A program made the position numbers and the translations under genes. The notes below the pieces were generated by a model that searched no databases, was not told the DNA's origin, and saw only the letters and a program-made list of their open reading frames with translations. From Sinorhizobium chiapasense (GTDB lineage Bacteria; Pseudomonadota; Alphaproteobacteria; Rhizobiales; Rhizobiaceae), in assembly GCF_036488675.1 (NCBI RefSeq), contig NZ_CP133150.1, positions 124,001 to 188,000 on the forward strand: 64,000 bases of DNA. Direction: 5' to 3'. Positions 1 to 64,000 of the stretch are shown here, in pieces (position 1 is the first letter of the stretch; every line of letters begins with the position of its first letter).

Positions 1-2
1 CA

Positions 3-716
3 TGGCCGTCCTTTGATGACGCTTGTCCCCTAACTCTTGAGGCGATTGCCTCGCAAGCACTCTTGGCGATTAAAAGCCTTCAGCCGCGGGGGCCATATCG
101 CTTCGCTGGTTACTCCTCGGGCGCAATCTTGGCCTACGCGATTGCCGAGCGGTTACTAAGTTTCGATGAAACTGTATCATTCGTGGCTTTCATCGATGTT
201 ACGCTACCTGCAAATCCCATGAGCAAGCCACCATCCCAAATAGTCCAAGAAGTGGTGTTAGAATCGCTCGAACCGTTGGATGATGAGCAGTTCGACGTAT
301 TGGAACGCTTTTCCAGACAAAGTTCAGTTGTTCAGTTGCTTGAAAAGGCGCAGCAGATTGGAGCGCGTTCTCCAGGTGATCTCCGAAACGACGTTTTGAT
401 GTATGAAAGAATTTCCCAGTTCCAAAGGGCGCTGCAGTTGTATCGAATCCCGTCTCTGCCAATAGAGATACATCAACTTTATGCCGCTGAGCCAGTGCCT
501 AGTCGTCGGGCACGGCCAGGCAGGATTTCCCTAGCTTCGGAGGCAAGTTCGCCCATGCGGGGTTGGGACCGGGTCTTGAGTGAGACGGCCATTCATGCCG
601 TACCGGTCCCAGGCAATCACATGACGATGATGAGTGTCCCAGAAAACCGCAGAGTTCTGGCTCGATCCTTAGTAGCGGCCTTAAACACCTCGCTGACAAC
701 ACCTGGACATGGTTAG
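3..716 (+). CDS. Thioesterase-domain protein, 5' truncated by window edge
   Basis: The open frame runs from base 3 without a stop, so the start codon lies before the window; the 237 visible residues are the C-terminal part. An alpha/beta-hydrolase nucleophile elbow GYSSG sits near base 114, preceded by a GPYRFAG stretch typical of type II or terminal thioesterases of NRPS/PKS systems, which release or edit acyl chains on carrier proteins. A late PGNHMTMM segment can supply the catalytic His. Whether this is a free-standing enzyme or the end of a megasynthase cannot be told from the visible part. No other biosynthetic gene follows. Confidence 0.75.
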   Translation, partial: WPSFDDACPLTLEAIASQALLAIKSLQPRGPYRFAGYSSGAILAYAIAERLLSFDETVSFVAFIDVTLPANPMSKPPSQIVQEVVLESLEPLDDEQFDVLERFSRQSSVVQLLEKAQQIGARSPGDLRNDVLMYERISQFQRALQLYRIPSLPIEIHQLYAAEPVPSRRARPGRISLASEASSPMRGWDRVLSETAIHAVPVPGNHMTMMSVPENRRVLARSLVAALNTSLTTPGHG

Positions 717-1188
717 CCCAGGTCAGGTCTGCTGATAGCGGCTTGGCGTAAGCGACGGGAGACCGGTTCAGGAGACTCTTAGAAGAGATCATCAATCGGC
801 CAAGGCAAGTGCGAGGCAAACCTGACAGTTCCCGAGAAGCAGAGGCTTCTCAACGATATGAGCGCCCTCTGCTTTCGACCATCGTTCATCCCTGGCCAAA
901 CGCACCAAAAGGCAGTCACTAATCGATTGCGACAGGATGACTTGCGATTGCTGTGCCCTGCGACGCACGCAAGTTAGAGTCCTAGCAAACGATCAAGTAA
1001 ATGCGACCGCACCGGTGGGTTGACCGGCCGCGCCTGGCAAGTCATTGGCCATGTCGTCACGCTGGATCAACGAAGGAAACAAAGGTCCGTGATTCGGGCG
1101 GGAACCACAAGCCTACGCCGAAGCCATATTTCGAGGCGTGGCTAACGGGCGAGCCGAAAATTTGCGTTTCGAACCTTGCCCACCGACC
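717..1188. other. Intergenic, no gene recognised
   Basis: About 470 bases after the thioesterase gene. Open frames here are short, lack a good ribosome binding site and resemble no family I know. It may be gene debris. Confidence 0.5.
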
Positions 1189-1305
1189 TTAACCACGCAT
1201 CGCCGCCCAAAGGAAGAAGGCCACAGCAGTCGACAGCAAAGCCACCGCGCCGATTGTGATTATTCTCTTCCTGCGCGCTCTCTTGCCTGTCCAATCGTAG
1301 CCCAT
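1189..1305 (-). CDS. Small single-pass membrane protein (38 aa)
   Basis: Read directly from the minus strand: an ATG at 1305 has GGAGG five bases upstream and the frame closes with TAA at 1189. The product starts MGYDWTGKRARRKR, a basic N-terminal stretch, followed by one hydrophobic segment of about 20 residues (IITIGAVALLSTAVAFFLWA) and a short basic end. This is the layout of a small inner-membrane protein with its N-terminus inside. Function is unknown. The strong Shine-Dalgarno and positive-inside layout support it; a random ORF of this size cannot be excluded. Confidence 0.5.
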   Translation of the reverse strand: MGYDWTGKRARRKRIITIGAVALLSTAVAFFLWAAMRG

Positions 1306-1876
1306 TGCCGCCTCCAAGCGGCACCATCCCGCGATTTGCATCACAGTTGTACAAAAAGCCCTGTGCTATGGCGGGGCAAGTCATGCATCCAGTTTGGCTC
1401 AGTCTGGGTGCGGGGAAAATTGCATCTTCGATTGAAGGTGCAGCGGCACCGTATCTTTGGGTGGAACCGCGGGGAAGGTCTGATTCAGCGATTCCGGTAC
1501 GGTTCTACAAGAAAGTGTTTGGTGCTCAGCCGACGTCCGCTATCGGCCAAGCTAAATGCAGCAGCTTCCAAAGCGCTGCCGCGCCGTATCTTCCACATCA
1601 TTGTAACGTGGGCAAGGTAACATTCTGGCGTCGCAGGATAAGGTGTTGTGACTTTGCGTATGTCGGCGAAAGTGCGACTTAGCTTACAACCCGAAAGAAG
1701 CAGTTCACCAACCGCAGCGCGTTTCGCCAGGATCTTCGCCAGGTCCGCCGCATTCAACCCCGCGTTACCACGAAAGACGCGAGGATTAGCGATGCTCGCC
1801 ACCAATTTTCAACCGAGGGCCGAAAATCAGCTCTGTGAGTGATGACGCCAGAAGTACTCCGTGCTAATGCAGTCCC
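1306..1876. other. Intergenic, no gene recognised
   Basis: About 570 bases upstream of the XRE regulator. Several overlapping short frames exist on both strands, but none has both a credible start and a recognisable product. The promoter of the XRE gene presumably lies at its right end. Confidence 0.45.
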
Positions 1877-2281
1877 ATGGTCAAAAAGATACCGCATCCC
1901 ACCGACGTTCATGTCGGTAGTCGCATCCGCTTACAGCGCGCAATCAAGGGAATAACGCAAATGGCCCTGGCCGAGGGGATCGGCGTGACCTTTCAGCAGG
2001 TCCAAAAATACGAAAAAGGGACCAATCGCGTCAGCCCCAGTCGCTTGCAGGCCATCGCCCACATTCTGGGAAGTCCGGCCGCTTGCTTTTTCGAGGAGGG
2101 TCCTGGGGCATCCCGCTCCCCGCAGCGGCCGGCAATGGGATCCAGTGAACTCGTTGCTGAATTTCTCGACTCGACCGAGGGCATTGCCCTCAATCGTGCC
2201 TTCGTGAAAATTCAGGATCCCACCGTACGGCGGCGTTTCGTCGAGTTGGTGAGACAACTGGCCGAGGAGCCTTCGGCATAA
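1877..2281 (+). CDS. XRE-family transcriptional regulator
   Basis: 134 aa. An N-terminal helix-turn-helix of the XRE/Cro type spans residues ~12-68, with the typical VGSRIRLQR start, GVTFQQVQKYEKGTNR recognition helix and SRLQAIAHIL. A linker rich in Ser/Pro and a short C-terminal helical tail (RRRFVELVRQLAE) follow. This layout is common among rhizobial SinR-like regulators, often present in many copies on plasmids. It probably acts as a cytoplasmic DNA-binding repressor or activator; its target is unknown. The DUF2285 gene follows 43 bases downstream on the same strand and may be co-transcribed. Confidence 0.85.
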   Translation: MVKKIPHPTDVHVGSRIRLQRAIKGITQMALAEGIGVTFQQVQKYEKGTNRVSPSRLQAIAHILGSPAACFFEEGPGASRSPQRPAMGSSELVAEFLDSTEGIALNRAFVKIQDPTVRRRFVELVRQLAEEPSA

Positions 2282-2324
2282 CGTAAGGGCTTCACACGGC
2301 ATCGCTCTCCGAGGTGCTCATTAT

Positions 2325-2630
2325 GTGGCGATGGTCGTCAGAATGCTTTTCGATAAGGAGCGATCCTTGAACAAGCCTTTCCGGGAAGAAGGACCACCTT
2401 TGACTCAAAGGGTGAACGCCCACGACGAGGCTCACGTCGCGACCTATCTGCGTCTGCTCGACGCGGACGCAGAAGGTGCTGACTGGCGCGAGGCGGTCAG
2501 GATCATTTTCGGCATCGATCCCGATGCCGATCCTGCTCGCGCAAAACGCATTCACGAAACCCATCTTTCTCGTGCTCGCAGGATGACCCAGGTCGGGTAC
2601 CGGCATCTGCTTCATCCGCGCATGCAGTGA
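2325..2630 (+). CDS. DUF2285-domain protein
   Basis: 101 aa from a GTG start with GAGGTG eight bases upstream; ATG at 2331 or 2343 are alternatives. The stretch DWREAVRIIFGIDP, followed by ARRMTQVGYRHLL at the end, matches the DUF2285 pattern (a helical, probably DNA-binding domain with a basic residue before a GYR-LL end). Such proteins are common on rhizobial plasmids and integrative elements next to other small regulators. The partner XRE gene is just upstream. Molecular function is inferred only from family resemblance. Confidence 0.7.
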   Translation: MAMVVRMLFDKERSLNKPFREEGPPLTQRVNAHDEAHVATYLRLLDADAEGADWREAVRIIFGIDPDADPARAKRIHETHLSRARRMTQVGYRHLLHPRMQ

Positions 2631-2812
2631 CCCCAAAAAAGAGGCGCAGTCGCAAAAAAGAGGAGGGCCACTCGCCCGCGAGACGAAGCCTGGCCGCTCC
2701 GTGCAGGACGACGGGCACGTGGAAGCGAACGGCAGTATTTGATTCGATTCCGGGGGCAGTACGGCACTCAGTGCCGAGTGGCGACAACCTGCGCTCCGGT
2801 TCGTCCTTTATT

Positions 2813-3625
2813 TCACGGCGCCATGCGCGAGCCGCTGACGAGGTAGCGTTGCATGTTGAGCGCGAGCAGGTAGACCGGGGCGATGCCCGCAAGCGAAGCG
2901 GCGGCCATCTGGCCGAAATTCACCAGCCTGTCGCCCTGGAAAAGCGAAATGCCGACCGGCAGTGTCCGTGTGACATCGGAGAATGTGAAGGCGGAGGCGA
3001 AGAGGAATTCGTTATAGGACAGCACCGTGACGATGATGAAGGTTGCCACGATGCCCGGCGCGATGATCGGTGAGACGATCTGCAGAAGCGTCCGAAGCGG
3101 TCCGGCGCCGTTCATCGCGGCCGCCTCTTCGATTTCAATCGGTATCCGGTGCAGGAACGGCGTCAGCAGCCAAAAGGCGACGGGAACGTTGGCGAAGCCG
3201 TAGACGAGGACGAGGCCTGCGCGCGTGTTGAGCAGCCCGACCGCCTTCAGCAGGAAGAAGAGCGGGATGAGCGCCACGATGGGCGGTGCCATGTAGCTCG
3301 AAAGCGTCACGCTTGCCAGCCATTTGCCGCCAATCTTGAGCCGCAACACGGCATAGGCCGAGGGCAGCGCGAGCGCGATGGTGAGTAGCCCAGCCGAGAG
3401 TGAGACCATGACGGAGTTGAAAATGAAACCGGCAAGGTTCGCCGCTTCGAAAGCAGATGGCCAGTTGGCAAGCGTCGGCACCGTGGGCCAGAAATGGCCG
3501 CTCAGCACGTCGTCCTTGGTTTTGAAAGAAACGGCGACGAGATAGAGGATCGGCAGGGCAAAGAAGCCGACGATGGGCGCCGTCGCTACGACCAGCCAGC
3601 CACGTCGTGCGCCGAGCCGCATCAT
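2813..3625 (-). CDS. ABC sugar-type permease, second copy (UgpE/MalG-like)
   Basis: 270 aa, MalG-type inner-membrane permease with about six membrane segments and the EAA cytoplasmic loop (EIEEAAAMNGAGPLRTLLQI) that contacts the ATPase. It is roughly 90% identical in protein to the permease at 15102-15917. Its ATG overlaps the stop of the preceding permease fragment (ATGA), as in the other copy. Relative to that copy a one-base loss near the 3' end changes the last residues to SGSRMAP. It has no adjacent binding protein or ATPase here and sits beside a disrupted zur, so it is probably a stranded, non-functional duplicate although the frame is open. Confidence 0.8.
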   Translation of the reverse strand: MMRLGARRGWLVVATAPIVGFFALPILYLVAVSFKTKDDVLSGHFWPTVPTLANWPSAFEAANLAGFIFNSVMVSLSAGLLTIALALPSAYAVLRLKIGGKWLASVTLSSYMAPPIVALIPLFFLLKAVGLLNTRAGLVLVYGFANVPVAFWLLTPFLHRIPIEIEEAAAMNGAGPLRTLLQIVSPIIAPGIVATFIIVTVLSYNEFLFASAFTFSDVTRTLPVGISLFQGDRLVNFGQMAAASLAGIAPVYLLALNMQRYLVSGSRMAP

Positions 3626-3783
3626 TCCCGCCTTTCGAAGTGCTGGTGGAGGCGCACGACGGGGAGCGTCGCCAGCCCGATGACGAGACCGTTGACGATC
3701 GTCTCGGCGGCCGCGCGGCCCACATCGAACTGCTCGATCGCCCGCCGGTAGATCGAAAATCCGCCGATGTCGTCGCAAAACCC
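3622..3783 (-). pseudogene. C-terminal fragment of MalF-type ABC permease
   Basis: About 48 codons (GFSIYRRAIEQFDVGRAAAE up to HQHFERRE) match the end of the permease at 15914-16855. A one-base deletion near the left edge of homology (AATCCGCCG here, AATCCGGCCG there) breaks the frame. The upstream part of the gene is missing because the fragment is joined directly to the zur relic at about 3780. It marks the breakpoint of the duplicated segment. Confidence 0.8.
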
Positions 3784-4135
3784 GCTGCCCCTCGCGTGCC
3801 GGATCAGGGCATCCTCGATCTTTGTCGTGGAACTCGTTGACCTTGCCGCAGGCTTCGCAGATCTCGAAGGCGGTGACGCGCGGATGGATCTGGCCGTGTC
3901 TCGAATGACAGCAGACGACGAAGGCATTCATGCTTTCGAGACGATGCACTCGACCCGCTTCCAACAGCTTGTCGAGCGCTCGGTAGACTTGGAGTGGCGC
4001 CCTCAGGCCGTGGCCGCGCACACGATCCAGAATGCTGTATGCGCTGAGCGGCTGCACGGACGATTGCAGCACCGAGAGCACGAGGCTCTGGTTCTTCGTC
4101 AGTTTCAAATCGTCGGCATGGACCGCCTGCGGCAT
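3778..4135 (-). pseudogene. zur: Zur/Fur-family zinc regulator, truncated and frameshifted
   Basis: The ATG at 4135 has GGAG six bases upstream. The winged-helix part is intact (LTKNQSLVLSVLQ, LSAYSILDRVR, APLQVYRALDKL, VHRLESMNAFV), as is FEICEACGKVNEF, the Cys pair of the Fur/Zur fold. At about 3820 the frame slips (FHDK then out of frame; the expected IEDALIRHARGSGF continues in another frame). The gene then ends at the junction with the permease fragment, so the last ~15 residues normally ending in the Cys-containing tail are absent. Zur normally represses zinc-uptake genes when zinc is sufficient. It follows aztD on the same strand, so this was probably the third gene of the operon. A functional Zur must come from elsewhere. 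Confidence 0.8.
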
Positions 4136-4210
4136 GATCATCTCCGGTGGAGCTTTTCTCTTGAATCGTCGGGAACCGCGACCGCAGTTCCCGACCATGA
4201 CATCATTCGC

Positions 4211-5446
4211 TCAGTGGGATGCGCCGGAACCGCCGACCGCGACGATCGAGAACGGCTGGCCTTCAACCGCAATCGTGCGCGTTTCTTTTAGCGTTTCCGC
4301 ATCAATTACCCGCACCAGGGAATGCCGTGGATCGGTGATCGCGATCTGGCCATCGGCAACTGCCAGCCGCGGACGCGGGTCACGCCAATGGCCGTCCTTG
4401 CTGTAGGGTTCGGTGATCTTGGCCTTGCGAATGATCTCGCCCTTGATGACGTCGAGCACGTGCAGATCGCCATCTTCGGTCATGATGTAGGCGTTTCGCG
4501 GCGTCGCGGGGTCGAGCAGGAAATCGACCCGACGCGTCGGAAGCTCAATCAGCCGATAAGGCTGCTCGGCATCCGGGTCGATAAGCACGACCTTGTCCTC
4601 GCCGTAGTTGCCGAGGAAGAACTGCATCGCCTTGCCGCCGAGGAGCGTGCCGGTATGGGCCCTCGGGAAGTCCGTCGGGTAGGGGAGCATCTGCAGCTTG
4701 GGGCTGTCGACGCCGCTTGGACGGGCAACAAGGACGCCCTCCTTGCAGCCGAAAGCAACGAGGCGTGCGGATGTGGCTTCGCCATGAAGGTCGGTGCATT
4801 TGGCCACTTCGCCAACTTGCTCGCCCTTCTCGTCGATCACGCGAAGGCCGATGCGTGGCGGCAATTCGTCCGGCTTGGTCTCGACTTCCGTGTTTGGCAC
4901 GGAGACGAGGACGAAGCGGCCCATGGTCACCGCAACGCCGTGGTGCGGCTTGATCGTGTCGACGGTCCTCACTTCGGCCTTGCCTTCCAGAAGTGCCGCT
5001 TCGTCGATGATGTCGGCCTTGCCGCCGCGGTCGTAGAACAGGATCGCATGGTCGTCATGGGGAACGACATGGAACGGCCGTTTGCCCTCGAAGGTCACCG
5101 GGAGCAGTGCAGTATCCGAAATGTCGAGATCGCGGTGTTCGCCATGATCGGAGAATTCAACGCCGGTCTTGATCACATAGGCGATGTCGTGGTCCGACTG
5201 GGTTGCGAACACGGTCTGCCCCGACGCGCTCGCCGTCAGCGCCGCATAGCCCTTGAGGTCGTAACGAGCGAGTTCCTTGCCGTCCGAAAAGTCGATGGCG
5301 CGCACCACCGGCTGCGTGTGATCGGCGACGAAGAGGCGCCAGGCCTCGGCCGTTTCGTGATCGTCTGCCTTGGCGCCTTGCGTAGCAAACACGAGAGTCG
5401 CTGCCACTGCAGCCTTGAGTCGGTTACGGTTGAGAGACAGTCCCAT
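4211..5446 (-). CDS. aztD: Periplasmic zinc metallochaperone AztD
   Basis: 411 aa with a cleavable signal peptide (residues 1-27, ending QGAKA) followed by DDHETAEAW and a beta-propeller-like body. Recurring His/Asp motifs (SDHDIAY, FHVVPHDDHAILFYDRGGKAD, KPHHGVAV, DLHGEA, DPRHSLVRV) fit the AztD family, which in Paracoccus hands zinc to the binding protein AztC. The start has AAGGA seven bases upstream. It lies 41 bases downstream of a COG0523 GTPase, in an operon divergent from aztABC across a putative Zur operator. The assignment rests on these motifs plus the complete aztABC neighbours. Confidence 0.88.
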   Translation of the reverse strand: MGLSLNRNRLKAAVAATLVFATQGAKADDHETAEAWRLFVADHTQPVVRAIDFSDGKELARYDLKGYAALTASASGQTVFATQSDHDIAYVIKTGVEFSDHGEHRDLDISDTALLPVTFEGKRPFHVVPHDDHAILFYDRGGKADIIDEAALLEGKAEVRTVDTIKPHHGVAVTMGRFVLVSVPNTEVETKPDELPPRIGLRVIDEKGEQVGEVAKCTDLHGEATSARLVAFGCKEGVLVARPSGVDSPKLQMLPYPTDFPRAHTGTLLGGKAMQFFLGNYGEDKVVLIDPDAEQPYRLIELPTRRVDFLLDPATPRNAYIMTEDGDLHVLDVIKGEIIRKAKITEPYSKDGHWRDPRPRLAVADGQIAITDPRHSLVRVIDAETLKETRTIAVEGQPFSIVAVGGSGASH

Positions 5447-5487
5447 CGGATCCTTCCTTTGTTATAAAACTTTGTCTTTGGCACGCG

Positions 5488-6477
5488 CTATTCGGCGGCT
5501 TGCCGCACAGCCCGGCACTTGAAGAAGCCGTCACTGATGATGTCCTTGGGAAGGTTCCGGCCGATGAAGACGAGACGCGTTACACGATCCTCACCATCCT
5601 TCCATGGGCGCTGGTGATCGCCTTCCAGCAGCATATGGACGGCCTGAACGACGAAGCGGTCGTCGTCTCCGACGAAGGAGATGATCCCCTTCATTCTAAG
5701 CATGTCCATGCCGAACGCCTGGACGGTTGTCTGCAGCCAATTCAGGAATTTGGCCGGATCCATCGGCTCGCGCTCGACCAGCGAGAAGCTCGTGACGTGG
5801 TCGTCGTGCTCATGCTGATGCTCTTCTTCCAGGAAGTTGGGCTCGACTTCGAGGATCTGTTCGAGATCGAAGGCCTTCCGGTTCAGCAGGCTGCCGATAT
5901 CCACGTTGCAGCGCTGCGATTTTAGGATGCTCGCCGTTGGATTGATCCGGCGGATACGCTCCTCCACGGCCGCCAATTCGTCCGCGTTCACCAGATCGGT
6001 TTTGTTGAGGATGATGGTGTCTGCGAAGGCGAGCTGTTCCTGCGCCTCATGCGCCTGGTCGATCTCCCCGAGCAGATGTTTGGCATCCACGACGGTCACG
6101 ATGGAATCGAGCCGGGTCTTCGACCGGACGTCCTCGTCAACAAAAAAGGTCTGCGCCACCGGAGCGGGATCAGCAAGCCCGGTGGTTTCGATCAGGATGC
6201 CGTCGAACCGGTCCCGGCGGCGCATCAGGCCCTCGATGATACGAATGAGATCGCCGCGCACGGTGCAGCAGATGCAGCCATTGTTCATCTCGAACACGTC
6301 CTCGTCGGATTCGACGATCAGGTCGTTGTCGATGCCGACCTCGCCGAACTCGTTGACGATCACCGCGAATTTCTTGCCGTGTGGCTCCGTCAGGATGCGG
6401 TTGAGAAGCGTCGTCTTCCCGGCGCCGAGATATCCGGTCAGCACTGTGACGAGTGTTGGTTCGCACTGCTTCGACAT
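5488..6477 (-). CDS. COG0523 (CobW/ZNG1-type) metal GTPase
   Basis: 329 aa. G3E GTPase with Walker [10 protein letters not shown] (residues 15-23), the metal-binding CICC motif (Cys68, Cys70, Cys71), ETTGLADP switch, NKTD base-recognition motif and a C-terminal CobW domain ([16 protein letters not shown]). A His/Glu-rich stretch [11 protein letters not shown] near residue 215 can bind metal. COG0523 proteins act as GTP-driven metallochaperones or insertases; its place as first gene before aztD behind a zinc-type operator points to zinc starvation. Metal specificity is inferred from context. Confidence 0.9.
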
Positions 6478-6550
6478 CGATTGGCCTCCTCAAGTTGACT
6501 GTTTTCGAACCGCCTGCCGCGTTTGTCATGGCCCACAGCAGGAACGGAGA

Positions 6551-6595
6551 TAATGTTATTACGTAACATTTCGTTTGACGAACGTAATAACATTA
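6551..6595. promoter_or_regulatory. Putative Zur operator in divergent zinc promoter
   Basis: A perfect 14-base inverted repeat, TAATGTTATTACGT at 6551-6564 and ACGTAATAACATTA at 6582-6595, is separated by 17 bases. Each arm also contributes to a shorter palindrome: AATGTTA-N5-TAACATT at 6552-6570 and GTAAT-AAC-ATTAC at 6584-6596. The AT-rich palindromic form resembles alphaproteobacterial Zur boxes. It lies between the divergent COG0523-aztD and aztABC operons, so one bound repressor could control both. Confidence 0.7.
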
Positions 6596-6628
6596 CCTAT
6601 GCAGTCGCTGTCAATCCCCGAGGACGCG

Positions 6629-7432
6629 ATGAGCGACATCTGCCTGGAATTCAAAAATCTCACACTCGGCTATCAGGGCCACGCGGCTATCCACCACCTA
6701 AGTGGCGTCGTTGAACGCGGCACCCTGACGGCGATCGTGGGCGCCAACGGCTCGGGCAAGTCGACGCTGATGAAGGGGATCGCCGGTATCCTGAGGCCGA
6801 TCAGCGGTACCTGCGCCTCGCACTTCGGCCGTCTTGCTTATCTTCCACAGCTCTCAGAACTCGATCGTAGCTTTCCGGCCCGTGTGGCGGACCTGGTATC
6901 CCTCGGCTTCTGGCAGAGGCGCGGGCTGCTCGGGCGCCTGACTCGGAGCGACAGGTCCGCCCTGTCGGAATGCCTGGCCGCCGTCGGATTGAGCGGTTTC
7001 GAGGCCCGGCCGCTCGACAGCCTTTCAGGCGGACAGATGCAACGGGCGCTCTTTGCCCGCACTATGCTGCAGGATGCCGATCTCATCCTGCTGGACGAGC
7101 CCTTCAACGCCGTCGATGCCCGGACAATTTCCGACCTCGTCATACTGATCAAAGGCTGGGTTGCCGAAGGGCGGACGGTGCTGTGCGTGCTGCACGATCA
7201 TGCGCTCGTACGTGAGCACATCCCGACCACAATATTGCTCGCACGGAAGCTGGTAGCTTGGGGAGCGACCGTGGACGTCCTGACGCCTGAGAATCTCCTG
7301 CGGGCAAGGGGATTTCAGGAAGCGTGGGATGAGAAGGCGGGTTGGTGCGATGAGCAATTGCCGGCTGCCGAACATACCCGTCACAGCGAGGCTTCGGCCT
7401 TGCATGAGAAGAAGGTCGCCGCCCGTGTTTGA
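6629..7432 (+). CDS. aztA: Zinc ABC transporter ATP-binding protein AztA
   Basis: 267 aa from ATG 6629 (GAGGA just upstream); ATG 6599 is an alternative, while 6575 falls inside the operator. ABC ATPase motifs: Walker A GANGSGKST, signature LSGGQMQRA, Walker B LILLDEPF and a switch His (LHDHA). It powers zinc import through AztB with AztC as binding protein. First gene of the rightward operon, and its 3' end overlaps aztB. Confidence 0.9.
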   Translation: MSDICLEFKNLTLGYQGHAAIHHLSGVVERGTLTAIVGANGSGKSTLMKGIAGILRPISGTCASHFGRLAYLPQLSELDRSFPARVADLVSLGFWQRRGLLGRLTRSDRSALSECLAAVGLSGFEARPLDSLSGGQMQRALFARTMLQDADLILLDEPFNAVDARTISDLVILIKGWVAEGRTVLCVLHDHALVREHIPTTILLARKLVAWGATVDVLTPENLLRARGFQEAWDEKAGWCDEQLPAAEHTRHSEASALHEKKVAARV

Positions 7433-8291
7433 ATATCTTGTCGGCCCCTTCCTGCAATATGGCTTCATGCAGCGTGCGCTCTTCGGGGCCGTGGTCCTGT
7501 CGGTGAGCTGTGCGCCGGTCGGTGTCTTCCTGATGCTGCGGCGCATGAGTCTCACGGGGGACGCGATGTCGCACGCCATTCTTCCGGGTGCGGCGCTTGG
7601 CTTCCTGTTTTTCGGTCTCGAGATCATTCCGATGACGGCGGGCGGCCTTGCAGTTGGCCTTCTGGTCGCGCTCGGCTCCGGCGTCGTGTCGCGGTTCACG
7701 ATCCAGAAGGAGGACGCCTCGATGGCCGCCTTCTACCTGATCTCGCTCGCCGTCGGCGTTCTGATTGTCTCCTGGCGCGGGTCGAGCGTCGATCTGATGC
7801 ATGTCCTGTTCGGCTCTGTTTTGGCCCTCAACGATGCAGCATTGACCCTCATCGTTGCGATCGCTGCTTTCACTTATGTCGTTCTTCTTGTCTTCTGGCG
7901 CGCGCTCGTTGCCGAATGCATGGACCCACTTTTCCTTCGGTCGGTGAGCCGGATCGGCGGCCCGGTTCATCTCCTGTTCCTCGTGCTCGTCGTGCTCAAT
8001 CTTGTCGGCGGGTTCCAGGCTCTTGGCACGCTGCTGTCGGTCGGCTTGATGATGCTGCCCGCGGTGGCGGCGCGCTTCTGGTCGAACAACGTTCGCAGCC
8101 TCTGCCTCATCGCAGTCGCCATGGCCGTCGCATCCTCGGTCGGCGGTCTCATTCTTTCCTACCATGCGTCGATGCCTTCCGGCCCGGCGATCATCTTCAT
8201 CGCCGGAGCCTTCTACCTCTTCTCCGCACTGGTTGGCCGCCGCGGAGTGCTTTCAAGCCTCCTCGTCTCCGCTCGCCATAAAACAGCCTGA
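7425..8291 (+). CDS. aztB: Zinc ABC transporter permease AztB
   Basis: 288 aa from GTG 7425, which overlaps the aztA stop; ATG 7404 is an alternative. It is a ZnuB-type (ABC-3 family) integral membrane permease with about eight hydrophobic segments. Family landmarks are MQRALFGAVVLSVSCAPVGV, RRMSLTGDAMSHAILPGAAL, ALGTLLSVGLMMLPAVAAR and the C-terminal PSGPAIIF. It forms the membrane channel for zinc. The aztA-aztB overlap implies translational coupling. Confidence 0.88.
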   Translation: MFEYLVGPFLQYGFMQRALFGAVVLSVSCAPVGVFLMLRRMSLTGDAMSHAILPGAALGFLFFGLEIIPMTAGGLAVGLLVALGSGVVSRFTIQKEDASMAAFYLISLAVGVLIVSWRGSSVDLMHVLFGSVLALNDAALTLIVAIAAFTYVVLLVFWRALVAECMDPLFLRSVSRIGGPVHLLFLVLVVLNLVGGFQALGTLLSVGLMMLPAVAARFWSNNVRSLCLIAVAMAVASSVGGLILSYHASMPSGPAIIFIAGAFYLFSALVGRRGVLSSLLVSARHKTA

Positions 8292-8310
8292 TCAACAGAA
8301 GGAGATCTCC

Positions 8311-9321
8311 ATGTTCAGGACCTTGCGCTTCGCAACCTATGCCAGCCTGCTGACGCTTGGTGGCCTCGCCTCGACCGCGTCCGCCGCCGAGTTGAAAGTC
8401 ATTGCGAGTTTTTCCATCATCGCGGATTTCGCGAAGAACGTTGGGGGTGATCGGGTCGATTTCTCGACGCTGGTGCCGGTCGACGGCGACGCGCATGTCT
8501 ACGAACCTCGACCGGCAGATGCCGCTTCGCTGGAGCAGGCGGATGTCATCCTTGTAAACGGCTTGGAGTTCGAAGGCTTCATGTCGCGGCTCATCGAGAC
8601 GAGCCGCACCAAGGCGCCCGCTGTCGAGGTGAGCAAGGGTATCGAGCCGCTGAAGTCTGCCGAAGAGCATCACCATCACGAGGGTGAGAAGGGGGCCGAG
8701 GGTGAGCACGATCATGACCATGAGGCCGTGGACAAGGCAGAGGGCGACACTGGACATGAACATGACAACGACGACCACCACCATCATGGCGAGTTCGACC
8801 CGCACGCCTGGCAATCGATCCACAACGCCGAGATCTATGTGAAGAACATCGCCGACGCTTTCTGCACGGCCGACAAGGCCGGCTGCGCGACTTATACGGC
8901 GAATGCAGAAGCCTATCTTGCGAAGCTTGACGAATTGCAGAGCGAGGTGAAGGCGGCAATCGCATCCATTCCGGAAGGCAAACGCACGATCATCACCTCC
9001 CACGATGCCTTCGGCTATTTCGAGCGTGAATACGGCCTGAAGTTTATCGCACCGGAGGGCGTTTCGACCGAAGCGGAAGCATCCGCCGCCGATGTTGCCA
9101 AGCTCGTCGATCAGGTGAAAGAGGACAAGGCGTCGGCAATCTTCGTCGAGAACATCACCAATCCGCGCCTCGTCGAGCAAATCGCCAGGGAGACCGGTCT
9201 CAAGATTGGCGGGACGCTCTACTCCGACGCGCTTTCCGGCCCGGACGGTCCGGCATCCACCTACATCGACATGTTCCGGCACAACGTGAACACGATGAAG
9301 ACCGCAATCCTCGGAAGCTGA
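8311..9321 (+). CDS. aztC: Zinc-binding periplasmic protein AztC
   Basis: 336 aa. ATG 8311 follows AAGGAG by seven bases. The N-terminus is a signal peptide ending STASAAE. Cluster A-I solute-binding fold: KVIASFSIIADFAKNVGGDRV, DAHVYEPRPAD (metal His), a long His/Asp/Glu loop at residues ~120-160 with runs HHHH and DHDH, DPHAWQS (metal His), TSHDAFGYFEREYGL and a final SGPDGPASTYIDM. The loop is typical of zinc-specific members and is where a chaperone such as AztD delivers metal. Third gene of aztABC. Confidence 0.92.
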   Translation: MFRTLRFATYASLLTLGGLASTASAAELKVIASFSIIADFAKNVGGDRVDFSTLVPVDGDAHVYEPRPADAASLEQADVILVNGLEFEGFMSRLIETSRTKAPAVEVSKGIEPLKSAEEHHHHEGEKGAEGEHDHDHEAVDKAEGDTGHEHDNDDHHHHGEFDPHAWQSIHNAEIYVKNIADAFCTADKAGCATYTANAEAYLAKLDELQSEVKAAIASIPEGKRTIITSHDAFGYFEREYGLKFIAPEGVSTEAEASAADVAKLVDQVKEDKASAIFVENITNPRLVEQIARETGLKIGGTLYSDALSGPDGPASTYIDMFRHNVNTMKTAILGS

Positions 9322-9332
9322 CTCCAGCCGAA

Positions 9333-9357
9333 CCTGCCCGGCCACGGGCCGGGCAGG
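9333..9357. terminator. GC-rich hairpin after aztC
   Basis: A perfect 10-base stem (CCTGCCCGGC / GCCGGGCAGG) with a five-base loop lies 11 bases after the aztC stop. It lacks a clear T-run, so it may be a weak terminator or an mRNA-stabilising hairpin separating aztC from the next GTPase gene. Confidence 0.5.
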
Positions 9358-9456
9358 CTCTGTTCCAAATCCTGCAAACGAAGCGGATGTGATCGAGACA
9401 TGATGGGTGGCCTGTTCAAGCGGCGCAAGGCGGTGCGTGGTATCGTGGAGGATGAC

Positions 9457-10527
9457 ATGAAGGGACTCTACGATCCCGTTCCCGTGACATTGCTGACGGG
9501 ATTTCTCGGCTCCGGCAAGACCACGCTGCTCAACGACGTGCTTGCCGATCCCCGGATGGCGGGGACAACCGTCATCGTCAACGAGTTCGGTTCGGTCGCT
9601 ATCGATCACAGCCTCGTGCGCACCGGATCCGAAACCTACTTCCAGACCACGACCGGCTGCATCTGCTGCACGGCGACCAGCGATATTCGCATCTCCCTCT
9701 ACGAAATGCATGAGGCACGGATGCGAGGGGAGGTTCCCTCGGTTTCGCGCGTGGTCATCGAGACCACCGGACTCGCGGATCCGGCTCCCATCATCAACAG
9801 CCTTATTCCGGGCGGCGCGCCGGCCATGGGATTGCGGGACCATGTCGTCGCGCGTCATTTCTATCTCGCTGGCGTCGTCACGGTGTTCGACGTAATGAAC
9901 GGTCGCGCAACCCTCGACAGTTTCCTCGAAGGCTGGAAGCAGCTTGCCTTTGCCGATCATGTCGTTCTGACGAAAACCGACCTTGCGGCTGGTCCGCATG
10001 ATTGGGCTGCGGAGCTGAACGAACTCAATCCGGCGGCTTGCTACCATGATCGCCATGAGACTGGATTTGACCTCCACGCTCTGTTCGGCGATCGCACCTA
10101 TTCCATTTCCGGCAAGGCCGAGGATGTACCGGGATGGCTCGCGATGGAGACGCTTACCCGACATCCGGCTCATGCGCATCACCCGAACCGGCATGGGGAC
10201 GAGATCGAGGCAATCAGCCTGGTGCACGACGTAGCCTTGTCGCCGCAGTCCGTCGAAACCTTTCTCCACATCGTCACCAGCAATATCGACTCTGGGCTCC
10301 TGCGGCTGAAGGGCCTGTTCGCCCTGACCGACGATCCGGATCGGCCGCTGATCGCCCATGCGGTCCAGAACCGGCTCTATCCGCCTCAGCGCCTCGAAAC
10401 ATGGCCGGACGACGACCGGCGCAGCCGCGTCGTTCTCATCGGCCAGGACATGCCGGAGAAGTCGATCCGCGACCTTTTCGCGGTGCTGGCGCCGCGTTCG
10501 GCAAAGAAGTCGCGGAGGTCGGCATGA
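9457..10527 (+). CDS. Second COG0523 metal GTPase
   Basis: 356 aa from ATG 9457, chosen because GGAGG lies five bases upstream; ATG 9400 would add 19 residues. Walker A GFLGSGKTT, GCICC metal motif (Cys68, Cys70, Cys71), [15 protein letters not shown] and a C-terminal CobW domain (LLRLKGLFAL, RVVLIGQDM). A His-rich run HPAHAHHPNRHGDE near residue 240 could buffer metal. It lies downstream of aztC and overlaps the following small gene by ATGA. It differs clearly from the GTPase at 5488-6477, so two subfamilies sit in one locus. Its metal could be zinc or cobalt, given the adjacent cobalamin system. Confidence 0.88.
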   Translation: MKGLYDPVPVTLLTGFLGSGKTTLLNDVLADPRMAGTTVIVNEFGSVAIDHSLVRTGSETYFQTTTGCICCTATSDIRISLYEMHEARMRGEVPSVSRVVIETTGLADPAPIINSLIPGGAPAMGLRDHVVARHFYLAGVVTVFDVMNGRATLDSFLEGWKQLAFADHVVLTKTDLAAGPHDWAAELNELNPAACYHDRHETGFDLHALFGDRTYSISGKAEDVPGWLAMETLTRHPAHAHHPNRHGDEIEAISLVHDVALSPQSVETFLHIVTSNIDSGLLRLKGLFALTDDPDRPLIAHAVQNRLYPPQRLETWPDDDRRSRVVLIGQDMPEKSIRDLFAVLAPRSAKKSRRSA

Positions 10528-10811
10528 ACGACGCTTTCGTCAATCCGCTGACGCGGGGCACCCCCGGCATTGTCGGCAAAACCCGGACGATCAAGGCCTG
10601 GGCACGCGAGGTGCTGAATCTGGCCGACGAGGCGGTCGTATCGGTGAATGAGCTTTCCTGCCATCTGCCGGGCTGCCCGCCGAAGGAAACGGTGATCCTG
10701 GTGATGCACCAGGCAGACACCATGCAGATCTCGATCCACAAGGCCATGAAGGACGTCGCGAAAGACGACATCGCGTATGCGTTCTCGGCTTCTGCAACGG
10801 GGCCGGTCTGA
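10524..10811 (+). CDS. Small conserved-looking protein coupled to COG0523 GTPase
   Basis: 95 aa. The ATG overlaps the GTPase stop and has GGAGG six bases upstream, so translation is coupled. The sequence (TRTIKAWAREVLNLADEAVV, then VNELSCHLPGCPPKETVILVM) has a Cys-x5-Cys pair in a compact alpha/beta-looking domain without signal peptide. I do not recognise a characterised family. Tight coupling to a metal GTPase suggests a partner or client in metal handling. Confidence 0.75.
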   Translation: MNDAFVNPLTRGTPGIVGKTRTIKAWAREVLNLADEAVVSVNELSCHLPGCPPKETVILVMHQADTMQISIHKAMKDVAKDDIAYAFSASATGPV

Positions 10812-10961
10812 AAATTCGACCGCGACATTGCGGAGAACATATCGGCGCGGGTGATCAGCCTTGAGGATAAGACGTTTGATGGGACCGTCGGTTGATCACG
10901 AGCGACGACAGGGCGTCGCAGTCTACTTGACGGAGCGAATGCCTCTCCGTTATCTGGATGG

Positions 10962-11166
10962 GACGGTTCCCCTACCCAGGAGGTGGAGGGGATTAATAGG
11001 GAACACGGTGCGGAAGACCCCAGGAGGGACCAAGACCGTGGCTGCCCCCGCAACTGTAAGCGGATTGCCGTCCATCCTAGTGGCGCCGACGCGCCATGCC
11101 ACTGTGCGAGCCGCACGGGAAGGCAGATGGACCGGCAGATATCCGCGAGCCAGGAGACCTGCCGTC
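10962..11166 (+). promoter_or_regulatory. Cobalamin (AdoCbl) riboswitch
   Basis: Conserved blocks occur in order: GGTTCCC pairing with TAGGGAAC, GCTGCCCCCGCAACTGTAAG, the CCACTG element with CGGGAAGGC, and the B12 box GCCAGGAGACCTGCC at 11149-11163. The closing P1 stem pairs GACGG (10962-10966) with CCGTC (11162-11166). The orientation leads into the FecCD/BtuFCD-type transporter operon at 11360, predicting repression when cobalamin is plentiful. A hairpin CGGGC-GGGGAT-GCCCG at 11186-11201, directly before an AGGAG, could be the expression platform. Confidence 0.95.
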
Positions 11167-11216
11167 AGATATCGATCCATCGTCACGGGCGGGGATGCCC
11201 GGAACAGGAGCCTTGA

Positions 11217-11300
11217 ATGAAGATCACAAGCGCCTCGCGGCGCAGACCGACGCCGCCTTTCCCGTATCCTGACGACTGTTCGATCTCGCGGACGGCCTGA
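11217..11300 (+). CDS. Possible 27-aa leader ORF after riboswitch
   Basis: The first start codon after the riboswitch (ATG 11217) has AGGAG six bases upstream and opens a 27-codon frame beginning MKITSASRRRPTPPFPYP and closing at TGA 11300, 59 bases before the binding-protein gene. The ribosome site sits next to the predicted expression hairpin, so this could be the unit whose translation the riboswitch controls, or a remnant. No family is recognised. Confidence 0.25.
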   Translation: MKITSASRRRPTPPFPYPDDCSISRTA

Positions 11301-11359
11301 CGCCTTCCGATCGTCACGCCGCCTTGCGCGGTTTTCCAATCCGTATTCGGGGATAGTAC

Positions 11360-12391
11360 ATGACATCTTTTCTCAAGCCGTCGTTGCGTGCGGTTTTCCT
11401 CTTCGCAGCGCTCGCGCCAGTTGCCCTCGCCGGTAAGGCGCAGGCAGCCGAGACCAACTATCCGCTGACGCTCGAAAACTGCGGCCGTAAGGTCACTTTC
11501 CAGAAGGCGCCGACAAAGACCGTCTCCATCGGCCAGAGCAGCACCGAAATCCTTTATCTGCTCGGCCTCGCCGACAGGGTCGTCGGCACCGCGCTCTGGG
11601 TCGGTCCAGTGCTGAGGGGCTACGAGGAGGTCAACGCCAAAATCGACCGGCTTGCCGACAACGACCCGAGCTTCGAGAGCGTGCTCGCCAAGAAGCCCGA
11701 CATCGTCGCCGTGCAGTTCCAGTGGCAGATCGGGCCGGAAGGCGTGGTCGCCAAACCGGAGCAGCTCGAGGAACTCGGCATCCCGGTCTACACCTCGCCG
11801 TCCGACTGCGTGGGCAAGGAAAACTCCGCCGCCAGCGACGGCGCGCGCCACCAGGGCTTCACGATGGACCGCGTCTACCAGGAGATCCGCGAACTGGCTC
11901 AGATCTACGATGTGCAGGATAAGGGCGACGAGGTCGTGGCGACCCTGAAGAAGCGTGAAGAAGCCGCCCGGGCGAAGGCTGCTTCCGCGAACGGCAAGCT
12001 CTCGGCCGTGTTCTGGTTTTCGAGCGCCGCCGATGCCGATCCTTACGTCGCCGGAAAGAATGGTGCGCCGGGCTACATCATGTCGGCGCTCGGCATCGAC
12101 AACATCATCAAGACGGACGACGAATGGCCGACGGTTGGTTGGGAAACCATCGCCAAGGCGGACCCGACGGTGATCGTCGCCGGGTCCATGGAGCGCCGTC
12201 GCTATCCGCTCGACAGTCTGGAAGCCAAACTCGAATTCCTGAAGGCCGATTCGGTCGCCAGCCTGATGTCGGCCGTCAAGAACGGCTATGTCTTCGACAT
12301 GGATGCGCAGGCGATGAACCCGACGATCCGCACGGTCGACGGCATCGAAGCGCTGGCTGACGCGATCGCCGAAGCCGGGCTCGCCAAGTGA
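11360..12391 (+). CDS. Cobalamin/corrinoid-type ABC substrate-binding protein
   Basis: 343 aa with a signal peptide (cleavage near QAAE, residue ~31). Cluster A-II (FecB/BtuF-like) fold: NCGRKVTFQKAPTKTVSIGQ, STEILYLLGLADRVVG, KKPDIVAVQF, and a C-terminal YVFDMDAQAMNPTIR. It follows a cobalamin riboswitch, so the ligand is most likely cobalamin or another corrinoid. A siderophore or cobalt chelate is less likely but possible for this fold. The downstream permease starts within its stop (GTGA). Confidence 0.82.
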   Translation: MTSFLKPSLRAVFLFAALAPVALAGKAQAAETNYPLTLENCGRKVTFQKAPTKTVSIGQSSTEILYLLGLADRVVGTALWVGPVLRGYEEVNAKIDRLADNDPSFESVLAKKPDIVAVQFQWQIGPEGVVAKPEQLEELGIPVYTSPSDCVGKENSAASDGARHQGFTMDRVYQEIRELAQIYDVQDKGDEVVATLKKREEAARAKAASANGKLSAVFWFSSAADADPYVAGKNGAPGYIMSALGIDNIIKTDDEWPTVGWETIAKADPTVIVAGSMERRRYPLDSLEAKLEFLKADSVASLMSAVKNGYVFDMDAQAMNPTIRTVDGIEALADAIAEAGLAK

Positions 12392-13416
12392 GCCGGACAT
12401 CGACATCGCTCGGACGGACGGGCGCGGCTTTTGCCGCGCTCGCCATTCTTCTGATCGCGCTCTGGATGGGAGCGGCCATCGGTGAGACGGCTATTCCGCT
12501 TAAGACCGTGGCGCAGACTGTTGCGAACAGGTTGTGGAATGCCGGCTATCCGCTCGAGCCGATCGACGAAGGCATCATCTGGAGCTATCGCCTCAGTCGC
12601 GCGGTCGTCGCCGCGTCTTGTGGGGCGGCGCTGGCGCTCTCCGGCGCCGTTCTGCAATCGCTGCTGCGCAATCCGTTGGCCGATCCATATATCCTAGGTA
12701 TCTCCGCCGGCGCCTCGACCGGTGCCGTCAGCGTCGCGATCCTCGGCGTCGGTGCCGGCATGCTCACCCTGCCGCTCGGCGCCTTCTTCGGTGCGATCGT
12801 CGCATTCGTGCTGGTCAGCGTGCTGGCGGTGAGGGCGGGGCGGGGCACGGCAGCGATCATCCTTGCTGGCGTCGCGGGGTCGCAGCTCTTCAACGCGCTC
12901 ACCTCCTTCATCGTCACCAAGGCCGCGACCGCGGAGCAGGCGCGCGGCATCATGTTCTGGCTGCTAGGAAATCTTTCAGGCGTACGTTGGCCGGACGCCT
13001 GGCTGGCCGTTCCGGCATCAGTCGTCGGCTTGGCAGTCTGCCTTTGGCATTCGCGGGCTCTCGACGCCTTTACCTTCGGTTCGGAGTCGGCCGCCTCGCT
13101 CGGTATTTTGGTTCGCCGCACCTACGTCGTGCTCGTCGGCGTTTCCGCCATGATGACCGCGGTGATGGTGTCCATCGTCGGCTCCATCGGCTTCGTCGGG
13201 CTCGTCATTCCCCATGCCGCCCGCATGCTGGTCGGCGTGCGCCACGGCGCGCTGCTTCCGGCCGCCGCTCTGATCGGGGCCGTCTTCATGATTGTGGCCG
13301 ACATTCTGTCGCGCACGCTAATCGCTGGCCAGGTGCTGCCAATCGGCGTCATCACAGCGCTCGTCGGGGCTCCGGCCTTCGCGCTCATTCTCGGACAAAG
13401 GAGGGCCCGCGGATGA
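12388..13416 (+). CDS. FecCD/BtuC-family ABC permease
   Basis: 342 aa from a GTG overlapping the previous stop. About ten hydrophobic segments and family signatures are seen: RLSRAVVAASCGAALALSGAVLQ, RNPLADPYILGISAGAS, GIMFWLLGNLSG, GSIGFVGLVIPHAARMLVG and LPIGVITALVGAP. It is the membrane channel of the riboswitch-controlled importer and pairs with the ATPase whose ATG overlaps its stop. Confidence 0.9.
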   Translation: MSRTSTSLGRTGAAFAALAILLIALWMGAAIGETAIPLKTVAQTVANRLWNAGYPLEPIDEGIIWSYRLSRAVVAASCGAALALSGAVLQSLLRNPLADPYILGISAGASTGAVSVAILGVGAGMLTLPLGAFFGAIVAFVLVSVLAVRAGRGTAAIILAGVAGSQLFNALTSFIVTKAATAEQARGIMFWLLGNLSGVRWPDAWLAVPASVVGLAVCLWHSRALDAFTFGSESAASLGILVRRTYVVLVGVSAMMTAVMVSIVGSIGFVGLVIPHAARMLVGVRHGALLPAAALIGAVFMIVADILSRTLIAGQVLPIGVITALVGAPAFALILGQRRARG

Positions 13417-14231
13417 CGCTTTCGGCCGATGATGTCTCATGGTCCGCCGGCGGAGCGGAGATCCTGAAAGGTGTTTCGCTGACTGTACAGCGGGGCGAAT
13501 TCCTCGGCATCATCGGCCCCAATGGATCTGGCAAAACGAGCCTCATGTCCCTGCTGGCCGCCATCCGCAGGCCAAAGTCTGGTGCGGTGCTTCTCGACGG
13601 GGCGCCGATCGGCAGCCTCGGCCGTCGTGCGATCGCGCAGCGTCTGGCCCTTGTCGAGCAACAGGCCGAGACGGGCGAACGGATCACCGCGCGCCAGGCA
13701 GTCGAGCTCGGCCGAACACCCTATCTCGGCGCATTGTCTCCGTCGTCGCCAGACGACGACCGGATCGTCGAGGCGGCGCTTCAAAATGTCGACATGGCCC
13801 ATCTGGCGGGACGGCTCTGGCATACGCTTTCCGGCGGAGAGCGTCAGCGCCTGCATATCGCACGAGCATTTGCACAGGAGCCGGAAATCCTGCTGCTTGA
13901 CGAGCCGACCAACCATCTCGACATCGGTCATCAGATAAGCCTCCTTGACTTGGTCCATCGCCAGGCGTTGACGGTCGTGGCGGCGCTTCACGATCTCAAC
14001 CACGCTGCCATGTTCTGCGACCGGATCGCGGTGATGCAGGCCGGTCGGCTCGTTGCGCTCGGTCGGCCGCAAGACGTCCTTACCGAAGACCGCATCCGCG
14101 AGGTCTTCGGCGTTGACGTCGAGATCGAGCAGGATGGCGAGGGCATCTGCCACATCCGCTTCCTGACAAGACGTTCGCCGGCGCGGATCAAGGCCGTGCG
14201 GCTCGAAGACCTTTCAGCCATGGGAGCCTGA
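13413..14231 (+). CDS. BtuD/FecE-type ABC ATPase
   Basis: 272 aa. ATG 13413 follows a purine-rich AAGGAGG. Walker A GPNGSGKTS, signature LSGGERQRLHIARA, Walker B ILLLDEPTNHLDI and switch LHDLNHA match importers of cobalamin and iron chelates. It energises the permease at 12388-13416. Its stop overlaps the ATG of the following methyltransferase relic (TGATG), so four genes formed one operon under the cobalamin riboswitch. Confidence 0.9.
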   Translation: MTLSADDVSWSAGGAEILKGVSLTVQRGEFLGIIGPNGSGKTSLMSLLAAIRRPKSGAVLLDGAPIGSLGRRAIAQRLALVEQQAETGERITARQAVELGRTPYLGALSPSSPDDDRIVEAALQNVDMAHLAGRLWHTLSGGERQRLHIARAFAQEPEILLLDEPTNHLDIGHQISLLDLVHRQALTVVAALHDLNHAAMFCDRIAVMQAGRLVALGRPQDVLTEDRIREVFGVDVEIEQDGEGICHIRFLTRRSPARIKAVRLEDLSAMGA

Positions 14232-15039
14232 TGGACATGCGCAACCATGACCTCAAGGAAGACATCCGGGCATACTGGTCGAAGCGCTCGGCGACCTTCA
14301 CTGGCTTTCGGCCATCGCATCGCGCCGGGGCCGGAGCTCGAAGCCTGGGCCACAGCGGTGCGCGACGCAATCGGCCCGGAACCGAAGAGGGTCCTGGAGC
14401 TCGCCTGCGGCACCGGCGAGGTGACGAACGTGCTGCTCTCGCTGGGCCACGACGTGACGGCGCTCGACTTTTCGGAAGCCATGCTTGGGGTCGCCCGTGC
14501 CAAGCATGCCGGCAACCGGTGTGTGCGCTTCATCCTCGCCGATGCCGAGCGCACCATGGAGCCGGACGAGACCTATGACGCTGTGATCTGCCGGCATCTG
14601 GTCTGGACGCTGACGGAGCCGGAACAGGCGCTTGCTGACTGGTTCCGAGTGATAAAACCCGGTGGGAAGCTGCTGGTCTTCGATGGCGACTGGACGAAGC
14701 CGACGCACGTGGGGCGACTTGCGAGTTTCGCCGTCCGCTGCATAGCCGTTCATCGGACACGACCCCTTTTACGACGGCGCCATGAGTGAGAAACATGCCA
14801 ACATCATGACGCGGCTGCCCTTCAGCGAGGGACTGACCGCTGCGCGTCTCGGGCCGCTGGTGGAAGCCGCGGGCTTTAACGATATCCACTTTCCCTCACA
14901 TCGGCAGATCGCCGTCGCCCGACGAAAGACCGCCGACCTCAGGAACAGGCTCCGGACACGATTCTATCGCCGCTTCACCCTCGTCGCGTCGCGTCCTGTC
15001 GACGCGACAGGCTGGCAGGCCGAATTCCGCCAATCTTGA
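14231..15039 (+). pseudogene. Class I SAM methyltransferase, two frameshifts
   Basis: Three consecutive reading frames together give one methyltransferase: MDMRNHDLKEDIRAYWSKRS in the first, then LAFGHRIAPG with motif I VLELACGTGEVT, TALDFSEAML and DAVICRHLVWTL in the second, and DPFYDGAMSEKHANIMTRLPF to the C-terminus in the third. Slips are near 14300 and 14750. It was translationally coupled to the corrinoid ATPase gene, so a role with the imported cofactor or metal chelate is likely but now lost. The 3' end runs into a permease fragment. Confidence 0.82.
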
Positions 15040-15073
15040 GACGCAACATCGCACAGGCCGAGGGCAACGCGAG
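15027..15073 (-). repeat. Short third fragment of the ABC permease gene
   Basis: CGCCAATCTTGAGACGCAAC and the following ~25 bases match the interior of the permease at about 3328-3374, with about six mismatches. The match is closer to that copy than to the adjacent full copy at 15102. It lies directly after the methyltransferase relic and marks a recombination scar. Confidence 0.65.
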
Positions 15074-15101
15074 GGGTCGCGGAGGCATTCCGCTTTTTGC
15101 C

Positions 15102-15917
15102 CTATTTCACGGCGCCATGCGCAAGCCCGCTGACCAGGTAGCGCTGCATGAAGAGCGCGATCAGGTAGACCGGGGCGATGCCCGCCAAGGAGGCCGCCGC
15201 CATCTGGCCGAAATTCACCAGCCTGTCACCCTGGAAAAGCGAAATCCCGACCGGCAATGTCCTCGTGGCATCAGAGAAGGTGAAGGCGGAGGCGAAGAGG
15301 AGTTCGTTGTAAGACAGCACCGTGACGATGATGAAGGTCGCCACGATCCCGGGCGCAATGATCGGCACGACGATCTGCAGAAGCGTGCGAAGCGGTCCGG
15401 CGCCGTCCATCGCAGCCGCCTCTTCGATCTCGACCGGTATCCGGCGCAGGAACGGCGTCAGCAGCCAGAAGGCGACTGGCACGTTGGCGAAGCCGTAGAT
15501 GAGGACCAGCCCCGCGCGCGTGTCGAGCAGCCCGGTCGCCTTCAGCAGGAAGAAGAGCGGGATGAGCGCCACGATCGGCGGTGCCATGTAGCTCGATAGC
15601 GTCACATCCGAGAGCCATTTGCCGCCGATCTTGAGCCGCAGGACCGCATAGGCCGAGGGCAGCCCCAACACGATCGTGAGCAGTCCCGCAAGTAGCGACA
15701 CGACCACCGAGTTCAGGATGAAGCCGACGACATTGGCCGCTTCGAAGGCTGTCGGCCAGTTGGCCAATGTCGGCGCCGTTGGAAAGAAATGGCCGTCCAG
15801 CACATCGTCCTTCGTTTTCAGGGATACGGCGACGAGATAAAGGATGGGCAGGGCGAAGAAGCCGACGATCGGCGCCGTCGCCAGGCCCAGCCAGAGATGT
15901 CGTCCGGCAAGCCTCAT
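15102..15917 (-). CDS. ABC sugar-type permease (UgpE/MalG-like)
   Basis: 271 aa, MalG-type inner-membrane permease with the EAA loop EIEEAAAMDGAGPLRTLLQI and six predicted membrane segments. ATG 15917 overlaps the stop of the upstream permease (ATGA). It works with that permease and the binding protein at 17166. Together with the last ~50 codons of the upstream gene it forms a direct repeat of the 2813-3783 segment, about 90% identical in protein. No ATPase gene follows. Confidence 0.88.
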   Translation of the reverse strand: MRLAGRHLWLGLATAPIVGFFALPILYLVAVSLKTKDDVLDGHFFPTAPTLANWPTAFEAANVVGFILNSVVVSLLAGLLTIVLGLPSAYAVLRLKIGGKWLSDVTLSSYMAPPIVALIPLFFLLKATGLLDTRAGLVLIYGFANVPVAFWLLTPFLRRIPVEIEEAAAMDGAGPLRTLLQIVVPIIAPGIVATFIIVTVLSYNELLFASAFTFSDATRTLPVGISLFQGDRLVNFGQMAAASLAGIAPVYLIALFMQRYLVSGLAHGAVK

Positions 15918-16072
15918 ATCTCTCGCCTCTCGAAACGCTGATGGAGGCGGACGACCGGGAGCGTCGCCAACCCGATGACCAGACCGTAGACGATCGTCTC
16001 GGCCGCCGCACGGCCGACATCGAACTGCTCGATTGCCCGCCGGTAGATCGAAAATCCGGCCGATGTCGTCGC
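15102..16072 (-). repeat. Right copy of ~0.97 kb direct repeat (left copy 2813-3783)
   Basis: The sequence covering the whole downstream permease and the 3' end of the upstream one recurs at 2813-3783 in the same orientation, with clear divergence and single-base indels. The pair flanks the zinc/cobalamin block of about 11.3 kb. Confidence 0.8.
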
Positions 16073-16855
16073 GAAGCCCGGCCCGCCGAAGGTGAGGATG
16101 TAGACGAGGTCGAAGAGCTTGAACGACAGGATGAGCTTCAGCAGATAGATCGACGAGAGTGGCGCGGCGACGAGTGGAAGCGTGATGTGCCAGAAGCGCT
16201 GCCAGCTATTCGCGCCGTCGACCAACGCCGCCTCGTGAACCCCGTCCGGGATTGTCGAAAGTGCGGCAAAGCAGAGAATGACGATGAAGGGCGTCCACTG
16301 CCAGAGATCGGCGACGGCGATCGCCAGCCAGGCCAGTATCGGATCGCCGAGAAAGGAGATCGGCTGGGAAATAAGCCCATAACTGATCAGAGTGCCATTC
16401 AAGAGCCCACCGGCCGGCGCGAGGATGAGCTTCCAGGCGACGCCTACCATGACCGGCGGCGTCATTAGTGGAAGAAGCACGACGCTCGTCAGGAAGCGGC
16501 CCGCCTTCAGAAGAGAGGTGAAGAGAAGCGCGATCAGGAACCCGAGCGCGAGCTGCAGCAGTGATGTCGAAAGTGCATAGGCAATGCTCTTTCCGATCGC
16601 TGAAAGAAAGACTGGATCCTGCAGGGTCGTTGCGAAATGCTTGATGCCGACAAAGCCGCGGAATGGTTTTCCGAGCGTGCTTTTGCTCACGGCGAGCGCC
16701 AACAGGAAGACGGTCGGATAAAGTGTCGTGACGGCCAACGCGAGAAGGACCGGAGCGATCCACAAAGCTCGGCCGAAGCGCTGCAAGAGTACGGCAGAGC
16801 GTGGGGAATGGCGGCTTTCGCCGATCCGCGGGAGGTCGACGGTGAAGGCGGTCAT
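15914..16855 (-). CDS. ABC sugar-type permease (UgpA/MalF-like)
   Basis: 313 aa with six predicted membrane segments and an EAA loop (VHEAALVDGANSWQRFWHITLP). It is the MalF-type half of an importer whose partner is at 15102 and whose periplasmic protein is at 17166. Its ATG is embedded in the stop of a preceding 82-codon frame. The position within the sulfur region, next to flavin monooxygenases, suggests an organosulfur or sulfate-ester substrate rather than a sugar; this is inference. Confidence 0.9.
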   Translation of the reverse strand: MTAFTVDLPRIGESRHSPRSAVLLQRFGRALWIAPVLLALAVTTLYPTVFLLALAVSKSTLGKPFRGFVGIKHFATTLQDPVFLSAIGKSIAYALSTSLLQLALGFLIALLFTSLLKAGRFLTSVVLLPLMTPPVMVGVAWKLILAPAGGLLNGTLISYGLISQPISFLGDPILAWLAIAVADLWQWTPFIVILCFAALSTIPDGVHEAALVDGANSWQRFWHITLPLVAAPLSSIYLLKLILSFKLFDLVYILTFGGPGFATTSAGFSIYRRAIEQFDVGRAAAETIVYGLVIGLATLPVVRLHQRFERREI

Positions 16856-17100
16856 GCTGCCTCCGCGCGGTTCGGAGGCGTCGCGCCAGGATCTGCCCGG
16901 GCTGCGAGAAGCCCCGGCCCCGACGTTGTCGACTTCGCAGCAGGCGGGGCGGCAGTCGCTGTTTCAATCCAGCTATCGTTTGGCGTCGGCTCACGTGCCA
17001 GAATGATCACCCCCGCAGGTCCGGGCCAAGACCCAAAGCCAACGGCTACGATGTCGACTTCATTGCGGCAGAGTCTGCGCTTCGGCACGGATGTGCTCAT
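16852..17100 (-). CDS. Small ORF coupled to permease gene
   Basis: 82 codons from ATG 17100 (GAGGCG upstream) ending in a TGA that overlaps the permease start, and filling the gap between the binding-protein and permease genes. The product (NEVDIVAVGFGSWPGPAGVI then Ala/Pro-rich) has no recognised domain. The coupling supports a real gene; the composition and lack of family leave it doubtful. Confidence 0.4.
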   Translation of the reverse strand: MSTSVPKRRLCRNEVDIVAVGFGSWPGPAGVIILAREPTPNDSWIETATAAPPAAKSTTSGPGLLAARADPGATPPNRAEAA

Positions 17101-17165
17101 GATCTATCGCCTCGTTGAAAGGGTGGGGACGCAGTCAGGGAGCAAGCGACGGCGTCCGCGCGCAG

Positions 17166-18506
17166 TCAGCCGTTTGTCTCGATGATCTCGGTCCAGGCTC
17201 GATGGGCATCGGCGATCGCCTGTTCAGCGCTCTTGGTGCTGGCCAGCGCCAGCGCCAGTTCATCGGTCAGTGCATTTTCGAGCTTCGGCGCGTAGACAGC
17301 GGTCGGCCAGGCGAGGCTGTTTTCCAATGCGCCGTCGTCGAGCAGCGGCTGCACGAGCGGTTGGAAAGCTCTGAATTTTTCCGACTTCAAGCCCGACTGG
17401 CGATCCGGGTCGATGCCCGAACCGGTGAGCGTCAGGAGCTGTTCGTGATAATCCTTGCTGGTGACAAGCTTGATCAGTTCCCAGGCAACATCCTTGTTCT
17501 GCGATCCGGTGGTGATCGCAAAGCCAAAGCCGGCGTTGAAGGCCAGACGCGGCGTCTTGTTGCCGCCGCCGACGGGGATGCGTGCCACGTCCCACTTGTC
17601 GACGATCTTCGATCCCTTGGGATCCTGAGCATAGCCGCCGAGGTCGGTCCAGAAGTCGATCTGCGCTGCCTTGCCGTTGAGAAAGGCGGGCAGGCCTTCC
17701 TCGAAGCGGGTTTCGAGCGGAGTGGGAAGGGCATAGGGCGTGGAGGCGATGAGCGACTTCAGCGCTTCGACGGCCTCTGTGCTGTCGAGCGCGGACGTGC
17801 CGTCGGCTTTGAGGAAGTTGCCGCCGAAGCCGGTCAGCCGGTTGGCATAGGTGGACAGGACGATCACCGGGATCTTTGCCCCGCGCACGGCCGCACCATA
17901 GATACCATTCTTCGACTCGGCCTCGGTGATCACCTTGGCGTTCTCGTTGTACTCGTCCCAGGTCTTCGGCGCCTTCAAGCCGTAGCGGTCGAAAAGCTCG
18001 CGGTTGTAAAACAGGAGATGGCTGTCGCCGTCATAGGGCAGACCGTAACGGCGGCCGTCGTGCAGTGTGTACTGGTCGTAAATGGTCTGGATGAAATCCT
18101 CGGGTTGGATTGCGGCCTTGTCTCGCTCGATGAGATCGGTGACATCCTCGATGATGCCGTCTTCGGCGAGTTGGCCCTTGTAGGTGTAGAAGTAGTCGAT
18201 GACATCGAACTGGTTGGCGCCCGATTGCACATCAAGCGTTGCCTTCACGCTGACCTGGTCATAGGGAACTGCGGTGACGGTGACCTTGGCGCCGGTCAAC
18301 TTTTCAAAATCTTCGGCGATTTTCCTGCCGGTGACGACATGCGGCTGGATGATCAAAAGGTTGATGGTGCGGCCTGCGAACTTGTTGCTCGCCGAGATTG
18401 CCGGTGATGAGGCAAGCGGAGCGATGAAGGGCAGTGTGCCTGCGGCGGCGAGCGATTTCAGCACGCCGCGGCGACGATACGCCTGGCCAAGAATCTTGTC
18501 GTACAT
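17166..18506 (-). CDS. ABC extracellular solute-binding protein (family 1)
   Basis: 446 aa. The N-terminus has a twin-arginine-like signal (YRRRGVLKSLAAAGTLPFIAP), so export may be via Tat. The body is a cluster-D binding protein (VTGRKIAEDFEKLTGAKVTV, FDVIDYFYTYKGQLAEDG, GLPYDGDSHLLFYNRELFDR, PKTWDEYNENAKVI). First gene of a leftward operon with two permeases but no ATPase. The divergent neighbour is a flavin monooxygenase, which suggests an organosulfur ligand. Confidence 0.88.
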   Translation of the reverse strand: MYDKILGQAYRRRGVLKSLAAAGTLPFIAPLASSPAISASNKFAGRTINLLIIQPHVVTGRKIAEDFEKLTGAKVTVTAVPYDQVSVKATLDVQSGANQFDVIDYFYTYKGQLAEDGIIEDVTDLIERDKAAIQPEDFIQTIYDQYTLHDGRRYGLPYDGDSHLLFYNRELFDRYGLKAPKTWDEYNENAKVITEAESKNGIYGAAVRGAKIPVIVLSTYANRLTGFGGNFLKADGTSALDSTEAVEALKSLIASTPYALPTPLETRFEEGLPAFLNGKAAQIDFWTDLGGYAQDPKGSKIVDKWDVARIPVGGGNKTPRLAFNAGFGFAITTGSQNKDVAWELIKLVTSKDYHEQLLTLTGSGIDPDRQSGLKSEKFRAFQPLVQPLLDDGALENSLAWPTAVYAPKLENALTDELALALASTKSAEQAIADAHRAWTEIIETNG

Positions 18507-19123
18507 GGATTTCTCCCTCAGATCTGGGGTTGATGCTTGCGCGCGTCGGATTGCCCGTCCTTCGGTGTCGCGGTCGATGGGCCACTCTGTCGGCCTTCGC
18601 CCATTTGCATCATGCGGGAAATCGGGAGTGAGATATACAAATAATCTATAGGTTTTATGGATTATAAGGGAATGATTTTCCTGCTGCGAGCCACTGGTCG
18701 AGGCACGAATTTTTCCTTGAGCGGGCGTTGCCCCTCAACAGGGTGCGGCCGTGACGACCCTCATTGGCGTCCGTTTCGAACCGCGGTGCCAAGCACCATC
18801 GGCGTTTCCACATGATCGAAACTATCGACGGTGAGATCAACGAAGGCGTGGCCATTCAGCCTTGGCGACCTTACGGATGATGCGACACATTGTTTCCCCG
18901 CGCCCGCGTGGAAGGTCGGACGCGCTGCAACCGCGGTAGGCGGGTGTGCCGCTGCAATGCTCGAAACAGCGACGCTGGACATCGGTTTTTCGCGAACGCG
19001 GCAATCCGCGGAAAAACATTGCCCACATAAGTACATTAAAAAGATGGATTAACTGTATATATGCTGCCGACCTGCGATGCTGGAGGCGATCGCTATCTCG
19101 GCCGAACCCGACGGAGCCTGCGG
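18507..19123. promoter_or_regulatory. Divergent promoter region with AT-rich motif
   Basis: 617 bases between divergent genes. At 18640-18652 lies AATAATCTATAGG, the reverse complement of a CTATAGATTATT element resembling the GTAGATTAT sites seen elsewhere in the sulfur region. A second AT-rich stretch (TTAAAAAGATGGATTAACTG) at 19034-19053 may be the rightward promoter. No gene was recognised in the rest. Confidence 0.4.
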
Positions 19124-20530
19124 ATGAGCAAGACCATTCGTTTCAACGCCTTCGACATGAACTGCGTTGGCCACCAGTCGCCGGGTCTTTGGGCGCATCC
19201 CCGCGACCGATCCTACAAATACAAGGACCTAGACTATTGGCAGGATCTCGCCCGAACCCTCGAGCGCGGTGTCTTCGACGGCATCTTCATCGCCGACGTC
19301 ATCGGCTATTACGACGTTTACAAGGGAAACAACTATCACGCGATCCATCAGGCGGCGCAGATACCGGTGAACGATCCGCTGCAACTCGCCGCCCCTATTG
19401 CGCTTGCCACCGAGCATCTTGGCATCGGCATCACCGCCTCAATCTCCTTCGAGCATCCCTATACCTTCGCGAGGCGCCTCGCGACCGCCGATCACCACAC
19501 CGAGGGGCGGGTCGGCTGGAACATCGTCACGTCCTATCTCGAAAGCGGCGCGAAGAACGTGGGGCAGGGCGGCTTGCGCAAGCATGACGACCGCTACGCC
19601 GTTGCGCACGAATATCTGGAGGTCATCTACAAGCTGCTCGAAGGCTCCTGGGAGGATGGCGCCGTCGTCCGCGACCGCGAAGCCCGCGTCTTCACCCACC
19701 CCGAGAAGGTCCATGAGATCGGTCATCGCGGCAAATATTTCGAGGTGCCCGGCTATCACCTCTCGGAGCCCTCGCCGCAGCGCACGCCGGTGCTCTATCA
19801 GGCCGGCGCCTCGGGGCCTGGCAAGAAGTTTGCGGCCGAGCACGCCGAATGCGTCTTCGTGGCCGCGCAGACGAAAACAATCCTCCGTAATTACGTCGCC
19901 GACATCCGGGCAGGGGCTTTCGCCTCCGGGCGCTCGCCCGACAGCTTCAAGATCTACAATCTGCTGACGGTGATCGTCGAGGAGACCGACGAGAGGGCCC
20001 GCGCCAAGTTCCGCGACTATCTCGACTACGTGTCCTATGACGGGTCTCTCGTGTTCATGTCGGGCTGGACCGGCATCGATTTTTCCCGCTACGAGCCGGA
20101 CGATCTGGTGCGCAAGGTCGAGACGAACGCCATTCATTCCGCCGTCGACAGCCTTTCCGAGGGTGATCCGAACCAGCGCTGGACCATTCGCGAGCTCGCC
20201 GAATGGGGCGGGGTGGGCGGCATGGGGCCGGTCGTCGTCGGCTCTGCCTCTACCGTTGCGGACGAGTTGCAGCAGTGGGTGGAGGAGACCGGCGTCGACG
20301 GCTTCAACCTCGCCTATGCGGTGACGCCCGAGACCTTCGAGGACATCGTCGGCTATCTCGTTCCCGAGTTGCAGAAGCGCGGCGTCTATCCGCGCGAATA
20401 CCGTCCCGGCACGTTGCGCGAAAAGCTCTTCGGCCGCGGCCCGCGCCTCGAGGCCCCGCATCCTGGCGCGCGCTACCGCGACATCGAAGCCGTCAAGCGC
20501 GGCGAAGCGCTGCTTGCCACCGGCAGCTAA
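19124..20530 (+). CDS. LLM-class flavin monooxygenase (NtaA/SnaA/DszA type)
   Basis: 468 aa. ATG 19124 was chosen because GGAG lies upstream and MSKTIRFNAFDMN matches the family start. Signatures: SPGLWAHP, the YWQDLARTLERGVFDGIFIAD barrel strand and GRVGWNIVTSYLESGAKNVG. These enzymes use reduced FMN from a separate reductase to oxidise organosulfur or amine compounds. It heads a rightward series with two SfnB-like genes, which argues for desulfurisation during sulfate starvation. The exact substrate is unknown. Confidence 0.9.
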   Translation: MSKTIRFNAFDMNCVGHQSPGLWAHPRDRSYKYKDLDYWQDLARTLERGVFDGIFIADVIGYYDVYKGNNYHAIHQAAQIPVNDPLQLAAPIALATEHLGIGITASISFEHPYTFARRLATADHHTEGRVGWNIVTSYLESGAKNVGQGGLRKHDDRYAVAHEYLEVIYKLLEGSWEDGAVVRDREARVFTHPEKVHEIGHRGKYFEVPGYHLSEPSPQRTPVLYQAGASGPGKKFAAEHAECVFVAAQTKTILRNYVADIRAGAFASGRSPDSFKIYNLLTVIVEETDERARAKFRDYLDYVSYDGSLVFMSGWTGIDFSRYEPDDLVRKVETNAIHSAVDSLSEGDPNQRWTIRELAEWGGVGGMGPVVVGSASTVADELQQWVEETGVDGFNLAYAVTPETFEDIVGYLVPELQKRGVYPREYRPGTLREKLFGRGPRLEAPHPGARYRDIEAVKRGEALLATGS

Positions 20531-20560
20531 CCTCACTCTTCTCCAGGGAGCAATCAGACC

Positions 20561-21829
20561 ATGGGCACTCTTCCAAGCGCGCAAATTGACCATTCAGTGC
20601 ATCCCCGCGTGAACTCGAGCGATCCGGTGGCACCGCGTCCGAAGCCCGTCACACCGGCCCGCATCATCAGGAGCGATGCCGAGGCGCTGGAAATCGCCGA
20701 ACGACTGGCGGAAAAGTTCAAGGCCGGAGCGGCGCTCAGGGACCGGGAGGGCCTGCTGCCGATCGCCGAGCTGGACGAGTATTCTGAGAGCGGCCTCTGG
20801 AGCATCAACGTGCCGAAGGCCTATGGCGGCCCGGAGGTCTCCTATGCGACGCTTGCCCGGGTGATCGCGACGATTGCCGCCGCCGATCCGGCGATCGCCC
20901 AGATCACCCAGAACCATCTCGCCATCATCGCGACCGTCGATCTCGACGGGACCGAGGAACAGAAGAAGCTGTTTTTCTCCTGGGCGCTTGAGGGCATCCG
21001 CTACGGCAATGCCTTCTCCGAACTGAAAAGCAAGACCGTGGCGGCCTTCGAGACCAAGGTCGCCTTCGATGGCGACGACGCGATCGTCAATGGCGAGAAG
21101 TTCTATACGACCGGCGCGCTGCTTGCGCATGTCGTGCCGATCGTCGCGGTCGACGAGAACGGGCAGGGTTACCTGGTCTTTGCCGATCGCGACGCTCCCG
21201 GCCTGACGGTTACCAACAACTGGTCGAGCTTCGGCCAACGGACGACGGCCTCTGGCTCGGTGAAGATCGACAACGTCCGCGTGCCGCGCGCTCGCGCGGT
21301 TCGGGTGACGTCCTTCGACCATCCGACGGTTGGCGGTCCGGTGTCGCAGATCATCCAGTCGGCGATCGACGCCGGCATTGCCCGCGGCGCGATCGAGGAC
21401 ACGATCGCCTTCGTCAGGAATCACAGCCGTCCGTGGATCGACAGCGGCAAGGAAACCGCCGGTGACGACCTGTTCACGATCGCCGCCGTCGGTGACCTGA
21501 AGATCAAGCTGCACGCCGCCGAGGCGCTGCTCGAGATCGCCGGCCGGAGCATCGACGCGGCAAAAGTGCACCCGACGCTCGAGACGGTCTCCGAGGCGAC
21601 GATCAAGACCGGCGAGTCCAAGGTACTGACGACGGAAATCGCCATTCTCGCGACCAACAAGCTGTTTGAGCTTGCCGGCACGCGCTCGACGCTCGACGAG
21701 CACAATCTCGACCGGCACTGGCGCAACGCCCGCGTCCACACGCTGCACGATCCGGTGCGCTGGAAGTTCTACCACGTCGGCAACTACTATCTGAACGGCG
21801 TGCACCCGCCGCGCCACGCCTGGAACTGA
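20561..21829 (+). CDS. SfnB-like acyl-CoA dehydrogenase-fold oxidoreductase
   Basis: 422 aa; GGGAG precedes ATG 20561. Acyl-CoA dehydrogenase fold of the SfnB/DszC branch: SGLWSINVPKAYGG, ITQNHLAI, GEKFYTTGALLAHVVPI, WSSFGQRTTASGSV and the C-terminal HWRNARVHTLHDPVRWKFYH. Members are FMNH2-dependent monooxygenases acting on sulfones, thioethers or related sulfur compounds and induced by sulfur limitation. It is 30 bases downstream of the LLM monooxygenase, so they are likely co-transcribed. Confidence 0.88.
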   Translation: MGTLPSAQIDHSVHPRVNSSDPVAPRPKPVTPARIIRSDAEALEIAERLAEKFKAGAALRDREGLLPIAELDEYSESGLWSINVPKAYGGPEVSYATLARVIATIAAADPAIAQITQNHLAIIATVDLDGTEEQKKLFFSWALEGIRYGNAFSELKSKTVAAFETKVAFDGDDAIVNGEKFYTTGALLAHVVPIVAVDENGQGYLVFADRDAPGLTVTNNWSSFGQRTTASGSVKIDNVRVPRARAVRVTSFDHPTVGGPVSQIIQSAIDAGIARGAIEDTIAFVRNHSRPWIDSGKETAGDDLFTIAAVGDLKIKLHAAEALLEIAGRSIDAAKVHPTLETVSEATIKTGESKVLTTEIAILATNKLFELAGTRSTLDEHNLDRHWRNARVHTLHDPVRWKFYHVGNYYLNGVHPPRHAWN

Positions 21830-21838
21830 GGCGCGCCG

Positions 21839-23101
21839 ATGAGTGAGAACGATCGCAGACTGCATCGGGAGGCGGCGCTCGTTGCCGGGCGCCCGGCGCC
21901 GCATATTCCGCCGCGCCGGGCGAAGGCGCACCGCATCAAGGACGATGACGCGGCGATCGCGGTCGCCCACGAGCTCGCCCGCGAGTTTGCCACAGGCGCC
22001 GCCGAGCGCGACCGCGAGCGGCGACTGCCGATCCCGGAGATCGAGCGCTTCTCGCAGTCCGGTCTCTGGGCGATCACGGTGCCGAAAGCCTATGGCGGCG
22101 CGGGGGTGTCGGCCGTTACGCTTGCCGAGGTGACGGCGATCATTTCCGCCGCCGATTCAAGCATTGGGCAGATCCCGCAGAACCATTTCTACATGGTGGA
22201 GGCGCTGAGGCTCGCCGGAAACGAGGAGCAGAAGAAGTATTTCTTCGAGCGCATCCTCGATGGAGACCGCCTCGGCAACGCCTTCACCGAGATCGGCACG
22301 AAGACGCCCGTCGATTTCAAGACGAGTTTTCGAGAGCGGGACGGTAGGCTATTGCTCAATGGCCAGAAGTTCTATTCGACCGGCTCGCTTTTCGCCCACA
22401 TCATCGTTGCCGTCGCGAGGGATGAGAACGGCCGGGTGCATCTCGTCTTCATCGACCGGGCAACGCCCGGGCTCAATCTCGTCGACGACTGGACCTCGTT
22501 CGGCCAGCGCTCGACCGGTAGCGGCACAGTCACCTTTGATGACGTGGAGATGACGCGGTTCCAAGTGGTCGATCACGATATCGTCTTCGAGCGGCCGACG
22601 CCGATGGGACCCTTTGCCCAGATCATCCACTCGGCCGTCCAGGTCGGGCTCGCCCGCGGCGCGCTCGCCGAGACGATCTCCTATGTGCGGGCGCATGCGC
22701 GGCCCTTCTTCGAGCTTTCGATCGAGCAAGGTTACGAGGATCCACACACGATCCACGCGGTTGGCGACGTTGCCATCCGCGTGCACGCGGCTGACGCGCT
22801 GCTCGCCCGGGCCGGCCGGCTTCTCGATGTTGCCGCGGCAGATCCGACGCACGAGACCGTTGCGGCGGCATCGATCGCCGTTGCCGAGATCAAGGCGCTC
22901 GCAACGGAAGTCGCTGAGCTTGCGGCGACGAAGCTGATCGAACTCGGCGGCGCGCGCTCGACGCTCGAAAGCTATGGCCTCGATCGCTACTGGCGCAATG
23001 CCCGCACCCATTCGCTACATGATCCGGTGCGATGGAAATACCACCATATCGGCAACTACTACCTGAACGGCCTGTTGCCCCCGCGACACGGCGCAATCTG
23101 A
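21839..23101 (+). CDS. Second SfnB-like oxidoreductase
   Basis: 420 aa, nine bases after the first SfnB-like gene. It is a paralogue with the same landmarks (SGLWAITVPKAYGGAGVS, GQKFYSTGSLFAHIIVA, WTSFGQRSTGSGTV, YWRNARTHSLHDPVRWKYHH). Two adjacent diverged members suggest successive oxidations or different sulfur substrates. Cytoplasmic and flavin-dependent by family. Confidence 0.88.
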   Translation: MSENDRRLHREAALVAGRPAPHIPPRRAKAHRIKDDDAAIAVAHELAREFATGAAERDRERRLPIPEIERFSQSGLWAITVPKAYGGAGVSAVTLAEVTAIISAADSSIGQIPQNHFYMVEALRLAGNEEQKKYFFERILDGDRLGNAFTEIGTKTPVDFKTSFRERDGRLLLNGQKFYSTGSLFAHIIVAVARDENGRVHLVFIDRATPGLNLVDDWTSFGQRSTGSGTVTFDDVEMTRFQVVDHDIVFERPTPMGPFAQIIHSAVQVGLARGALAETISYVRAHARPFFELSIEQGYEDPHTIHAVGDVAIRVHAADALLARAGRLLDVAAADPTHETVAAASIAVAEIKALATEVAELAATKLIELGGARSTLESYGLDRYWRNARTHSLHDPVRWKYHHIGNYYLNGLLPPRHGAI

Positions 23102-23233
23102 GATCCGGCCGGGTTTGCATACGGACCGGCACGCTGACGGGCATTCATTTGCCCCTCAGTCTTGTCAGCACCCGCGGGGCGGTCGGCGTCGTTCGCTGCC
23201 GGTGTCTCACCGGTGCAATTGCAGGAGTGCGGC

Positions 23234-24712
23234 ATGGGAAAATTCGGATCGGCGATTGTCGCGATCATCGGCGGCGGGTTCAGCGGCGCCGCGGTCGCGC
23301 TGCACCTGGCACGCGGTCTCACCGAGGGGAAGGACGTGCGGATCGTCGTCTTCGAACCACGTGAGAGGCTCGGCGCCGGGCTTGCCTACGATACGACCGA
23401 GCCGGCCCATCGCATCAATGTGCCGGCCTACAGAATGAGCCTCTATCCGGACGATCCGGAAAGTTTTGCAAACTATATCGCCCGCTCCGGTACGCGCGCC
23501 GACGATCCGGCGGCCTACACTGCTGAAGGGATCCCCTTTCCGCGAAGATCCGTCTTCGGCGACTATGTCGCAGCGGAGATCGCGCCCCTGCTCTCAAGCG
23601 GGGCGATCGAACACCGGCGCAAGCGGGTCACCGATGTAAAGCGCACCGGTGAAGGATGGATGATCCTCGCTGAGGATGTCGAGGCGGTTGTCGCCGATGT
23701 CGTCGTTCTCGCGGTCAGTCATCCGGCGCCGTCGCTGCCCAAGGCCTTGCGACCGCTCCTGGCGCACCCCAAGCTCGTCGCAGATCCGACAAAAGCCAAT
23801 GCGCTCGACATCGTCGCGCCCACCGACCGGATCCTCGTCGTCGGCAATGGGTTGACGTCGGCGGACGTGATCGCGGCGCTTGATGAACGCGGCCATCATG
23901 GACCAGTCATCTCGATTTCGCGGCGCGGCTTGCGCTCCCGCGGTCATCCGAAGGTGGCTGAGGACCCGTTCGGCGACTTCGTCAGCGAGCCGATCCCCCG
24001 CGCATCCGAGCTTTTTCGCCATATTCGCCGGACGCTGCGGCTCGCCGGCGAGCAAGGCCTGACCTGGCATCCGGTCATCGACGCCGTGCGGGCGCAGGGA
24101 CAAGAGATCTGGCAGGCCCTGCCGATCGTCGAGCGCCGGCGCATCGCCCGCTTAGCACGCGCCCATTGGGACGTTCACCGTTTCCGGATAGCGCCACAGG
24201 TCGAGGGGGTGCTGAACCGGGCGGTTGAATGCGGCAGGCTCGAAATTCTGGCGGCCTCGGTTCTATCAGCGGCGATTGAGGGCGAGGGGACCGCGATCGA
24301 GCTCAAAGCACGAGGCGGCGACGCGCCGCGGCGCGTCGCCGTGGACGCGGTCGTCGTCACCACAGGTCCGGCGCATACTCAGATCCTGAGGTCTCAGCCT
24401 TTCCTCGCCGCACTGGAAGAGGCGGGCGTGCTTACCGCTTGTGAAACCGGGCTGGGCATTGCCTGCGATCTCCACTCCCGGGCCGTCGGTGCCGGCGGTA
24501 ACGTGGAACGAAGCCTGTTCATCGCAGGGCCGCTAGCGCGTGGTACCTTCGGCGAATTGATGGGTCTCCCGCAGGTGACCGAGCATGCCGTTTTCGTGGC
24601 TGAGCAAATTGCAACGCTCCTTTCAGTCAAGCTGAAGGGCGGCAAGAACAGCCGGTATGGCGCGCGTGGCGAGGCGGCAGAAAGGCCGTTCGCGTCTCTA
24701 CTCCGAGGATGA
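23234..24712 (+). CDS. FAD/NAD(P)-binding oxidoreductase
   Basis: 492 aa from ATG 23234 (AGGAG upstream). An N-terminal Rossmann motif VAIIGGGFSGAAVALHLARG binds FAD. A second nucleotide-binding stretch ILVVGNGLTSADVIAALDERG follows near residue 200, and a closing GPLARGTFGELMGLPQVTEHA segment is typical of the FAD/NAD(P)-binding HI0933/YdhS-like group. Downstream of the SfnB pair, it could supply reducing equivalents or act on an intermediate. Specific activity is unknown. Confidence 0.8.
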   Translation: MGKFGSAIVAIIGGGFSGAAVALHLARGLTEGKDVRIVVFEPRERLGAGLAYDTTEPAHRINVPAYRMSLYPDDPESFANYIARSGTRADDPAAYTAEGIPFPRRSVFGDYVAAEIAPLLSSGAIEHRRKRVTDVKRTGEGWMILAEDVEAVVADVVVLAVSHPAPSLPKALRPLLAHPKLVADPTKANALDIVAPTDRILVVGNGLTSADVIAALDERGHHGPVISISRRGLRSRGHPKVAEDPFGDFVSEPIPRASELFRHIRRTLRLAGEQGLTWHPVIDAVRAQGQEIWQALPIVERRRIARLARAHWDVHRFRIAPQVEGVLNRAVECGRLEILAASVLSAAIEGEGTAIELKARGGDAPRRVAVDAVVVTTGPAHTQILRSQPFLAALEEAGVLTACETGLGIACDLHSRAVGAGGNVERSLFIAGPLARGTFGELMGLPQVTEHAVFVAEQIATLLSVKLKGGKNSRYGARGEAAERPFASLLRG

Positions 24713-24763
24713 GGGATATTGTCCCGCTAATGCGAACTCTTTGGAATATATTTCCTTAGTAAA

Positions 24764-24780
24764 ACCATAGAATACATTAT
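24764..24780. promoter_or_regulatory. AT-rich candidate operator upstream of ssuD
   Basis: ACCATAGAATACATTAT lies in the 202-base gap before ssuD and loosely resembles the GTAGATTAT elements of this region. TTGGAATATATTTCC at 24741-24755 is also AT-rich. Regulatory role inferred. Confidence 0.3.
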
Positions 24781-24914
24781 CATCGTTCTCGCTGCGGCTC
24801 CAGCAAGCTCTCGCGGATGAATTCCATCGCCTCGCCATCTTACAGAAGCTGATGATCGACCGATATCAGCCTGACGGCCAAAGATGAGAAGTACGCCGCC
24901 TTGAAAGGACGACC

Positions 24915-26084
24915 ATGCCCACGACAGACAACCCTCTCGATTTCCTTTGGTTCATTCCTTCCTCGGGGGACGGCGCCTATCTCGGATCCGATGACCTGAG
25001 CCGACCCTCCGATCCGGGCTATTTTCGTGAGATCGCGACGGCTGTGGACCGCCTCGGCTATTCCGCCGTGCTCATCCCGACGGGGGTCGCGTGCGAGGAA
25101 TCCTTCATTCTTGCCGCCAATCTCGCGGCCTTCACCGAGAAGCTGAAGTTCCTGGTGGCGGTCCGCCCAGGTATCGCTTCGCCCGCCTATTACGCGCGAC
25201 TGGCCTCGACGCTCGACCGCGTCTCGAACGGGCGTCTTCTGCTCAACATCGTTGCGGGCGGAAGTGCGCAGGAGCTCGCCGGCGACGGCGTCTTCCTGCC
25301 CCATGACGAGCGTTATGCGCATGCCGACGAGTTTTTCCAGGTCTTCAACCAGCTCCTTGAGACCGGCAAGAGCCAGCTCGATGGCAAATATATCAAGGCG
25401 TATAACGCACAGCTCGGGTTCCCGCCGGTTCAGGAGCCGCGCCCGCCGCTCTATTTCGGCGGATCGTCCGATGCAGCGATCGAGTTTTCGGCAGGCCTGG
25501 TCGACAAGTACCTGACCTGGGGCGAGACGCCCGATCAGGTCGGCGACAAAATCGCCAAGGTCCGCAAGGCCGCGGCCGACAAAGGCCGTAAGGTGACCTT
25601 CGGTATCCGCCTGCACTTCATTGTGCGCGAGACCGATGAGGACGCCTGGGCCGCCGCCGACCGGCTGATTTCCAAGCTCTCTGACGAGACGATCGCCGCC
25701 GCGCAAGAGGGATTTGCGAAGAATTCCGATTCCGTCGGACAGGCGCGCATGCTGGCCCTTCACGGCGGCCGGCGCGACAAACTCGAGGTGGCGCCGAACC
25801 TCTGGGCCGGCATCGGGCTCGTTCGTTCAGGTGCGGGGACCGCGCTCGTCGGTTCGCCGAAGACGGTCGCCACGCGTCTGAGGGAGTATCAGGATCTCGG
25901 CATCGATACGGTCATCGCCTCCGGCTACCCGCATCTTGAGGAAGCCTATCGCGTCTCGGAATTGCTCTTCCCGGAGATCGGCCTCGGCCCCCCGCGCAAC
26001 CAGATCCGTTCGACCTTTGGCGAGCACCAGGTGTTCGGCGGCGGCGGTCACGGCGGCAATTTGAGGGTTGTGGCGGGTTCTTAA
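24915..26084 (+). CDS. ssuD: FMNH2-dependent alkanesulfonate monooxygenase
   Basis: 389 aa, the normal SsuD length. Landmarks: [38 protein letters not shown] segment, [42 protein letters not shown] and [20 protein letters not shown]. It cleaves alkanesulfonates to sulfite and aldehyde using reduced FMN, in the cytoplasm. A flavin reductase gene follows 144 bases later. SsuABC is encoded at 30991-33615 with other sulfur genes between. Confidence 0.93.
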
Positions 26085-26228
26085 TTTTCCCTGCCCTGAA
26101 GACCAATCGGGCGCAAAGCCGCTCGCCCCGGCAATCGCAGGCATGACCGTGTTTCCTGATCGGTCGCGATATAGCGCGGCAGAGCTAGCAATGCAGTGAA
26201 ATTCATACCCAACAGAGGAGTGATTGAG

Positions 26229-26777
26229 ATGTCCGTCCAACCTTCTGTGCGCGCATTCGATGTCGAGGCGACCACCAGCCACCCCGGCAATCACCACGTC
26301 GATGCCGAGGGCCTGAAGCGTGCTTTGCGCGCCCTTGGCGGTGGAGTCAGCATCATAACGGCCGGGGAGGGCGAGACTCGGACTGGAGCGACGGTCACGT
26401 CGGCGACCGCCCTTTCGATCGATCCGCCGCGCATGATCGTCACCCTTAACCGTTCTGCCTCAACATTGCCGGTCGTCGAGCGATATGGCCATTTCTGCGT
26501 CAATGTGGTGGGACACGACCACGAAACACTTGCCAACCAGTTCGCCGGTCTCGGCGGGCTGAAGGGGGCGGAACGTTACCACGGCGCTGAATGGATCCGC
26601 CTCGAGAGCGGAGCGCCGGTTCTGGAGAATGCGGCGGCGGCCATCGATTGCGAAGTCGAGGAGCTCATCGAACGGCACAGCCATGCGATCGTGCTTGGCC
26701 GCGTGGTCGGTATTCGCTTCGGCAATCGTGGTTCATTGGTTTACCGCGATGGGCGGTATTTCGCGCTTGGTGGATAG
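26229..26777 (+). CDS. Flavin reductase (HpaC/FMN reductase-like)
   Basis: 182 aa from ATG 26229 with GAGGAG nine bases upstream. Flavin reductase-like split-barrel domain: ALRALGGGVSIITAGEG, GATVTSATALSIDPPRMIVTLN, RYGHFCVNVVGHDHETLANQFAG, LVYRDGRYFALGG. It should supply reduced flavin to SsuD and the other monooxygenases of this region. It is of the HpaC type rather than the flavodoxin-like SsuE type. Confidence 0.9.
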   Translation: MSVQPSVRAFDVEATTSHPGNHHVDAEGLKRALRALGGGVSIITAGEGETRTGATVTSATALSIDPPRMIVTLNRSASTLPVVERYGHFCVNVVGHDHETLANQFAGLGGLKGAERYHGAEWIRLESGAPVLENAAAAIDCEVEELIERHSHAIVLGRVVGIRFGNRGSLVYRDGRYFALGG

Positions 26778-26834
26778 CCACGAACAATCAGAATGGGCGA
26801 CGCTGTTCGGCGTCCGAAACGGGAGGAATGACAA

Positions 26835-27029
26835 ATGCCGCTCGGTATGGTGAACTTTTCTTTCGATCTCTTCGCCCCCTGGCGCCTGAAAGCCGGTGCG
26901 AATGAACTCCGCGCCGAGAACAGGCCCGCACAAACGGAGAATCACGACGAAAGCGGTCCAGTTGTTCGGACTGAACAGCAACGGGAACGTGAGCACGGGC
27001 CGTTCTGGAGCTTCTTTCCAGTTCTTTAG
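26835..27029 (+). CDS. Possible small ORF between flavin reductase and sbp
   Basis: 64 codons; ATG 26835 has GGAGG seven bases upstream, the best ribosome site in this ~500-base gap. The product starts MPLGMVNFSFDLFAPWRL and becomes charged later. No family was recognised. An overlapping frame on the other strand lacks a ribosome site. Confidence 0.3.
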   Translation: MPLGMVNFSFDLFAPWRLKAGANELRAENRPAQTENHDESGPVVRTEQQREREHGPFWSFFPVL

Positions 27030-27278
27030 GCTGTCCATATTGAGTCCCGCCCGCGCCGTCCACGTGGGGCAAAAGCCAATTTTCGACTAAAGGAATTTGG
27101 CGAATTAACATGCCGGTGATTTTTCGCCTGAAATCATCACGGCGAGAAAGATGGTTCTTGCTCTTAAGGACATGCGCACGTTGTTGATCGCGGACATGCG
27201 CGGCAAACCGCCCTCATCTCTGCTTTCCCTATCCAGCGTTTGGGGCGTAGTTTCTTCGGGCCAAACATGGAGATCGAG

Positions 27279-28304
27279 ATGAGAACGGATAGGCTTGCCG
27301 GACTCGTGAGACGAGCTCTTTTGGTCGGCGCTCTGCAGATTGGCTTAATCGGCTCCGCTCTCGCCGACACGACGATCCTGAACGTGTCCTTTGATTCGAC
27401 GCGTAAGCTCTACAGGGAATTCAATGCCGCCTTCGCCGAGAAGTGGGAGGCGGAGACGGGCGAGACGGTGACGATCGATATGTCACACGGCGGTTCCGGT
27501 AAGCAAGCGCGGTTGGTGATCGACGGCCTCGAAGCCGATGTGGTGACGCTGGCGCTCGAAGCCGATATCGACGCCGTTGCTAAGGCGACCGGCAAGATCC
27601 CGGCCGACTGGAAGAAGCGGCTCGAAAACAACAGCGCCCCTTATACCTCGACGATCGTCTTTCTGGTCCGCAAGGGCAATCCGAAAGCCATCAAGGATTG
27701 GGGTGACCTGACGAAGGAAGGCATCCAGGTCATCACGCCGAATCCGAAGACCTCGGGCGGCGCCCGCTGGAACTTCCTCGCGGCTTGGGCCTGGGCACGT
27801 GCTGCCAACAACGGCGACGAGGCCAAGGCGCAGGAATATGTGGCGCAACTGTTCAAGCGCGTTCTCGTTCTCGACACCGGCGCGTGGGGAGCGATGACCA
27901 CCTTCGTCCAGCGCGGTTTTGGCGACGTGCTGCTCGCCTGGGAGAATGAAGCCTATCTCGCGCTCGAGGAACTCGGCCCAGACAAATTCGAGATCGTCAC
28001 GCCGTCGATTTCGATCAAGGCCGAACCGCCGGTGGCGCTCATCGATGGCAATGTCGATAGAAAGGGCACCCGAAAGGTGGCGGAAGCCTACCTAAACTAT
28101 CTCTACACCGATATCGGGCAGAAGATCGTCGCCAAACATTACTACCGACCCTACAAGCCAGAACTTGCCAATCCCGATGACATTGCCCGCTTCGCCGATC
28201 TCAAGCTGGTCACGATTGACGAATTCGGCGGTTGGAAGGAAGCTCAGGCGAAATTCTTCGGCACTGGCGGGATCTTCGACCAGATCTACAAGCCGGGTCG
28301 ATAG
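27279..28304 (+). CDS. Sulfate ABC transporter binding protein, copy 1
   Basis: 341 aa with a signal peptide ending GSALA. Sbp/CysP family: [74 protein letters not shown]. It binds sulfate or thiosulfate in the periplasm. ATG 27279 has GGAG six bases upstream. It is a close paralogue of the protein at 29622. CysA follows after 82 bases with no CysT or CysW gene between. Confidence 0.92.
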
Positions 28305-28386
28305 GATTCATGCCGGTCGGCAGCCGAGCGACGAGCTTCGCTACCGCGAGGCGATTGGCCGAAGGCATCGAAGGGACCAGACATTC

Positions 28387-29430
28387 ATGGAAGTCCGCGT
28401 CCAGAACCTACGCAAGGAATTCGGCCGCTTTCCGGCGCTCGTTGATGTGACCCTCGACATCCGCTCCGGCGAATTGATCGCGCTGCTCGGCCCCTCTGGG
28501 TCAGGCAAGACGACACTGCTCCGGCTCATCGCCGGGCTCGAGAGCCCGACAGAAGGCATGATCTTCTTTGGCGACGAGGATGCGTCCACCAAGACGGTGC
28601 AGCAGCGAAACATCGGCTTCGTGTTCCAGCACTACGCCCTGTTCCGCCACATGACGGTGCTCGACAACGTCTCCTTCGGGCTGAAGGTACGGCCCAGCAA
28701 CCGGCGGCCGCCGGCCCCGGAGATTCGCCGTCGTGCACTCGACCTGCTTGAGCTGGTGCAACTCATTGATCTCGAAAAACGCTATCCGGCCCAACTTTCC
28801 GGTGGCCAACGTCAGCGGGTGGCGCTGGCTCGTGCTATGGCGGTCGAACCGAGCGTGCTGCTGCTCGATGAACCCTTCGGCGCGCTCGACGCGCAGGTGC
28901 GCAAGGAGCTCCGCCGCTGGCTGCGCGAAATTCACGACCGCACCGGCTACACGACGGTCTTCGTCACCCACGATCAGGAAGAAGCGCTCGAGCTTGCCGA
29001 TCGCGTCGTTGTGATGAGCAAAGGCGTGATTGAGCAGGTGGGCACGCCGGACGAGATCTATGACGACCCGGTCTCGCCCTTCGTCTACGGTTTCATTGGC
29101 CAATCGAACTGCTTGAGCGTCACAGTGGCTGCCAACGAGGTCTGGTTCGAGGACAGGCCGATCGGATTACGCGCAGCAAACGAAGCCGATGGACCGGCAA
29201 CCCTCTTCTTTCGCCCGCACGACGTCGAGCTTATCGACGGCCCCGCTGGCTGTCTCGCCGGCCGCGTGACGGCGAGCCGCCGCGTGGCGGGCACGCGCCA
29301 TTTGGAATTGGAAATAGGCAAGGAACGGTCTTCGGTCGAAATCGAGTTGTCGCCCGAGCGCGCTTCGTTGGCTGATCGCACCCGAATCGCGTTCCGGCCC
29401 ACCAAGTGGAAGCTGTTTCGCAGGGAGTAA
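28387..29430 (+). CDS. cysA: Sulfate ABC transporter ATPase CysA
   Basis: 347 aa. Walker [10 protein letters not shown], signature [16 protein letters not shown], Walker [14 protein letters not shown], switch VTHDQEEA, and the C-terminal TOBE-like region ending [13 protein letters not shown] found in CysA. It energises sulfate/thiosulfate import. Both expected permeases are missing from the operon, so either distant permeases are used or the system is incomplete. Confidence 0.9.
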
Positions 29431-29585
29431 CTTGCACGTGCGGCTTCGCTTTAAATCCAGCGGGCGCGATCAGAGACTGGGTTCCAAGGTGGGCAGGAAA
29501 TTCCCGGATGAACGTCAAAGAGAATAGGTCTTTCCCCGTATGATGCCTGCCGCGTCATCTGTTTACGTTGTGACAGTCAATTAAA

Positions 29586-29602
29586 TTGATAGTTTATCTG
29601 AG
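29586..29602. promoter_or_regulatory. AT-rich element upstream of second sbp
   Basis: TTGATAGTTTATCTGAG lies ~20 bases before the start codon, in an AT-rich promoter-like stretch. It is a loose match to the GTAGATTAT elements; its right half TTATCTGAG resembles the site at 34640. Confidence 0.3.
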
Positions 29603-29621
29603 CAAATAAATGGAGGTTCGA

Positions 29622-30647
29622 ATGCTTTCGAATAAACTTGCCGGATTACTGAAACTTTCGCTCGTGCTAGGGAGCCTGCAGCTTGGTGCTGCTGCTCTCG
29701 CTCAGGCAGACACCACACTTCTGAACGTGTCCTATGATCCGACGCGGGAACTCTACAAGGACTTCAACGCCGCCTTCGCGGAAAAATGGAAGGCCGATAC
29801 GGGCGAAACCGTCACGATCCAGACCTCTCACGGCGGCTCTGGCAAGCAGGCCCGCTCGGTGATCGACGGCCTCGAGGCCGATGTGGTGACGCTGGCACTC
29901 GAAGCCGATATCGACGCGATTGCACAGGCGACCGGCAAGATCCCGACCGACTGGAAGACCCGCCTCGAAAACAACAGCGCTCCCTACACGTCGACGATCA
30001 TCTTCCTGGTCCGCAAGGGCAACCCCAAGGGCATCAAGGACTGGGGTGACCTGACCAAGGAAGGCATCCAGGTGATCACGCCGAACCCCAAGACTTCGGG
30101 CGGTGCACGCTGGAACTTCCTTGCCGCCTGGGCCTGGGCGCGCGCTGCCAACGGCGGCGACGATGCCAAGGCGCAGGAATATGTGACGCAACTCTTCAAG
30201 CACGTTCCGGTCCTCGATACCGGTGCGCGCGGCGCAACCACCACCTTCGTGCAGCGTGGCCTCGGTGACGTGCTGCTGGCCTGGGAAAATGAAGCCTATC
30301 TCTCGCTTGAAGAACTCGGCCCCGATAATTTCGAGATCGTCACGCCGTCGATTTCGATCAAGGCCGAGCCACCCGTGGCGCTCGTCGACGGCAATGTCGA
30401 CAGCAAGGGCACGCGCAAAGTCGCGGAAGCCTACCTCAACTATCTCTACAGCGATGGCGGCCAGAAGCTCGCCGCCAAGCACTATTATCGGCCGTTCAAG
30501 CCGGAGCTTGCCGACCCCGCTGACATCAAGCGCTTTGCCGAGGTGAAGCTGGTCACTATCGACGAATTCGGCGGTTGGAAGGAAGCTCAGCCGAAATTCT
30601 TCGCCGATGGCGGAGTTTTCGACCAGATCTACAAGCCGGGACAATAA
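29622..30647 (+). CDS. Sulfate ABC transporter binding protein, copy 2
   Basis: 341 aa. ATG 29622 has GGAGG five bases upstream. Signal peptide ending ALAQA, then the same Sbp landmarks ([38 protein letters not shown]). Protein and DNA are highly similar to 27279-28304 across the whole mature part, so this is a tandem duplication bracketing cysA. It has its own promoter region, which may allow separate expression. Confidence 0.92.
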   Translation: MLSNKLAGLLKLSLVLGSLQLGAAALAQADTTLLNVSYDPTRELYKDFNAAFAEKWKADTGETVTIQTSHGGSGKQARSVIDGLEADVVTLALEADIDAIAQATGKIPTDWKTRLENNSAPYTSTIIFLVRKGNPKGIKDWGDLTKEGIQVITPNPKTSGGARWNFLAAWAWARAANGGDDAKAQEYVTQLFKHVPVLDTGARGATTTFVQRGLGDVLLAWENEAYLSLEELGPDNFEIVTPSISIKAEPPVALVDGNVDSKGTRKVAEAYLNYLYSDGGQKLAAKHYYRPFKPELADPADIKRFAEVKLVTIDEFGGWKEAQPKFFADGGVFDQIYKPGQ

Positions 30648-30990
30648 TCGCATACGGCCCTTCGCAGCAGCACGCGATGGCGGTTTCTACAGCCGAGTGT
30701 CATTCCTGGTTCGGACTGGCGCTCGGCGTCACACTGATGACCCAAATTCTGCCCTCACCGAGGGCGATAGGCGCGCGAAGCGACGCCGCTCCCCCTATCG
30801 CAGGCGCCTTTCAGCCTCCGACGAAAAATGTTGTCCATTATTATATGATTTTAGTAGATTATTATTTGAGAGAGATGCCTGCGAGCCGATAGGGTGACAC
30901 ATCGGCAATCTCCATTGCCGTTCCCGGTTCGCGGGGCCGTAGGTGGCAGCCTTGCCCGATCAGGATGCACCGCTTTTGGGAGACTTTTCG
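30648..30990. promoter_or_regulatory. ssuABC promoter region with GTAGATTAT site
   Basis: 343 bases without a credible gene. TAGTAGATTATTATTTGAG at 30853-30871 sits in a strongly AT-rich stretch starting at 30835 and is the clearest example of the GTAGATTAT element shared by sulfur promoters here. It lies ~120 bases before ssuA. Confidence 0.5.
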
Positions 30991-31932
30991 ATGAACGCAG
31001 CTATACGATACCTCGCAAAGATTGCCCTCGCCGGGGGTATTGCTCTTGGCCTCGCCACGGTTGCCGATGCGGAAGACAAGATCGTCAGGATAGGGTTCCA
31101 GAAGTATGGCACGCTCATTCTGCTGAAGACAAAGGGGCTGCTCGAGGAAAAGCTGGAGCCGCAGGGATATACGGTCGAGTGGACGGAATTTCCCGCCGGA
31201 CCGCAACTCCTTGAGGCGCTCAACGTAGGTTCCGTCGATTTCGGTACGACGGGTGAAGCGCCTCCCATCTTTGCGCAGGCGGCCGGTGCCCCGCTCGTCT
31301 ATGTCGGCTATGAGCCGCCGGCCCCGGAAGCGGAGGCGATCATCGTCCCGAAGGATAGCCCGCTCAAAGGGGTCGCCGACCTCAAGGGCAAGAAGGTCGC
31401 GCTGAACAAGGGCTCGAACGTCCACTATCTCTTGGTCAAGGCGCTCGAGAAGGCGGGGCTCTCCTATTCCGACATAGACGTTTCATTCCTGCCGCCGGCG
31501 GACGCGCGCGCCGCCTTCGAAAAGGGGGCCGTCGACGCTTGGGTGATTTGGGAGCCGTTCCTCGCAGCCGCCGAAGCCGCTACAGGCGCGAGACAGCTCG
31601 CGAATGGCACCGGCGTGGTCGACAACCACGAGTTCTATCTCGCTTCGCGCAACTTCATCAATGCGCATCCCGAGGTGGTCGATACCATTGTCGCGTCGCT
31701 TGGAGAGGTCGACACCTGGATCAATGCCAACCGCAGGGACGTTGCCGAGCAGTTCTCCCCGGCACTCGGTCTTCCGAAGGACGTGCTCGAAGTGGCCGTC
31801 GAGCGGCGGCAATACGGCGTAAAGCTGATCACGCCGGAGGTGGTCGCCGCGCAGCAGAAGATCGCCGACGTGTTTCATGAGCTCGGTCTTATCCCGTCGA
31901 CGATCAAGATCGCCGACGCAGTCCAGAAGTGA
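30991..31932 (+). CDS. ssuA: Aliphatic sulfonate-binding protein SsuA
   Basis: 313 aa with a signal peptide ending VADAE. SsuA fold: VRIGFQKYGTLILLKTKGLLEE, VEWTEFPAGPQLLEALNVGS, DFGTTGEAPPIFAQAAGAPLVYVG, WVIWEPFLAAAE. It captures sulfonates in the periplasm for SsuC/SsuB. ATG 30991 with GGGAG upstream was chosen over an earlier in-frame start. Confidence 0.92.
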   Translation: MNAAIRYLAKIALAGGIALGLATVADAEDKIVRIGFQKYGTLILLKTKGLLEEKLEPQGYTVEWTEFPAGPQLLEALNVGSVDFGTTGEAPPIFAQAAGAPLVYVGYEPPAPEAEAIIVPKDSPLKGVADLKGKKVALNKGSNVHYLLVKALEKAGLSYSDIDVSFLPPADARAAFEKGAVDAWVIWEPFLAAAEAATGARQLANGTGVVDNHEFYLASRNFINAHPEVVDTIVASLGEVDTWINANRRDVAEQFSPALGLPKDVLEVAVERRQYGVKLITPEVVAAQQKIADVFHELGLIPSTIKIADAVQK

Positions 31933-31972
31933 CCGTCGCCAACGAAACCCGGCCGGCGAGAAAGGCGTCCTG

Positions 31973-32788
31973 ATGGCAACCCGTTTACCCCAACCCCGAA
32001 GCGCGGCGGCACTTACGTTCCTGGCTTCCTGGGCGCTGCCGCTGGGTCTTCTGGTCATATGGGAGATCGCCTCGCGCAGCGGACTATTGTCGATGCGTCT
32101 CCTGCCGGCGCCGAGCGCTGTCGCCGCGGCCTTTTTGGAAAGCGTGCGCAACGGCACGCTCCTAACGAATGCTGCGATCTCGACAGAGCGGGCTTTGAAG
32201 GGCCTCATCATCGGTGGCGGGATTGGTTTTGCCCTCGGTATCCTGGCCGGAATTTCAAGGCTTGTCGAAGTCGTGTTCGACACCTCGATGCAGATGCTCC
32301 GCAACGTACCGCATCTTGCCATTATCCCGCTCGTCATCCTGTGGTTCGGAATAGGCGAGGAGGCGAAGATCTTTCTCGTGGCTATCGGAACCGCCTTTCC
32401 GCTTTACCTGAATACGTTTCACGGAATTCGCACGATCGACGTCCGCTTGATCGAGATGGCACGCGTCTACGGGCTCGGCCGCCTGGCTCTGTTCTGGCGG
32501 GTGATCCTTCCGGGCGCTTTGCCCTCAATCCTGGTCGGTCTGCGATTTTCGCTCGGCATCATGTGGCTGACCCTCATCGTCGCCGAGACGATCTCGTCGA
32601 CCTCGGGTATCGGCTACATGACCATGAACGCGCGGGAATTTCTGCAGACCGATGTCGTCGTGCTCGGCGTCATTGTCTACGCGCTGCTCGGCAAGGTTGC
32701 CGATACCATCACCCGCCTGATTGAGGCACGCGCGCTCGCCTGGCATCCCGCCTATCGAATGAACACAACCGGGGAAGCGACATCATGA
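31973..32788 (+). CDS. ssuC: Aliphatic sulfonate ABC permease SsuC
   Basis: 271 aa, BPD-type permease with six hydrophobic segments: [72 protein letters not shown] (EAA loop) and [23 protein letters not shown] 31973 has GAGAAAGG upstream. Its stop overlaps the ssuB start. Confidence 0.92.
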
Positions 32789-33615
32789 GCGAGCCTGCAT
32801 CCGATCTTCGTCTGCGTGGCCGGCCCTTTCTCCGGGAAGTGCCGGCCCCGACCGAGCGGACCGTCGTCAGCGAGCCGGATCCGCGGAAGCAGGAGGAACG
32901 GCCGGTAAATGGGAAGACCGTGCTCCTCGATGGATTGTCGAAATCGTTCGCGAGCAGGCGAGTGCTCTCGCGGTTGAATCTGGAGATTCCGGCCGGCCAA
33001 TTGCTGGCGATCGTTGGGCGATCCGGTTGCGGCAAGTCCACGCTTCTGCGTCTCATTGCCGGCCTCGACCGGCCGAGCAGCGGTATGATTTCAGTGGGCG
33101 GCGCTGAGGTAAAGTCGCTTCAGTCGAATGTGCGGCTTCTGTTTCAAGATGCGAGGCTGCTTCCCTGGCATCGGGTAATCAGCAATGTCGGGATCGCTCG
33201 GACGAAGAATTGGCGCGATAGCGCCGCGGCGGCTCTAGCCGATGTCGGGCTTGCGGATCGGGCAAATGACTGGCCGGCCGTTCTTTCGGGGGGCCAGGCC
33301 CAGCGCGTTGCCCTTGCGCGCGCCCTGGTGAGCCGGCCGGGCGTCCTCCTGCTGGACGAACCATTCGGGGCTCTCGATGCGCTCACGCGCATGGAGATGC
33401 ACCGCCTTCTGGAACGCATCTGGCACGAGCACGGCTTTACGACGGTTCTAATCACGCATGATGTCGCCGAGGCGGTCGCACTTGCTGATCGGGTGATCGT
33501 CCTGCGCGACGGCGCGATCGCCCTCGACATGCCGATCGACCTTCCCCGCCCGCGTCGTGGGGCGGCGGACACCTCAGCCGTCTCATTGCAGGCGCGAATT
33601 CTCGACGAGGTATAG
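32785..33615 (+). CDS. ssuB: Aliphatic sulfonate ABC ATPase SsuB
   Basis: 276 aa with an N-terminal extension of ~45 residues before the ABC domain, common in rhizobial SsuB. Walker [23 protein letters not shown], signature [15 protein letters not shown], Walker [14 protein letters not shown], switch ITHDVAEA. Completes SsuABC; the matching SsuD is at 24915. Confidence 0.92.
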
Positions 33616-33759
33616 GCGAACCATGGTTCCGTCAGCATGGAAATGTAGGTCAATCCGCTGCCGGTGATAGAGCTCCGAAGGCTGCTGTTCCACGAGCAGG
33701 TGGACGACTTGGCCCCGCGGACGTAAGTGGCAGTGGCCCTCTAGAAGGAGATCGCGCGC

Positions 33760-34380
33760 ATGAGGTCAGTGGTTCCGGACATCGAAACTCTCATTCTTCC
33801 GGGGCTCAATGGATCGCCCGAAGATCATTGGCAGCGTCATTGGGCGCGGGACAATACGGACAGCCAAATTGTCGAGCAGGACAACTGGACCTGTCCCGAT
33901 CTGGACAGTTGGATGGGGTGCCTCGAAAGCGCGATTGAAGCCAGCCCGGGCCGTATCGGGCTGGTCGCCCATAGCCTCGGCTGTGTGCTAGCAGCAAAAC
34001 TTGCGAACCATCGCCTTGCATCACGCGTGCGTTGCGCACTGCTGGTGGCGCCATGTGACCTCGAGACGACGGAGAAGCTGCATCCCTGCATGATTACCTT
34101 CGGCTCCATGCCACGGTCGCGGCTGCCGTTCCCGAGCCTCGTCGTCGGAAGTCTCAACGATCCTTACATGTCCGTGGAAAGACTACGCCTTACGGCCCGC
34201 TGCTGGGGGAGCGCTCTCATCGATCTCGGCGAGGCCGGGCATATCAACATTGCTAGTGGCTACGGGCGCTGGAAAGCCGGATATGGATTGTTCGGCCTTC
34301 TCAGGTCACCGCCGTTCTCGATGATGTACTCGCTCTCATCCGAACCCGGATTGCGACCGGGCTATAGTATGACGTGCTAG
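33760..34380 (+). CDS. RBBP9/YdeN-family alpha/beta hydrolase
   Basis: 206 aa; GAAGGAG lies upstream of ATG 33760. LILPGLNGSPEDHWQRHW at the start, nucleophile elbow AHSLGC, acid segment VVGSLNDPYMSVE and catalytic His in EAGHINIASGYGRW identify the family of small serine hydrolases. The last ~30 residues do not look like the usual family end, so a late frameshift is likely. It lies behind ssuABC, suggesting hydrolysis of a sulfur-linked ester or amide; substrate unknown. Confidence 0.85.
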   Translation: MRSVVPDIETLILPGLNGSPEDHWQRHWARDNTDSQIVEQDNWTCPDLDSWMGCLESAIEASPGRIGLVAHSLGCVLAAKLANHRLASRVRCALLVAPCDLETTEKLHPCMITFGSMPRSRLPFPSLVVGSLNDPYMSVERLRLTARCWGSALIDLGEAGHINIASGYGRWKAGYGLFGLLRSPPFSMMYSLSSEPGLRPGYSMTC

Positions 34381-34724
34381 GTGTCACGATTGCCTCAAAA
34401 GTCAGCGGGCAGCCCGCGTCGCCAATTATGGACAAGCTCCGTCTTTACGACATTGATCCCGCGGCCAGAAGAATCTGGTCGGTATAGGTTTCAGGTTGAA
34501 GGCCGGCACCTTCTCGCACAAAGCGTCGGAGGGACGAATTTAGTCACGACCGTCACGGCCGAGAAGCCGTATGCGACGGATCTCACCGACAACAGGGCGG
34601 CGGCATTGGTGATCATTGTTCGGCCAGGGACTTGCACATTAAACTATCTACTCAGTAAGAAATGATAGACGTCTCTGCGCGCGCACCCGGCGCGTGTACG
34701 ATCGACACCCATCCGAGTCCCACA
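34381..34724. promoter_or_regulatory. Intergenic with AT-rich operator-like site
   Basis: No convincing gene; a 94-codon GTG frame lacks a ribosome site and family. TTAAACTATCTACTCAG at 34639-34655 is the reverse complement of CTGAGTAGATAGTTTAA, close to the GTAGATTAT element, and lies upstream of the Rrf2 relic. Confidence 0.4.
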
Positions 34725-35107
34725 ATGCTTACGAAAAAGGCAAGTACGGATTGAAGGCGCTTGTGGCTCTGGCGCGCCTTGGTCCTGGAGAAACCGCGTT
34801 CGTCACGGAGATTGCGACGCGCAACGATATTCCGAAGAAGTTCCTCGACACCACCTTCCTGGAACTGCGCAACACCGGCATCCTGCGTTCGAAGAAGGGC
34901 CCCAACGGCGGCTATTCGCTGTCGAAGCCCGCCACGGAGATCATGATCGGCCAGGTCATCCGCGCGCTTGACGGTCCGCTTGCTCCGATCCGCTGTGCGA
35001 GCCGAACCGCCTTCGAGGCCTGCGACGATTGCAACGATCCGGTCGGCAGGTCGCCGCCTGCAGGATCGTTACACGCGATCGGGCAAGCAGAAGCGCATCG
35101 CGATTAG
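34725..35107 (+). pseudogene. Rrf2-family regulator with frameshifts
   Basis: ATG 34725 opens MLTKK, but one base is missing in the following A/G run, so GKYGLKALVALARLGPGET is read in another frame. The winged-helix part is good (VTEIATRNDIPKKFLDTTFL, GGYSLSKPA), as is the Cys cluster region RCASRTAFEACDDCNDP that in Rrf2 proteins binds Fe-S or senses cysteine metabolism. After DCNDP the frame is lost again. Rrf2 proteins such as CymR control sulfur genes elsewhere, so this may have been the local sulfur regulator. Confidence 0.75.
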
Positions 35108-35218
35108 GGCAAGCACCGAGTCGGCCGGCACGCTCGCCTCTCCGAACCGACAAAGTGCCGGCTCGCCGGTACGCACGACACGTCCCTCCGACTCAACGTC
35201 GCGGTCGGGTGACCGGCT

Positions 35219-36169
35219 TCAGGACGCTGCGGTTGCCACCTTGACGCTGTCATCGTTTACAGCTTCAGGACGCCGGCGTGTGCGGCTCCGTTCGCCGGTC
35301 ACCGAAACGGCCGGAGCGCCCTCGACCGTGACGCGCCGCACCAGTCGCTTCGCGTCGCCATAGTCATTGATGGCGTAGTGCTGCGTGGCGCGGTTGTCCC
35401 AGATCGCAACGTCACCCGCCCGCCACCGCCAGCGCACCGTGTTTTCGAGCTGTATCGAGCGGTTCTGGAGGATCTCGAATATTCGCGTCGACTCCGCGGT
35501 CGACAGCCCTATGAGCCTCTTGATAAAATGTCCGAGCAGCAGTGACCGTTCGCCGGTCTGCGGGTGCACATGCACAAGGGGATGCTCGGCCTCGAAGACC
35601 GAGGAGACGAAAACGTTCTCGTGATGCTTCAGCCGCTCCTGGTCGATGGTCGGGCGGACCGCAGCGTAATCGTAGTCGTTGCTATGGACTGCCCAGAGCT
35701 GCTCTGCCAATTGTTTCAGGGCAGGCGAAAGCTGGTCGTAGGCCGCCACTGAATTTGCCCAAACAGTGTCACCACCAAATTCCGGCACGATCACCGCACG
35801 CAGCACCGAGATCTTGGGGAAGGATTCGACGAAGGTCACGTCCGTGTGCCACGAATCGGCTCGACCACCGCCGCCGGCAGAATCGAGTTCGAAGATGCGA
35901 GTGCCTTGCGGTGAAGGAACAGTGGGATGCGCCACTACCTTGCCGAAAAGAGCACCGAAAGCCTCGTGCGACGCGTCGTCGAGGTGGTCCTGGTCTCGCA
36001 GAAAAATGACCTTATGCTTCAGGAGAGCCCGCTCAAGCTCTGCGAAGACGTCCGGGTCAAGCGAACCACCGAGCTTGACGCCTGTCACTTCGGCTCCGAT
36101 CCGTCCAGCAACCGGTTTGATACCGATCCGCTCGAAGGGCTTGTCGAGAGCAACGACCTGGCCTGTCAT
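35219..36169 (-). CDS. TauD/TfdA-family dioxygenase (sulfonate or sulfate ester)
   Basis: 316 aa from ATG 36169 (GGAG upstream); a longer frame from 36226 is less likely. Fe(II) ligands are visible in SWHTDVTF (His-x-Asp) and ATQHYAIND (distal His), with the 2-oxoglutarate Arg in KRLVRRVTVEG. Other family segments: GAEVTGVKLGG, VIFLRDQ, PLVHVHPQTGERSLLLG. Such enzymes release sulfite from taurine or sulfate from alkyl sulfates (AtsK). The C-terminal tail after SVTGER is unusually basic. Substrate not determined by sequence. Confidence 0.9.
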   Translation of the reverse strand: MTGQVVALDKPFERIGIKPVAGRIGAEVTGVKLGGSLDPDVFAELERALLKHKVIFLRDQDHLDDASHEAFGALFGKVVAHPTVPSPQGTRIFELDSAGGGGRADSWHTDVTFVESFPKISVLRAVIVPEFGGDTVWANSVAAYDQLSPALKQLAEQLWAVHSNDYDYAAVRPTIDQERLKHHENVFVSSVFEAEHPLVHVHPQTGERSLLLGHFIKRLIGLSTAESTRIFEILQNRSIQLENTVRWRWRAGDVAIWDNRATQHYAINDYGDAKRLVRRVTVEGAPAVSVTGERSRTRRRPEAVNDDSVKVATAAS

Positions 36170-36660
36170 GGGTGCTATCTCCTCTTGTTTGGCCGGCTGC
36201 GGAATACCCGCCACGGGTAGCTGCACGGCCTTGCCGATTGCTCAACTTTAGCTGCAAGAATGTCTACAGATAAGGTAGATTATTCCGATCTTACCAGGCA
36301 TCCGGTCACGGAATTGATGAAACTTTCGGAGATTTTAGAACATCTTGCGATTGCACTCGAAAACTGGTTGTCGGCATCAATCTCGGTGGGTCGAGTGTGA
36401 TCTCGGTCAGTGGAAGTGCTCAAGGTGGCGGCAACATCATCATCATGGTCGACGGCATTTCCATGTTCGAATGCCGCGGCTCAATCGCACACCGGTGTGT
36501 TGCTGATCACTGTAACGCAAGTGTTCTAAGGCGCAGTAATGACATGCCGATTGACTGCGTGTCAGTGCATTCGATGATGCCGTAACCAGCCCTTTGGCAA
36601 TTTATTGCGTGTTTGCGCTGTTACCGATTCCTAAGATGGGACGAACCATCAGGAAACGCC
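36170..36660. promoter_or_regulatory. Promoter region with CTAC/GTAG palindrome
   Basis: 491 bases between the divergent dioxygenase and DUF971 genes. At 36264-36284 CTACAGATAAGGTAGATTATT contains the CTAC-N7-GTAG inverted repeat and a GTAGATTATT element. It is ~95 bases upstream of the dioxygenase start. A 62-codon GTG frame at 36397-36585 has no support. Confidence 0.5.
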
Positions 36661-36942
36661 ATGATCGCTCTCAGCCTCAAGATCAATGCAGCACGCAGCA
36701 GCCTTGCCGTCACATGGGACGATGGGCTTGTTTCTGACATCCCGGCGCCGGTGCTGCGCGCCCATAGCCGCGCCGCAAGCCAGGTGCGCGCCGAGATCGA
36801 AGGTCGTGCCGCTTCATTCGAGGGGGTGACGCTTACGGGCGCTGAAGCAATCGGGGCCTATGCCGTGCGCCTGGTTTTCTCCGATGGCCACGACCGCGGC
36901 ATCTACCCTTGGGAGTATCTGCGCTCGCTCGCCAATTCATGA
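36661..36942 (+). CDS. DUF971 (GBBH-like N-terminal) domain protein
   Basis: 93 aa. It is a stand-alone DUF971 domain: LAVTWDDGLVSDIPAPVLR at the start and AVRLVFSDGHDRGIYPWEYL at the end. In gamma-butyrobetaine hydroxylases this domain binds zinc; stand-alone forms are often linked to Fe-S biology. AGGAAA precedes ATG 36661. It is 15 bases upstream of the AprA-like flavoprotein and likely starts that operon. Confidence 0.88.
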   Translation: MIALSLKINAARSSLAVTWDDGLVSDIPAPVLRAHSRAASQVRAEIEGRAASFEGVTLTGAEAIGAYAVRLVFSDGHDRGIYPWEYLRSLANS

Positions 36943-36957
36943 GTTCGAGGAAAGAGA

Positions 36958-38694
36958 ATGGACAATTTTGTCGAAGGTCTCACGGAAGTTACCTGCGACG
37001 TGCTGGTGATCGGCGGAGGAACCGCCGGGCCGATGGCCGCGCTCAAGGCCAAGCAGAAGAACCCGGCGTTGAATGTGGTGCTATTGGAGAAGGCCAATGT
37101 AAAGCGGTCGGGTGCGATCTCGATGGGCATGGATGGCCTGAACAATGCCGTCGTGCCGGGTTACGCGACGCCGGAGCAGTACACCAAGGAAATCACGATC
37201 GCCAATGACGGCATCGTCGATCAGGCGCCGGTCTTCAAATATGCCTCGCGCTGCTACGATATCATTGAGGAGCTCGATCGCTTCGGCATCCGCTTCCAGA
37301 AAAATGCCAATGGCGATTTCGATCTCAAGAAGGTCCATCATCTCGGCACCTATGTACTGCCGATGCCGAATGGCGATACGGTCAAGAAGGCGCTCTATCG
37401 CCAGCTGAAGCGGGAGCGCATCCTTATTTCTAACCGCTTCATGGCGACGCGTCTCTTGACGGCGAGCGACGGGCGTATCGCCGGCGCCGTTGCCGTCAAC
37501 ACGCGCAGCGCCGAATTCCTCGTGCTGCGGGCAAAGACCGTGATCCTCTGCATGGGGGCTGCAGGCCGGCTCGGCCTGCCGCATTCCGGCTATCTGTTCG
37601 GCACCTATGAGAACCCGACCAATTCCGGCGACGGCTATGCCATGGCCTATCATGCGGGTGCCGCACTCGCCAATCTTGAGTGCTACCAGATCAACCCGCT
37701 GATCAAGGACTATAACGGCCCGGCCTGCGCCTATGTCGCGGGACCCTTCGGCGCCTATACGGCCAATAGCGAAGGCAAACGCTTCATCAAAAGCGACTAT
37801 TGGTCCGGGCAGATGATGCAGGAGTTCTACAATGAACTCCAGTCAGGCAAGGGACCGGTCTTCCTCAAGCTCAATCACCTCCATCCCGACACGGTCGGCG
37901 AGATCGAGGAGATCCTGCACAAGGTCGAGCGTCCGTCGCGCGGGCGGTTTCATGGGGCGCGTGGAACAGATTACCGCGAGAAGATGATCGAGATGCACAT
38001 TTCCGAGATCGGCTTCTGTTCGGGCCACAGCGCATCGGGCGTCTTCGTCGACGAGTTTGCCCGCACCACGGTGCCCGGCCTCTATGCCGCCGGCGACATG
38101 GCGAGCGTGCCGCATAATTACATGCTCGGTGCCTTCACCAATGGCGCCGTCGCCGGTGAGCATGCCGCCGAAGTCGCGCAGGAGATTGATTTGCCGGACT
38201 ATGATCCCGACTTCGTGCAGCTGGAGCGTGAGCGCGTGCTGGCGCCGACGCGGCGCGGGGATGGCATTCCGCCGAACCAGCTGGAATACAAGGCGCGTCG
38301 ACTGGTCAACGACTATCTGCAGCCGCCCAAGGTGACGGCGAAGATGCAGATCGGTCAGGCGCGCCTCGCCGAAGTGCGGGAGGATTTCGAAACGGCGCTG
38401 GTGGTGCGCAATGCGCATGAATTGATGCGGGCGCTGGAGGTCTCCTCGATCCTCGACTGCGCCGATATGGCAGCACACGCCTCGCTTTACCGCACCGAGA
38501 GCCGATGGGGCCTCTATCACAACCGCGTCGACTTTCCGGAAAAGGATGACGACAATTGGTTCTGCCACACGCTTCTTAGCAAGGTCGAAGGCCGCATGAC
38601 GGCGGAGAAGCGGGCGATCCAACCTTATCTCGTTCCAATCGAGGACGAAGAGCGGTCAGGATACGACCGTCTCCGCGTCTCCAATCAAGCCTGA
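36958..38694 (+). CDS. AprA-like FAD-dependent reductase/dehydrogenase
   Basis: 578 aa. N-terminal FAD motif VLVIGGGTAGPMAALKAK (residues ~15-32), AprA/FrdA-type GAISMGMDGLNNAV, ENPTNSGDGYAMAYHAGAAL, a GHSASGVFVDEFARTTVPG core and GLYAAGDMASVPHNYMLGAF that contacts FAD. The C-terminal helical domain ends KRAIQPYLVP. Architecture is that of the fumarate reductase/APS reductase alpha family. The gene directly downstream encodes an AprB-like ferredoxin, as in aprBA loci. The setting is a sulfur-starvation region without sat or other dissimilatory genes, so the substrate is probably not APS. Function unknown. Confidence 0.85.
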   Translation: MDNFVEGLTEVTCDVLVIGGGTAGPMAALKAKQKNPALNVVLLEKANVKRSGAISMGMDGLNNAVVPGYATPEQYTKEITIANDGIVDQAPVFKYASRCYDIIEELDRFGIRFQKNANGDFDLKKVHHLGTYVLPMPNGDTVKKALYRQLKRERILISNRFMATRLLTASDGRIAGAVAVNTRSAEFLVLRAKTVILCMGAAGRLGLPHSGYLFGTYENPTNSGDGYAMAYHAGAALANLECYQINPLIKDYNGPACAYVAGPFGAYTANSEGKRFIKSDYWSGQMMQEFYNELQSGKGPVFLKLNHLHPDTVGEIEEILHKVERPSRGRFHGARGTDYREKMIEMHISEIGFCSGHSASGVFVDEFARTTVPGLYAAGDMASVPHNYMLGAFTNGAVAGEHAAEVAQEIDLPDYDPDFVQLERERVLAPTRRGDGIPPNQLEYKARRLVNDYLQPPKVTAKMQIGQARLAEVREDFETALVVRNAHELMRALEVSSILDCADMAAHASLYRTESRWGLYHNRVDFPEKDDDNWFCHTLLSKVEGRMTAEKRAIQPYLVPIEDEERSGYDRLRVSNQA

Positions 38695-38707
38695 CCAAGG
38701 AAAAGCC

Positions 38708-38941
38708 ATGCCGCTTGCTCTTTCCCCCACAACCGTTCCCGTCGTCGTCGACGACGCCAAATGCATCGCCGACAAGGGCTGCACCGTCTGCGTCGACGTC
38801 TGCCCGCTCGATGTGCTCCGGATCAGCGATCTGACGGGCAAGGCCTACATGAAGTTCGACGAGTGCTGGTACTGCATGCCCTGTGAAACAGACTGCCCGA
38901 CCGGCGCCGTTACCGTCAACATTCCCTACCTGTTGCGCTGA
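38708..38941 (+). CDS. AprB-like 2[4Fe-4S] ferredoxin
   Basis: 77 aa with two cluster motifs: Cys19, Cys25, Cys28, Cys32-Pro (with a widened first spacing) and Cys53, Cys56, Cys59, Cys63-Pro. The segment DECWYCMPCETDCPTGAV closely resembles the second motif of AprB. The C-terminal tail of AprB is absent. It should pass electrons to the flavoprotein encoded 13 bases upstream. AAGGAAA precedes the ATG. Confidence 0.9.
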   Translation: MPLALSPTTVPVVVDDAKCIADKGCTVCVDVCPLDVLRISDLTGKAYMKFDECWYCMPCETDCPTGAVTVNIPYLLR

Positions 38942-38942
38942 T

Positions 38943-39899
38943 ATGAGTGCTTTCGAACCCTTTGAAGATTTTGGCGATGCCGAGGAGATAGCGGCCCGCC
39001 TTGCCGATGCCGACGCTGCCGTGCGCCGCCTTGCCGTCATCGATCTTGCCGAGGCTGCCAGCGCTGACGGGCTCCCGCATCTTCTTGCCGCGGTCTCAGA
39101 CAGCGATGAAAGCGTGCGCCTTCAGGTGGCCATCGCGCTTGCGGAGTTCGGCACGGTGGAAGCTGCCGCCGCGCTCACGACGCTTGTCACGGATTTGGAT
39201 GCGACTGTGGCGCGGGCCGCGGCGGATGGGCTTGCGGAGCTGAAGGATGCTGGCGCGGCGCCTGTCATTCTGCCGCTTGCGTTCCATGACAACGCTTTCG
39301 TGCGCGCAGCCGGTTTTCGCGGGCTGAAGGGTTTTCGTTCGCAGGCAGCACTGGGCCCCGCGCTTGCGGCCATGAAGGATGAGAGCGCCGAGGTGCGAGC
39401 CGAAGCGCTTGGTGTCATTGCCTATCTCAAGCGAGAAGAAACCCTGCCGTCGCTCATCGCGGCCACGCGCGATGCCGAGGCGACCGTTCGCGCCGTGGCG
39501 GTCAACGCCCTGTCGTTCAGCAATCAGGCTGCGGTCGCCTTTGCCGTCACGGCAGCGCTGCACGATGAGAACTGGCAGGTGAGGGCGGCGGCTGCAGAAT
39601 CGCTTGGCCGGATCGGCCACGCCTCGGCCATCGACGGCCTCGCGGCCGGGCTTTCGGACGATTATTGGCAGGTCCGGCAGAATTGTCTGAACGCACTCGG
39701 CAGGCTGAAGGCTCGGACCGTCGTGTCGGAAATTGCAGCGCTGCTATCGAGCGACCTGCCTTCGCTGCGCAAGGAAGCGGCAGCAACCCTCGGCGAGATC
39801 GCGGATCCGTCCTCGCACGCCGCCCTGATGGCGCACGTCTCGGATGCGGATCCCGATGTGCGCAAGACTGTGCGTTGGGCGCTCACCCGTTTGGTCTAG
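38943..39899 (+). CDS. HEAT-repeat protein
   Basis: 318 aa made of about nine HEAT/PBS-lyase-type repeats of ~30 residues, such as VRLQVAIALAEFGTVEAAAA, VRAAAAESLGRIGHASAIDG and LRKEAAATLGEIADPSSHAA. No catalytic domain or signal peptide is seen. It starts one base after the ferredoxin stop, so it is part of the same operon. HEAT proteins are scaffolds or act in cofactor attachment; here it may bind the flavoprotein-ferredoxin complex. Confidence 0.9.
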   Translation: MSAFEPFEDFGDAEEIAARLADADAAVRRLAVIDLAEAASADGLPHLLAAVSDSDESVRLQVAIALAEFGTVEAAAALTTLVTDLDATVARAAADGLAELKDAGAAPVILPLAFHDNAFVRAAGFRGLKGFRSQAALGPALAAMKDESAEVRAEALGVIAYLKREETLPSLIAATRDAEATVRAVAVNALSFSNQAAVAFAVTAALHDENWQVRAAAAESLGRIGHASAIDGLAAGLSDDYWQVRQNCLNALGRLKARTVVSEIAALLSSDLPSLRKEAAATLGEIADPSSHAALMAHVSDADPDVRKTVRWALTRLV

Positions 39900-39920
39900 G
39901 CATTTTTTGAAAGCGCGGCG

Positions 39921-40745
39921 TCAGGCGCCGCGCTTGGAGACCATCTCCAGCAGCGCATGCGGCCGCTCAATGCGGATATGCCGCGGTGTTACCGTCACCA
40001 CCCCATCTGTCTGGAACCGCTTCATCATCATCGTCACCCATTGCCGGGTCGAGCCGACCATGGCTGCGATCTGATCGTGGGTCACCTTGGCGTTGATGAT
40101 GATCGCCCGCCCGTCTCGCACGCCATGGCGATTGCCGAGATTGATGAGGAACTGCGCCAGGCGTTCGATGACCGAGCGGGTGCCGAGCATCTGCGCCATG
40201 GCCGAATAACACCGCCCCTTCGCGGCAAGTCCCTGCAGAAGACAGAGGGCGAAGCTTGGCAGCTCGACCACCAGCGTCTTCAGTGCCGGCGCCGGCAGGA
40301 AGAGGATGCGACAGGTGCTGAGCGCCTCGCCCGACCAGATATGGGTGCCGCCGCCGGTCATTTCCGGGCCGCCGATGAAATGGCCCTTCGTCCAATAGGC
40401 AAGCGTGATCTCGCGCCCGGACGGCGCGGTGTAGAACACGCGAACGTCACCGGCCTCGATGATGAAGATGCCGCCGTGCTTGTCCCCTTGCGTAAAAATT
40501 GCCTCGCCCGTCTCAAAAGAAAGGTGGCGGCCGTGCGCCCTCAGCCGTTCCCATTCCTGTGGCTTGAGGGCATCGAGAAAGTGTGCCCCTTCGTCCAGTC
40601 TTTCAATGCTTTCGCTGAGGAAAAGCGCCTGGTCGCCCGGAAGGGTGGCCGGTGCGGGCAAGTCGATAGAAGTCGTATGTTTTGGCCGTGCTACCCTTTC
40701 GGCGGTTACGCGGACGTCAAGGCTCACATCGGTCTCCTTCCACAT
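39921..40745 (-). CDS. Crp/Fnr-family transcriptional regulator
   Basis: 274 aa from ATG 40745 (GAAGG eight bases upstream); the longer TTG-started frame is less likely. It has a cyclic-nucleotide-binding-type beta-roll (GEAIFTQGDKHGGIFIIEAGDVRVF, REITLAYWTKGHFIGGPEM) and a C-terminal HTH (THDQIAAMVGSTRQWVTMMMK). The N-terminal Cys set of FNR is absent, so oxygen sensing by Fe-S is unlikely. It converges on the HEAT operon and is divergent from the importer at 41073, with a CTAC/GTAG palindrome between. Confidence 0.9.
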   Translation of the reverse strand: MWKETDVSLDVRVTAERVARPKHTTSIDLPAPATLPGDQALFLSESIERLDEGAHFLDALKPQEWERLRAHGRHLSFETGEAIFTQGDKHGGIFIIEAGDVRVFYTAPSGREITLAYWTKGHFIGGPEMTGGGTHIWSGEALSTCRILFLPAPALKTLVVELPSFALCLLQGLAAKGRCYSAMAQMLGTRSVIERLAQFLINLGNRHGVRDGRAIIINAKVTHDQIAAMVGSTRQWVTMMMKRFQTDGVVTVTPRHIRIERPHALLEMVSKRGA

Positions 40746-41072
40746 CGTGATCGCCTTCAAAGTAGAGATAATCTACCGATTAAGAAGAAAAATAATTGCG
40801 CCTTTGGACCGGAACATGAAACATTGTCGCCTCTTCAGATTTCGGAGCGGATCGCTTCAAGTAATTGGTTTTACGAGAGGAACGAACTCGGTGCGTGTCG
40901 CCGTGACTTGCCGGGTGCGCGTGTCCCGGCACTTCTCGCCTGCTGGCGCCTGCAAGTAATTGCTTATTCCTTCCGGGCCGCCGCCTCATAAATTTCGCGA
41001 CAGCAGCTCGACGACCGACGCTGGGTCAAGAGGCTTCAGTCGCCCAATTGCGGCAAACCAAGAGGTATGATC
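40746..41072. promoter_or_regulatory. Divergent region with GTAGA-GATAA-TCTAC palindrome
   Basis: 327 bases. GTAGAGATAATCTAC at 40762-40776 is a perfect five-base-arm inverted repeat; its reverse complement reads GGTAGATTATCTCTAC, matching the recurrent element. It is 17 bases upstream of the crp-like start. No gene in the remainder. Confidence 0.5.
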
Positions 41073-42485
41073 ATGACTTTGCGCGTCCATCTGGCTGCGA
41101 TCGCGCTCGCGGCCGCCGGCTTCTCTTCAACAGCCGACGCTGAAACCATCCGCGTTGCAATCGGCACGCAGGATACGACGATCAACACCGCCACGGGCGG
41201 CTTGTTGATCCGTGAACTCAAGCTTCTGGAAAAATACCTGCCGCATGACGGCAAGTATCAGGGCGTCGATTATGACATTCAGTGGAAGAATTTCACCAGC
41301 GGCGCGCCGATCACCAACGAGCAGATCGCCGGTAAACTGGATTTCGGCGTGATGGCCGACTTCCCCGGCTCCTTCAACGGCCTCGCCCATATCAACGCCG
41401 GCCGCAGAAGCCATTTCATCACGCCGCTCTCCGGCAGTGTCGGCGGTAGCGGCAACGGTATCGTCGTGCCCGTAGATTCTGAAATTCAGTCGCTCGGGGA
41501 ACTCAAGGGCAAGACGATCTCCGTGCCCTTCGCATCCACCTCGCATGGCATGCTCCTGCGGGCCGTCAAGGCGGAAGGTTGGGACGCCGAACGCGACGTC
41601 AAGATCATCACCCAGGCGCCGGAGGTCGCGGGCGCGGCTCTCAAGGCAAACCGGATCGAGGCGCATGCCGACTTCGTTCCATTTGCCGAACTGTTCCCAT
41701 GGCGCGGCATCGCGCGGAAAATCTACGATGGGTCGCAGGCCAAGACGCCGACCTTCCATGGCGCGCTCGTCGATGCGGACTATGCGAAAAAATATCCCGA
41801 GGTCGTCGTCGCCTACCTTCGGGCCGCGATCGAGGCCGATCAGCTGATCGCCAAGGAATCGGAAAAGTACAGCGAACTGATCGCCGAGGTGAGCGGCGTC
41901 GAGGCGGAGGTCGACTACCTCTTTCACGGACCGCTTGGTCTTCAGACCCGGGACCTCACCTGGAAGCCCGAGTATCGCCAGGCAGTCGCCACCGCGATCG
42001 AAACACTCAAGTCCCTGAAAAAGGCAGACCGCTCGCTTGATGTCGACAGCTTCATCGACGAGCGCTTCATCCGCGCCGCCTTCAAGGCCTCGGGCCTCGA
42101 TTATGAGGCCGCACTCAAGAACTATGCCCAGCTTCCGCTGGACGCCAAGGACGCGGCGACCGGCGAGACCATCGCCGACGGCAAGCGCGTTGCGCAGCTT
42201 TGGGTCGCGGGCGAGCCGCTGGTTCGCAGCTACGCTTCCCCTGAACTTGCGCTGAGTGTCTTCAAAGGAGTCGAGGCGGAAGGCAAGACCGTCCGTGTGT
42301 TTTACGCGCAGGATCGTGAAAGCGGCATCAAACTTCTCGGCGCGCAGGCCTGGTTTGTGCGCACCGACGGCGGCGCGGTCGACGCCTTCCTGCTGAAGGA
42401 CAGGGCCGAAGCCTGGGCAAAGGCGCATGGCGGCAACGTGCTCGACTTCGACGCCGTCAAGGCATCGATCGTGGCCAGCAACTGA
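41073..42485 (+). CDS. TauA/SsuA-like binding protein with C-terminal NosL-like domain
   Basis: 470 aa. Signal peptide ends TADAE. Residues ~25-340 form an NrtA/TauA-type binding protein (VAIGTQDTTINTATGGLLIR, NEQIAGKLDFGVMADFPGSF, APEVAGAALKANRIEAHADF). The last ~100 residues (from DGKRVAQLWVAGEPLVRSYA) resemble NosL: KTVRVFYAQDRESG, LLGAQAWFVRTDGGAVDAF, AEAWAKAHGGNVLDFDAV. NosL is a copper-binding lipoprotein of nitrous oxide reductase assembly, so the fusion suggests metal or sulfur-ligand binding. It heads a three-gene importer. ATG 41073 has AGAGG seven bases upstream. Confidence 0.85.
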   Translation: MTLRVHLAAIALAAAGFSSTADAETIRVAIGTQDTTINTATGGLLIRELKLLEKYLPHDGKYQGVDYDIQWKNFTSGAPITNEQIAGKLDFGVMADFPGSFNGLAHINAGRRSHFITPLSGSVGGSGNGIVVPVDSEIQSLGELKGKTISVPFASTSHGMLLRAVKAEGWDAERDVKIITQAPEVAGAALKANRIEAHADFVPFAELFPWRGIARKIYDGSQAKTPTFHGALVDADYAKKYPEVVVAYLRAAIEADQLIAKESEKYSELIAEVSGVEAEVDYLFHGPLGLQTRDLTWKPEYRQAVATAIETLKSLKKADRSLDVDSFIDERFIRAAFKASGLDYEAALKNYAQLPLDAKDAATGETIADGKRVAQLWVAGEPLVRSYASPELALSVFKGVEAEGKTVRVFYAQDRESGIKLLGAQAWFVRTDGGAVDAFLLKDRAEAWAKAHGGNVLDFDAVKASIVASN

Positions 42486-42492
42486 GGCTGGC

Positions 42493-43275
42493 ATGAGCAC
42501 CCGTTCGTTCGGGCGCTGGATGCGCCGCGCAGGGTCCCTCGCCATCTGCCTCATCGCCTGGCAGATGGCATCGAGCTTCAGGCTCGATCTCGGCGTCGTC
42601 ACCTTCCAGAACGTGCCGGGACCGGTCAACGTCGCCGCGGCGGCACTGGAGTTCCTGCGTTCGCCGCGGCTTTACGATCACGTCTCCAGCAGCATTCGAC
42701 GAGTGTTGGCCGGCTATGGCATCGCGGCCGTCGCAGGCGTCGTGCTCGGTCTTGTCATCGGCCGGTCCCGACGGCTTGGAGATATTCTTGAGACGCCGCT
42801 CGAGCTCTTGCGTCCCGTCCCGGCCGTTTCCTGGATCCCGCTCGCGGTGCTGATGTTTCCGTCCTCCGAAGCATCGATGATCTTTATCACGTTCACCGGC
42901 GCCCTGTTCCCGATCCTTATCAACACCGTTCACGGGGTGGAAAACGTCGATCCCCGGCTCGTGGCTTCCGCCCGCAGCCTGGGCAGCACGCGAACGGCGA
43001 TGCTTTTTGAGGTCATTGTCCCGGGTGCGGCGCCGAACATCGTCACCGGCCTCGTCATTGGCATGGGCACCGCCTGGTTCTGCCTGGTGACAGCCGAGAT
43101 GATCTCAGGTCAGTTCGGGATCGGCTACTATACCTGGGAGTCCTATACCTTGCAGAACTACCCCGAAATCATCGTCGGCATGATCCTGATCGGCCTGCTC
43201 GGCATGGGCAGCAGCGCACTGCTCAAGGCGGCGGGCGCAGCACTTCTGCCCTGGCATGTGAAGGAAGGTAGATGA
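42493..43275 (+). CDS. TauC/SsuC-like ABC permease
   Basis: 260 aa, six membrane segments, EAA loop ARSLGSTRTAMLFEVIVPGAAP, then GQFGIGYYTWESYTLQNYPE. It is seven bases downstream of the NosL-fused binding protein and overlaps the ATPase start. Inner-membrane half of the importer; ligand unknown. Confidence 0.9.
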   Translation: MSTRSFGRWMRRAGSLAICLIAWQMASSFRLDLGVVTFQNVPGPVNVAAAALEFLRSPRLYDHVSSSIRRVLAGYGIAAVAGVVLGLVIGRSRRLGDILETPLELLRPVPAVSWIPLAVLMFPSSEASMIFITFTGALFPILINTVHGVENVDPRLVASARSLGSTRTAMLFEVIVPGAAPNIVTGLVIGMGTAWFCLVTAEMISGQFGIGYYTWESYTLQNYPEIIVGMILIGLLGMGSSALLKAAGAALLPWHVKEGR

Positions 43276-44102
43276 TGAATGGCCATGACCGAAAACTTCA
43301 CGCACTGACCGGCCTCATCGAGGCGAGCAACGTTTCCATTCGCCTCGGCCACGGCAGCAACGCCTTCGAGGCGGTAAGCGACGTCAGCTTCGCCGTCTTG
43401 CCCGGCGAGTTCGTCTGCCTGCTCGGGCCCTCCGGTTGCGGCAAGTCGACTCTGCTTGGCGCGCTTGCGGGCCATATCGCTCCCGCCGCCGGACGGCTCA
43501 CTGTCGACGGGGAGCTCGTGAGGGGGCCCGGACCCGAGCGGGGGATCGTCTTCCAGCACCACACGCTCTTTCCCTGGAAGAGCGCGCGCAACAATGTCGC
43601 CTTCGGTCTCAAGATGCGCGGCGTTGGCCGCGACGAGCGGCGGCGAGAGGCCGAGCGCATGCTTGACCTCGTCGGCCTTTCCGGATTCTTCGACCGCTAT
43701 CCGCGACAGCTTTCCGGCGGCATGCAGCAACGGGTGGAGATTGCCCGTGTGCTTGTCAACCAGCCCCGCCTGCTTCTGATGGACGAGCCGTTTGGCGCGT
43801 TGGACGCGCTGACGCGGCTGCGCATGCAGGAACTGTTGCTCGATATCTGGGAACAGTTCCGCAAGACAATCGTCTTTGTGACGCACGATATCGACGAGGC
43901 GCTTCTCCTGGCCGACCGCATCATCGTCATGCAGGCTGAGCCGGGCAGAATCCAGGAGGAGATAGTGGTGCCTTTTGACAAGCCGCGCGAAACGGGGATC
44001 ATGGCTTCCGCAGACTTCGTGCGTCTCAAGCAGCATTGCCTTCAGCTGCTACACAGCGACCGGCGCGCCGACACGCTTGCCCGCCTGTCGCCCTTGGGGT
44101 GA
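43272..44102 (+). CDS. TauB/SsuB-like ABC ATPase
   Basis: 276 aa. Walker A GPSGCGKST, FQHHTLFPWKSARNNVAFG, signature LSGGMQQRVEIARVL, Walker [14 protein letters not shown], switch VTHDIDEA. Completes the importer encoded from 41073. Its closeness to the AprAB-like operon suggests the imported compound is that complex's substrate or precursor. Confidence 0.92.
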   Translation: MMNGHDRKLHALTGLIEASNVSIRLGHGSNAFEAVSDVSFAVLPGEFVCLLGPSGCGKSTLLGALAGHIAPAAGRLTVDGELVRGPGPERGIVFQHHTLFPWKSARNNVAFGLKMRGVGRDERRREAERMLDLVGLSGFFDRYPRQLSGGMQQRVEIARVLVNQPRLLLMDEPFGALDALTRLRMQELLLDIWEQFRKTIVFVTHDIDEALLLADRIIVMQAEPGRIQEEIVVPFDKPRETGIMASADFVRLKQHCLQLLHSDRRADTLARLSPLG

Positions 44103-44112
44103 ACAGGGGCGT

Positions 44113-44200
44113 CGGCGCGTTCGCCAGCTAGCACGAAGGTTTCCTCGCAGGCCGCGCCAACAGGAGTGAGCACGCGGAATAGCCGAGACGATCGGCGGAG
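44113..44200 (-). pseudogene. Short relic of an ssuD-like gene
   Basis: On the minus strand ~70 bases match ssuD around 25055-25125 (both contain CTCGGCTATTCCGC and TGCGAGGAA), encoding in shifting frames RLGYS, TPVGAACEETFVLAGE. The reading frame is broken and nothing else of the gene remains. It indicates a former second sulfonate monooxygenase at the edge of the sulfur region. Confidence 0.6.
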
Positions 44201-44626
44201 ACCGGCGCGCTCTTATGATGCGCCACATGGCTGTCGGTAACGAGCGCGCAGGCTGCAGTTGGCAATTTCCTTGCCGGCCCCTTCGGTCGATCGCGTCGTA
44301 GCCACGCTGTCCGAAGGCGACCCGCACCTTGGTCATGAAAGTACTCTCTTCCGTCGCGGCCGGGCGGGCCTACGGCACCGGGTGAACGTTCAAATAGGAC
44401 ATCAAAGCCTGCATCGCTTCCGCCGCGACCATTTATTTGTCGGTTTTGGCGACGTTATTTCGACGCGCCTTCACTTAAGCGTTGCAACCCCAGAATTCTG
44501 CGACACGCGCTGCGCGACTGGCACAATTTTTGAGTCTCCTTCGAGTGCTCGCAAGAAGGTGACCGCAAGTGCTCGGCCGAAAACGGTCAGCGTAAAATCG
44601 GTGGAGTCGGCTCCGGAGAGAAACAT
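44201..44626. other. Intergenic, debris only
   Basis: No gene recognised. Short frames on both strands lack family resemblance. The right end carries the ribosome site of the methyltransferase gene. Confidence 0.4.
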
Positions 44627-45256
44627 TTGAGTGAACTCGACAGAATAAGGGCAAAACTCAGGACCAGCCAACAGAGAACTTTCCCGCGGCAGTTGCGAGA
44701 GTTCGGGCTGGATCTGATCGTACGAGAAGTCGTTTTTCCGCCCGAAGATTTCCAAAGCTGGCGTTGGTTTACCGAGAACTTCCCTCCATTCGCTCGAAAG
44801 CGGATCTTGGAAATCGGTTTCGGTCTTCCGTGTCTTCTTCTGGCAAAAACTGGTGCACTGTCGTTGCTAGCCTGCGATATCAATCCGAGGGCTGTCGCGA
44901 ACACGTTGGAGAATGCCGCAAGAAACGGAATAGAGAACGTCGAGATCATTCAAAGTGATATCTTCAACAACATTCCTCCCGGGAGCAAGTTCGATATCAT
45001 TTTTTGGAACTACCCTTGGAACTTCGCTCCAGCAAATTTCGAATTTATCGACGACCTCGAGCGTGGAGCGATTGATCCCGGCTACAGGCAGCTCGAGAGA
45101 TTTCTGGCAGAAGGCCGAGCATTTCTTACGGAACGTGGAAAAATCCTTCTAGGATTCGGCACTAATGCCCGGGATGACCTTCTCGAGCGCATCGTAGCTG
45201 CGAATGATCTTAAATCGGTGATTGTGAGGTGGGGGACGTACCGCACCTCGACTTAA
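44627..45256 (+). CDS. Class I methyltransferase (PrmC/RlmG-like fold)
   Basis: 209 aa from TTG 44627, with GGAGAG seven bases upstream. SAM-binding motif I ILEIGFGLPCLLLAK, DINPRAVANTLENAARNGIEN, and FWNYPW in the place of the NPPY catalytic motif of amino- or base-N-methyltransferases. Codon use is less GC-rich than the flanking sulfur genes, suggesting separate origin. It ends shortly after a beta-strand (VIVRWGTYRTST), so the C-terminus may be truncated. Target unknown. Confidence 0.7.
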   Translation: MSELDRIRAKLRTSQQRTFPRQLREFGLDLIVREVVFPPEDFQSWRWFTENFPPFARKRILEIGFGLPCLLLAKTGALSLLACDINPRAVANTLENAARNGIENVEIIQSDIFNNIPPGSKFDIIFWNYPWNFAPANFEFIDDLERGAIDPGYRQLERFLAEGRAFLTERGKILLGFGTNARDDLLERIVAANDLKSVIVRWGTYRTST

Positions 45257-45575
45257 CTTATTGGCTGTACTCAATCCGCCCTAGCGCGACAGCGTATGGA
45301 TTCCGACCCTCAAGTCGCCTGCTCTAGCCACCATTTCGCCCATCGGCTTGGAACGGGATCGCGGCCTGAATCACCCTGCTCCAGGGCACATTTAGGACAT
45401 CCGTTAGGATGTTTTGTTGCGATTCAGCTCCGGCCGCAATGATTTCGTATTGATCAATGCGAATGGCCAATATGGTACCGCATTTGGCCGCGGCCAATGC
45501 CGGCGGGTCGCAGCGGCACTGACATTGGCGGCTTGCAGCGAATCCCAATAAACCGAATCCCGGATGCCAAAACCG
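45257..45575. other. Intergenic, no supported gene
   Basis: A minus-strand frame at 45324-45548 contains KCGTILAIRIDQYEIIAAGA but has no ribosome site and no family I recognise. It may be the tail of a lost gene. Confidence 0.35.
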
Positions 45576-45842
45576 TTATGAGGGCGTCGGGGCGACGAGG
45601 CGATTTAGATCAACGCCCTTGAGCCGTATGCCTCTTTTATGCCGGCCGAACCATTGATCGGCGATCGGCAGCTTCATTGGAAGAATATGATCCCCTGAAA
45701 TCAAACAGACGGCCGGCAAATTTGCTGACCGGAGGCTGGTGCGCTGTCGGTCCTGCTGGCGTTCGACGTTGAACTGCGGGCGAGACCGCATGAGCTTGCC
45801 AATGAGCGTCGGCGCTTCGGGCAAGCAGTCGAGGTGGCTCAC
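45576..45842 (-). pseudogene. nodB start fused to unrelated sequence
   Basis: A GTG overlaps the nodA stop (CTGTGAGCCACCTCGAC), exactly as nodB starts after nodA, and the first residues VSHLDC resemble the NodB start (M-K-H-L-D-Y). After about ten codons the similarity ends. None of the deacetylase motifs (TFDDGP, HTMTHP) is present in the remaining 78 residues, which match nothing I know. nodB therefore appears replaced or deleted at its 5' end. Confidence 0.5.
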
Positions 45843-46429
45843 AGTTCTGGTCCGTTCCGGTCAATTATCCTGGCGGCGGGCCAGTCGGAGAACGGCCTTC
45901 CGACAGGCAGGACGATGACAAGTGGATCCTCGACGCGCGTGGGCGGCAGGTCGATACGCGCGTGCGGCAGCGTGGAGCGTACGCTGATCCCCGACATAAC
46001 AGTCACCAGACCGTGTCGGCCGAACCTCTCAATGTGCTTCCGTAGCGCGGGCCGGACGGTACCGAATGCGAATGGAACCTGAAACTCCTGCAGTGTGGGA
46101 AGCATGAAATGGATCGAGTGAGCAATCCCGAGTCCCTCAAGATCCGGACGCACCCCATAGAGGCCGAGTTCAGCCACGAGCAGGTCGACTCCGTCAACCT
46201 TGATGAAACGGCGCAGTAAGCCCATGTGGGCCGCTACACCGCTGGAATCGTAGGCGATTGCACGAAGCTCAGGTCTTGCTCCGGCCCAGCTCTGACTGCC
46301 TTCGAAGGGCTTCGCATTGAAGGCCCCGGTCGGTCCATAGGTTCTTCGAAAGAACTCAGTGAGCTCGACATGGTCGGAGAGTTGCAACTCGTTTTCCCAA
46401 CACAATTTCCACTGCACGTTAGAGCGCAT
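45839..46429 (-). CDS. nodA: Nodulation N-acyltransferase NodA
   Basis: 196 aa, the full family length. [20 protein letters not shown] at the start, [76 protein letters not shown] and the ending [10 protein letters not shown] are characteristic. NodA transfers a fatty acid to the de-N-acetylated chitin oligomer, fixing part of Nod-factor host specificity. It should act after NodB, but nodB is not intact next to it. No nod box was found in correct orientation directly upstream. Confidence 0.95.
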
Positions 46430-46782
46430 GCAAAGACCTTTTTTGCTGTTGACAGGCCCTCATGGTCGCCAAGGACATGGGGGATCAGAACCTGCCATGA
46501 GCCGGAGGAATAGCTGGCGACACAGAGCCGCGCGCTTTTAGCGTGTTCTAATTTGCGCGTATTTCGATGACCTGCCAATCTGTGTCGAATATCTGCCAGA
46601 GCGTTGCTCAAGGCATAGCCAGGCATCGCCCTTTCTTGCCTTCTTGATCCCCTAGCGTATGTCACACGCGGCTGTTTTGTTGCCGGCGCCGCCGCTGTCG
46701 GCCGCTCGGAGCACGGTACATAATCCTCCTCCGCCGCGCCGGTCCATGAATTCGAAGCTGTAAAGCAAGGTGCGCCAGATGC
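46430..46782. other. Intergenic upstream of nodA
   Basis: No gene and no correctly oriented nod box were recognised in the ~350 bases upstream of nodA. The native nodA promoter may be lost. Confidence 0.4.
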
Positions 46783-46829
46783 ATTCGATGCGTGGATGCG
46801 TCACATCCAATCAATCGATTGCTTCATTG
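46783..46829 (+). promoter_or_regulatory. nod-box-like element oriented away from nodA
   Basis: Two ATC-N9-GAT-type half sites, ATTCGATGCGTGGAT (46783-46797, one mismatch) and ATCCAATCAATCGAT (46805-46819), are separated by seven bases, the spacing of known nod boxes. ATTGG follows. Nod boxes bind NodD and direct flavonoid-induced transcription. The order GTGGATG then ATCCAA-CAATCGATT gives rightward orientation, whereas nodA is leftward. The sequence to the right is gene debris. Confidence 0.65.
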
Positions 46830-46978
46830 GTCCGATAAAGAGTAAAAACATGGCGCTCGGACGCCGCAATCATAAGGAGAAACTGCATGGTAATCCATGG
46901 CGTGTGACAATTGGCAAGCAGTGTCGGCTCCAAGCTGGTGATCGGGCCTTGATTCTCGGCCTCATGTTCGCGTTGCAC

Positions 46979-47587
46979 TCAGAACGAGCCCTTGAGCCCG
47001 AAGGAGATCGACGTCGCCTCGAAATCCGCCGCGGCCGCGTCCTTCTTCCTGGGGAAGCGTGTGCCGTGCAAAATGTCCTCTCGTTCCGTTTTGCCGCGGT
47101 TGTGAAACACGCGATCCAACGAACCGGACAGATAGAGCGAAGTACCTGGTGTCAGCGCGTAGTTGACTGCAACAGTGGCGCCGATCGCCGGCGCCGGATC
47201 CATGTCGTCATGGTAACGGACATGATAACCCGGGCCGCCGAAGTGGTCGTCGATGTCCCTGATACCCAAGCTCAAGCCGCCCTGAAATCCCGCCGCGGAT
47301 CGTAAGATCGCCGAAGGTCTGCTTGCCGCTCAGGCTGATGTTGTAATCGACGAGCAGTTCGATGCTGCGGGCCACGCCGGGCTGCCTTCGGATCAAACCG
47401 GCCTGCTCGAGGGTGAGCACCATCTGGTGGACGGCGGGTGCGGTGACGCCGAAATAGTGTTGCAGATCTCGTTCGGCGGGCGCCCGTCCGTTGATCTGGC
47501 TGTAAGCCCAGATGAAGGCGAGGTACTGGCCCTGCTTTTCGGTGAAGCGGGGTAGTGCTGCGTCTTCCCGTCAAGTGATTGATTCAT
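46979..47587 (-). pseudogene. Winged-helix protein relic joined to outer-membrane barrel fragment
   Basis: From 47587 leftwards an initial MNQSLDGK is followed, after a frameshift, by a LexA-like winged helix (RFTEKQGQYLAFIWAYSQIN, HQMVLTLEQAGLIRRQPGVA, RSIELLVD). The frame continues into YNISLSGKQTFGDLTIRGG, shifts once more, and ends as a beta-barrel (LSLGIRDIDDHF, YALTPGTSLYLSGSLDRVF) closing with SISFGLKGSF, whose terminal Phe is typical of outer-membrane proteins. Two decayed genes appear fused by a deletion. Confidence 0.6.
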
Positions 47588-47611
47588 TTTTTCGCTTCCG
47601 GAACCTCCGCA

Positions 47612-48373
<762 letters not shown>

Positions 48374-48543
48374 ATGGCACCACTTCGTATGTGTGTGGGG
48401 CATTGACTCGGTTGCTAGCCGCCATTGAAGCTTGCGCCGGCGCACCAATGCTATCGACGCCTCAACCGATTTATTCGATATCCCGACGAGATTCTGATCT
48501 GGGTCGCGAATGTGGACGGACGTTAGTGCAAGGAATTTGAACC

Positions 48544-50229
48544 ATGTCAAAGAAGCACGGTTTCGGCCGCGGCCTGACGAATTACGGCGACGCCGACTTT
48601 GCGGTCTACCTGCGCCGCTCCTTTGCAAGATCCATGGGTATATCGCGTGAGCTCCTTGAGAGGCCGGTGGTGGGCATCGCCATGACTCCCTCTGGTTTCA
48701 ATAATTGCCACCGCACGATGCCGGAACTGGTAGAGGCGGTCTCGCGCGGCGTTCTGGCGGCGGGCGCGTTGCCGCGCCCGTTCCCGACGATCTCCCTGGG
48801 GGAAGTCTTTCTCAATCCGACGAGCATGATGTTCCGCAACCTCATGGCGATGGACACGGAGGAAATGGTCCGCGCTCAGCCGATGGACGCGGTCGTGCTC
48901 ATCGGCGGGTGCGACAAGACTGTACCGGCGCAGTTGATGGGTGCCGTTTCGGCAAATCTGCCTGCCATCCAGGTCGTGACGGGACCGATGACCACAGGCC
49001 GCCACAGAGGCGAGAGGCTCGGCGCTTGCACTGATTGCCGCCGGTTCTGGGGCAAGTTTCGTGGCGGCGAAATCGACGCGGATGAGATCGAGCTTGTGGA
49101 AAGCCGCCTCTCTGTCACGGCCGGAACTTGCGCCGTGATGGGCACGGCGAGCACGATGGCCTGCATTTCGGAGGTGCTCGGAATGAGCCTGCCAGGCACC
49201 GCAGCGATCCCGGCCGTTCATGCGGCCAGGCTTGTTGCCGCCGAGGAGGCCGGCAAAGCTGCTGTCGCACTCATCTCTCGTCCCGTTCTGCCCTCGCAGA
49301 TCGTCACGGAAAAATCAGTCGAGAACGCGTTCCGCGTACTTATGGCGCTCGGTGGATCAACCAATGCCATCATTCACCTGACCGCCATTGCCGGTCGTGC
49401 CGGCGTTCGCGTCTCAATGGATCGGCTGAACGAGATCTCCGACGAGACGCCTGTTCTCGTCGATCTCAAGCCGGTCGGCGAAGGCTACATGGAGGATTTC
49501 TATTCAGCGGGCGGGGTCGGTGCGGTCTTGCGTGAGCTTCGTCACCTGGTGCATCTGGATACGATCGATGTCGAGGGCAGGACGCTCGAGGAGCGGCTTG
49601 CCGAGCCGCTAGACTGGGTGGACCGCTTCGTCATCCGTGCCTTCAATGAACCAATTTCGTCCGTCGGCGGATTGGTCGCGCTCAAGGGCTCGCTGGCGCC
49701 AGGCGGCGCCATATTCAAGCGGGCCGCCGCAACACCCGAGCTGTTCGAGATCGAGGGTCGCGCCGTGGTCTTCACCAGCCCGGAGGACTTGAGCCAGCGC
49801 ATCGATGATCCAGACCTCGATGTGCAACCCAACGACATTCTCGTCTTGCAGAACGCAGGACCACATGGGGCGGCCATTCCCGAAGCGGGATATCTTCCGA
49901 TCCCAAAGAAGCTCGCGCGTCAGGGGGTGAAGGACATGGTGCTTATTTCCGATGCTCGAATGTCTGGAACCGCCTTTGGCACGATCGTCTTGCATGTAAC
50001 ACCCGAGGCGGCGATCGGCGGGCCATTGGCGGCGGTGCGAAACGGCGATCGTATCCGGCTTTCGGTGGCCGAAAAGCGCATTGATCTTCTGGTCGAACCC
50101 GGAGAGATCGAAAGACGTCTCGCCGACCACGTCCCGCCCCCAGTCCCGAAAAGAGGTTATGCGGCGCTCTATCGCAGATGCGTCACGCAAGCGAGTGAAG
50201 GCTGTGACTTCGACTTCCTCATGCCCTGA
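48544..50229 (+). CDS. IlvD/Edd-family dehydratase (probable sugar-acid dehydratase)
   Basis: 561 aa. Fe-S dehydratase motifs: VVLIGGCDKTVPAQLMGA, GACTDCRRFWGKF, SVTAGTCAVMGTASTMACIS, LGGSTNAIIHLTAIAGRAGV, and the C-terminal VLISDARMSGTAFGTIVLHV. Family members dehydrate dihydroxy acids or aldonic acids such as arabonate or xylonate; the sequence looks more like the sugar-acid branch than biosynthetic IlvD. AAGGA lies eight bases before ATG 48544. The gene is alone between inverted IS630 3' ends, so it was probably mobilised. Confidence 0.88.
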   Translation: MSKKHGFGRGLTNYGDADFAVYLRRSFARSMGISRELLERPVVGIAMTPSGFNNCHRTMPELVEAVSRGVLAAGALPRPFPTISLGEVFLNPTSMMFRNLMAMDTEEMVRAQPMDAVVLIGGCDKTVPAQLMGAVSANLPAIQVVTGPMTTGRHRGERLGACTDCRRFWGKFRGGEIDADEIELVESRLSVTAGTCAVMGTASTMACISEVLGMSLPGTAAIPAVHAARLVAAEEAGKAAVALISRPVLPSQIVTEKSVENAFRVLMALGGSTNAIIHLTAIAGRAGVRVSMDRLNEISDETPVLVDLKPVGEGYMEDFYSAGGVGAVLRELRHLVHLDTIDVEGRTLEERLAEPLDWVDRFVIRAFNEPISSVGGLVALKGSLAPGGAIFKRAAATPELFEIEGRAVVFTSPEDLSQRIDDPDLDVQPNDILVLQNAGPHGAAIPEAGYLPIPKKLARQGVKDMVLISDARMSGTAFGTIVLHVTPEAAIGGPLAAVRNGDRIRLSVAEKRIDLLVEPGEIERRLADHVPPPVPKRGYAALYRRCVTQASEGCDFDFLMP

Positions 50230-50275
50230 CCGCTTAGTACCGACTTCACGCGTCTCAACAGCCTCACGCTACGCG

Positions 50276-50506
50276 CTAGTACCACTACACAGAGGTTACG
50301 ACTCTTTTGCGGTTGGGTTTGGATAGGCTTTGGCGAGTTTGACGCGAGCTTGCTCGGTAGAGAACATCCATTTGATGCGAGCCCCGCTGGCGTTGCGTCG
50401 GCGTTCCCAGGCTTCGACCTCGGCCAACGAGGCGGCCGCGGCTTTCGATGCGGCGGTCGAGGCATTGGCCGCGCAGGACGCCGATTTCGATCTCGACCAT
50501 GAGATG
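50276..50506 (-). mobile_element. IS630 3'-end fragment, inverted relative to 47612-48373
   Basis: The minus strand encodes the last ~75 residues of the same transposase (NMVEIEIGVLRGQCLDRRIE in one frame, GARIKWMFSTEQARVKLAKA in another) and ends at CTAGTACCACT (50276), the inverted copy of the end at 48373. About 225 bases are shared, with a six-base insertion here. Confidence 0.85.
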
Positions 50507-50716
50507 ATTTCGACCGCCAGATCCTCGCGATCCTGCAAAGGGACAATCTCACGCCGCAAAGGAAGATCGGCGAGGCAGTCAACTTGTCGGCTCCCGCGGT
50601 GCAGCGCCGGATCAAGAGGATGACGGAAGCCGGGGTAGTTCAGGCAAATGTCGCGATCGTCGATCCGGCTGCGCTTGGCCATCCGATCACGATCTTCGTC
50701 GACGTTGAAGTCATCA
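50507..50716 (+). pseudogene. Lrp/AsnC regulator fragment
   Basis: DDFDRQILAILQRDNLTPQR, KIGEAVNLSAPAVQRRIKRM and PAALGHPITIFVDVEV form the HTH and start of the ligand domain of an Lrp/AsnC protein. The gene is cut on the left by the IS630 fragment and on the right by the IS110 relic. Confidence 0.75.
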
Positions 50717-51597
50717 TGCCACGCGGCTTTGCCACGTCGACTGCCCATCGCTTTAGCGCCGAGAACCTGGTGGCGCGGGTCAGCATGATGTGGGCTGCAT
50801 CGTAAAGGGCGTGCGTACCATCGTGTCGCCGACCCGGCTGATGCCATCGTCCAGATCCGTTCGCCTGATTGGTACTTCTTCGGCGTCAATCCGAAGTACG
50901 CGCCGACGGTCTGCGATTTTGCAAACCGACCTGGGTCATCGACCGCCGAGCGATAGGTGATCGCAACGAGCGCACCAACGCCTGGCGTGGTCATCAGTCT
51001 TTGGCAGACCCGATCCTGGCGAACGATCTTCAGCATCTCGCGATGCATTTTGGTAAACTCGGTCCAAAGCGCATGACGGGCCGGCAACATAGCGCCTATC
51101 ACGGTCTTCAACACCGGATGTCCCTCGACGAGCTCCAATATTCGTACTTCAAATCGGCCGCGGCTCACCTCGCCAACCTTCAAACCATAGCCACGCAAAA
51201 TGCCCCGAATGCTCAACTCGACGTCACGCAATTTGGCTTGCAGTAATTTACGACCCGTCAGAAGCGCTCGGACATCTTGGCAGCCGGGAGACTTCGAATG
51301 AACGGCACGATACCATCCCATTCGTAACAGTTGCGCGATGCCACGTGCATCTTTCCTGTCCGTCTTGATGATCATCGCCGACAGGGCGGCCTTCACGTGA
51401 CGGGTTTCCAGCAGGACAACATCAACGCCAGCGTTCGTCAGGCCTTCATACAGCCATTGAGACAATGGCCCTGCCTCAAGGCCGATCCGCTTCAAAGCAA
51501 GCCCCAGCGAAACAAAGTATTCGATGAGCGCATCCGGATCGCTCGCCACCTTCGTCTCGCGGATGATCTTGCCCGCCGAATCCACCAAGCACACACT
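50714..51597 (-). mobile_element. IS110-family transposase relic
   Basis: DEDD-type transposase read leftwards: VCLVDSAGKIIRETKVASDP, GLEAGPLSQWLYEGLTNAGV, TRHVKAALSAMIIKTDRKDA, LMTTPGVGALVAITYRSAVD, GAYFGLTPKKYQSGE. The C-terminal part (ISRVGDTMVRT, LTRATRFSALKRWAVDVAK) is in other frames, so at least two slips exist. The N-terminal ~15 residues are missing where it abuts the aminotransferase fragment. Inactive. Confidence 0.85.
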
Positions 51598-52212
51598 AAC
51601 GGCATCCTGCTGGTCGCGGACGAAGTGAAGGTCGGCATCGGCCGTACCGGTGTCCTGCATGCCTTCCAGAATTTCGGTATCGAGCCGGACGTGCTGGTCC
51701 TCGGCAAGGGCCTTGGCGGCGGGCTGCCCATATCCGCAGTGATTGGCCCGGAATGGCTGATGAACGATCGTGCCGCCTTCTCGTTTCAGACACTGCATGG
51801 TAATCCGGTATGCGCGGCGGTCCTGCGCACTATCGAACGCGAGAGATTGCTCAGCAACTCCTCAAAGGTTGGCTACTGCCTTAAGGAATTGCTCAATGAG
51901 CTTGCTGTACGGCAACCGGCAATCGCGGAAGTGCGCGGGATCGGCTTGGCGCTCGGAATCGGGTTGCGGGATGAAGCCTTGCCTGGAGTGACCGCTCGCG
52001 AACTGACAGCCCGCGTCGTCTATCGTGCCTTCCAGCTCGGGCTGGTCGTTTACTATGTCGGCGTCAACTCGAACGTCATCGAGATCACACCGCCGCTCAA
52101 CATCTCTCATGAGGAAGCAATGCGCGGGGTTGAAATCATCGAGCGGGCGATTGAAGACGTCGTCTCAAGCAAGATGGACTTTGGCGAGTGCCAAAAATTT
52201 GCCGGTTGGTGA
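51598..52212 (+). pseudogene. Class III aminotransferase, C-terminal part only
   Basis: About 204 codons: GILLVADEVKVGIGRTGVLH, then PDVLVLGKGLGGGLPISAVI with the PLP lysine in GKGLGGG, HGNPVCAAVLRTI, ALGIGLRDEALPGVTAREL and a normal C-terminus (SNVIEITPPLNISHEEAMRG). The N-terminal half is missing at the junction with the IS110 relic, so no active enzyme is expected. It resembles omega-amino-acid transaminases. Confidence 0.8.
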
Positions 52213-52851
52213 CAACTGCTGCGCACTGGTCGTGGCGGTCCACGAGAAGCGTTTGGCTACCTGCTCCAAACGAACGGTTCATCACGGGGCGGGTGCCAGA
52301 CTCTTCTCGACGGTCAACCAATGTGAGAAGGGCCGGGTGGATCGTGAGCGATGCGAGGCAACTATGACCGGATGTGGAATTGGCTACTCTTATATATGGC
52401 GCCGATTCCCTTCCCGTAGGCTTGATTTAGCAAACTTCTTCTTCTATTCGCGATCAGCCGATCAACTGCGTGAACTCGTGTGGAGATCACGGGATCGCAG
52501 CAACTACGCCCACATCTTCGCAGGAGCAAAAATCTTGTCAAATTGGTGGATTGCTGCGCCAGCGCGTCGGAAGTCGCCCGAAATCGCGGGCTCTCCAACG
52601 GTATTTTTCAGCTGTCCGGTCAAGCAACAAAAGATTGCCGTCGGAAAGGGGAACTTGGAGAAATATCGATGAGCCGCAATTCAAGGGGCGCATCACGCCC
52701 ACGGCCCGCAACCTTGCTGAGGCATCGAGTACGCTACGCCCAAGAAGTGAGATATGGCTGCCTCGAGATCGACCGGTTTCCGGACAGCTTCATTTCCCAG
52801 TGAGTATGGATAGTCAACCTGACCTTCAATCTGGATTTTTGAAAGACCCAC
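52213..52851. other. Intergenic, no supported gene
   Basis: About 640 bases between the aminotransferase relic and the amidase. Frames are short and unrelated to families I know. TTGGCTACTCTTATATATGG at 52380-52399 is a possible promoter-like AT-rich site. Confidence 0.35.
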
Positions 52852-54300
52852 ATGACACCTATGTCGTCCCACGCAGATGCGACAGATCTTTCGGAGCAGA
52901 TCTCGTGCAGGCAGATCACATGCGAAGAGGTCATGCGAGCCTATCTCGATCGAATCGCGCGGCTCAATCCTGCGGTCAATGCGATTGTGTCGCTGCAGCC
53001 CGAAGACGAACTGCTGGCGCAAGCGCGAAACGCTGATATGGAGCTGTCGCGCGGCGATCGACGCGGCTGGATGCATGGGTTCCCGATTGCGATCAAGGAC
53101 CTGTCCGCTACCGCCGGCATCCGCACGACGTATGGATCGCCCCTGCATGCAACTAACATGCCGGCCGAAGATGGCCTCATGGTAGAGAGGATCCGCGAGG
53201 CTGGCGCGATTATCATAGGTAAGACCAACACGCCTGAGTTTGGTCTGGGCTCTCACACCTATAATCCGATTTTTGGCATTACTCGCAACGCCTACGATCC
53301 GAATCTCAGTGCTGGAGGCTCTTCTGGCGGGGCGGCGGTCGCGCTCGCCCTGGACATGGTTCCGATCGCCGATGGTAGCGACATGATGGGGAGCCTGCGC
53401 AACCCGGCTGGCTGGAACAATGTTTTTGGCTTCCGCCCTTCGTTCGGAAGGGTGCCGAGCGCCCCAAGTCCGGATGTCTTCCTGCATCAGTTGTCGACCA
53501 ACGGACCCATGGCAAAGACTGCGCGTGATCTGGCGCGCTTCCTGGACGTCATTGCAGGCTACGCGCCGGAGGCTCCTCTGTCCTTGGCGACCGAACCGAC
53601 GAGCTTTGCCGGAGGCCTGGATCGTGACGTCAAGGACTTGCGGATCGGATGGATTGGGTCCTGGGGAGGTTACTATCCTACGGAGCATGGCGTACTGGAA
53701 CTGACGCGGGCGGGACTTGGCGCTCTCGCCGATCAGGGCGCAACGGTCGAGGACCTGACGCCCGAGTTCGAAGCAAACCGTCTGTGGGACGCTTGGCTTG
53801 TCCTCCGCCAATGGGCCGTTTCACAACGGCTGCAGCCAGTGCTTGTCAGTGACGGATCAATCGAGCTTTTGAAACCCGAAGCACGCTGGGAACTCGAGCA
53901 GGGCCTGCGACTGACCGCCGGTGACGTACATAGGGCAAGCGTGACCAGAAGCGATTGGGTGCGGTACCTCCAAAAGCTGTTCTCGCAGTTCGACGTCCTC
54001 GCCCTCCCGACAGCACAAATCTTCGCGTTTCCTGCCGAACTCACCTGGCCCAGTTCAATCAACGACCGTCCGATGGACACATATCATCGATGGATGGAAA
54101 TAGTCGTTCCGGGCAGCCTGTCCAGCCATCCCGTTGCCGCGGTTCCGGCAGGCTTCGATGGGAGCGGTCGAGCAATGGGTATTCAACTGCTTGGACGAGC
54201 GCGCGCCGACCGTGAGCTCCTGCAGATCGTCTCGTGCTTCGAACGAAATGCACCATGGGTCCGTCAAGCCCCGGCGCTTTTGGCCCACGCGTCATTGTGA
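52852..54300 (+). CDS. Amidase signature family protein
   Basis: 482 aa. Amidase signature motifs: GFPIAIKDLSATAGIRTTYG with the catalytic Lys, AGGSSGGAAVALALDMVPIA with the cis-Ser, and DGSDMMGSLRNPAGWNNVFG with the nucleophile Ser. Later LPTAQIFAFP and VPAGFDGSGRAMGIQLLG are typical. It hydrolyses an amide to acid and ammonia in the cytoplasm; substrate unknown. ATG 52852 lies close to an alternative at 52861. It is followed by a decayed M20 gene on the other strand. Confidence 0.9.
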   Translation: MTPMSSHADATDLSEQISCRQITCEEVMRAYLDRIARLNPAVNAIVSLQPEDELLAQARNADMELSRGDRRGWMHGFPIAIKDLSATAGIRTTYGSPLHATNMPAEDGLMVERIREAGAIIIGKTNTPEFGLGSHTYNPIFGITRNAYDPNLSAGGSSGGAAVALALDMVPIADGSDMMGSLRNPAGWNNVFGFRPSFGRVPSAPSPDVFLHQLSTNGPMAKTARDLARFLDVIAGYAPEAPLSLATEPTSFAGGLDRDVKDLRIGWIGSWGGYYPTEHGVLELTRAGLGALADQGATVEDLTPEFEANRLWDAWLVLRQWAVSQRLQPVLVSDGSIELLKPEARWELEQGLRLTAGDVHRASVTRSDWVRYLQKLFSQFDVLALPTAQIFAFPAELTWPSSINDRPMDTYHRWMEIVVPGSLSSHPVAAVPAGFDGSGRAMGIQLLGRARADRELLQIVSCFERNAPWVRQAPALLAHASL

Positions 54301-54450
54301 GGCAGCGGATGGCCAACTCGTGTCTGAGGTTACCGTCGGCAGTCGCTCATGGAGGTCGTTGTGCCATTCAGGGTCGATCGCCTCCTGTTGGGCGCCTTAT
54401 TGTCGAGTTCGCGCTATGGCTCGGCTTACTTAGATGAGCGCGCAAAGCCA

Positions 54451-55396
54451 TCACTTCTGGTGATCGTTCGGGCCCCATCCGCCAAGCGGAACGACCGGCG
54501 CCTCGTCTATCACAGCCAGCCACTCGCCTCCGGAGATCGTGCCGGTGATCAAGGCCATTGGGTTGTCGACGTCACGGAAATCCGCGAGGGCAGCCGGTCG
54601 CTCAGCGTTCCACTCCTGCTCAAGGTTTTTCAGATGCTCGATGGTGCGGATGGCAAATGTCGATCGCGCTTCTACCGCTCGCCGCTTCGAACGGGTGGGC
54701 CGGAACGCCTTTCACCGTGACTGCGAATTTCATGACGCCGGTATTGGCGCTCACAAGTTTCTCTCCGGTCGGTTCGGGGATCAGCACGGCGTCAGCGGTA
54801 AAGCCTCTCGCAAGCACTATCGCTGCGCCATTGCCAGTGGTCTCTTCCTCGTTCACCGATTGGAATTGAACGTCGGCTGTGAGATCGAAGCTGGCATCCG
54901 AAAGAGCATCGAGCGCAAAGAGATTTGCCGCCAAGGCCACTTCATGTCGCCGGCGCCGCGTCCGTAAAGCCAGTCCCCGTCGCGCGTTGCCCTGAAAGGC
55001 TCGGACTTCCAGCGGGCGGAAGAACCAACAGGCACCACGTCGATATGCGCGTTCAGTGCCAGCGAGCGCCCAGCTTTGACAGCCGCGCTCTTTGACCACT
55101 ACGTGCGAGTCCTTCAGATCGAACGTGCTTGGAGAAAAGGCAGCATCCTTGCCGATCAGGCTCGTGTCGATTGCAAAGCGGTGGATGTCAAAGCCGCGCT
55201 TTTCCAATGCTTGGGCAACCAGCTCCCGCACGCCGGTTTCATTGCCGCGGAGCGAAGCCGCGCCAACCAGATCGCTTGGGAAGGCGACTTCTTCGTCAAA
55301 GCGCTTTTCCACGGCTTTGACGATGCGATCGATATCGTCACCGGTGAGCCTGTACGCCTCAGATTGCTCAAGCGACCTTCTTTCACTCAGGCTCAT
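54451..55396 (-). pseudogene. M20 peptidase/ArgE-like deacylase, decayed copy
   Basis: Read leftwards in changing frames: [54 protein letters not shown] (metal His-x-Asp), [86 protein letters not shown]. There are slips near 55080, 54960 and 54665. It stops at 54451, before the last third of the family. It parallels the intact gene at 62836. Confidence 0.8.
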
Positions 55397-55528
55397 CCTC
55401 CCTGAAATCTTGTTTTGAACGGTAGCGCCACGCTCTACTGAACGTGAAACTATGAAACGATAGCAAAATGCTAGATTTTTGGAGCGTATTGCTGGAGGGA
55501 AATGCGCAATGTGATACTTGGTGGTGCT

Positions 55529-55941
55529 ATGGATGATTTGATCGGCAAATAATAGCATTGCTTCGCCTTGACGGGAGAATGCCAGTGGCCGCGATTGTGG
55601 AGGAGCTGAACACGTCGCGGGGAACGGTGCAAAAGCGCCTCGATCGGCTGATTGCAAATGGCGCGATCCGCGGATTTACGGTTCGAACCTGCGAAGAAAT
55701 TGACGAAACCGTCCTGCGCGCCACAATGAATGTGAAAACCTCAGGCAAGAAACCGGCCGCGATCATCAAAGCGTTGAACGGCCTTCCCGAGGTCGTTGCC
55801 CTCTAAGACCTTGGCGTGCGGGATTGCGTTGCGGAGCTGCGGGCAGAGAGCCTCGCAAATCTTGACTGCGCGCTCGGAGAGGTGCGCAGCATCGACGGTA
55901 TTGCAATGACGGAAACAACGATACTGCTAGGTTCCGTCTGA
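55529..55941 (+). pseudogene. Lrp/AsnC regulator, decayed copy
   Basis: ATG 55529 gives MDDL and then a frameshift within the first helix. LRLDGRMPVAAIVEELNTSR, GTVQKRLDRLIANGAIRGFT and PAAIIKALNGLPEVVAL follow, then an in-frame TAA and a small deletion, then VRDCVAELRAESLANLDCAL and the ending TETTILLGSV. It is the counterpart of the intact regulator at 62281 and is divergent from the decayed M20 gene, as in the intact pair. Confidence 0.85.
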
Positions 55942-56312
55942 GGCGCTACGGCTAGGTGGGGACTTAACCCATTCGCGATCGATTTGGTATTTGATCGGGC
56001 TCGTTGATGCCGCCAGGGGACGGTAACCGGGTTCTGCAGAACTATTGGTGGCAGAATATTGCGGGCCATGCTTGGAGCTGCGTCCGCCTGGCGGGTCGCG
56101 AGATAGGAATGCCTCAATGCCGACGCAGACTGTTCTTTGATGTCGCGACGCAGATCCCGCCTTTTGATCCGACTGCCGGAGCGCGGAGCGGATGACTGCT
56201 CAGTGGGTGGAGCCGAGGCCCTCGCAGCGGCGGTGCGGTTTGCTCCGATATTCAGTTGCACTCAGGCTGTGGTCTCGGCAACTCAATTGGCCTGGCGCTG
56301 TCCGGAGCCTGA
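55942..56312. other. Intergenic, no gene recognised
   Basis: 371 bases between the Lrp relic and the next Lrp gene (convergent). No convincing gene, terminator or repeat was seen. Confidence 0.4.
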
Positions 56313-56783
56313 CTAGACGTCGATCGGAAGGACAAAGCTCGCTTTGACGCGATCCATCACGACCATCGTCTTGAACCCCTTGATGTCGTGGTTTTCGTAG
56401 AAAAAGCGTCGGGTGAATTCTTCGTAGCCTTCCATGTCCTTCGCAGTGACGACAAGAATGAAATCCGCGTCACCAGTCACGTAGTAGCCGATCATTACCT
56501 CTCGTGTGTTGCGGATCGCTGTCTTGAAGCGGTCAATGATATCGGCGCGTTCGCGCTCCAGTGAGACCAGAACGATCACCGTGACTTGGCGGCCCACAGC
56601 CTTTGGGGAGACGATCGAGACATCCGCTTCGATGACACCTTCCGCCCTCAGCCGCTTCAGCCTCCGGTGGCAAGCCGTCGGTGACAGGTTGACCAGCTCC
56701 GCAAGCTCATCGGATGTGAGCCGGTTATTTCGCTGGACAGCGTTGAGAAGAGCGGCGTCTATTCGATCGAGTTCCTGGCTCAT
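56313..56783 (-). CDS. Lrp/AsnC-family regulator
   Basis: 156 aa from ATG 56783. HTH: LDRIDAALLNAVQRNNRLTS, ELAELVNLSPTACHRRLKRL. RAM ligand domain: VTVIVLVSLERERADIIDRF, EVMIGYYVTGDADFILVVTA, FKTMVVMDRVKASFVLPIDV. It is divergent from the aminotransferase gene at 56962, so it is likely its regulator, responding to an amino acid. The Shine-Dalgarno is weak; starts further upstream in frame are possible. Confidence 0.9.
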   Translation of the reverse strand: MSQELDRIDAALLNAVQRNNRLTSDELAELVNLSPTACHRRLKRLRAEGVIEADVSIVSPKAVGRQVTVIVLVSLERERADIIDRFKTAIRNTREVMIGYYVTGDADFILVVTAKDMEGYEEFTRRFFYENHDIKGFKTMVVMDRVKASFVLPIDV

Positions 56784-56961
56784 GTAGAATCTTGCGTCAG
56801 GCTTGTTCAGGATGCAAAATTCTTGCATAGGGCCGGCAACAATCGCCGTCAAGTGACTCCCGCTTGGCTCTACTCTCCGATCACGCCAAAGCAAGCAGGC
56901 CGGCACACGATGTGTCGAAGTCCCGTTTGCTTGAGAAGTTTCCGCCAAGAGGATCACTACC

Positions 56962-58365
56962 GTGAGCATCAACATCAAAGACATCGCCGCGAAGGATCGT
57001 AACACGGTCCTACATCCTTTCACGCAGCTCAAGGACTTTGCAACCGGCAAGCTCGGCGAGCCGACAATCGTCGAGACCGGGAAGGGAATCCGCATCCAGG
57101 ATGCGCATGGCAACCAACTGATCGACGGCTTTGCCGGACTCTACTGCGTCAATGTCGGTTATGGCCGCACCGAGGTCGCCGAGGCGATCTCCCGCCAAGC
57201 CTATCGTCTCGCCTACTATCACTCGTACGCGGCCCACACGACCGATGAGCTTGCGATCCTGTCGGATCGTCTGGTGAAGATGGCTCCAGGCAAGATGAGC
57301 AAGGTGTTCTACGGCATGTCCGGTTCGGACGCCAACGAGACCCAGGCGAAGCTCGTCTGGTACTACAACAACCTGCGCGGCAAGCCGACCAAGAAGAAGA
57401 TCATCTCGCGCGAACGCGGCTATCACGGCTGCAGCGTCGTCTCCGGCTCGATGACCGGCATGAGCTTCTACCACGACCATATGGATCTGCCGCTGCCGCA
57501 GATCGACCATACCGGTGTCCCGCACCACTACTGGGGCGCCAACCCCGGCGAAACCGAACGCGAATTCTCGGCCCGTCGCGCTGCCGAGCTCGACGAGATG
57601 ATCGAAACGCTTGGCCCGGATAATGTCGGCGCCTTCATCGCCGAGCCGGTGCTCGGGACCGGTGGCATCACGCCGCCGCCGGAAGGTTACTGGGAGGCGA
57701 TCCAGGTAGTGCTCAAGAAGCACGACGTGCTTTTGATTGCCGACGAAGTCATCACCGGTTTCGGCCGTACCGGCTCGATGTTCGGCTCGCAGCATTATGG
57801 CATCGAACCCGATCTGATCACCGTCGCCAAGGGTCTCACCTCGGCCTATTTCCCGCTTTCGGCCTCGATCGTCGGCGAGAAGGTCTACAAGGTTATGGAA
57901 GAGGGGGCTGACAAGGTCGGCGCCTTCTCGCACGGCTACACCTATTCCGGCCACCCGATCGGTGCGGCAGCTGCCAATGCTGTTATCGACATCGTCGAAA
58001 AGGAAAACCTGCCGGGCAATGCCCGCGAGGTCGGCGCCTATTTCCAGGCGCAGCTGAAGGAAAAGTTCGCGCAGCTGCCGATCGTCGGTGAAGTGCGCGG
58101 TGTTGGTCTGATGGGCGCCATCGAGTTTGTCGGCGATCGGGAAAACAAGACTCGGTTCGATCCGTCGCTGAAAGTCGGCGCCCGCGTCTCCAAGGCCGCC
58201 CGCGACCGCGGCCTGATCGCCCGCGCCATGCCGCATGGAGACATCCTCGGCTTTGCACCGCCGTTGGTCATAACCAAGGAAGAAGTCGACGAGATCGTCT
58301 CTATCGCTGAGAAGGCAGTCCGCTCGGTAATGGACGAACTGGTGCGCGACGGCCAGCAGATCTGA
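56962..58365 (+). CDS. Class III omega-amino-acid aminotransferase
   Basis: 467 aa from GTG 56962 (AGAGGA upstream). PLP enzyme: IDGFAGLYCVNVGYGRTEVA, GMSGSDANETQAKLVWYYNN, GYHGCSVVSGSMTG, LLIADEVITGFGRTGSMFG, and the PLP-lysine segment PDLITVAKGLTSAYFPLSAS. It is closest to beta-alanine/GABA/polyamine:pyruvate transaminases. With the aldehyde dehydrogenase that follows, it forms an amine-to-acid route. Substrate inferred only. Confidence 0.92.
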   Translation: MSINIKDIAAKDRNTVLHPFTQLKDFATGKLGEPTIVETGKGIRIQDAHGNQLIDGFAGLYCVNVGYGRTEVAEAISRQAYRLAYYHSYAAHTTDELAILSDRLVKMAPGKMSKVFYGMSGSDANETQAKLVWYYNNLRGKPTKKKIISRERGYHGCSVVSGSMTGMSFYHDHMDLPLPQIDHTGVPHHYWGANPGETEREFSARRAAELDEMIETLGPDNVGAFIAEPVLGTGGITPPPEGYWEAIQVVLKKHDVLLIADEVITGFGRTGSMFGSQHYGIEPDLITVAKGLTSAYFPLSASIVGEKVYKVMEEGADKVGAFSHGYTYSGHPIGAAAANAVIDIVEKENLPGNAREVGAYFQAQLKEKFAQLPIVGEVRGVGLMGAIEFVGDRENKTRFDPSLKVGARVSKAARDRGLIARAMPHGDILGFAPPLVITKEEVDEIVSIAEKAVRSVMDELVRDGQQI

Positions 58366-58370
58366 GTGAG

Positions 58371-58389
58371 CGCGGCCGACCCGGCCGCG
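58371..58389. terminator. GC-rich hairpin after aminotransferase gene
   Basis: A perfect 8-base stem (CGCGGCCG / CGGCCGCG) with a three-base loop starts six bases after the stop codon. There is no T-run, so termination is uncertain; it may protect the transcript's 3' end. Confidence 0.45.
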
Positions 58390-58511
58390 ACGCCGTTCAG
58401 GCAGCAAAGATATCATTTGAACCGAATTGGGATGGGCTGGCTCATTGAGCCAGCCTTGATGGATGAACCCGTCCTCCGCATGGAGGCGTATCAAGGAATT
58501 GAGAGCCGGCC

Positions 58512-59921
58512 ATGACCGCTGCGAAACTTCATGTCACGACAAGCCTGGCGTCGATTACCGTCCAAAGTCCTTTCGACGGATCCGTTGTGGGAACGGTCGA
58601 GGCGACGGACGCAAGTGAAGTCGACACTCTACTCGCACGTGCCCGGCGCGGCGCCGAGCTGTCGCGCGGGCTTGCAAGGCATCAGCGCGCCAGCATTCTC
58701 GAAGGGGCTGCCCAGATCATTGAAGGCAACCGCGATCGGTTTGCCGAAACCATCGTCCGCGAAGCCGGAAAAACGATCGTCCAGGCCCGCAAGGAGGTTC
58801 TCCGCTGCGTCAACACTCTGAAGCTGTCGGCAGAAGAGGCCAAGCGCAACGCCGGCGAAATCGTACCCTTCGACGCCTATGCCGGATCGGAGCAGCGGCA
58901 GGGTTGGTTCAGCCGTGAGCCGCTTGGTATCATAACCGCCATCACACCCTACAACGACCCGCTGAACCTCGTCGCTCACAAGCTCGGTCCGGCAATCGCC
59001 GGCGGTAATGCCGTGCTGCTGAAGCCGTCGGAGCTGACGCCGCTTTCGGCGATCAACCTTGTTGACGCGCTTCGCGAGGCGGGCTTGCCCGACGAGGTCA
59101 TTACAGTGGCGGTAGGTGGAACCGATCTGGGCAGGGCCTTGGTCGCTGCGCGCGAGGTACGTATGGTGTCGTTCACCGGCGGCTTTGCCACTGGCGAAGC
59201 CATCAGCCGCACGGCGGGCTTGAAGAAGCTGGCGATGGAACTTGGCGGCAATGCGCCCGTCATCGTCATGGGCGATTGCGACTTCGACAAGGCTGTCGAG
59301 GCTTGCCTTTCCGGGGCCTTCTGGGCTGCAGGGCAGAACTGCATCGGTGCCCAGCGTGTACTCGTGCAGGCCGAAATCTATGATCGCTTTCGCGATGCGT
59401 TCATCACAGCGACGGAGAAGCTGAAGGCGGGAGATCCGTTGCGCGAGGATACTGATGTGGGCCCAATGATCGCGAAACAAGCAGCCGAACGCACCGAAGC
59501 GGCAGTCAATGACGCGATCGCGGCCGGGGCAAAGCTGCTCTGCGGTCACAAGCGCGAAGGGTCGCTTTATCATCCGACGGTGCTCGAAGGCACGCCGACG
59601 ACCTGCCGCCTGTGGCACGAGGAAGTGTTTGCCCCTGTAGTCATGCTTGCTCCGTTTGAGACGCTCGATGAAGCGATCGAACTGGCGAATGAACCCGAAT
59701 ACAGCCTGCACGCCGGTATCTTCACCAACAACCTGTCTGTCGCGCTGGGAGCCGCAAGCAGAATCGAGGCTGGCGGGGTGATGGTCAACGATTCCTCGGA
59801 CTACCGCTTTGACGCCATGCCCTTCGGCGGGTCCAAATATGGCAGCATGGGCCGGGAGGGCGTTCGCTTTGCCTACGAGGAAATGACCCAGCCGAAGGTC
59901 GTTTGCATCAATCGCGGGTGA
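58512..59921 (+). CDS. NAD(P)-dependent aldehyde dehydrogenase
   Basis: 469 aa. ALDH fold: [53 protein letters not shown], catalytic Glu in [13 protein letters not shown], catalytic Cys in [46 protein letters not shown]. The proline/asparagine pattern resembles lactaldehyde/phosphonoacetaldehyde-type ALDHs more than GabD. It likely oxidises the semialdehyde made by the upstream aminotransferase. The start ATG 58512 is preceded by GAGAG. Confidence 0.92.
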
Positions 59922-60025
59922 GCGATTGCGAACTGGTCTTTTCTATCAACCTGCAGCTCGCGATAGACCGCACGGGTTCTGAACTGACCCGGTGGACGGC
60001 GAGTGCAACCTCCGTCGAGGATAGG

Positions 60026-61327
60026 ATGTCTAGCGACAGTCGTATTGAATATGATCCCTTGGGTGCCGTAAGCGTGCCATTGGACCGATATTTCGGGGCA
60101 CAGACAGCGAGAGCGATCGAGAATTTTCCGATCTCAGGGATTGCGATCAGAAGCTTGCCGTTCGTCATTCAAGCGTTGGCCCACGTCAAGATGGCTGCCG
60201 CGCAGGCCAATTTCGACGAAGGCTTGCTGTCAGAAGCAAAGCGCGACGCGATACTCCAGGCCTGCCACGAGGTGCTTGCCGGTAAATACGACGAGGAGTT
60301 CCTCGTCGATGTGTTTCAGGGCGGAGCCGGCACCTCGACAAACATGAACATGAATGAAGTGCTCGCCAATCGCGCGAGCGAGATCCTGGGCAGCGCACGA
60401 GGGCAGGGACGGCTCGTTCACCCTAATGACGACGTCAATAGGTCTCAGTCAACGAATGATGCCTATGCCACGGCCGTTCGCCTGTCGATGATCCCGGCGA
60501 GCCGCGCGCTGCGGGATGCGCTTGCCGTTCTTGCATCGGCTCTGAATGACAAGGCGGAAGAATTTGGCGGTATCAGAAAGCTTGGTCGGACACAGTTGCA
60601 GGACGCCGTCCCGATGACGCTTGGTCAGGAATTTGCGGCATTCGCAACAACGCTTCTGGAAGACTGCGACCGCCTGAACGAAACCGAGCGCTTGTTTCTG
60701 GAAGTCAATCTTGGCGGGACGGCCATCGGAACCGGCGTCGCGGCCTCCTCCTCCTATCCCGCCCGCGCGCTCGGGCATCTTGCCAAAAATACCGGCCTTC
60801 CGGTCGTCGGTTGCAAGGATCTGCTGGAGGCGAGCTGGGATATGGGAGCCTTCATGCTCCATATGGGGCTTCTGAAGCGTACCGCAGCCAAGCTGTCCAA
60901 GATCGCGAACGACTTCCGGCTACTGTCGAGCGGTCCGCGCGGCGGGATCGGCGAAATCATCCTGCCGGCCCTGCAGCCCGGTTCATCGTTGATGCCGGGT
61001 AAGATCAATCCCGTTGCCGCCGAAGCGCTGAACCAAGTCTGCTTCTACGTCTATGGCATGGACACGACCGTCGGTATCGCCGCCGAGGCCGGACAGCTGC
61101 AGCTCAACGCCATGGAGCCCGTCATCGTATTCAGCATCCACAACGCCATGAGCCTTCTCCGCAACGCGGTGCTGAGCTTCGCCCGCACGTGTGTTGAAGG
61201 TGTCCAAGCCAATGCCGCAAGATGCGAAGCGCACCTCACGAGCAGTACTGCCTTTGCGACGGAACTCGTCGCAACGATCGGCTACGAAGCAGCGGCCGAG
61301 CTCGTCAAGGAGAAGCTGGCCGGCTAA
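60026..61327 (+). CDS. Aspartase/fumarase-superfamily lyase (aspartate ammonia-lyase-like)
   Basis: 433 aa from ATG 60026, with GAGG six bases upstream. YDPLGAVSVPLDRYFGAQTA at the start, GGAGTSTNMNMNEVLANRAS, the QSTNDAYATAVRL segment, LGRTQLQDAVPMTLGQEFAA and the signature GSSLMPGKINPVAAEALNQV are characteristic. It would interconvert aspartate with fumarate and ammonia. The protein stops soon after IGYEAAAELVKEKLAG, ~35 residues short of typical aspartases, so the C-terminal domain is trimmed. Confidence 0.88.
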   Translation: MSSDSRIEYDPLGAVSVPLDRYFGAQTARAIENFPISGIAIRSLPFVIQALAHVKMAAAQANFDEGLLSEAKRDAILQACHEVLAGKYDEEFLVDVFQGGAGTSTNMNMNEVLANRASEILGSARGQGRLVHPNDDVNRSQSTNDAYATAVRLSMIPASRALRDALAVLASALNDKAEEFGGIRKLGRTQLQDAVPMTLGQEFAAFATTLLEDCDRLNETERLFLEVNLGGTAIGTGVAASSSYPARALGHLAKNTGLPVVGCKDLLEASWDMGAFMLHMGLLKRTAAKLSKIANDFRLLSSGPRGGIGEIILPALQPGSSLMPGKINPVAAEALNQVCFYVYGMDTTVGIAAEAGQLQLNAMEPVIVFSIHNAMSLLRNAVLSFARTCVEGVQANAARCEAHLTSSTAFATELVATIGYEAAAELVKEKLAG

Positions 61328-61670
61328 ATACCACAAGCTCGTCGCGCAAAGTAATCAAGCGGAAGGCTATGGTCGGCAGACACAAGGTCGAGGACCTATT
61401 CGCCCAACCGGAGGTTGGAGGCGCATTGCGGCACGCCTTCAACGATGTGTCGACAGGTCTTGTTCATGCAGCTTCCGTCATCTCGGCAGCCATCGACGAC
61501 TCCTGGCTCGTAGATCACGTCAGTGAACCGAAAGCGCCAATGTTTGACGAAACATTTGTATCGATCGCGCCGATACACCTTCGACGTCCTTGACCACACG
61601 CAGAATGACCGCCGATTCCACTCATGCCATTTGGCGCATGACACCGCGGTCCCCACACGGGTACAGCAGA
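61328..61670. other. Intergenic between lyase gene and gabD relic
   Basis: 343 bases. A frame containing VGRHKVEDLFAQPEVGGALR lacks a well-spaced ribosome site and recognisable homology. No supported gene. Confidence 0.35.
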
Positions 61671-62238
61671 CTAAAGACCACCCATGCAGAGATATTTCAT
61701 CTCAAGATAGTCCTCGAGCCCGTGGCGTGATCCCTCACGTCCGATGCCCGATTGCTTCACACCGCCAAACGGCGCTGCCTCGGATGACATTCGTCCGGTG
61801 TTGATACCGACCATGCCATATTCGAGGGCTTCGGCCACTCGCCAGACCCGCTTGAAAAACTCATCGTGCACAGTGGAATGGACGTAAAGCCGGTTTGCCG
61901 AAACGCACGTCTGGCCGGCATTGCGGAACTTTGCCTGGATCGCGCCTTCCACGGCCGCGTCCACATCCGCGTCATCGAAGACGATGAAGGGCGCATTGCC
62001 GCCGAGCTCGAAACTCACCTTCTTGATCTGGTCGGAGCATTGCCGCATAAGAGCCGTCCTACCTCCGTCGAGCCGGTGAAGCTGATCTTGCGGACCTTGG
62101 AATTACTGCAGAGTTCGCGTCCGACCCCATCGCCTTCCGACGCATAGACTAGGTTGAGAACGCCGTCCGGGAAGCCGGCCAGTCGGGCGAGCGCGGACAT
62201 GGCGCCGGCAACGAGCGGGGTTTGCTCGGCGGGTTTCT
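61671..62238 (-). pseudogene. Succinate-semialdehyde dehydrogenase (GabD-like) relic
   Basis: Leftwards: KPAEQTPLVAGAMSALARLA, GFPDGVLNLVYASEGDG, KVRKISFTGSTEVGRLL, then a one-base slip near 62045, MRQCSDQIKKVSFELGGNAP, catalytic-Cys segment NAGQTCVSANRLYVHS. After HDEFFKRV the sequence jumps to WRVAEALEYGMVGINTG and the normal end GREGSRHGLEDYLEMKYLC. About 165 central codons and the N-terminal third are missing. Confidence 0.85.
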
Positions 62239-62280
62239 TTCTTATTGGTTATCGCAATCAGGTATTCGTTTCAAAACGCG

Positions 62281-62697
62281 TCAAACGGAACCAAGCAATA
62301 TGCTCGTCTCGGTAGTCGCTACTCCATCGATGCTCCGGACTTCGCGTAATACCCGGTCAAAATCCGCCAGCGTTTCAGCGCGGAGTTCTGCTACATAATC
62401 CCATACACCATTTGTTGTGTAGAGAGCGACGACCTCCGGCAATCCATTCAGCGCCTTTATGATGGCTGCAGGCTTTGTGCCCGAAGTCTTGATGTTCATC
62501 ATCGCACGCAAAACATTCGCGTCGATTTCCTCGCGTGTGCGGACCGTAAACCCCCGGATGGCATTCGAGCTAATGAGCTTGTCCAACCTCTTTTGAATGG
62601 TGCCTCTCGACACGTCGAGCTTGGCCGCCAGGATCGCTACTGGCATCCGCCCATCCAGCCGAAGCTGCGCGATAAGCTTCCTATCCAAATCATCCAT
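62281..62697 (-). CDS. Lrp/AsnC-family regulator
   Basis: 138 aa from ATG 62697; an earlier in-frame ATG at 62709 adds four residues. HTH: DDLDRKLIAQLRLDGRMPVA, VSRGTIQKRLDKLI. RAM-type ligand domain: KPAAIIKALNGLPEVVALYT, DYVAELRAETLADFDRVLRE, TETSILLGSV. It is divergent from the M20 deacylase at 62836, which it probably controls. The octamer ATGTGCGC occurs twice in the gap (62715-62722 and 62770-62777) as a possible operator. A decayed copy lies at 55529. Confidence 0.9.
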   Translation of the reverse strand: MDDLDRKLIAQLRLDGRMPVAILAAKLDVSRGTIQKRLDKLISSNAIRGFTVRTREEIDANVLRAMMNIKTSGTKPAAIIKALNGLPEVVALYTTNGVWDYVAELRAETLADFDRVLREVRSIDGVATTETSILLGSV

Positions 62698-62835
62698 TTC
62701 GAGCCTCATGTAGCAATGTGCGCATCATGATATAGCAAACTGATTAAAAAAAGAAGCTTTTAGCTAGCATATGTGCGCTTTACGGTCAGCAAACCGCAAG
62801 GCTATTCTTGCCTTCAACGGAATGGAGGGGTCTTG

Positions 62836-64000
62836 GTGACAATGCAGGCAAACGCGGTTTCGCTTACCGGTATGGACGGCTCCTCTCCCGCGCAGGCGTT
62901 GGGCTCAGCTCGAGTGCATAAAATACTGCAGGCCGTGGAAGAGGGTTTCGAACGCCAAGTGGCCTTCCTTACGGAAATTGTCCAATCGCCCTCTCTTCGG
63001 GGAAACGAGGCGGGCGTGCAGAAGATCGTTGCAGATGCATTGTCCGAACGTGGCTACAAGGTTGACCGGTTCGCTATTGATGAAAGGCTCATTGGTGTGG
63101 ATCCGGCGTTCTCGCCGATGAATACCCAGCTTAGGGATACGGGTATTGTTATTGGCATGCGCGAGGCGGAGCGGAGAGGCGGCAGGTCGCTGGCCCTGAA
63201 CGCCCATGTCGACGTCGTGCCAACCGGTCCCGAGCAGCGTTGGAAGTATCCGCCATATTCGGCCAAGCGTGAAGGCGACTGGCTCTATGGTCGCGGTGCC
63301 GGTGATATGAAGGCTGGGCTCTGTGCCAATCTGTTTGCGTTGGACGCACTGCAGGCAGCCGGCCTCAAGCTTAAAGGCCAGGTGCAAATCCAGTCCGTGA
63401 TAGAAGAGGAAGTGACCGGCAACGGTGCCGCAATGGTGCTGGCCGCAGGCTACAAGGCCGATGCAGTTCTAATCTCTGAACCCACGGATGAAAAGCTGGT
63501 TGCGGCCAATACCGGCGTGATGAAATTCGCGATCACGGTACAGGGCGTGCCAGCGCATCCCTTCGAGGTTGCGCGGGGTAGAAGCGCGATCGATGTAGCT
63601 TATCGGACAATAAAACAGCTTCGTGTTCTGGAAAGCCGATGGAGAAGCCAGCATTCGGCAGCAGGCGAGCTGTTCGATGCCGTCGACAATCCGATCGCAT
63701 TGACCATCGGCACGATCTCGGGGGGCGAATGGCTTGCATCAGTGCCCAGCGAATGCCGCTTCGAAGGCCGAATTGGTTTTTATCCTCATGAAGATGTCTC
63801 GGTGCGCGCGAAGGAGTTCGAGGAATTCGTCGAGGACGCGTTTCAAACAGATACATTTCTCACTGGATGTCCGCGTCCCGAGATCGAATGGGTAGGTGTC
63901 AAGCAAGCTGGATTCGTACTGGAGCCAGGTTCGCAGGCCGAAAGCTGCCTTGCGATGGCCCACCGCACGGCTAATGGCGAGGGCCGGTCGCTCGAAAGGT
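62836..64000 (+). CDS. M20-family peptidase/deacylase (ArgE/DapE-like), 3' partial
   Basis: The frame is open from GTG 62836 (GGAGGGG five bases upstream; ATG 62842 is an alternative) to the window end, 388 codons. M20 metal and catalytic segments: [15 protein letters not shown] (His-x-Asp), [20 protein letters not shown], and VIEEEVTGNGAAMVLA with the catalytic Glu-Glu. The lid domain includes MKFAITVQGVPAHPFEVARG and GTISGGEWLASVPSECRFEG. It hydrolyses an N-acyl or N-carbamoyl amino acid or dipeptide. A truncated paralogue is at 54451. Confidence 0.9.
   Translation, partial: MTMQANAVSLTGMDGSSPAQALGSARVHKILQAVEEGFERQVAFLTEIVQSPSLRGNEAGVQKIVADALSERGYKVDRFAIDERLIGVDPAFSPMNTQLRDTGIVIGMREAERRGGRSLALNAHVDVVPTGPEQRWKYPPYSAKREGDWLYGRGAGDMKAGLCANLFALDALQAAGLKLKGQVQIQSVIEEEVTGNGAAMVLAAGYKADAVLISEPTDEKLVAANTGVMKFAITVQGVPAHPFEVARGRSAIDVAYRTIKQLRVLESRWRSQHSAAGELFDAVDNPIALTIGTISGGEWLASVPSECRFEGRIGFYPHEDVSVRAKEFEEFVEDAFQTDTFLTGCPRPEIEWVGVKQAGFVLEPGSQAESCLAMAHRTANGEGRSLER

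Follow-up and report, generated by a model that had tools for sequence, protein, structure and literature searches.

A conserved flavoprotein, ferredoxin and HEAT-repeat gene module with its own importer in Sinorhizobium chiapasense, possibly a reductase for an imported anion

A set of eight genes in Sinorhizobium chiapasense, found within the 64,000-nucleotide stretch of DNA analysed here (the window), is a conserved module, with clustering far above chance. The module is tentatively read, at somewhat below an even chance, as encoding a flavoprotein reductase that takes electrons from a ferredoxin and acts on a single imported anion, an organosulfonate or other organic sulfur anion being the likeliest, and that is built on the scaffold of the APS and PAPS reductases. 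Having its own importer and being conserved across rhizobia, methylotrophs and cyanobacteria, the module would imply an uncharacterised nutrient route.

Gene set in the window

All eight genes of the original prediction, namely those for a DUF971 protein, a flavoprotein, an eight-cysteine ferredoxin, a HEAT-repeat protein, a Crp-type regulator and a TauABC-like importer, are open reading frames (Table 1). The first four are separated by 15, 13, and 1 bases, and the genes for the substrate-binding protein (SBP), permease, and ATPase by 7 and -4 bases. The region had been described as one of sulfur scavenging, and it is indeed so: the surroundings encode an NtaA/DmoA-type monooxygenase, SfnB, SsuD, two sulfate-binding proteins, and SsuA, each above its NCBIfam cut-off, and a TauD that is above its Pfam cut-off and below the taurine-dioxygenase cut-off. 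The original prediction's remark that sat, apr partners, and dsr are missing here does not mean that the cell is without sulfate reduction, since genes with PAPS_reduct and sulfite/nitrite-reductase domains are present elsewhere in the genome.

Table 1. Coordinates of the eight genes, as positions in the window.
Feature	Coordinates	Strand	Basis
DUF971 protein (GBBH-like_N, 93 aa)	36661..36942	+	PF06155, E 4.9e-20
AprA/FrdA-type FAD flavoprotein, 578 aa, proposed catalytic subunit	36958..38694	+	NF006131 1065.8 bits; residue mapping
AprB-like ferredoxin, 77 aa, two 4Fe-4S sites	38708..38941	+	Fer4_7; eight Cys
HEAT-repeat protein, 318 aa, proposed flavoprotein partner	38943..39899	+	HEAT_2, E 2e-45
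Crp/Fnr-type regulator, likely local	39921..40760	-	cNMP_binding + HTH_Crp_2
SBP, 472 aa: SsuA/TauA-like part and C-terminal NosL-like extension	41067..42485	+	
ABC permease, NtrB/SsuC/TauC-like	42493..43275	+	BPD_transp_1, E 3e-22
ABC ATPase, TauB-like	43272..44102	+	ABC_tran, E 3e-33

Conservation and distribution

When genomes were searched for co-occurrence of the flavoprotein, ferredoxin, and HEAT genes, the latter two were present at every fetched locus with the flavoprotein (90/90 each), and the clustering is therefore conserved. The SBP is found at 82 of these 90 loci (80 by clustering of open reading frames) and a DUF971 match at 75. The Crp/Fnr regulator, which the original prediction counted as part of the set, is present in the window but is not a fixed component, having a tblastn match at 55/90 loci, with a GntR cluster at 22/90.

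Among 397 genomes sampled by order, 38 carry the flavoprotein, 36 the SBP, and 34 both, where 3.4 would be expected (Fisher p 2.5e-42). In a phylum-level sample of 324 genomes the two are found in the same 15, nine of which also belong to the order sample. In one genome the flavoprotein and SBP genes are on one contig 2.9 Mb apart, and both are kept (G265). This genome-wide co-occurrence supports an importer that is dedicated to the flavoprotein, as had been proposed.

The carriers include nodulating rhizobia, methylotrophs, cyanobacteria, and others, and relatives are present in many soil bacteria and in some cyanobacteria. The flavoprotein family is large: of 8,000 candidates scored, 6,658 match at E 0.001, a count that may take in more distant flavoproteins. 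Among the matches listed (n=120, all at least 78% identical), those named by their source are called fumarate reductase/succinate dehydrogenase, except for two called oxidoreductase. The literature searched contained no paper on the gene cluster, no characterised orthologue with a known substrate, and, in agreement with the original prediction, no pathway with this gene set; nor is the cluster mentioned in the available portions of papers on DMS, Gordonia, desulfurization, and a Rhodococcus genome.

The flavoprotein and its active site

The flavoprotein has FAD_binding_2 and Succ_DH_flav_C domains and exceeds the cut-off of NCBIfam NF006131 (PRK08275; 1065.8 bits vs 587). Its best solved relatives are the PAPS reductase MtPAPSR (8a8o, E 5e-58) and AprA (2fja, E 6e-36), and a tree places the family with AprA/PAPSR, opposite Asf, SdhA, and NadB, with support of 92/89 on a branch that is not starred and among long branches.

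Residues were counted in 73 family members of 540–610 aa, the 17 of 90 outside this range being left out; L065, with an in-frame stop, was left out of the structure alignment. AprA Arg265 is replaced by Leu and Gly274 by Cys in 73/73, and Gln145 by His in 71/73. Arg317 is aligned with Glu in all 73, beside gaps, and Asn74 and His398 are kept in 73/73. Indeed, of 13 APS-contact positions of AprA examined, each checked in the 2fja sequence, these last two are the only ones kept and 11 are changed. The comparison with AprA thus indicates that the APS pocket has not been retained, and with these residues changed the substrate would be something other than APS. The family also has long invariant motifs (VHHxGxYVLPMP, QINPLIKDYNGP, DYWSGQMM, and SEIGxCSGHSASG), two of which align with substrate-contact stretches of AprA, and which look like a catalytic pocket.

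Ferredoxin, HEAT protein, and electron supply

Judged by the best tblastn match at each locus, the eight cysteines and Trp54 of the ferredoxin are retained at 93/93 loci. The conserved Trp follows the fifth Cys, as in AprB, with which the ferredoxin aligns (3gyx_B); the first Cys spacing is shorter at four loci (L026, L027, L118, L122). At the last of these, from an actinomycete, the flavoprotein and HEAT protein are one in-frame open reading frame (L122:11824-14802). NF010374 is a model of a flavoprotein joined to HEAT repeats, and the HEAT protein matches its HEAT portion with a score below the cut-off. In three cyanobacterial plasmid loci an Mrp/NBP35 gene follows the HEAT gene, and it is possible that DUF971 is a helper of Fe-S assembly.

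An FNR-like cluster is near 42/90 flavoprotein loci, including 16/60 outside the 30 Bradyrhizobium-like loci; its representative reaches 132 bits, where the PRK10926 cut-off is 390. An FdxA cluster is near 16/90, and the M. radiotolerans record names both FNR and FdxA genes. Because such genes lie nearby, reduction is favoured over oxidation as the direction of the reaction.

The importer

The solved structures closest to the SBP are TauA and SsuA (6ssy, E 7e-12; 2x26, E 7e-11). All seven of its NCBIfam matches are below cut-off (SsuA_fam 100.5 vs 163.5), as are all 14 of the permease (TauC 115 vs 342) and the PRK11248 (TauB) match of the ATPase (255.5 bits, cut-off 357). NosL is matched in 5/14 relatives of the SBP at E 0.01 and is above its cut-off in those of L027 and L055; the window SBP has 14.9 bits against a cut-off of 24. 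Other ligands handled within the SBP superfamily are nitrate, bicarbonate, and thiamine precursors.

Sulfur genes in the neighbourhood

In a matched test, genes of the sulfur panel were present outside the core at 3/25 flavoprotein loci and in 2/40 control stretches (p 0.36). The cases were taken from carriers with workable contigs and comprised 20 regions (one cut to 11.7 kb) together with L124, L127, L130, L131, and L132, of which L130 had been chosen earlier for an SBP lying apart from the flavoprotein and not for sulfur genes. The controls were stretches at a distance of at least roughly 100 kb, taken from the contigs of some of the case carriers. The cases did not include four loci with only the SBP (L125, L126, L128, L129), of which L125 and L129 carry SsuA-like genes close to it, L129 having cysK as well.

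Counted without a matched control, SsuD, NtaA/DmoA-type, SfnB, TauD, Sbp, or TauE is within the fetched stretch at 16/93 loci, SsuA matches being left out as the query can also match the core SBP. TauE, by a profile built partly from the same loci, is found at 6/93 (1.89 Mb), where about 2 would be expected from the density in the host genome (8 in 6.87 Mb). Several unrelated carriers also have sulfur genes close to the cluster: Nonomuraea has an SsuD-like gene and MetX, G462 has SsuA/SsuD, Nostoc has metX and a gene for an O-acetylhomoserine aminocarboxypropyltransferase/cysteine synthase, and TauE/SafE is present in Leptolyngbya, Aquabacterium, and Pseudanabaena. One group of loci, mostly alphaproteobacterial, has SCO1, PCuAC, and cytochrome c as neighbours, which would suggest copper or periplasmic redox and not plainly sulfur.

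The original prediction was of a reductase or oxidase acting on an imported organosulfur compound or sulfur oxyanion, not on APS. Its importer and its substrate other than APS have stood up, but the sulfur enrichment test is negative. The substrate is nevertheless likely to contain sulfur.

Alternative explanations

A reductase of the same architecture may act on a substrate free of sulfur, such as a metal-bound or nitrogenous compound, which is unlikely but well worth considering. The negative neighbourhood test, the breadth of the SBP superfamily, the NosL-like extension, and the SCO1, PCuAC, and cytochrome c neighbours at some loci would all fit this. However, the nearest solved SBPs bind taurine and sulfonates, the nearest solved enzymes act on sulfur, and the window copy and several distant copies lie among sulfur genes. 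It is distinctly unlikely that the flavoprotein and ferredoxin instead feed electrons to a separate C-S-cleaving oxygenase, as proposed for AsfAB, although asfRABC is described in the available part of PMC4267179 as a set in which a reductase and a ferredoxin, together with a binding protein and a transporter, support arylsulfonate C-S oxygenation, and SsuD or NtaA/DmoA-type genes are near some copies of the module (L122, L130, L023). There is no constant oxygenase neighbour, the window SsuD having a like gene at 1/93 loci and NtaA/DmoA at 5/93, and the invariant motifs have the appearance of a catalytic pocket. Orthology to AsfA was rejected, with 25.1% identity to the pair in strain CH34 (NC_007974, about 928–930 kb, probably Rmet_4334/5 and hence AsfAB), while another gene of the host genome has 56.7%. 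Both the flavoprotein and an AsfA-like gene are present in 2/397 genomes, which is no excess over the 1.1 expected, and the HEAT protein, DUF971, and SBP have no match in the 25 kb around the CH34 pair (tblastn E 1e-3).

That the flavoprotein is an assimilatory APS or PAPS reductase, as its best solved relatives and the two retained contacts might suggest, is very improbable given the replacements at Arg265, Gly274, and Gln145 and the loss of the MtPAPSR loop Lys120-Arg121-Ser122. The AprA model gives 152.3 bits (cut-off 641.75) and, for the ferredoxin, the aprB model 33.2 bits (cut-off 135.65), the host already has PAPS_reduct-domain genes, and a dedicated importer would have no purpose if the substrate were a nucleotide of cytosolic origin. 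That the enzyme is a true fumarate reductase or succinate dehydrogenase, to which the fold and the NF006131 label point, is scarcely credible. Of four catalytic residues of E. coli SdhA, only His354 is matched (window His347); His242, Thr254, and Arg286 correspond to Asn246, Ala258, and Gln285, the last being less sure as it is near a gap. With this catalytic set largely lost, automatic annotation as 'fumarate reductase' misleads. TIGR01812 gives 166 bits against a cut-off of 567.3, and there is no membrane-anchor gene within the eight-gene set.

Proposed mechanism

For the preferred reading, a ferredoxin-fed reductase of an imported anion, the importer would bring the substrate into the cell. 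Electrons from NADPH would enter through a ferredoxin-NADP reductase and reach the two-cluster ferredoxin, with FdxA as a further step in carriers that have it; from there they would pass by the conserved Trp to FAD, where the substrate would be reduced. The HEAT protein may stay bound to the flavoprotein as a scaffold or maturation partner, and loading of the Fe-S clusters may be aided by DUF971, or by Mrp/NBP35 in cyanobacteria. The sulfur, probably as sulfite, would then enter ordinary assimilation. It is a more doubtful suggestion that this is a new class of flavin-N5-type reductase with a permanent HEAT subunit, present in Proteobacteria, Cyanobacteria, and Actinomycetota, which releases sulfite from imported organosulfonates without O2. 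Were reductive desulfonation true, the sulfur cycle of soils would gain a step that needs no oxygen.

Comparison with known systems

MtPAPSR, the FAD/ferredoxin PAPS reductase of Methanothermococcus thermolithotrophicus (PDB 8a8o), likewise consists of a flavoprotein and a small eight-Cys ferredoxin, and works in assimilation according to the available part of PMC10322725. The window flavoprotein is 28.5% identical to it, with an importer and a HEAT protein added, and in the alignment MtPAPSR Ser122 becomes His128, Arg237 becomes Leu248, and Lys120/Arg121 become Val126/His127. The flavoprotein-ferredoxin pair is also common to AprAB of Archaeoglobus fulgidus (PDB 2fja; 31% identity). The two 4Fe-4S sites of AprB and its Trp after the fifth Cys are matched by the window ferredoxin, which has 77 aa where AprB (1jnr_B) has 150. 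AsfAB of Pseudomonas putida S-313 and of Cupriavidus metallidurans CH34 (Rmet_4334/5) shares with the module a reductase, a ferredoxin, and parts of a sulfonate-type transporter, and the asf genes are active under sulfate limitation (available parts of PMC4267179 and PMC2864759). The transporter type is that of TauABC and SsuABC, whose curated cut-offs are missed by the window SBP, permease, and ATPase, and the SBP has an extra C-terminal domain. Compared with SsuD and TauD, a reductive, O2-free use of organosulfonates would be a counterpart on an APS-reductase scaffold.

Layout and surroundings of the cluster

All eight genes of the original prediction, encoding DUF971, the flavoprotein, the ferredoxin, the HEAT-repeat protein, a Crp/Fnr regulator, and the substrate-binding protein (SBP), permease, and ATPase of the importer, are present as open frames in 36661–44102. 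The first four, from DUF971 to HEAT, are near-contiguous, with gaps of 15, 13, and 1 bases, and HEAT and the Crp gene converge. The transporter genes start after a 306-base gap, permease and ATPase overlapping by 4 bases. Upstream in the window are genes for NtaA/DmoA-type, SfnB, SsuD, two sulfate-binding, and SsuA proteins, each over its cut-off, as well as an Rrf2 regulator and TauD. There is a nodA 1.7 kb downstream of the cluster, so the region is symbiosis-associated.

Features in the window, in its own genome (G000), and at other fetched flavoprotein loci (L-numbers)
Feature	Position or locus	Strand	Remark
Two similar sulfate-binding-protein genes	window 27240–28304 and 29610–30647		near each other
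NosL-like C-terminal domain on sulfonate-type SBP	window about 42129–42476; L027:3833–5341; L055:6060–7490		
nodA (NodA N-acyltransferase)	window 45839–46429	-	over both NCBIfam cut-offs
Second flavoprotein-ferredoxin pair (L013)	G000:C5:1262489–1264102		57% identity to presumed C. metallidurans AsfA
Loci with SCO1/PCuAC-type neighbours	L060, L061, L064–L067, L069, L070, L092		mostly alphaproteobacterial
Giant protein	L025:10574–14035; L084:16736–20326; L093:16788–20327; also L103		Pyr_redox_2 in two tested
LysR-type regulator, about 670 aa	L118:15320–17335; L027:7388–9424		L027 by annotation only

Conservation of the module

The window proteins were used as queries in 90 loci, comprising 10 chosen plasmid records plus 80 contigs from genomes (the best 80 of the 589 matches that were confirmed). 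Ferredoxin and HEAT are matched in all 90, the ATPase in 84, the permease and SBP in 82 each (the SBP in 80 by ORF clustering), DUF971 in 75, and Crp in 55. The loci without an SBP by clustering, some of them short or cut, are L020, L025, L026, L034, L068, L074, L075, L085, L105, and L108. A number of the permease and ATPase matches come from a different sulfonate transporter, for example at L020 of Mesorhizobium, where no SBP match is present in the fetched 21.7 kb. On this plasmid, pMLa, an IS110 transposase separates HEAT from a short Crp gene (L020:13233–14873).

Bradyrhizobium-like loci make up 30 of the 90, and the same gene pattern is seen in Burkholderiales, Methylocystis, Methylobacterium, Rhodobacterales, and cyanobacteria. 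A single open frame of 993 codons, stop to stop, holds both flavoprotein and HEAT in Nonomuraea, adjoined by ferredoxin, SBP, permease, and ATPase, in agreement with the idea of the NCBI fused model NF010374.

At thresholds of E 1e-100 for the flavoprotein and E 1e-40 for the SBP, the order sample (397 genomes) contains 38 with the flavoprotein, 36 with the SBP, and 34 with both, leaving 4 with the flavoprotein alone and 2 with the SBP alone. In the phylum sample (324 genomes) both are in the same 15, 9 of which are also in the order sample. In one genome, G265, a distance of 2.9 Mb on a single contig separates the two genes. As had been predicted, the importer is a dedicated one, tied to the enzyme. 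The enzyme-importer module is real, widely conserved, and undescribed within the literature searched; leaving the substrate aside, the core of the prediction stands. Within the window's own family the flavoprotein is in only 3/151 genomes, the window's included, which makes the cluster an accessory trait that is probably mobile.

The enzyme and its substrate

The nearest solved structure to the flavoprotein is the FAD/ferredoxin PAPS reductase MtPAPSR (PDB 8a8o), followed by AprA of dissimilatory APS reductase (PDB 2fja). The ferredoxin can be aligned to AprB, and the Trp beside the fifth Cys is shared. This Trp and all eight Cys are conserved in the best match at 93/93 loci; the first Cys spacing is shorter in four ferredoxins, three from cyanobacteria and one actinobacterial. 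The AprA positions compared are APS-contact residues. In a joint alignment Asn74 and His398 are retained in 73/73 members, Arg265 is Leu, Gly274 is Cys, and Trp234 is Tyr in 73/73, and Gln145 is His in 71/73; Arg317 is aligned to Glu, but beside gaps. Gln145 and the PAPSR loop are named as contact residues in PMC10322725. New invariant motifs stand in place of the lost AprA contacts. Of four catalytic residues of E. coli SdhA, only His354 is matched. The altered contacts make APS and PAPS unlikely substrates, and the lost SdhA residues do so for fumarate; a substrate other than APS, as proposed, is supported across the 73 members. The module is a version of the APS-reductase architecture in which the active site differs.

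A sulfur substrate had also been proposed. The nearest solved relatives of the SBP are TauA and SsuA, and the cluster has sulfur genes as neighbours in the window and in Nostoc, Nonomuraea, G462, and C. pinatubonensis, among others; TauE/SafE genes are in 6/93 loci. Against this, the sulfur-gene panel is positive in only 16/93 loci, and the matched test found no enrichment near the flavoprotein (3/25 loci versus 2/40 controls). The NosL-like extension of the SBP and the SCO1/PCuAC-type neighbours do not readily fit a sulfur substrate. NosL is known as a copper protein; the NosL-like part of the window SBP has no Met and no Cys. Since the panel and matched test weigh against SBP kinship and neighbours, it is only likely that the substrate contains sulfur.

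At the tabulated loci with such neighbours, most of them alphaproteobacterial, the transporter is followed by genes for SCO1/SenC, PCuAC, cytochrome c, and thioredoxin-like proteins and additional membrane proteins, in combinations that vary from locus to locus.

Probable electron supply and Fe-S loading, and regulation

An FNR-like gene (ferredoxin-NADP reductase; representative below the model's cut-off) is in 42/90 loci and FdxA in 16/90, both being annotated in the Methylobacterium radiotolerans cluster. These neighbours suggest a reductase, in which electrons would pass from NADPH through FNR and ferredoxin to FAD. A giant protein of ~1150–1190 aa, possibly another electron donor, is encoded close to the cluster in a Burkholderiales MAG and in Acidithiobacillus, Thiobacillus, and Hydrogenophilales; the two copies tested have a Pyr_redox_2 domain.

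HEAT is followed by an Mrp/NBP35 gene at three loci from cyanobacteria. DUF971 is linked to Fe-S proteins of this kind, which suggests that both act in Fe-S loading. The regulator varies by locus, being Crp, GntR/UTRA, or, in Pseudanabaena, LysR. The LysR of L118 shows weak similarity to NMT1 in a second ligand domain (20.8 bits, below the cut-off of 24.7), which would fit substrate sensing.

Comparison with AsfAB

In function, the published cluster that comes closest is the arylsulfonate cluster asfRABC (PMC4267179). On the megaplasmid of Cupriavidus metallidurans CH34 the best ferredoxin match adjoins a flavoprotein at about 928–930 kb; the record is without tags, and this pair is presumed to be Rmet_4334/5, the AsfAB of that strain (PMC2864759). 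This presumed AsfA has 25% identity to the window flavoprotein and 57% to another gene of the window's own genome, that of the second pair, which has a relative at E 1e-80 in 12/397 genomes of the order. No HEAT, DUF971, or SBP match is present in 25 kb around the CH34 pair. The window flavoprotein and AsfA families are independently distributed (2 shared genomes versus 1.1 expected), and the tree sets them apart with moderate support; on this evidence the identity of the window pair with AsfAB was rejected.
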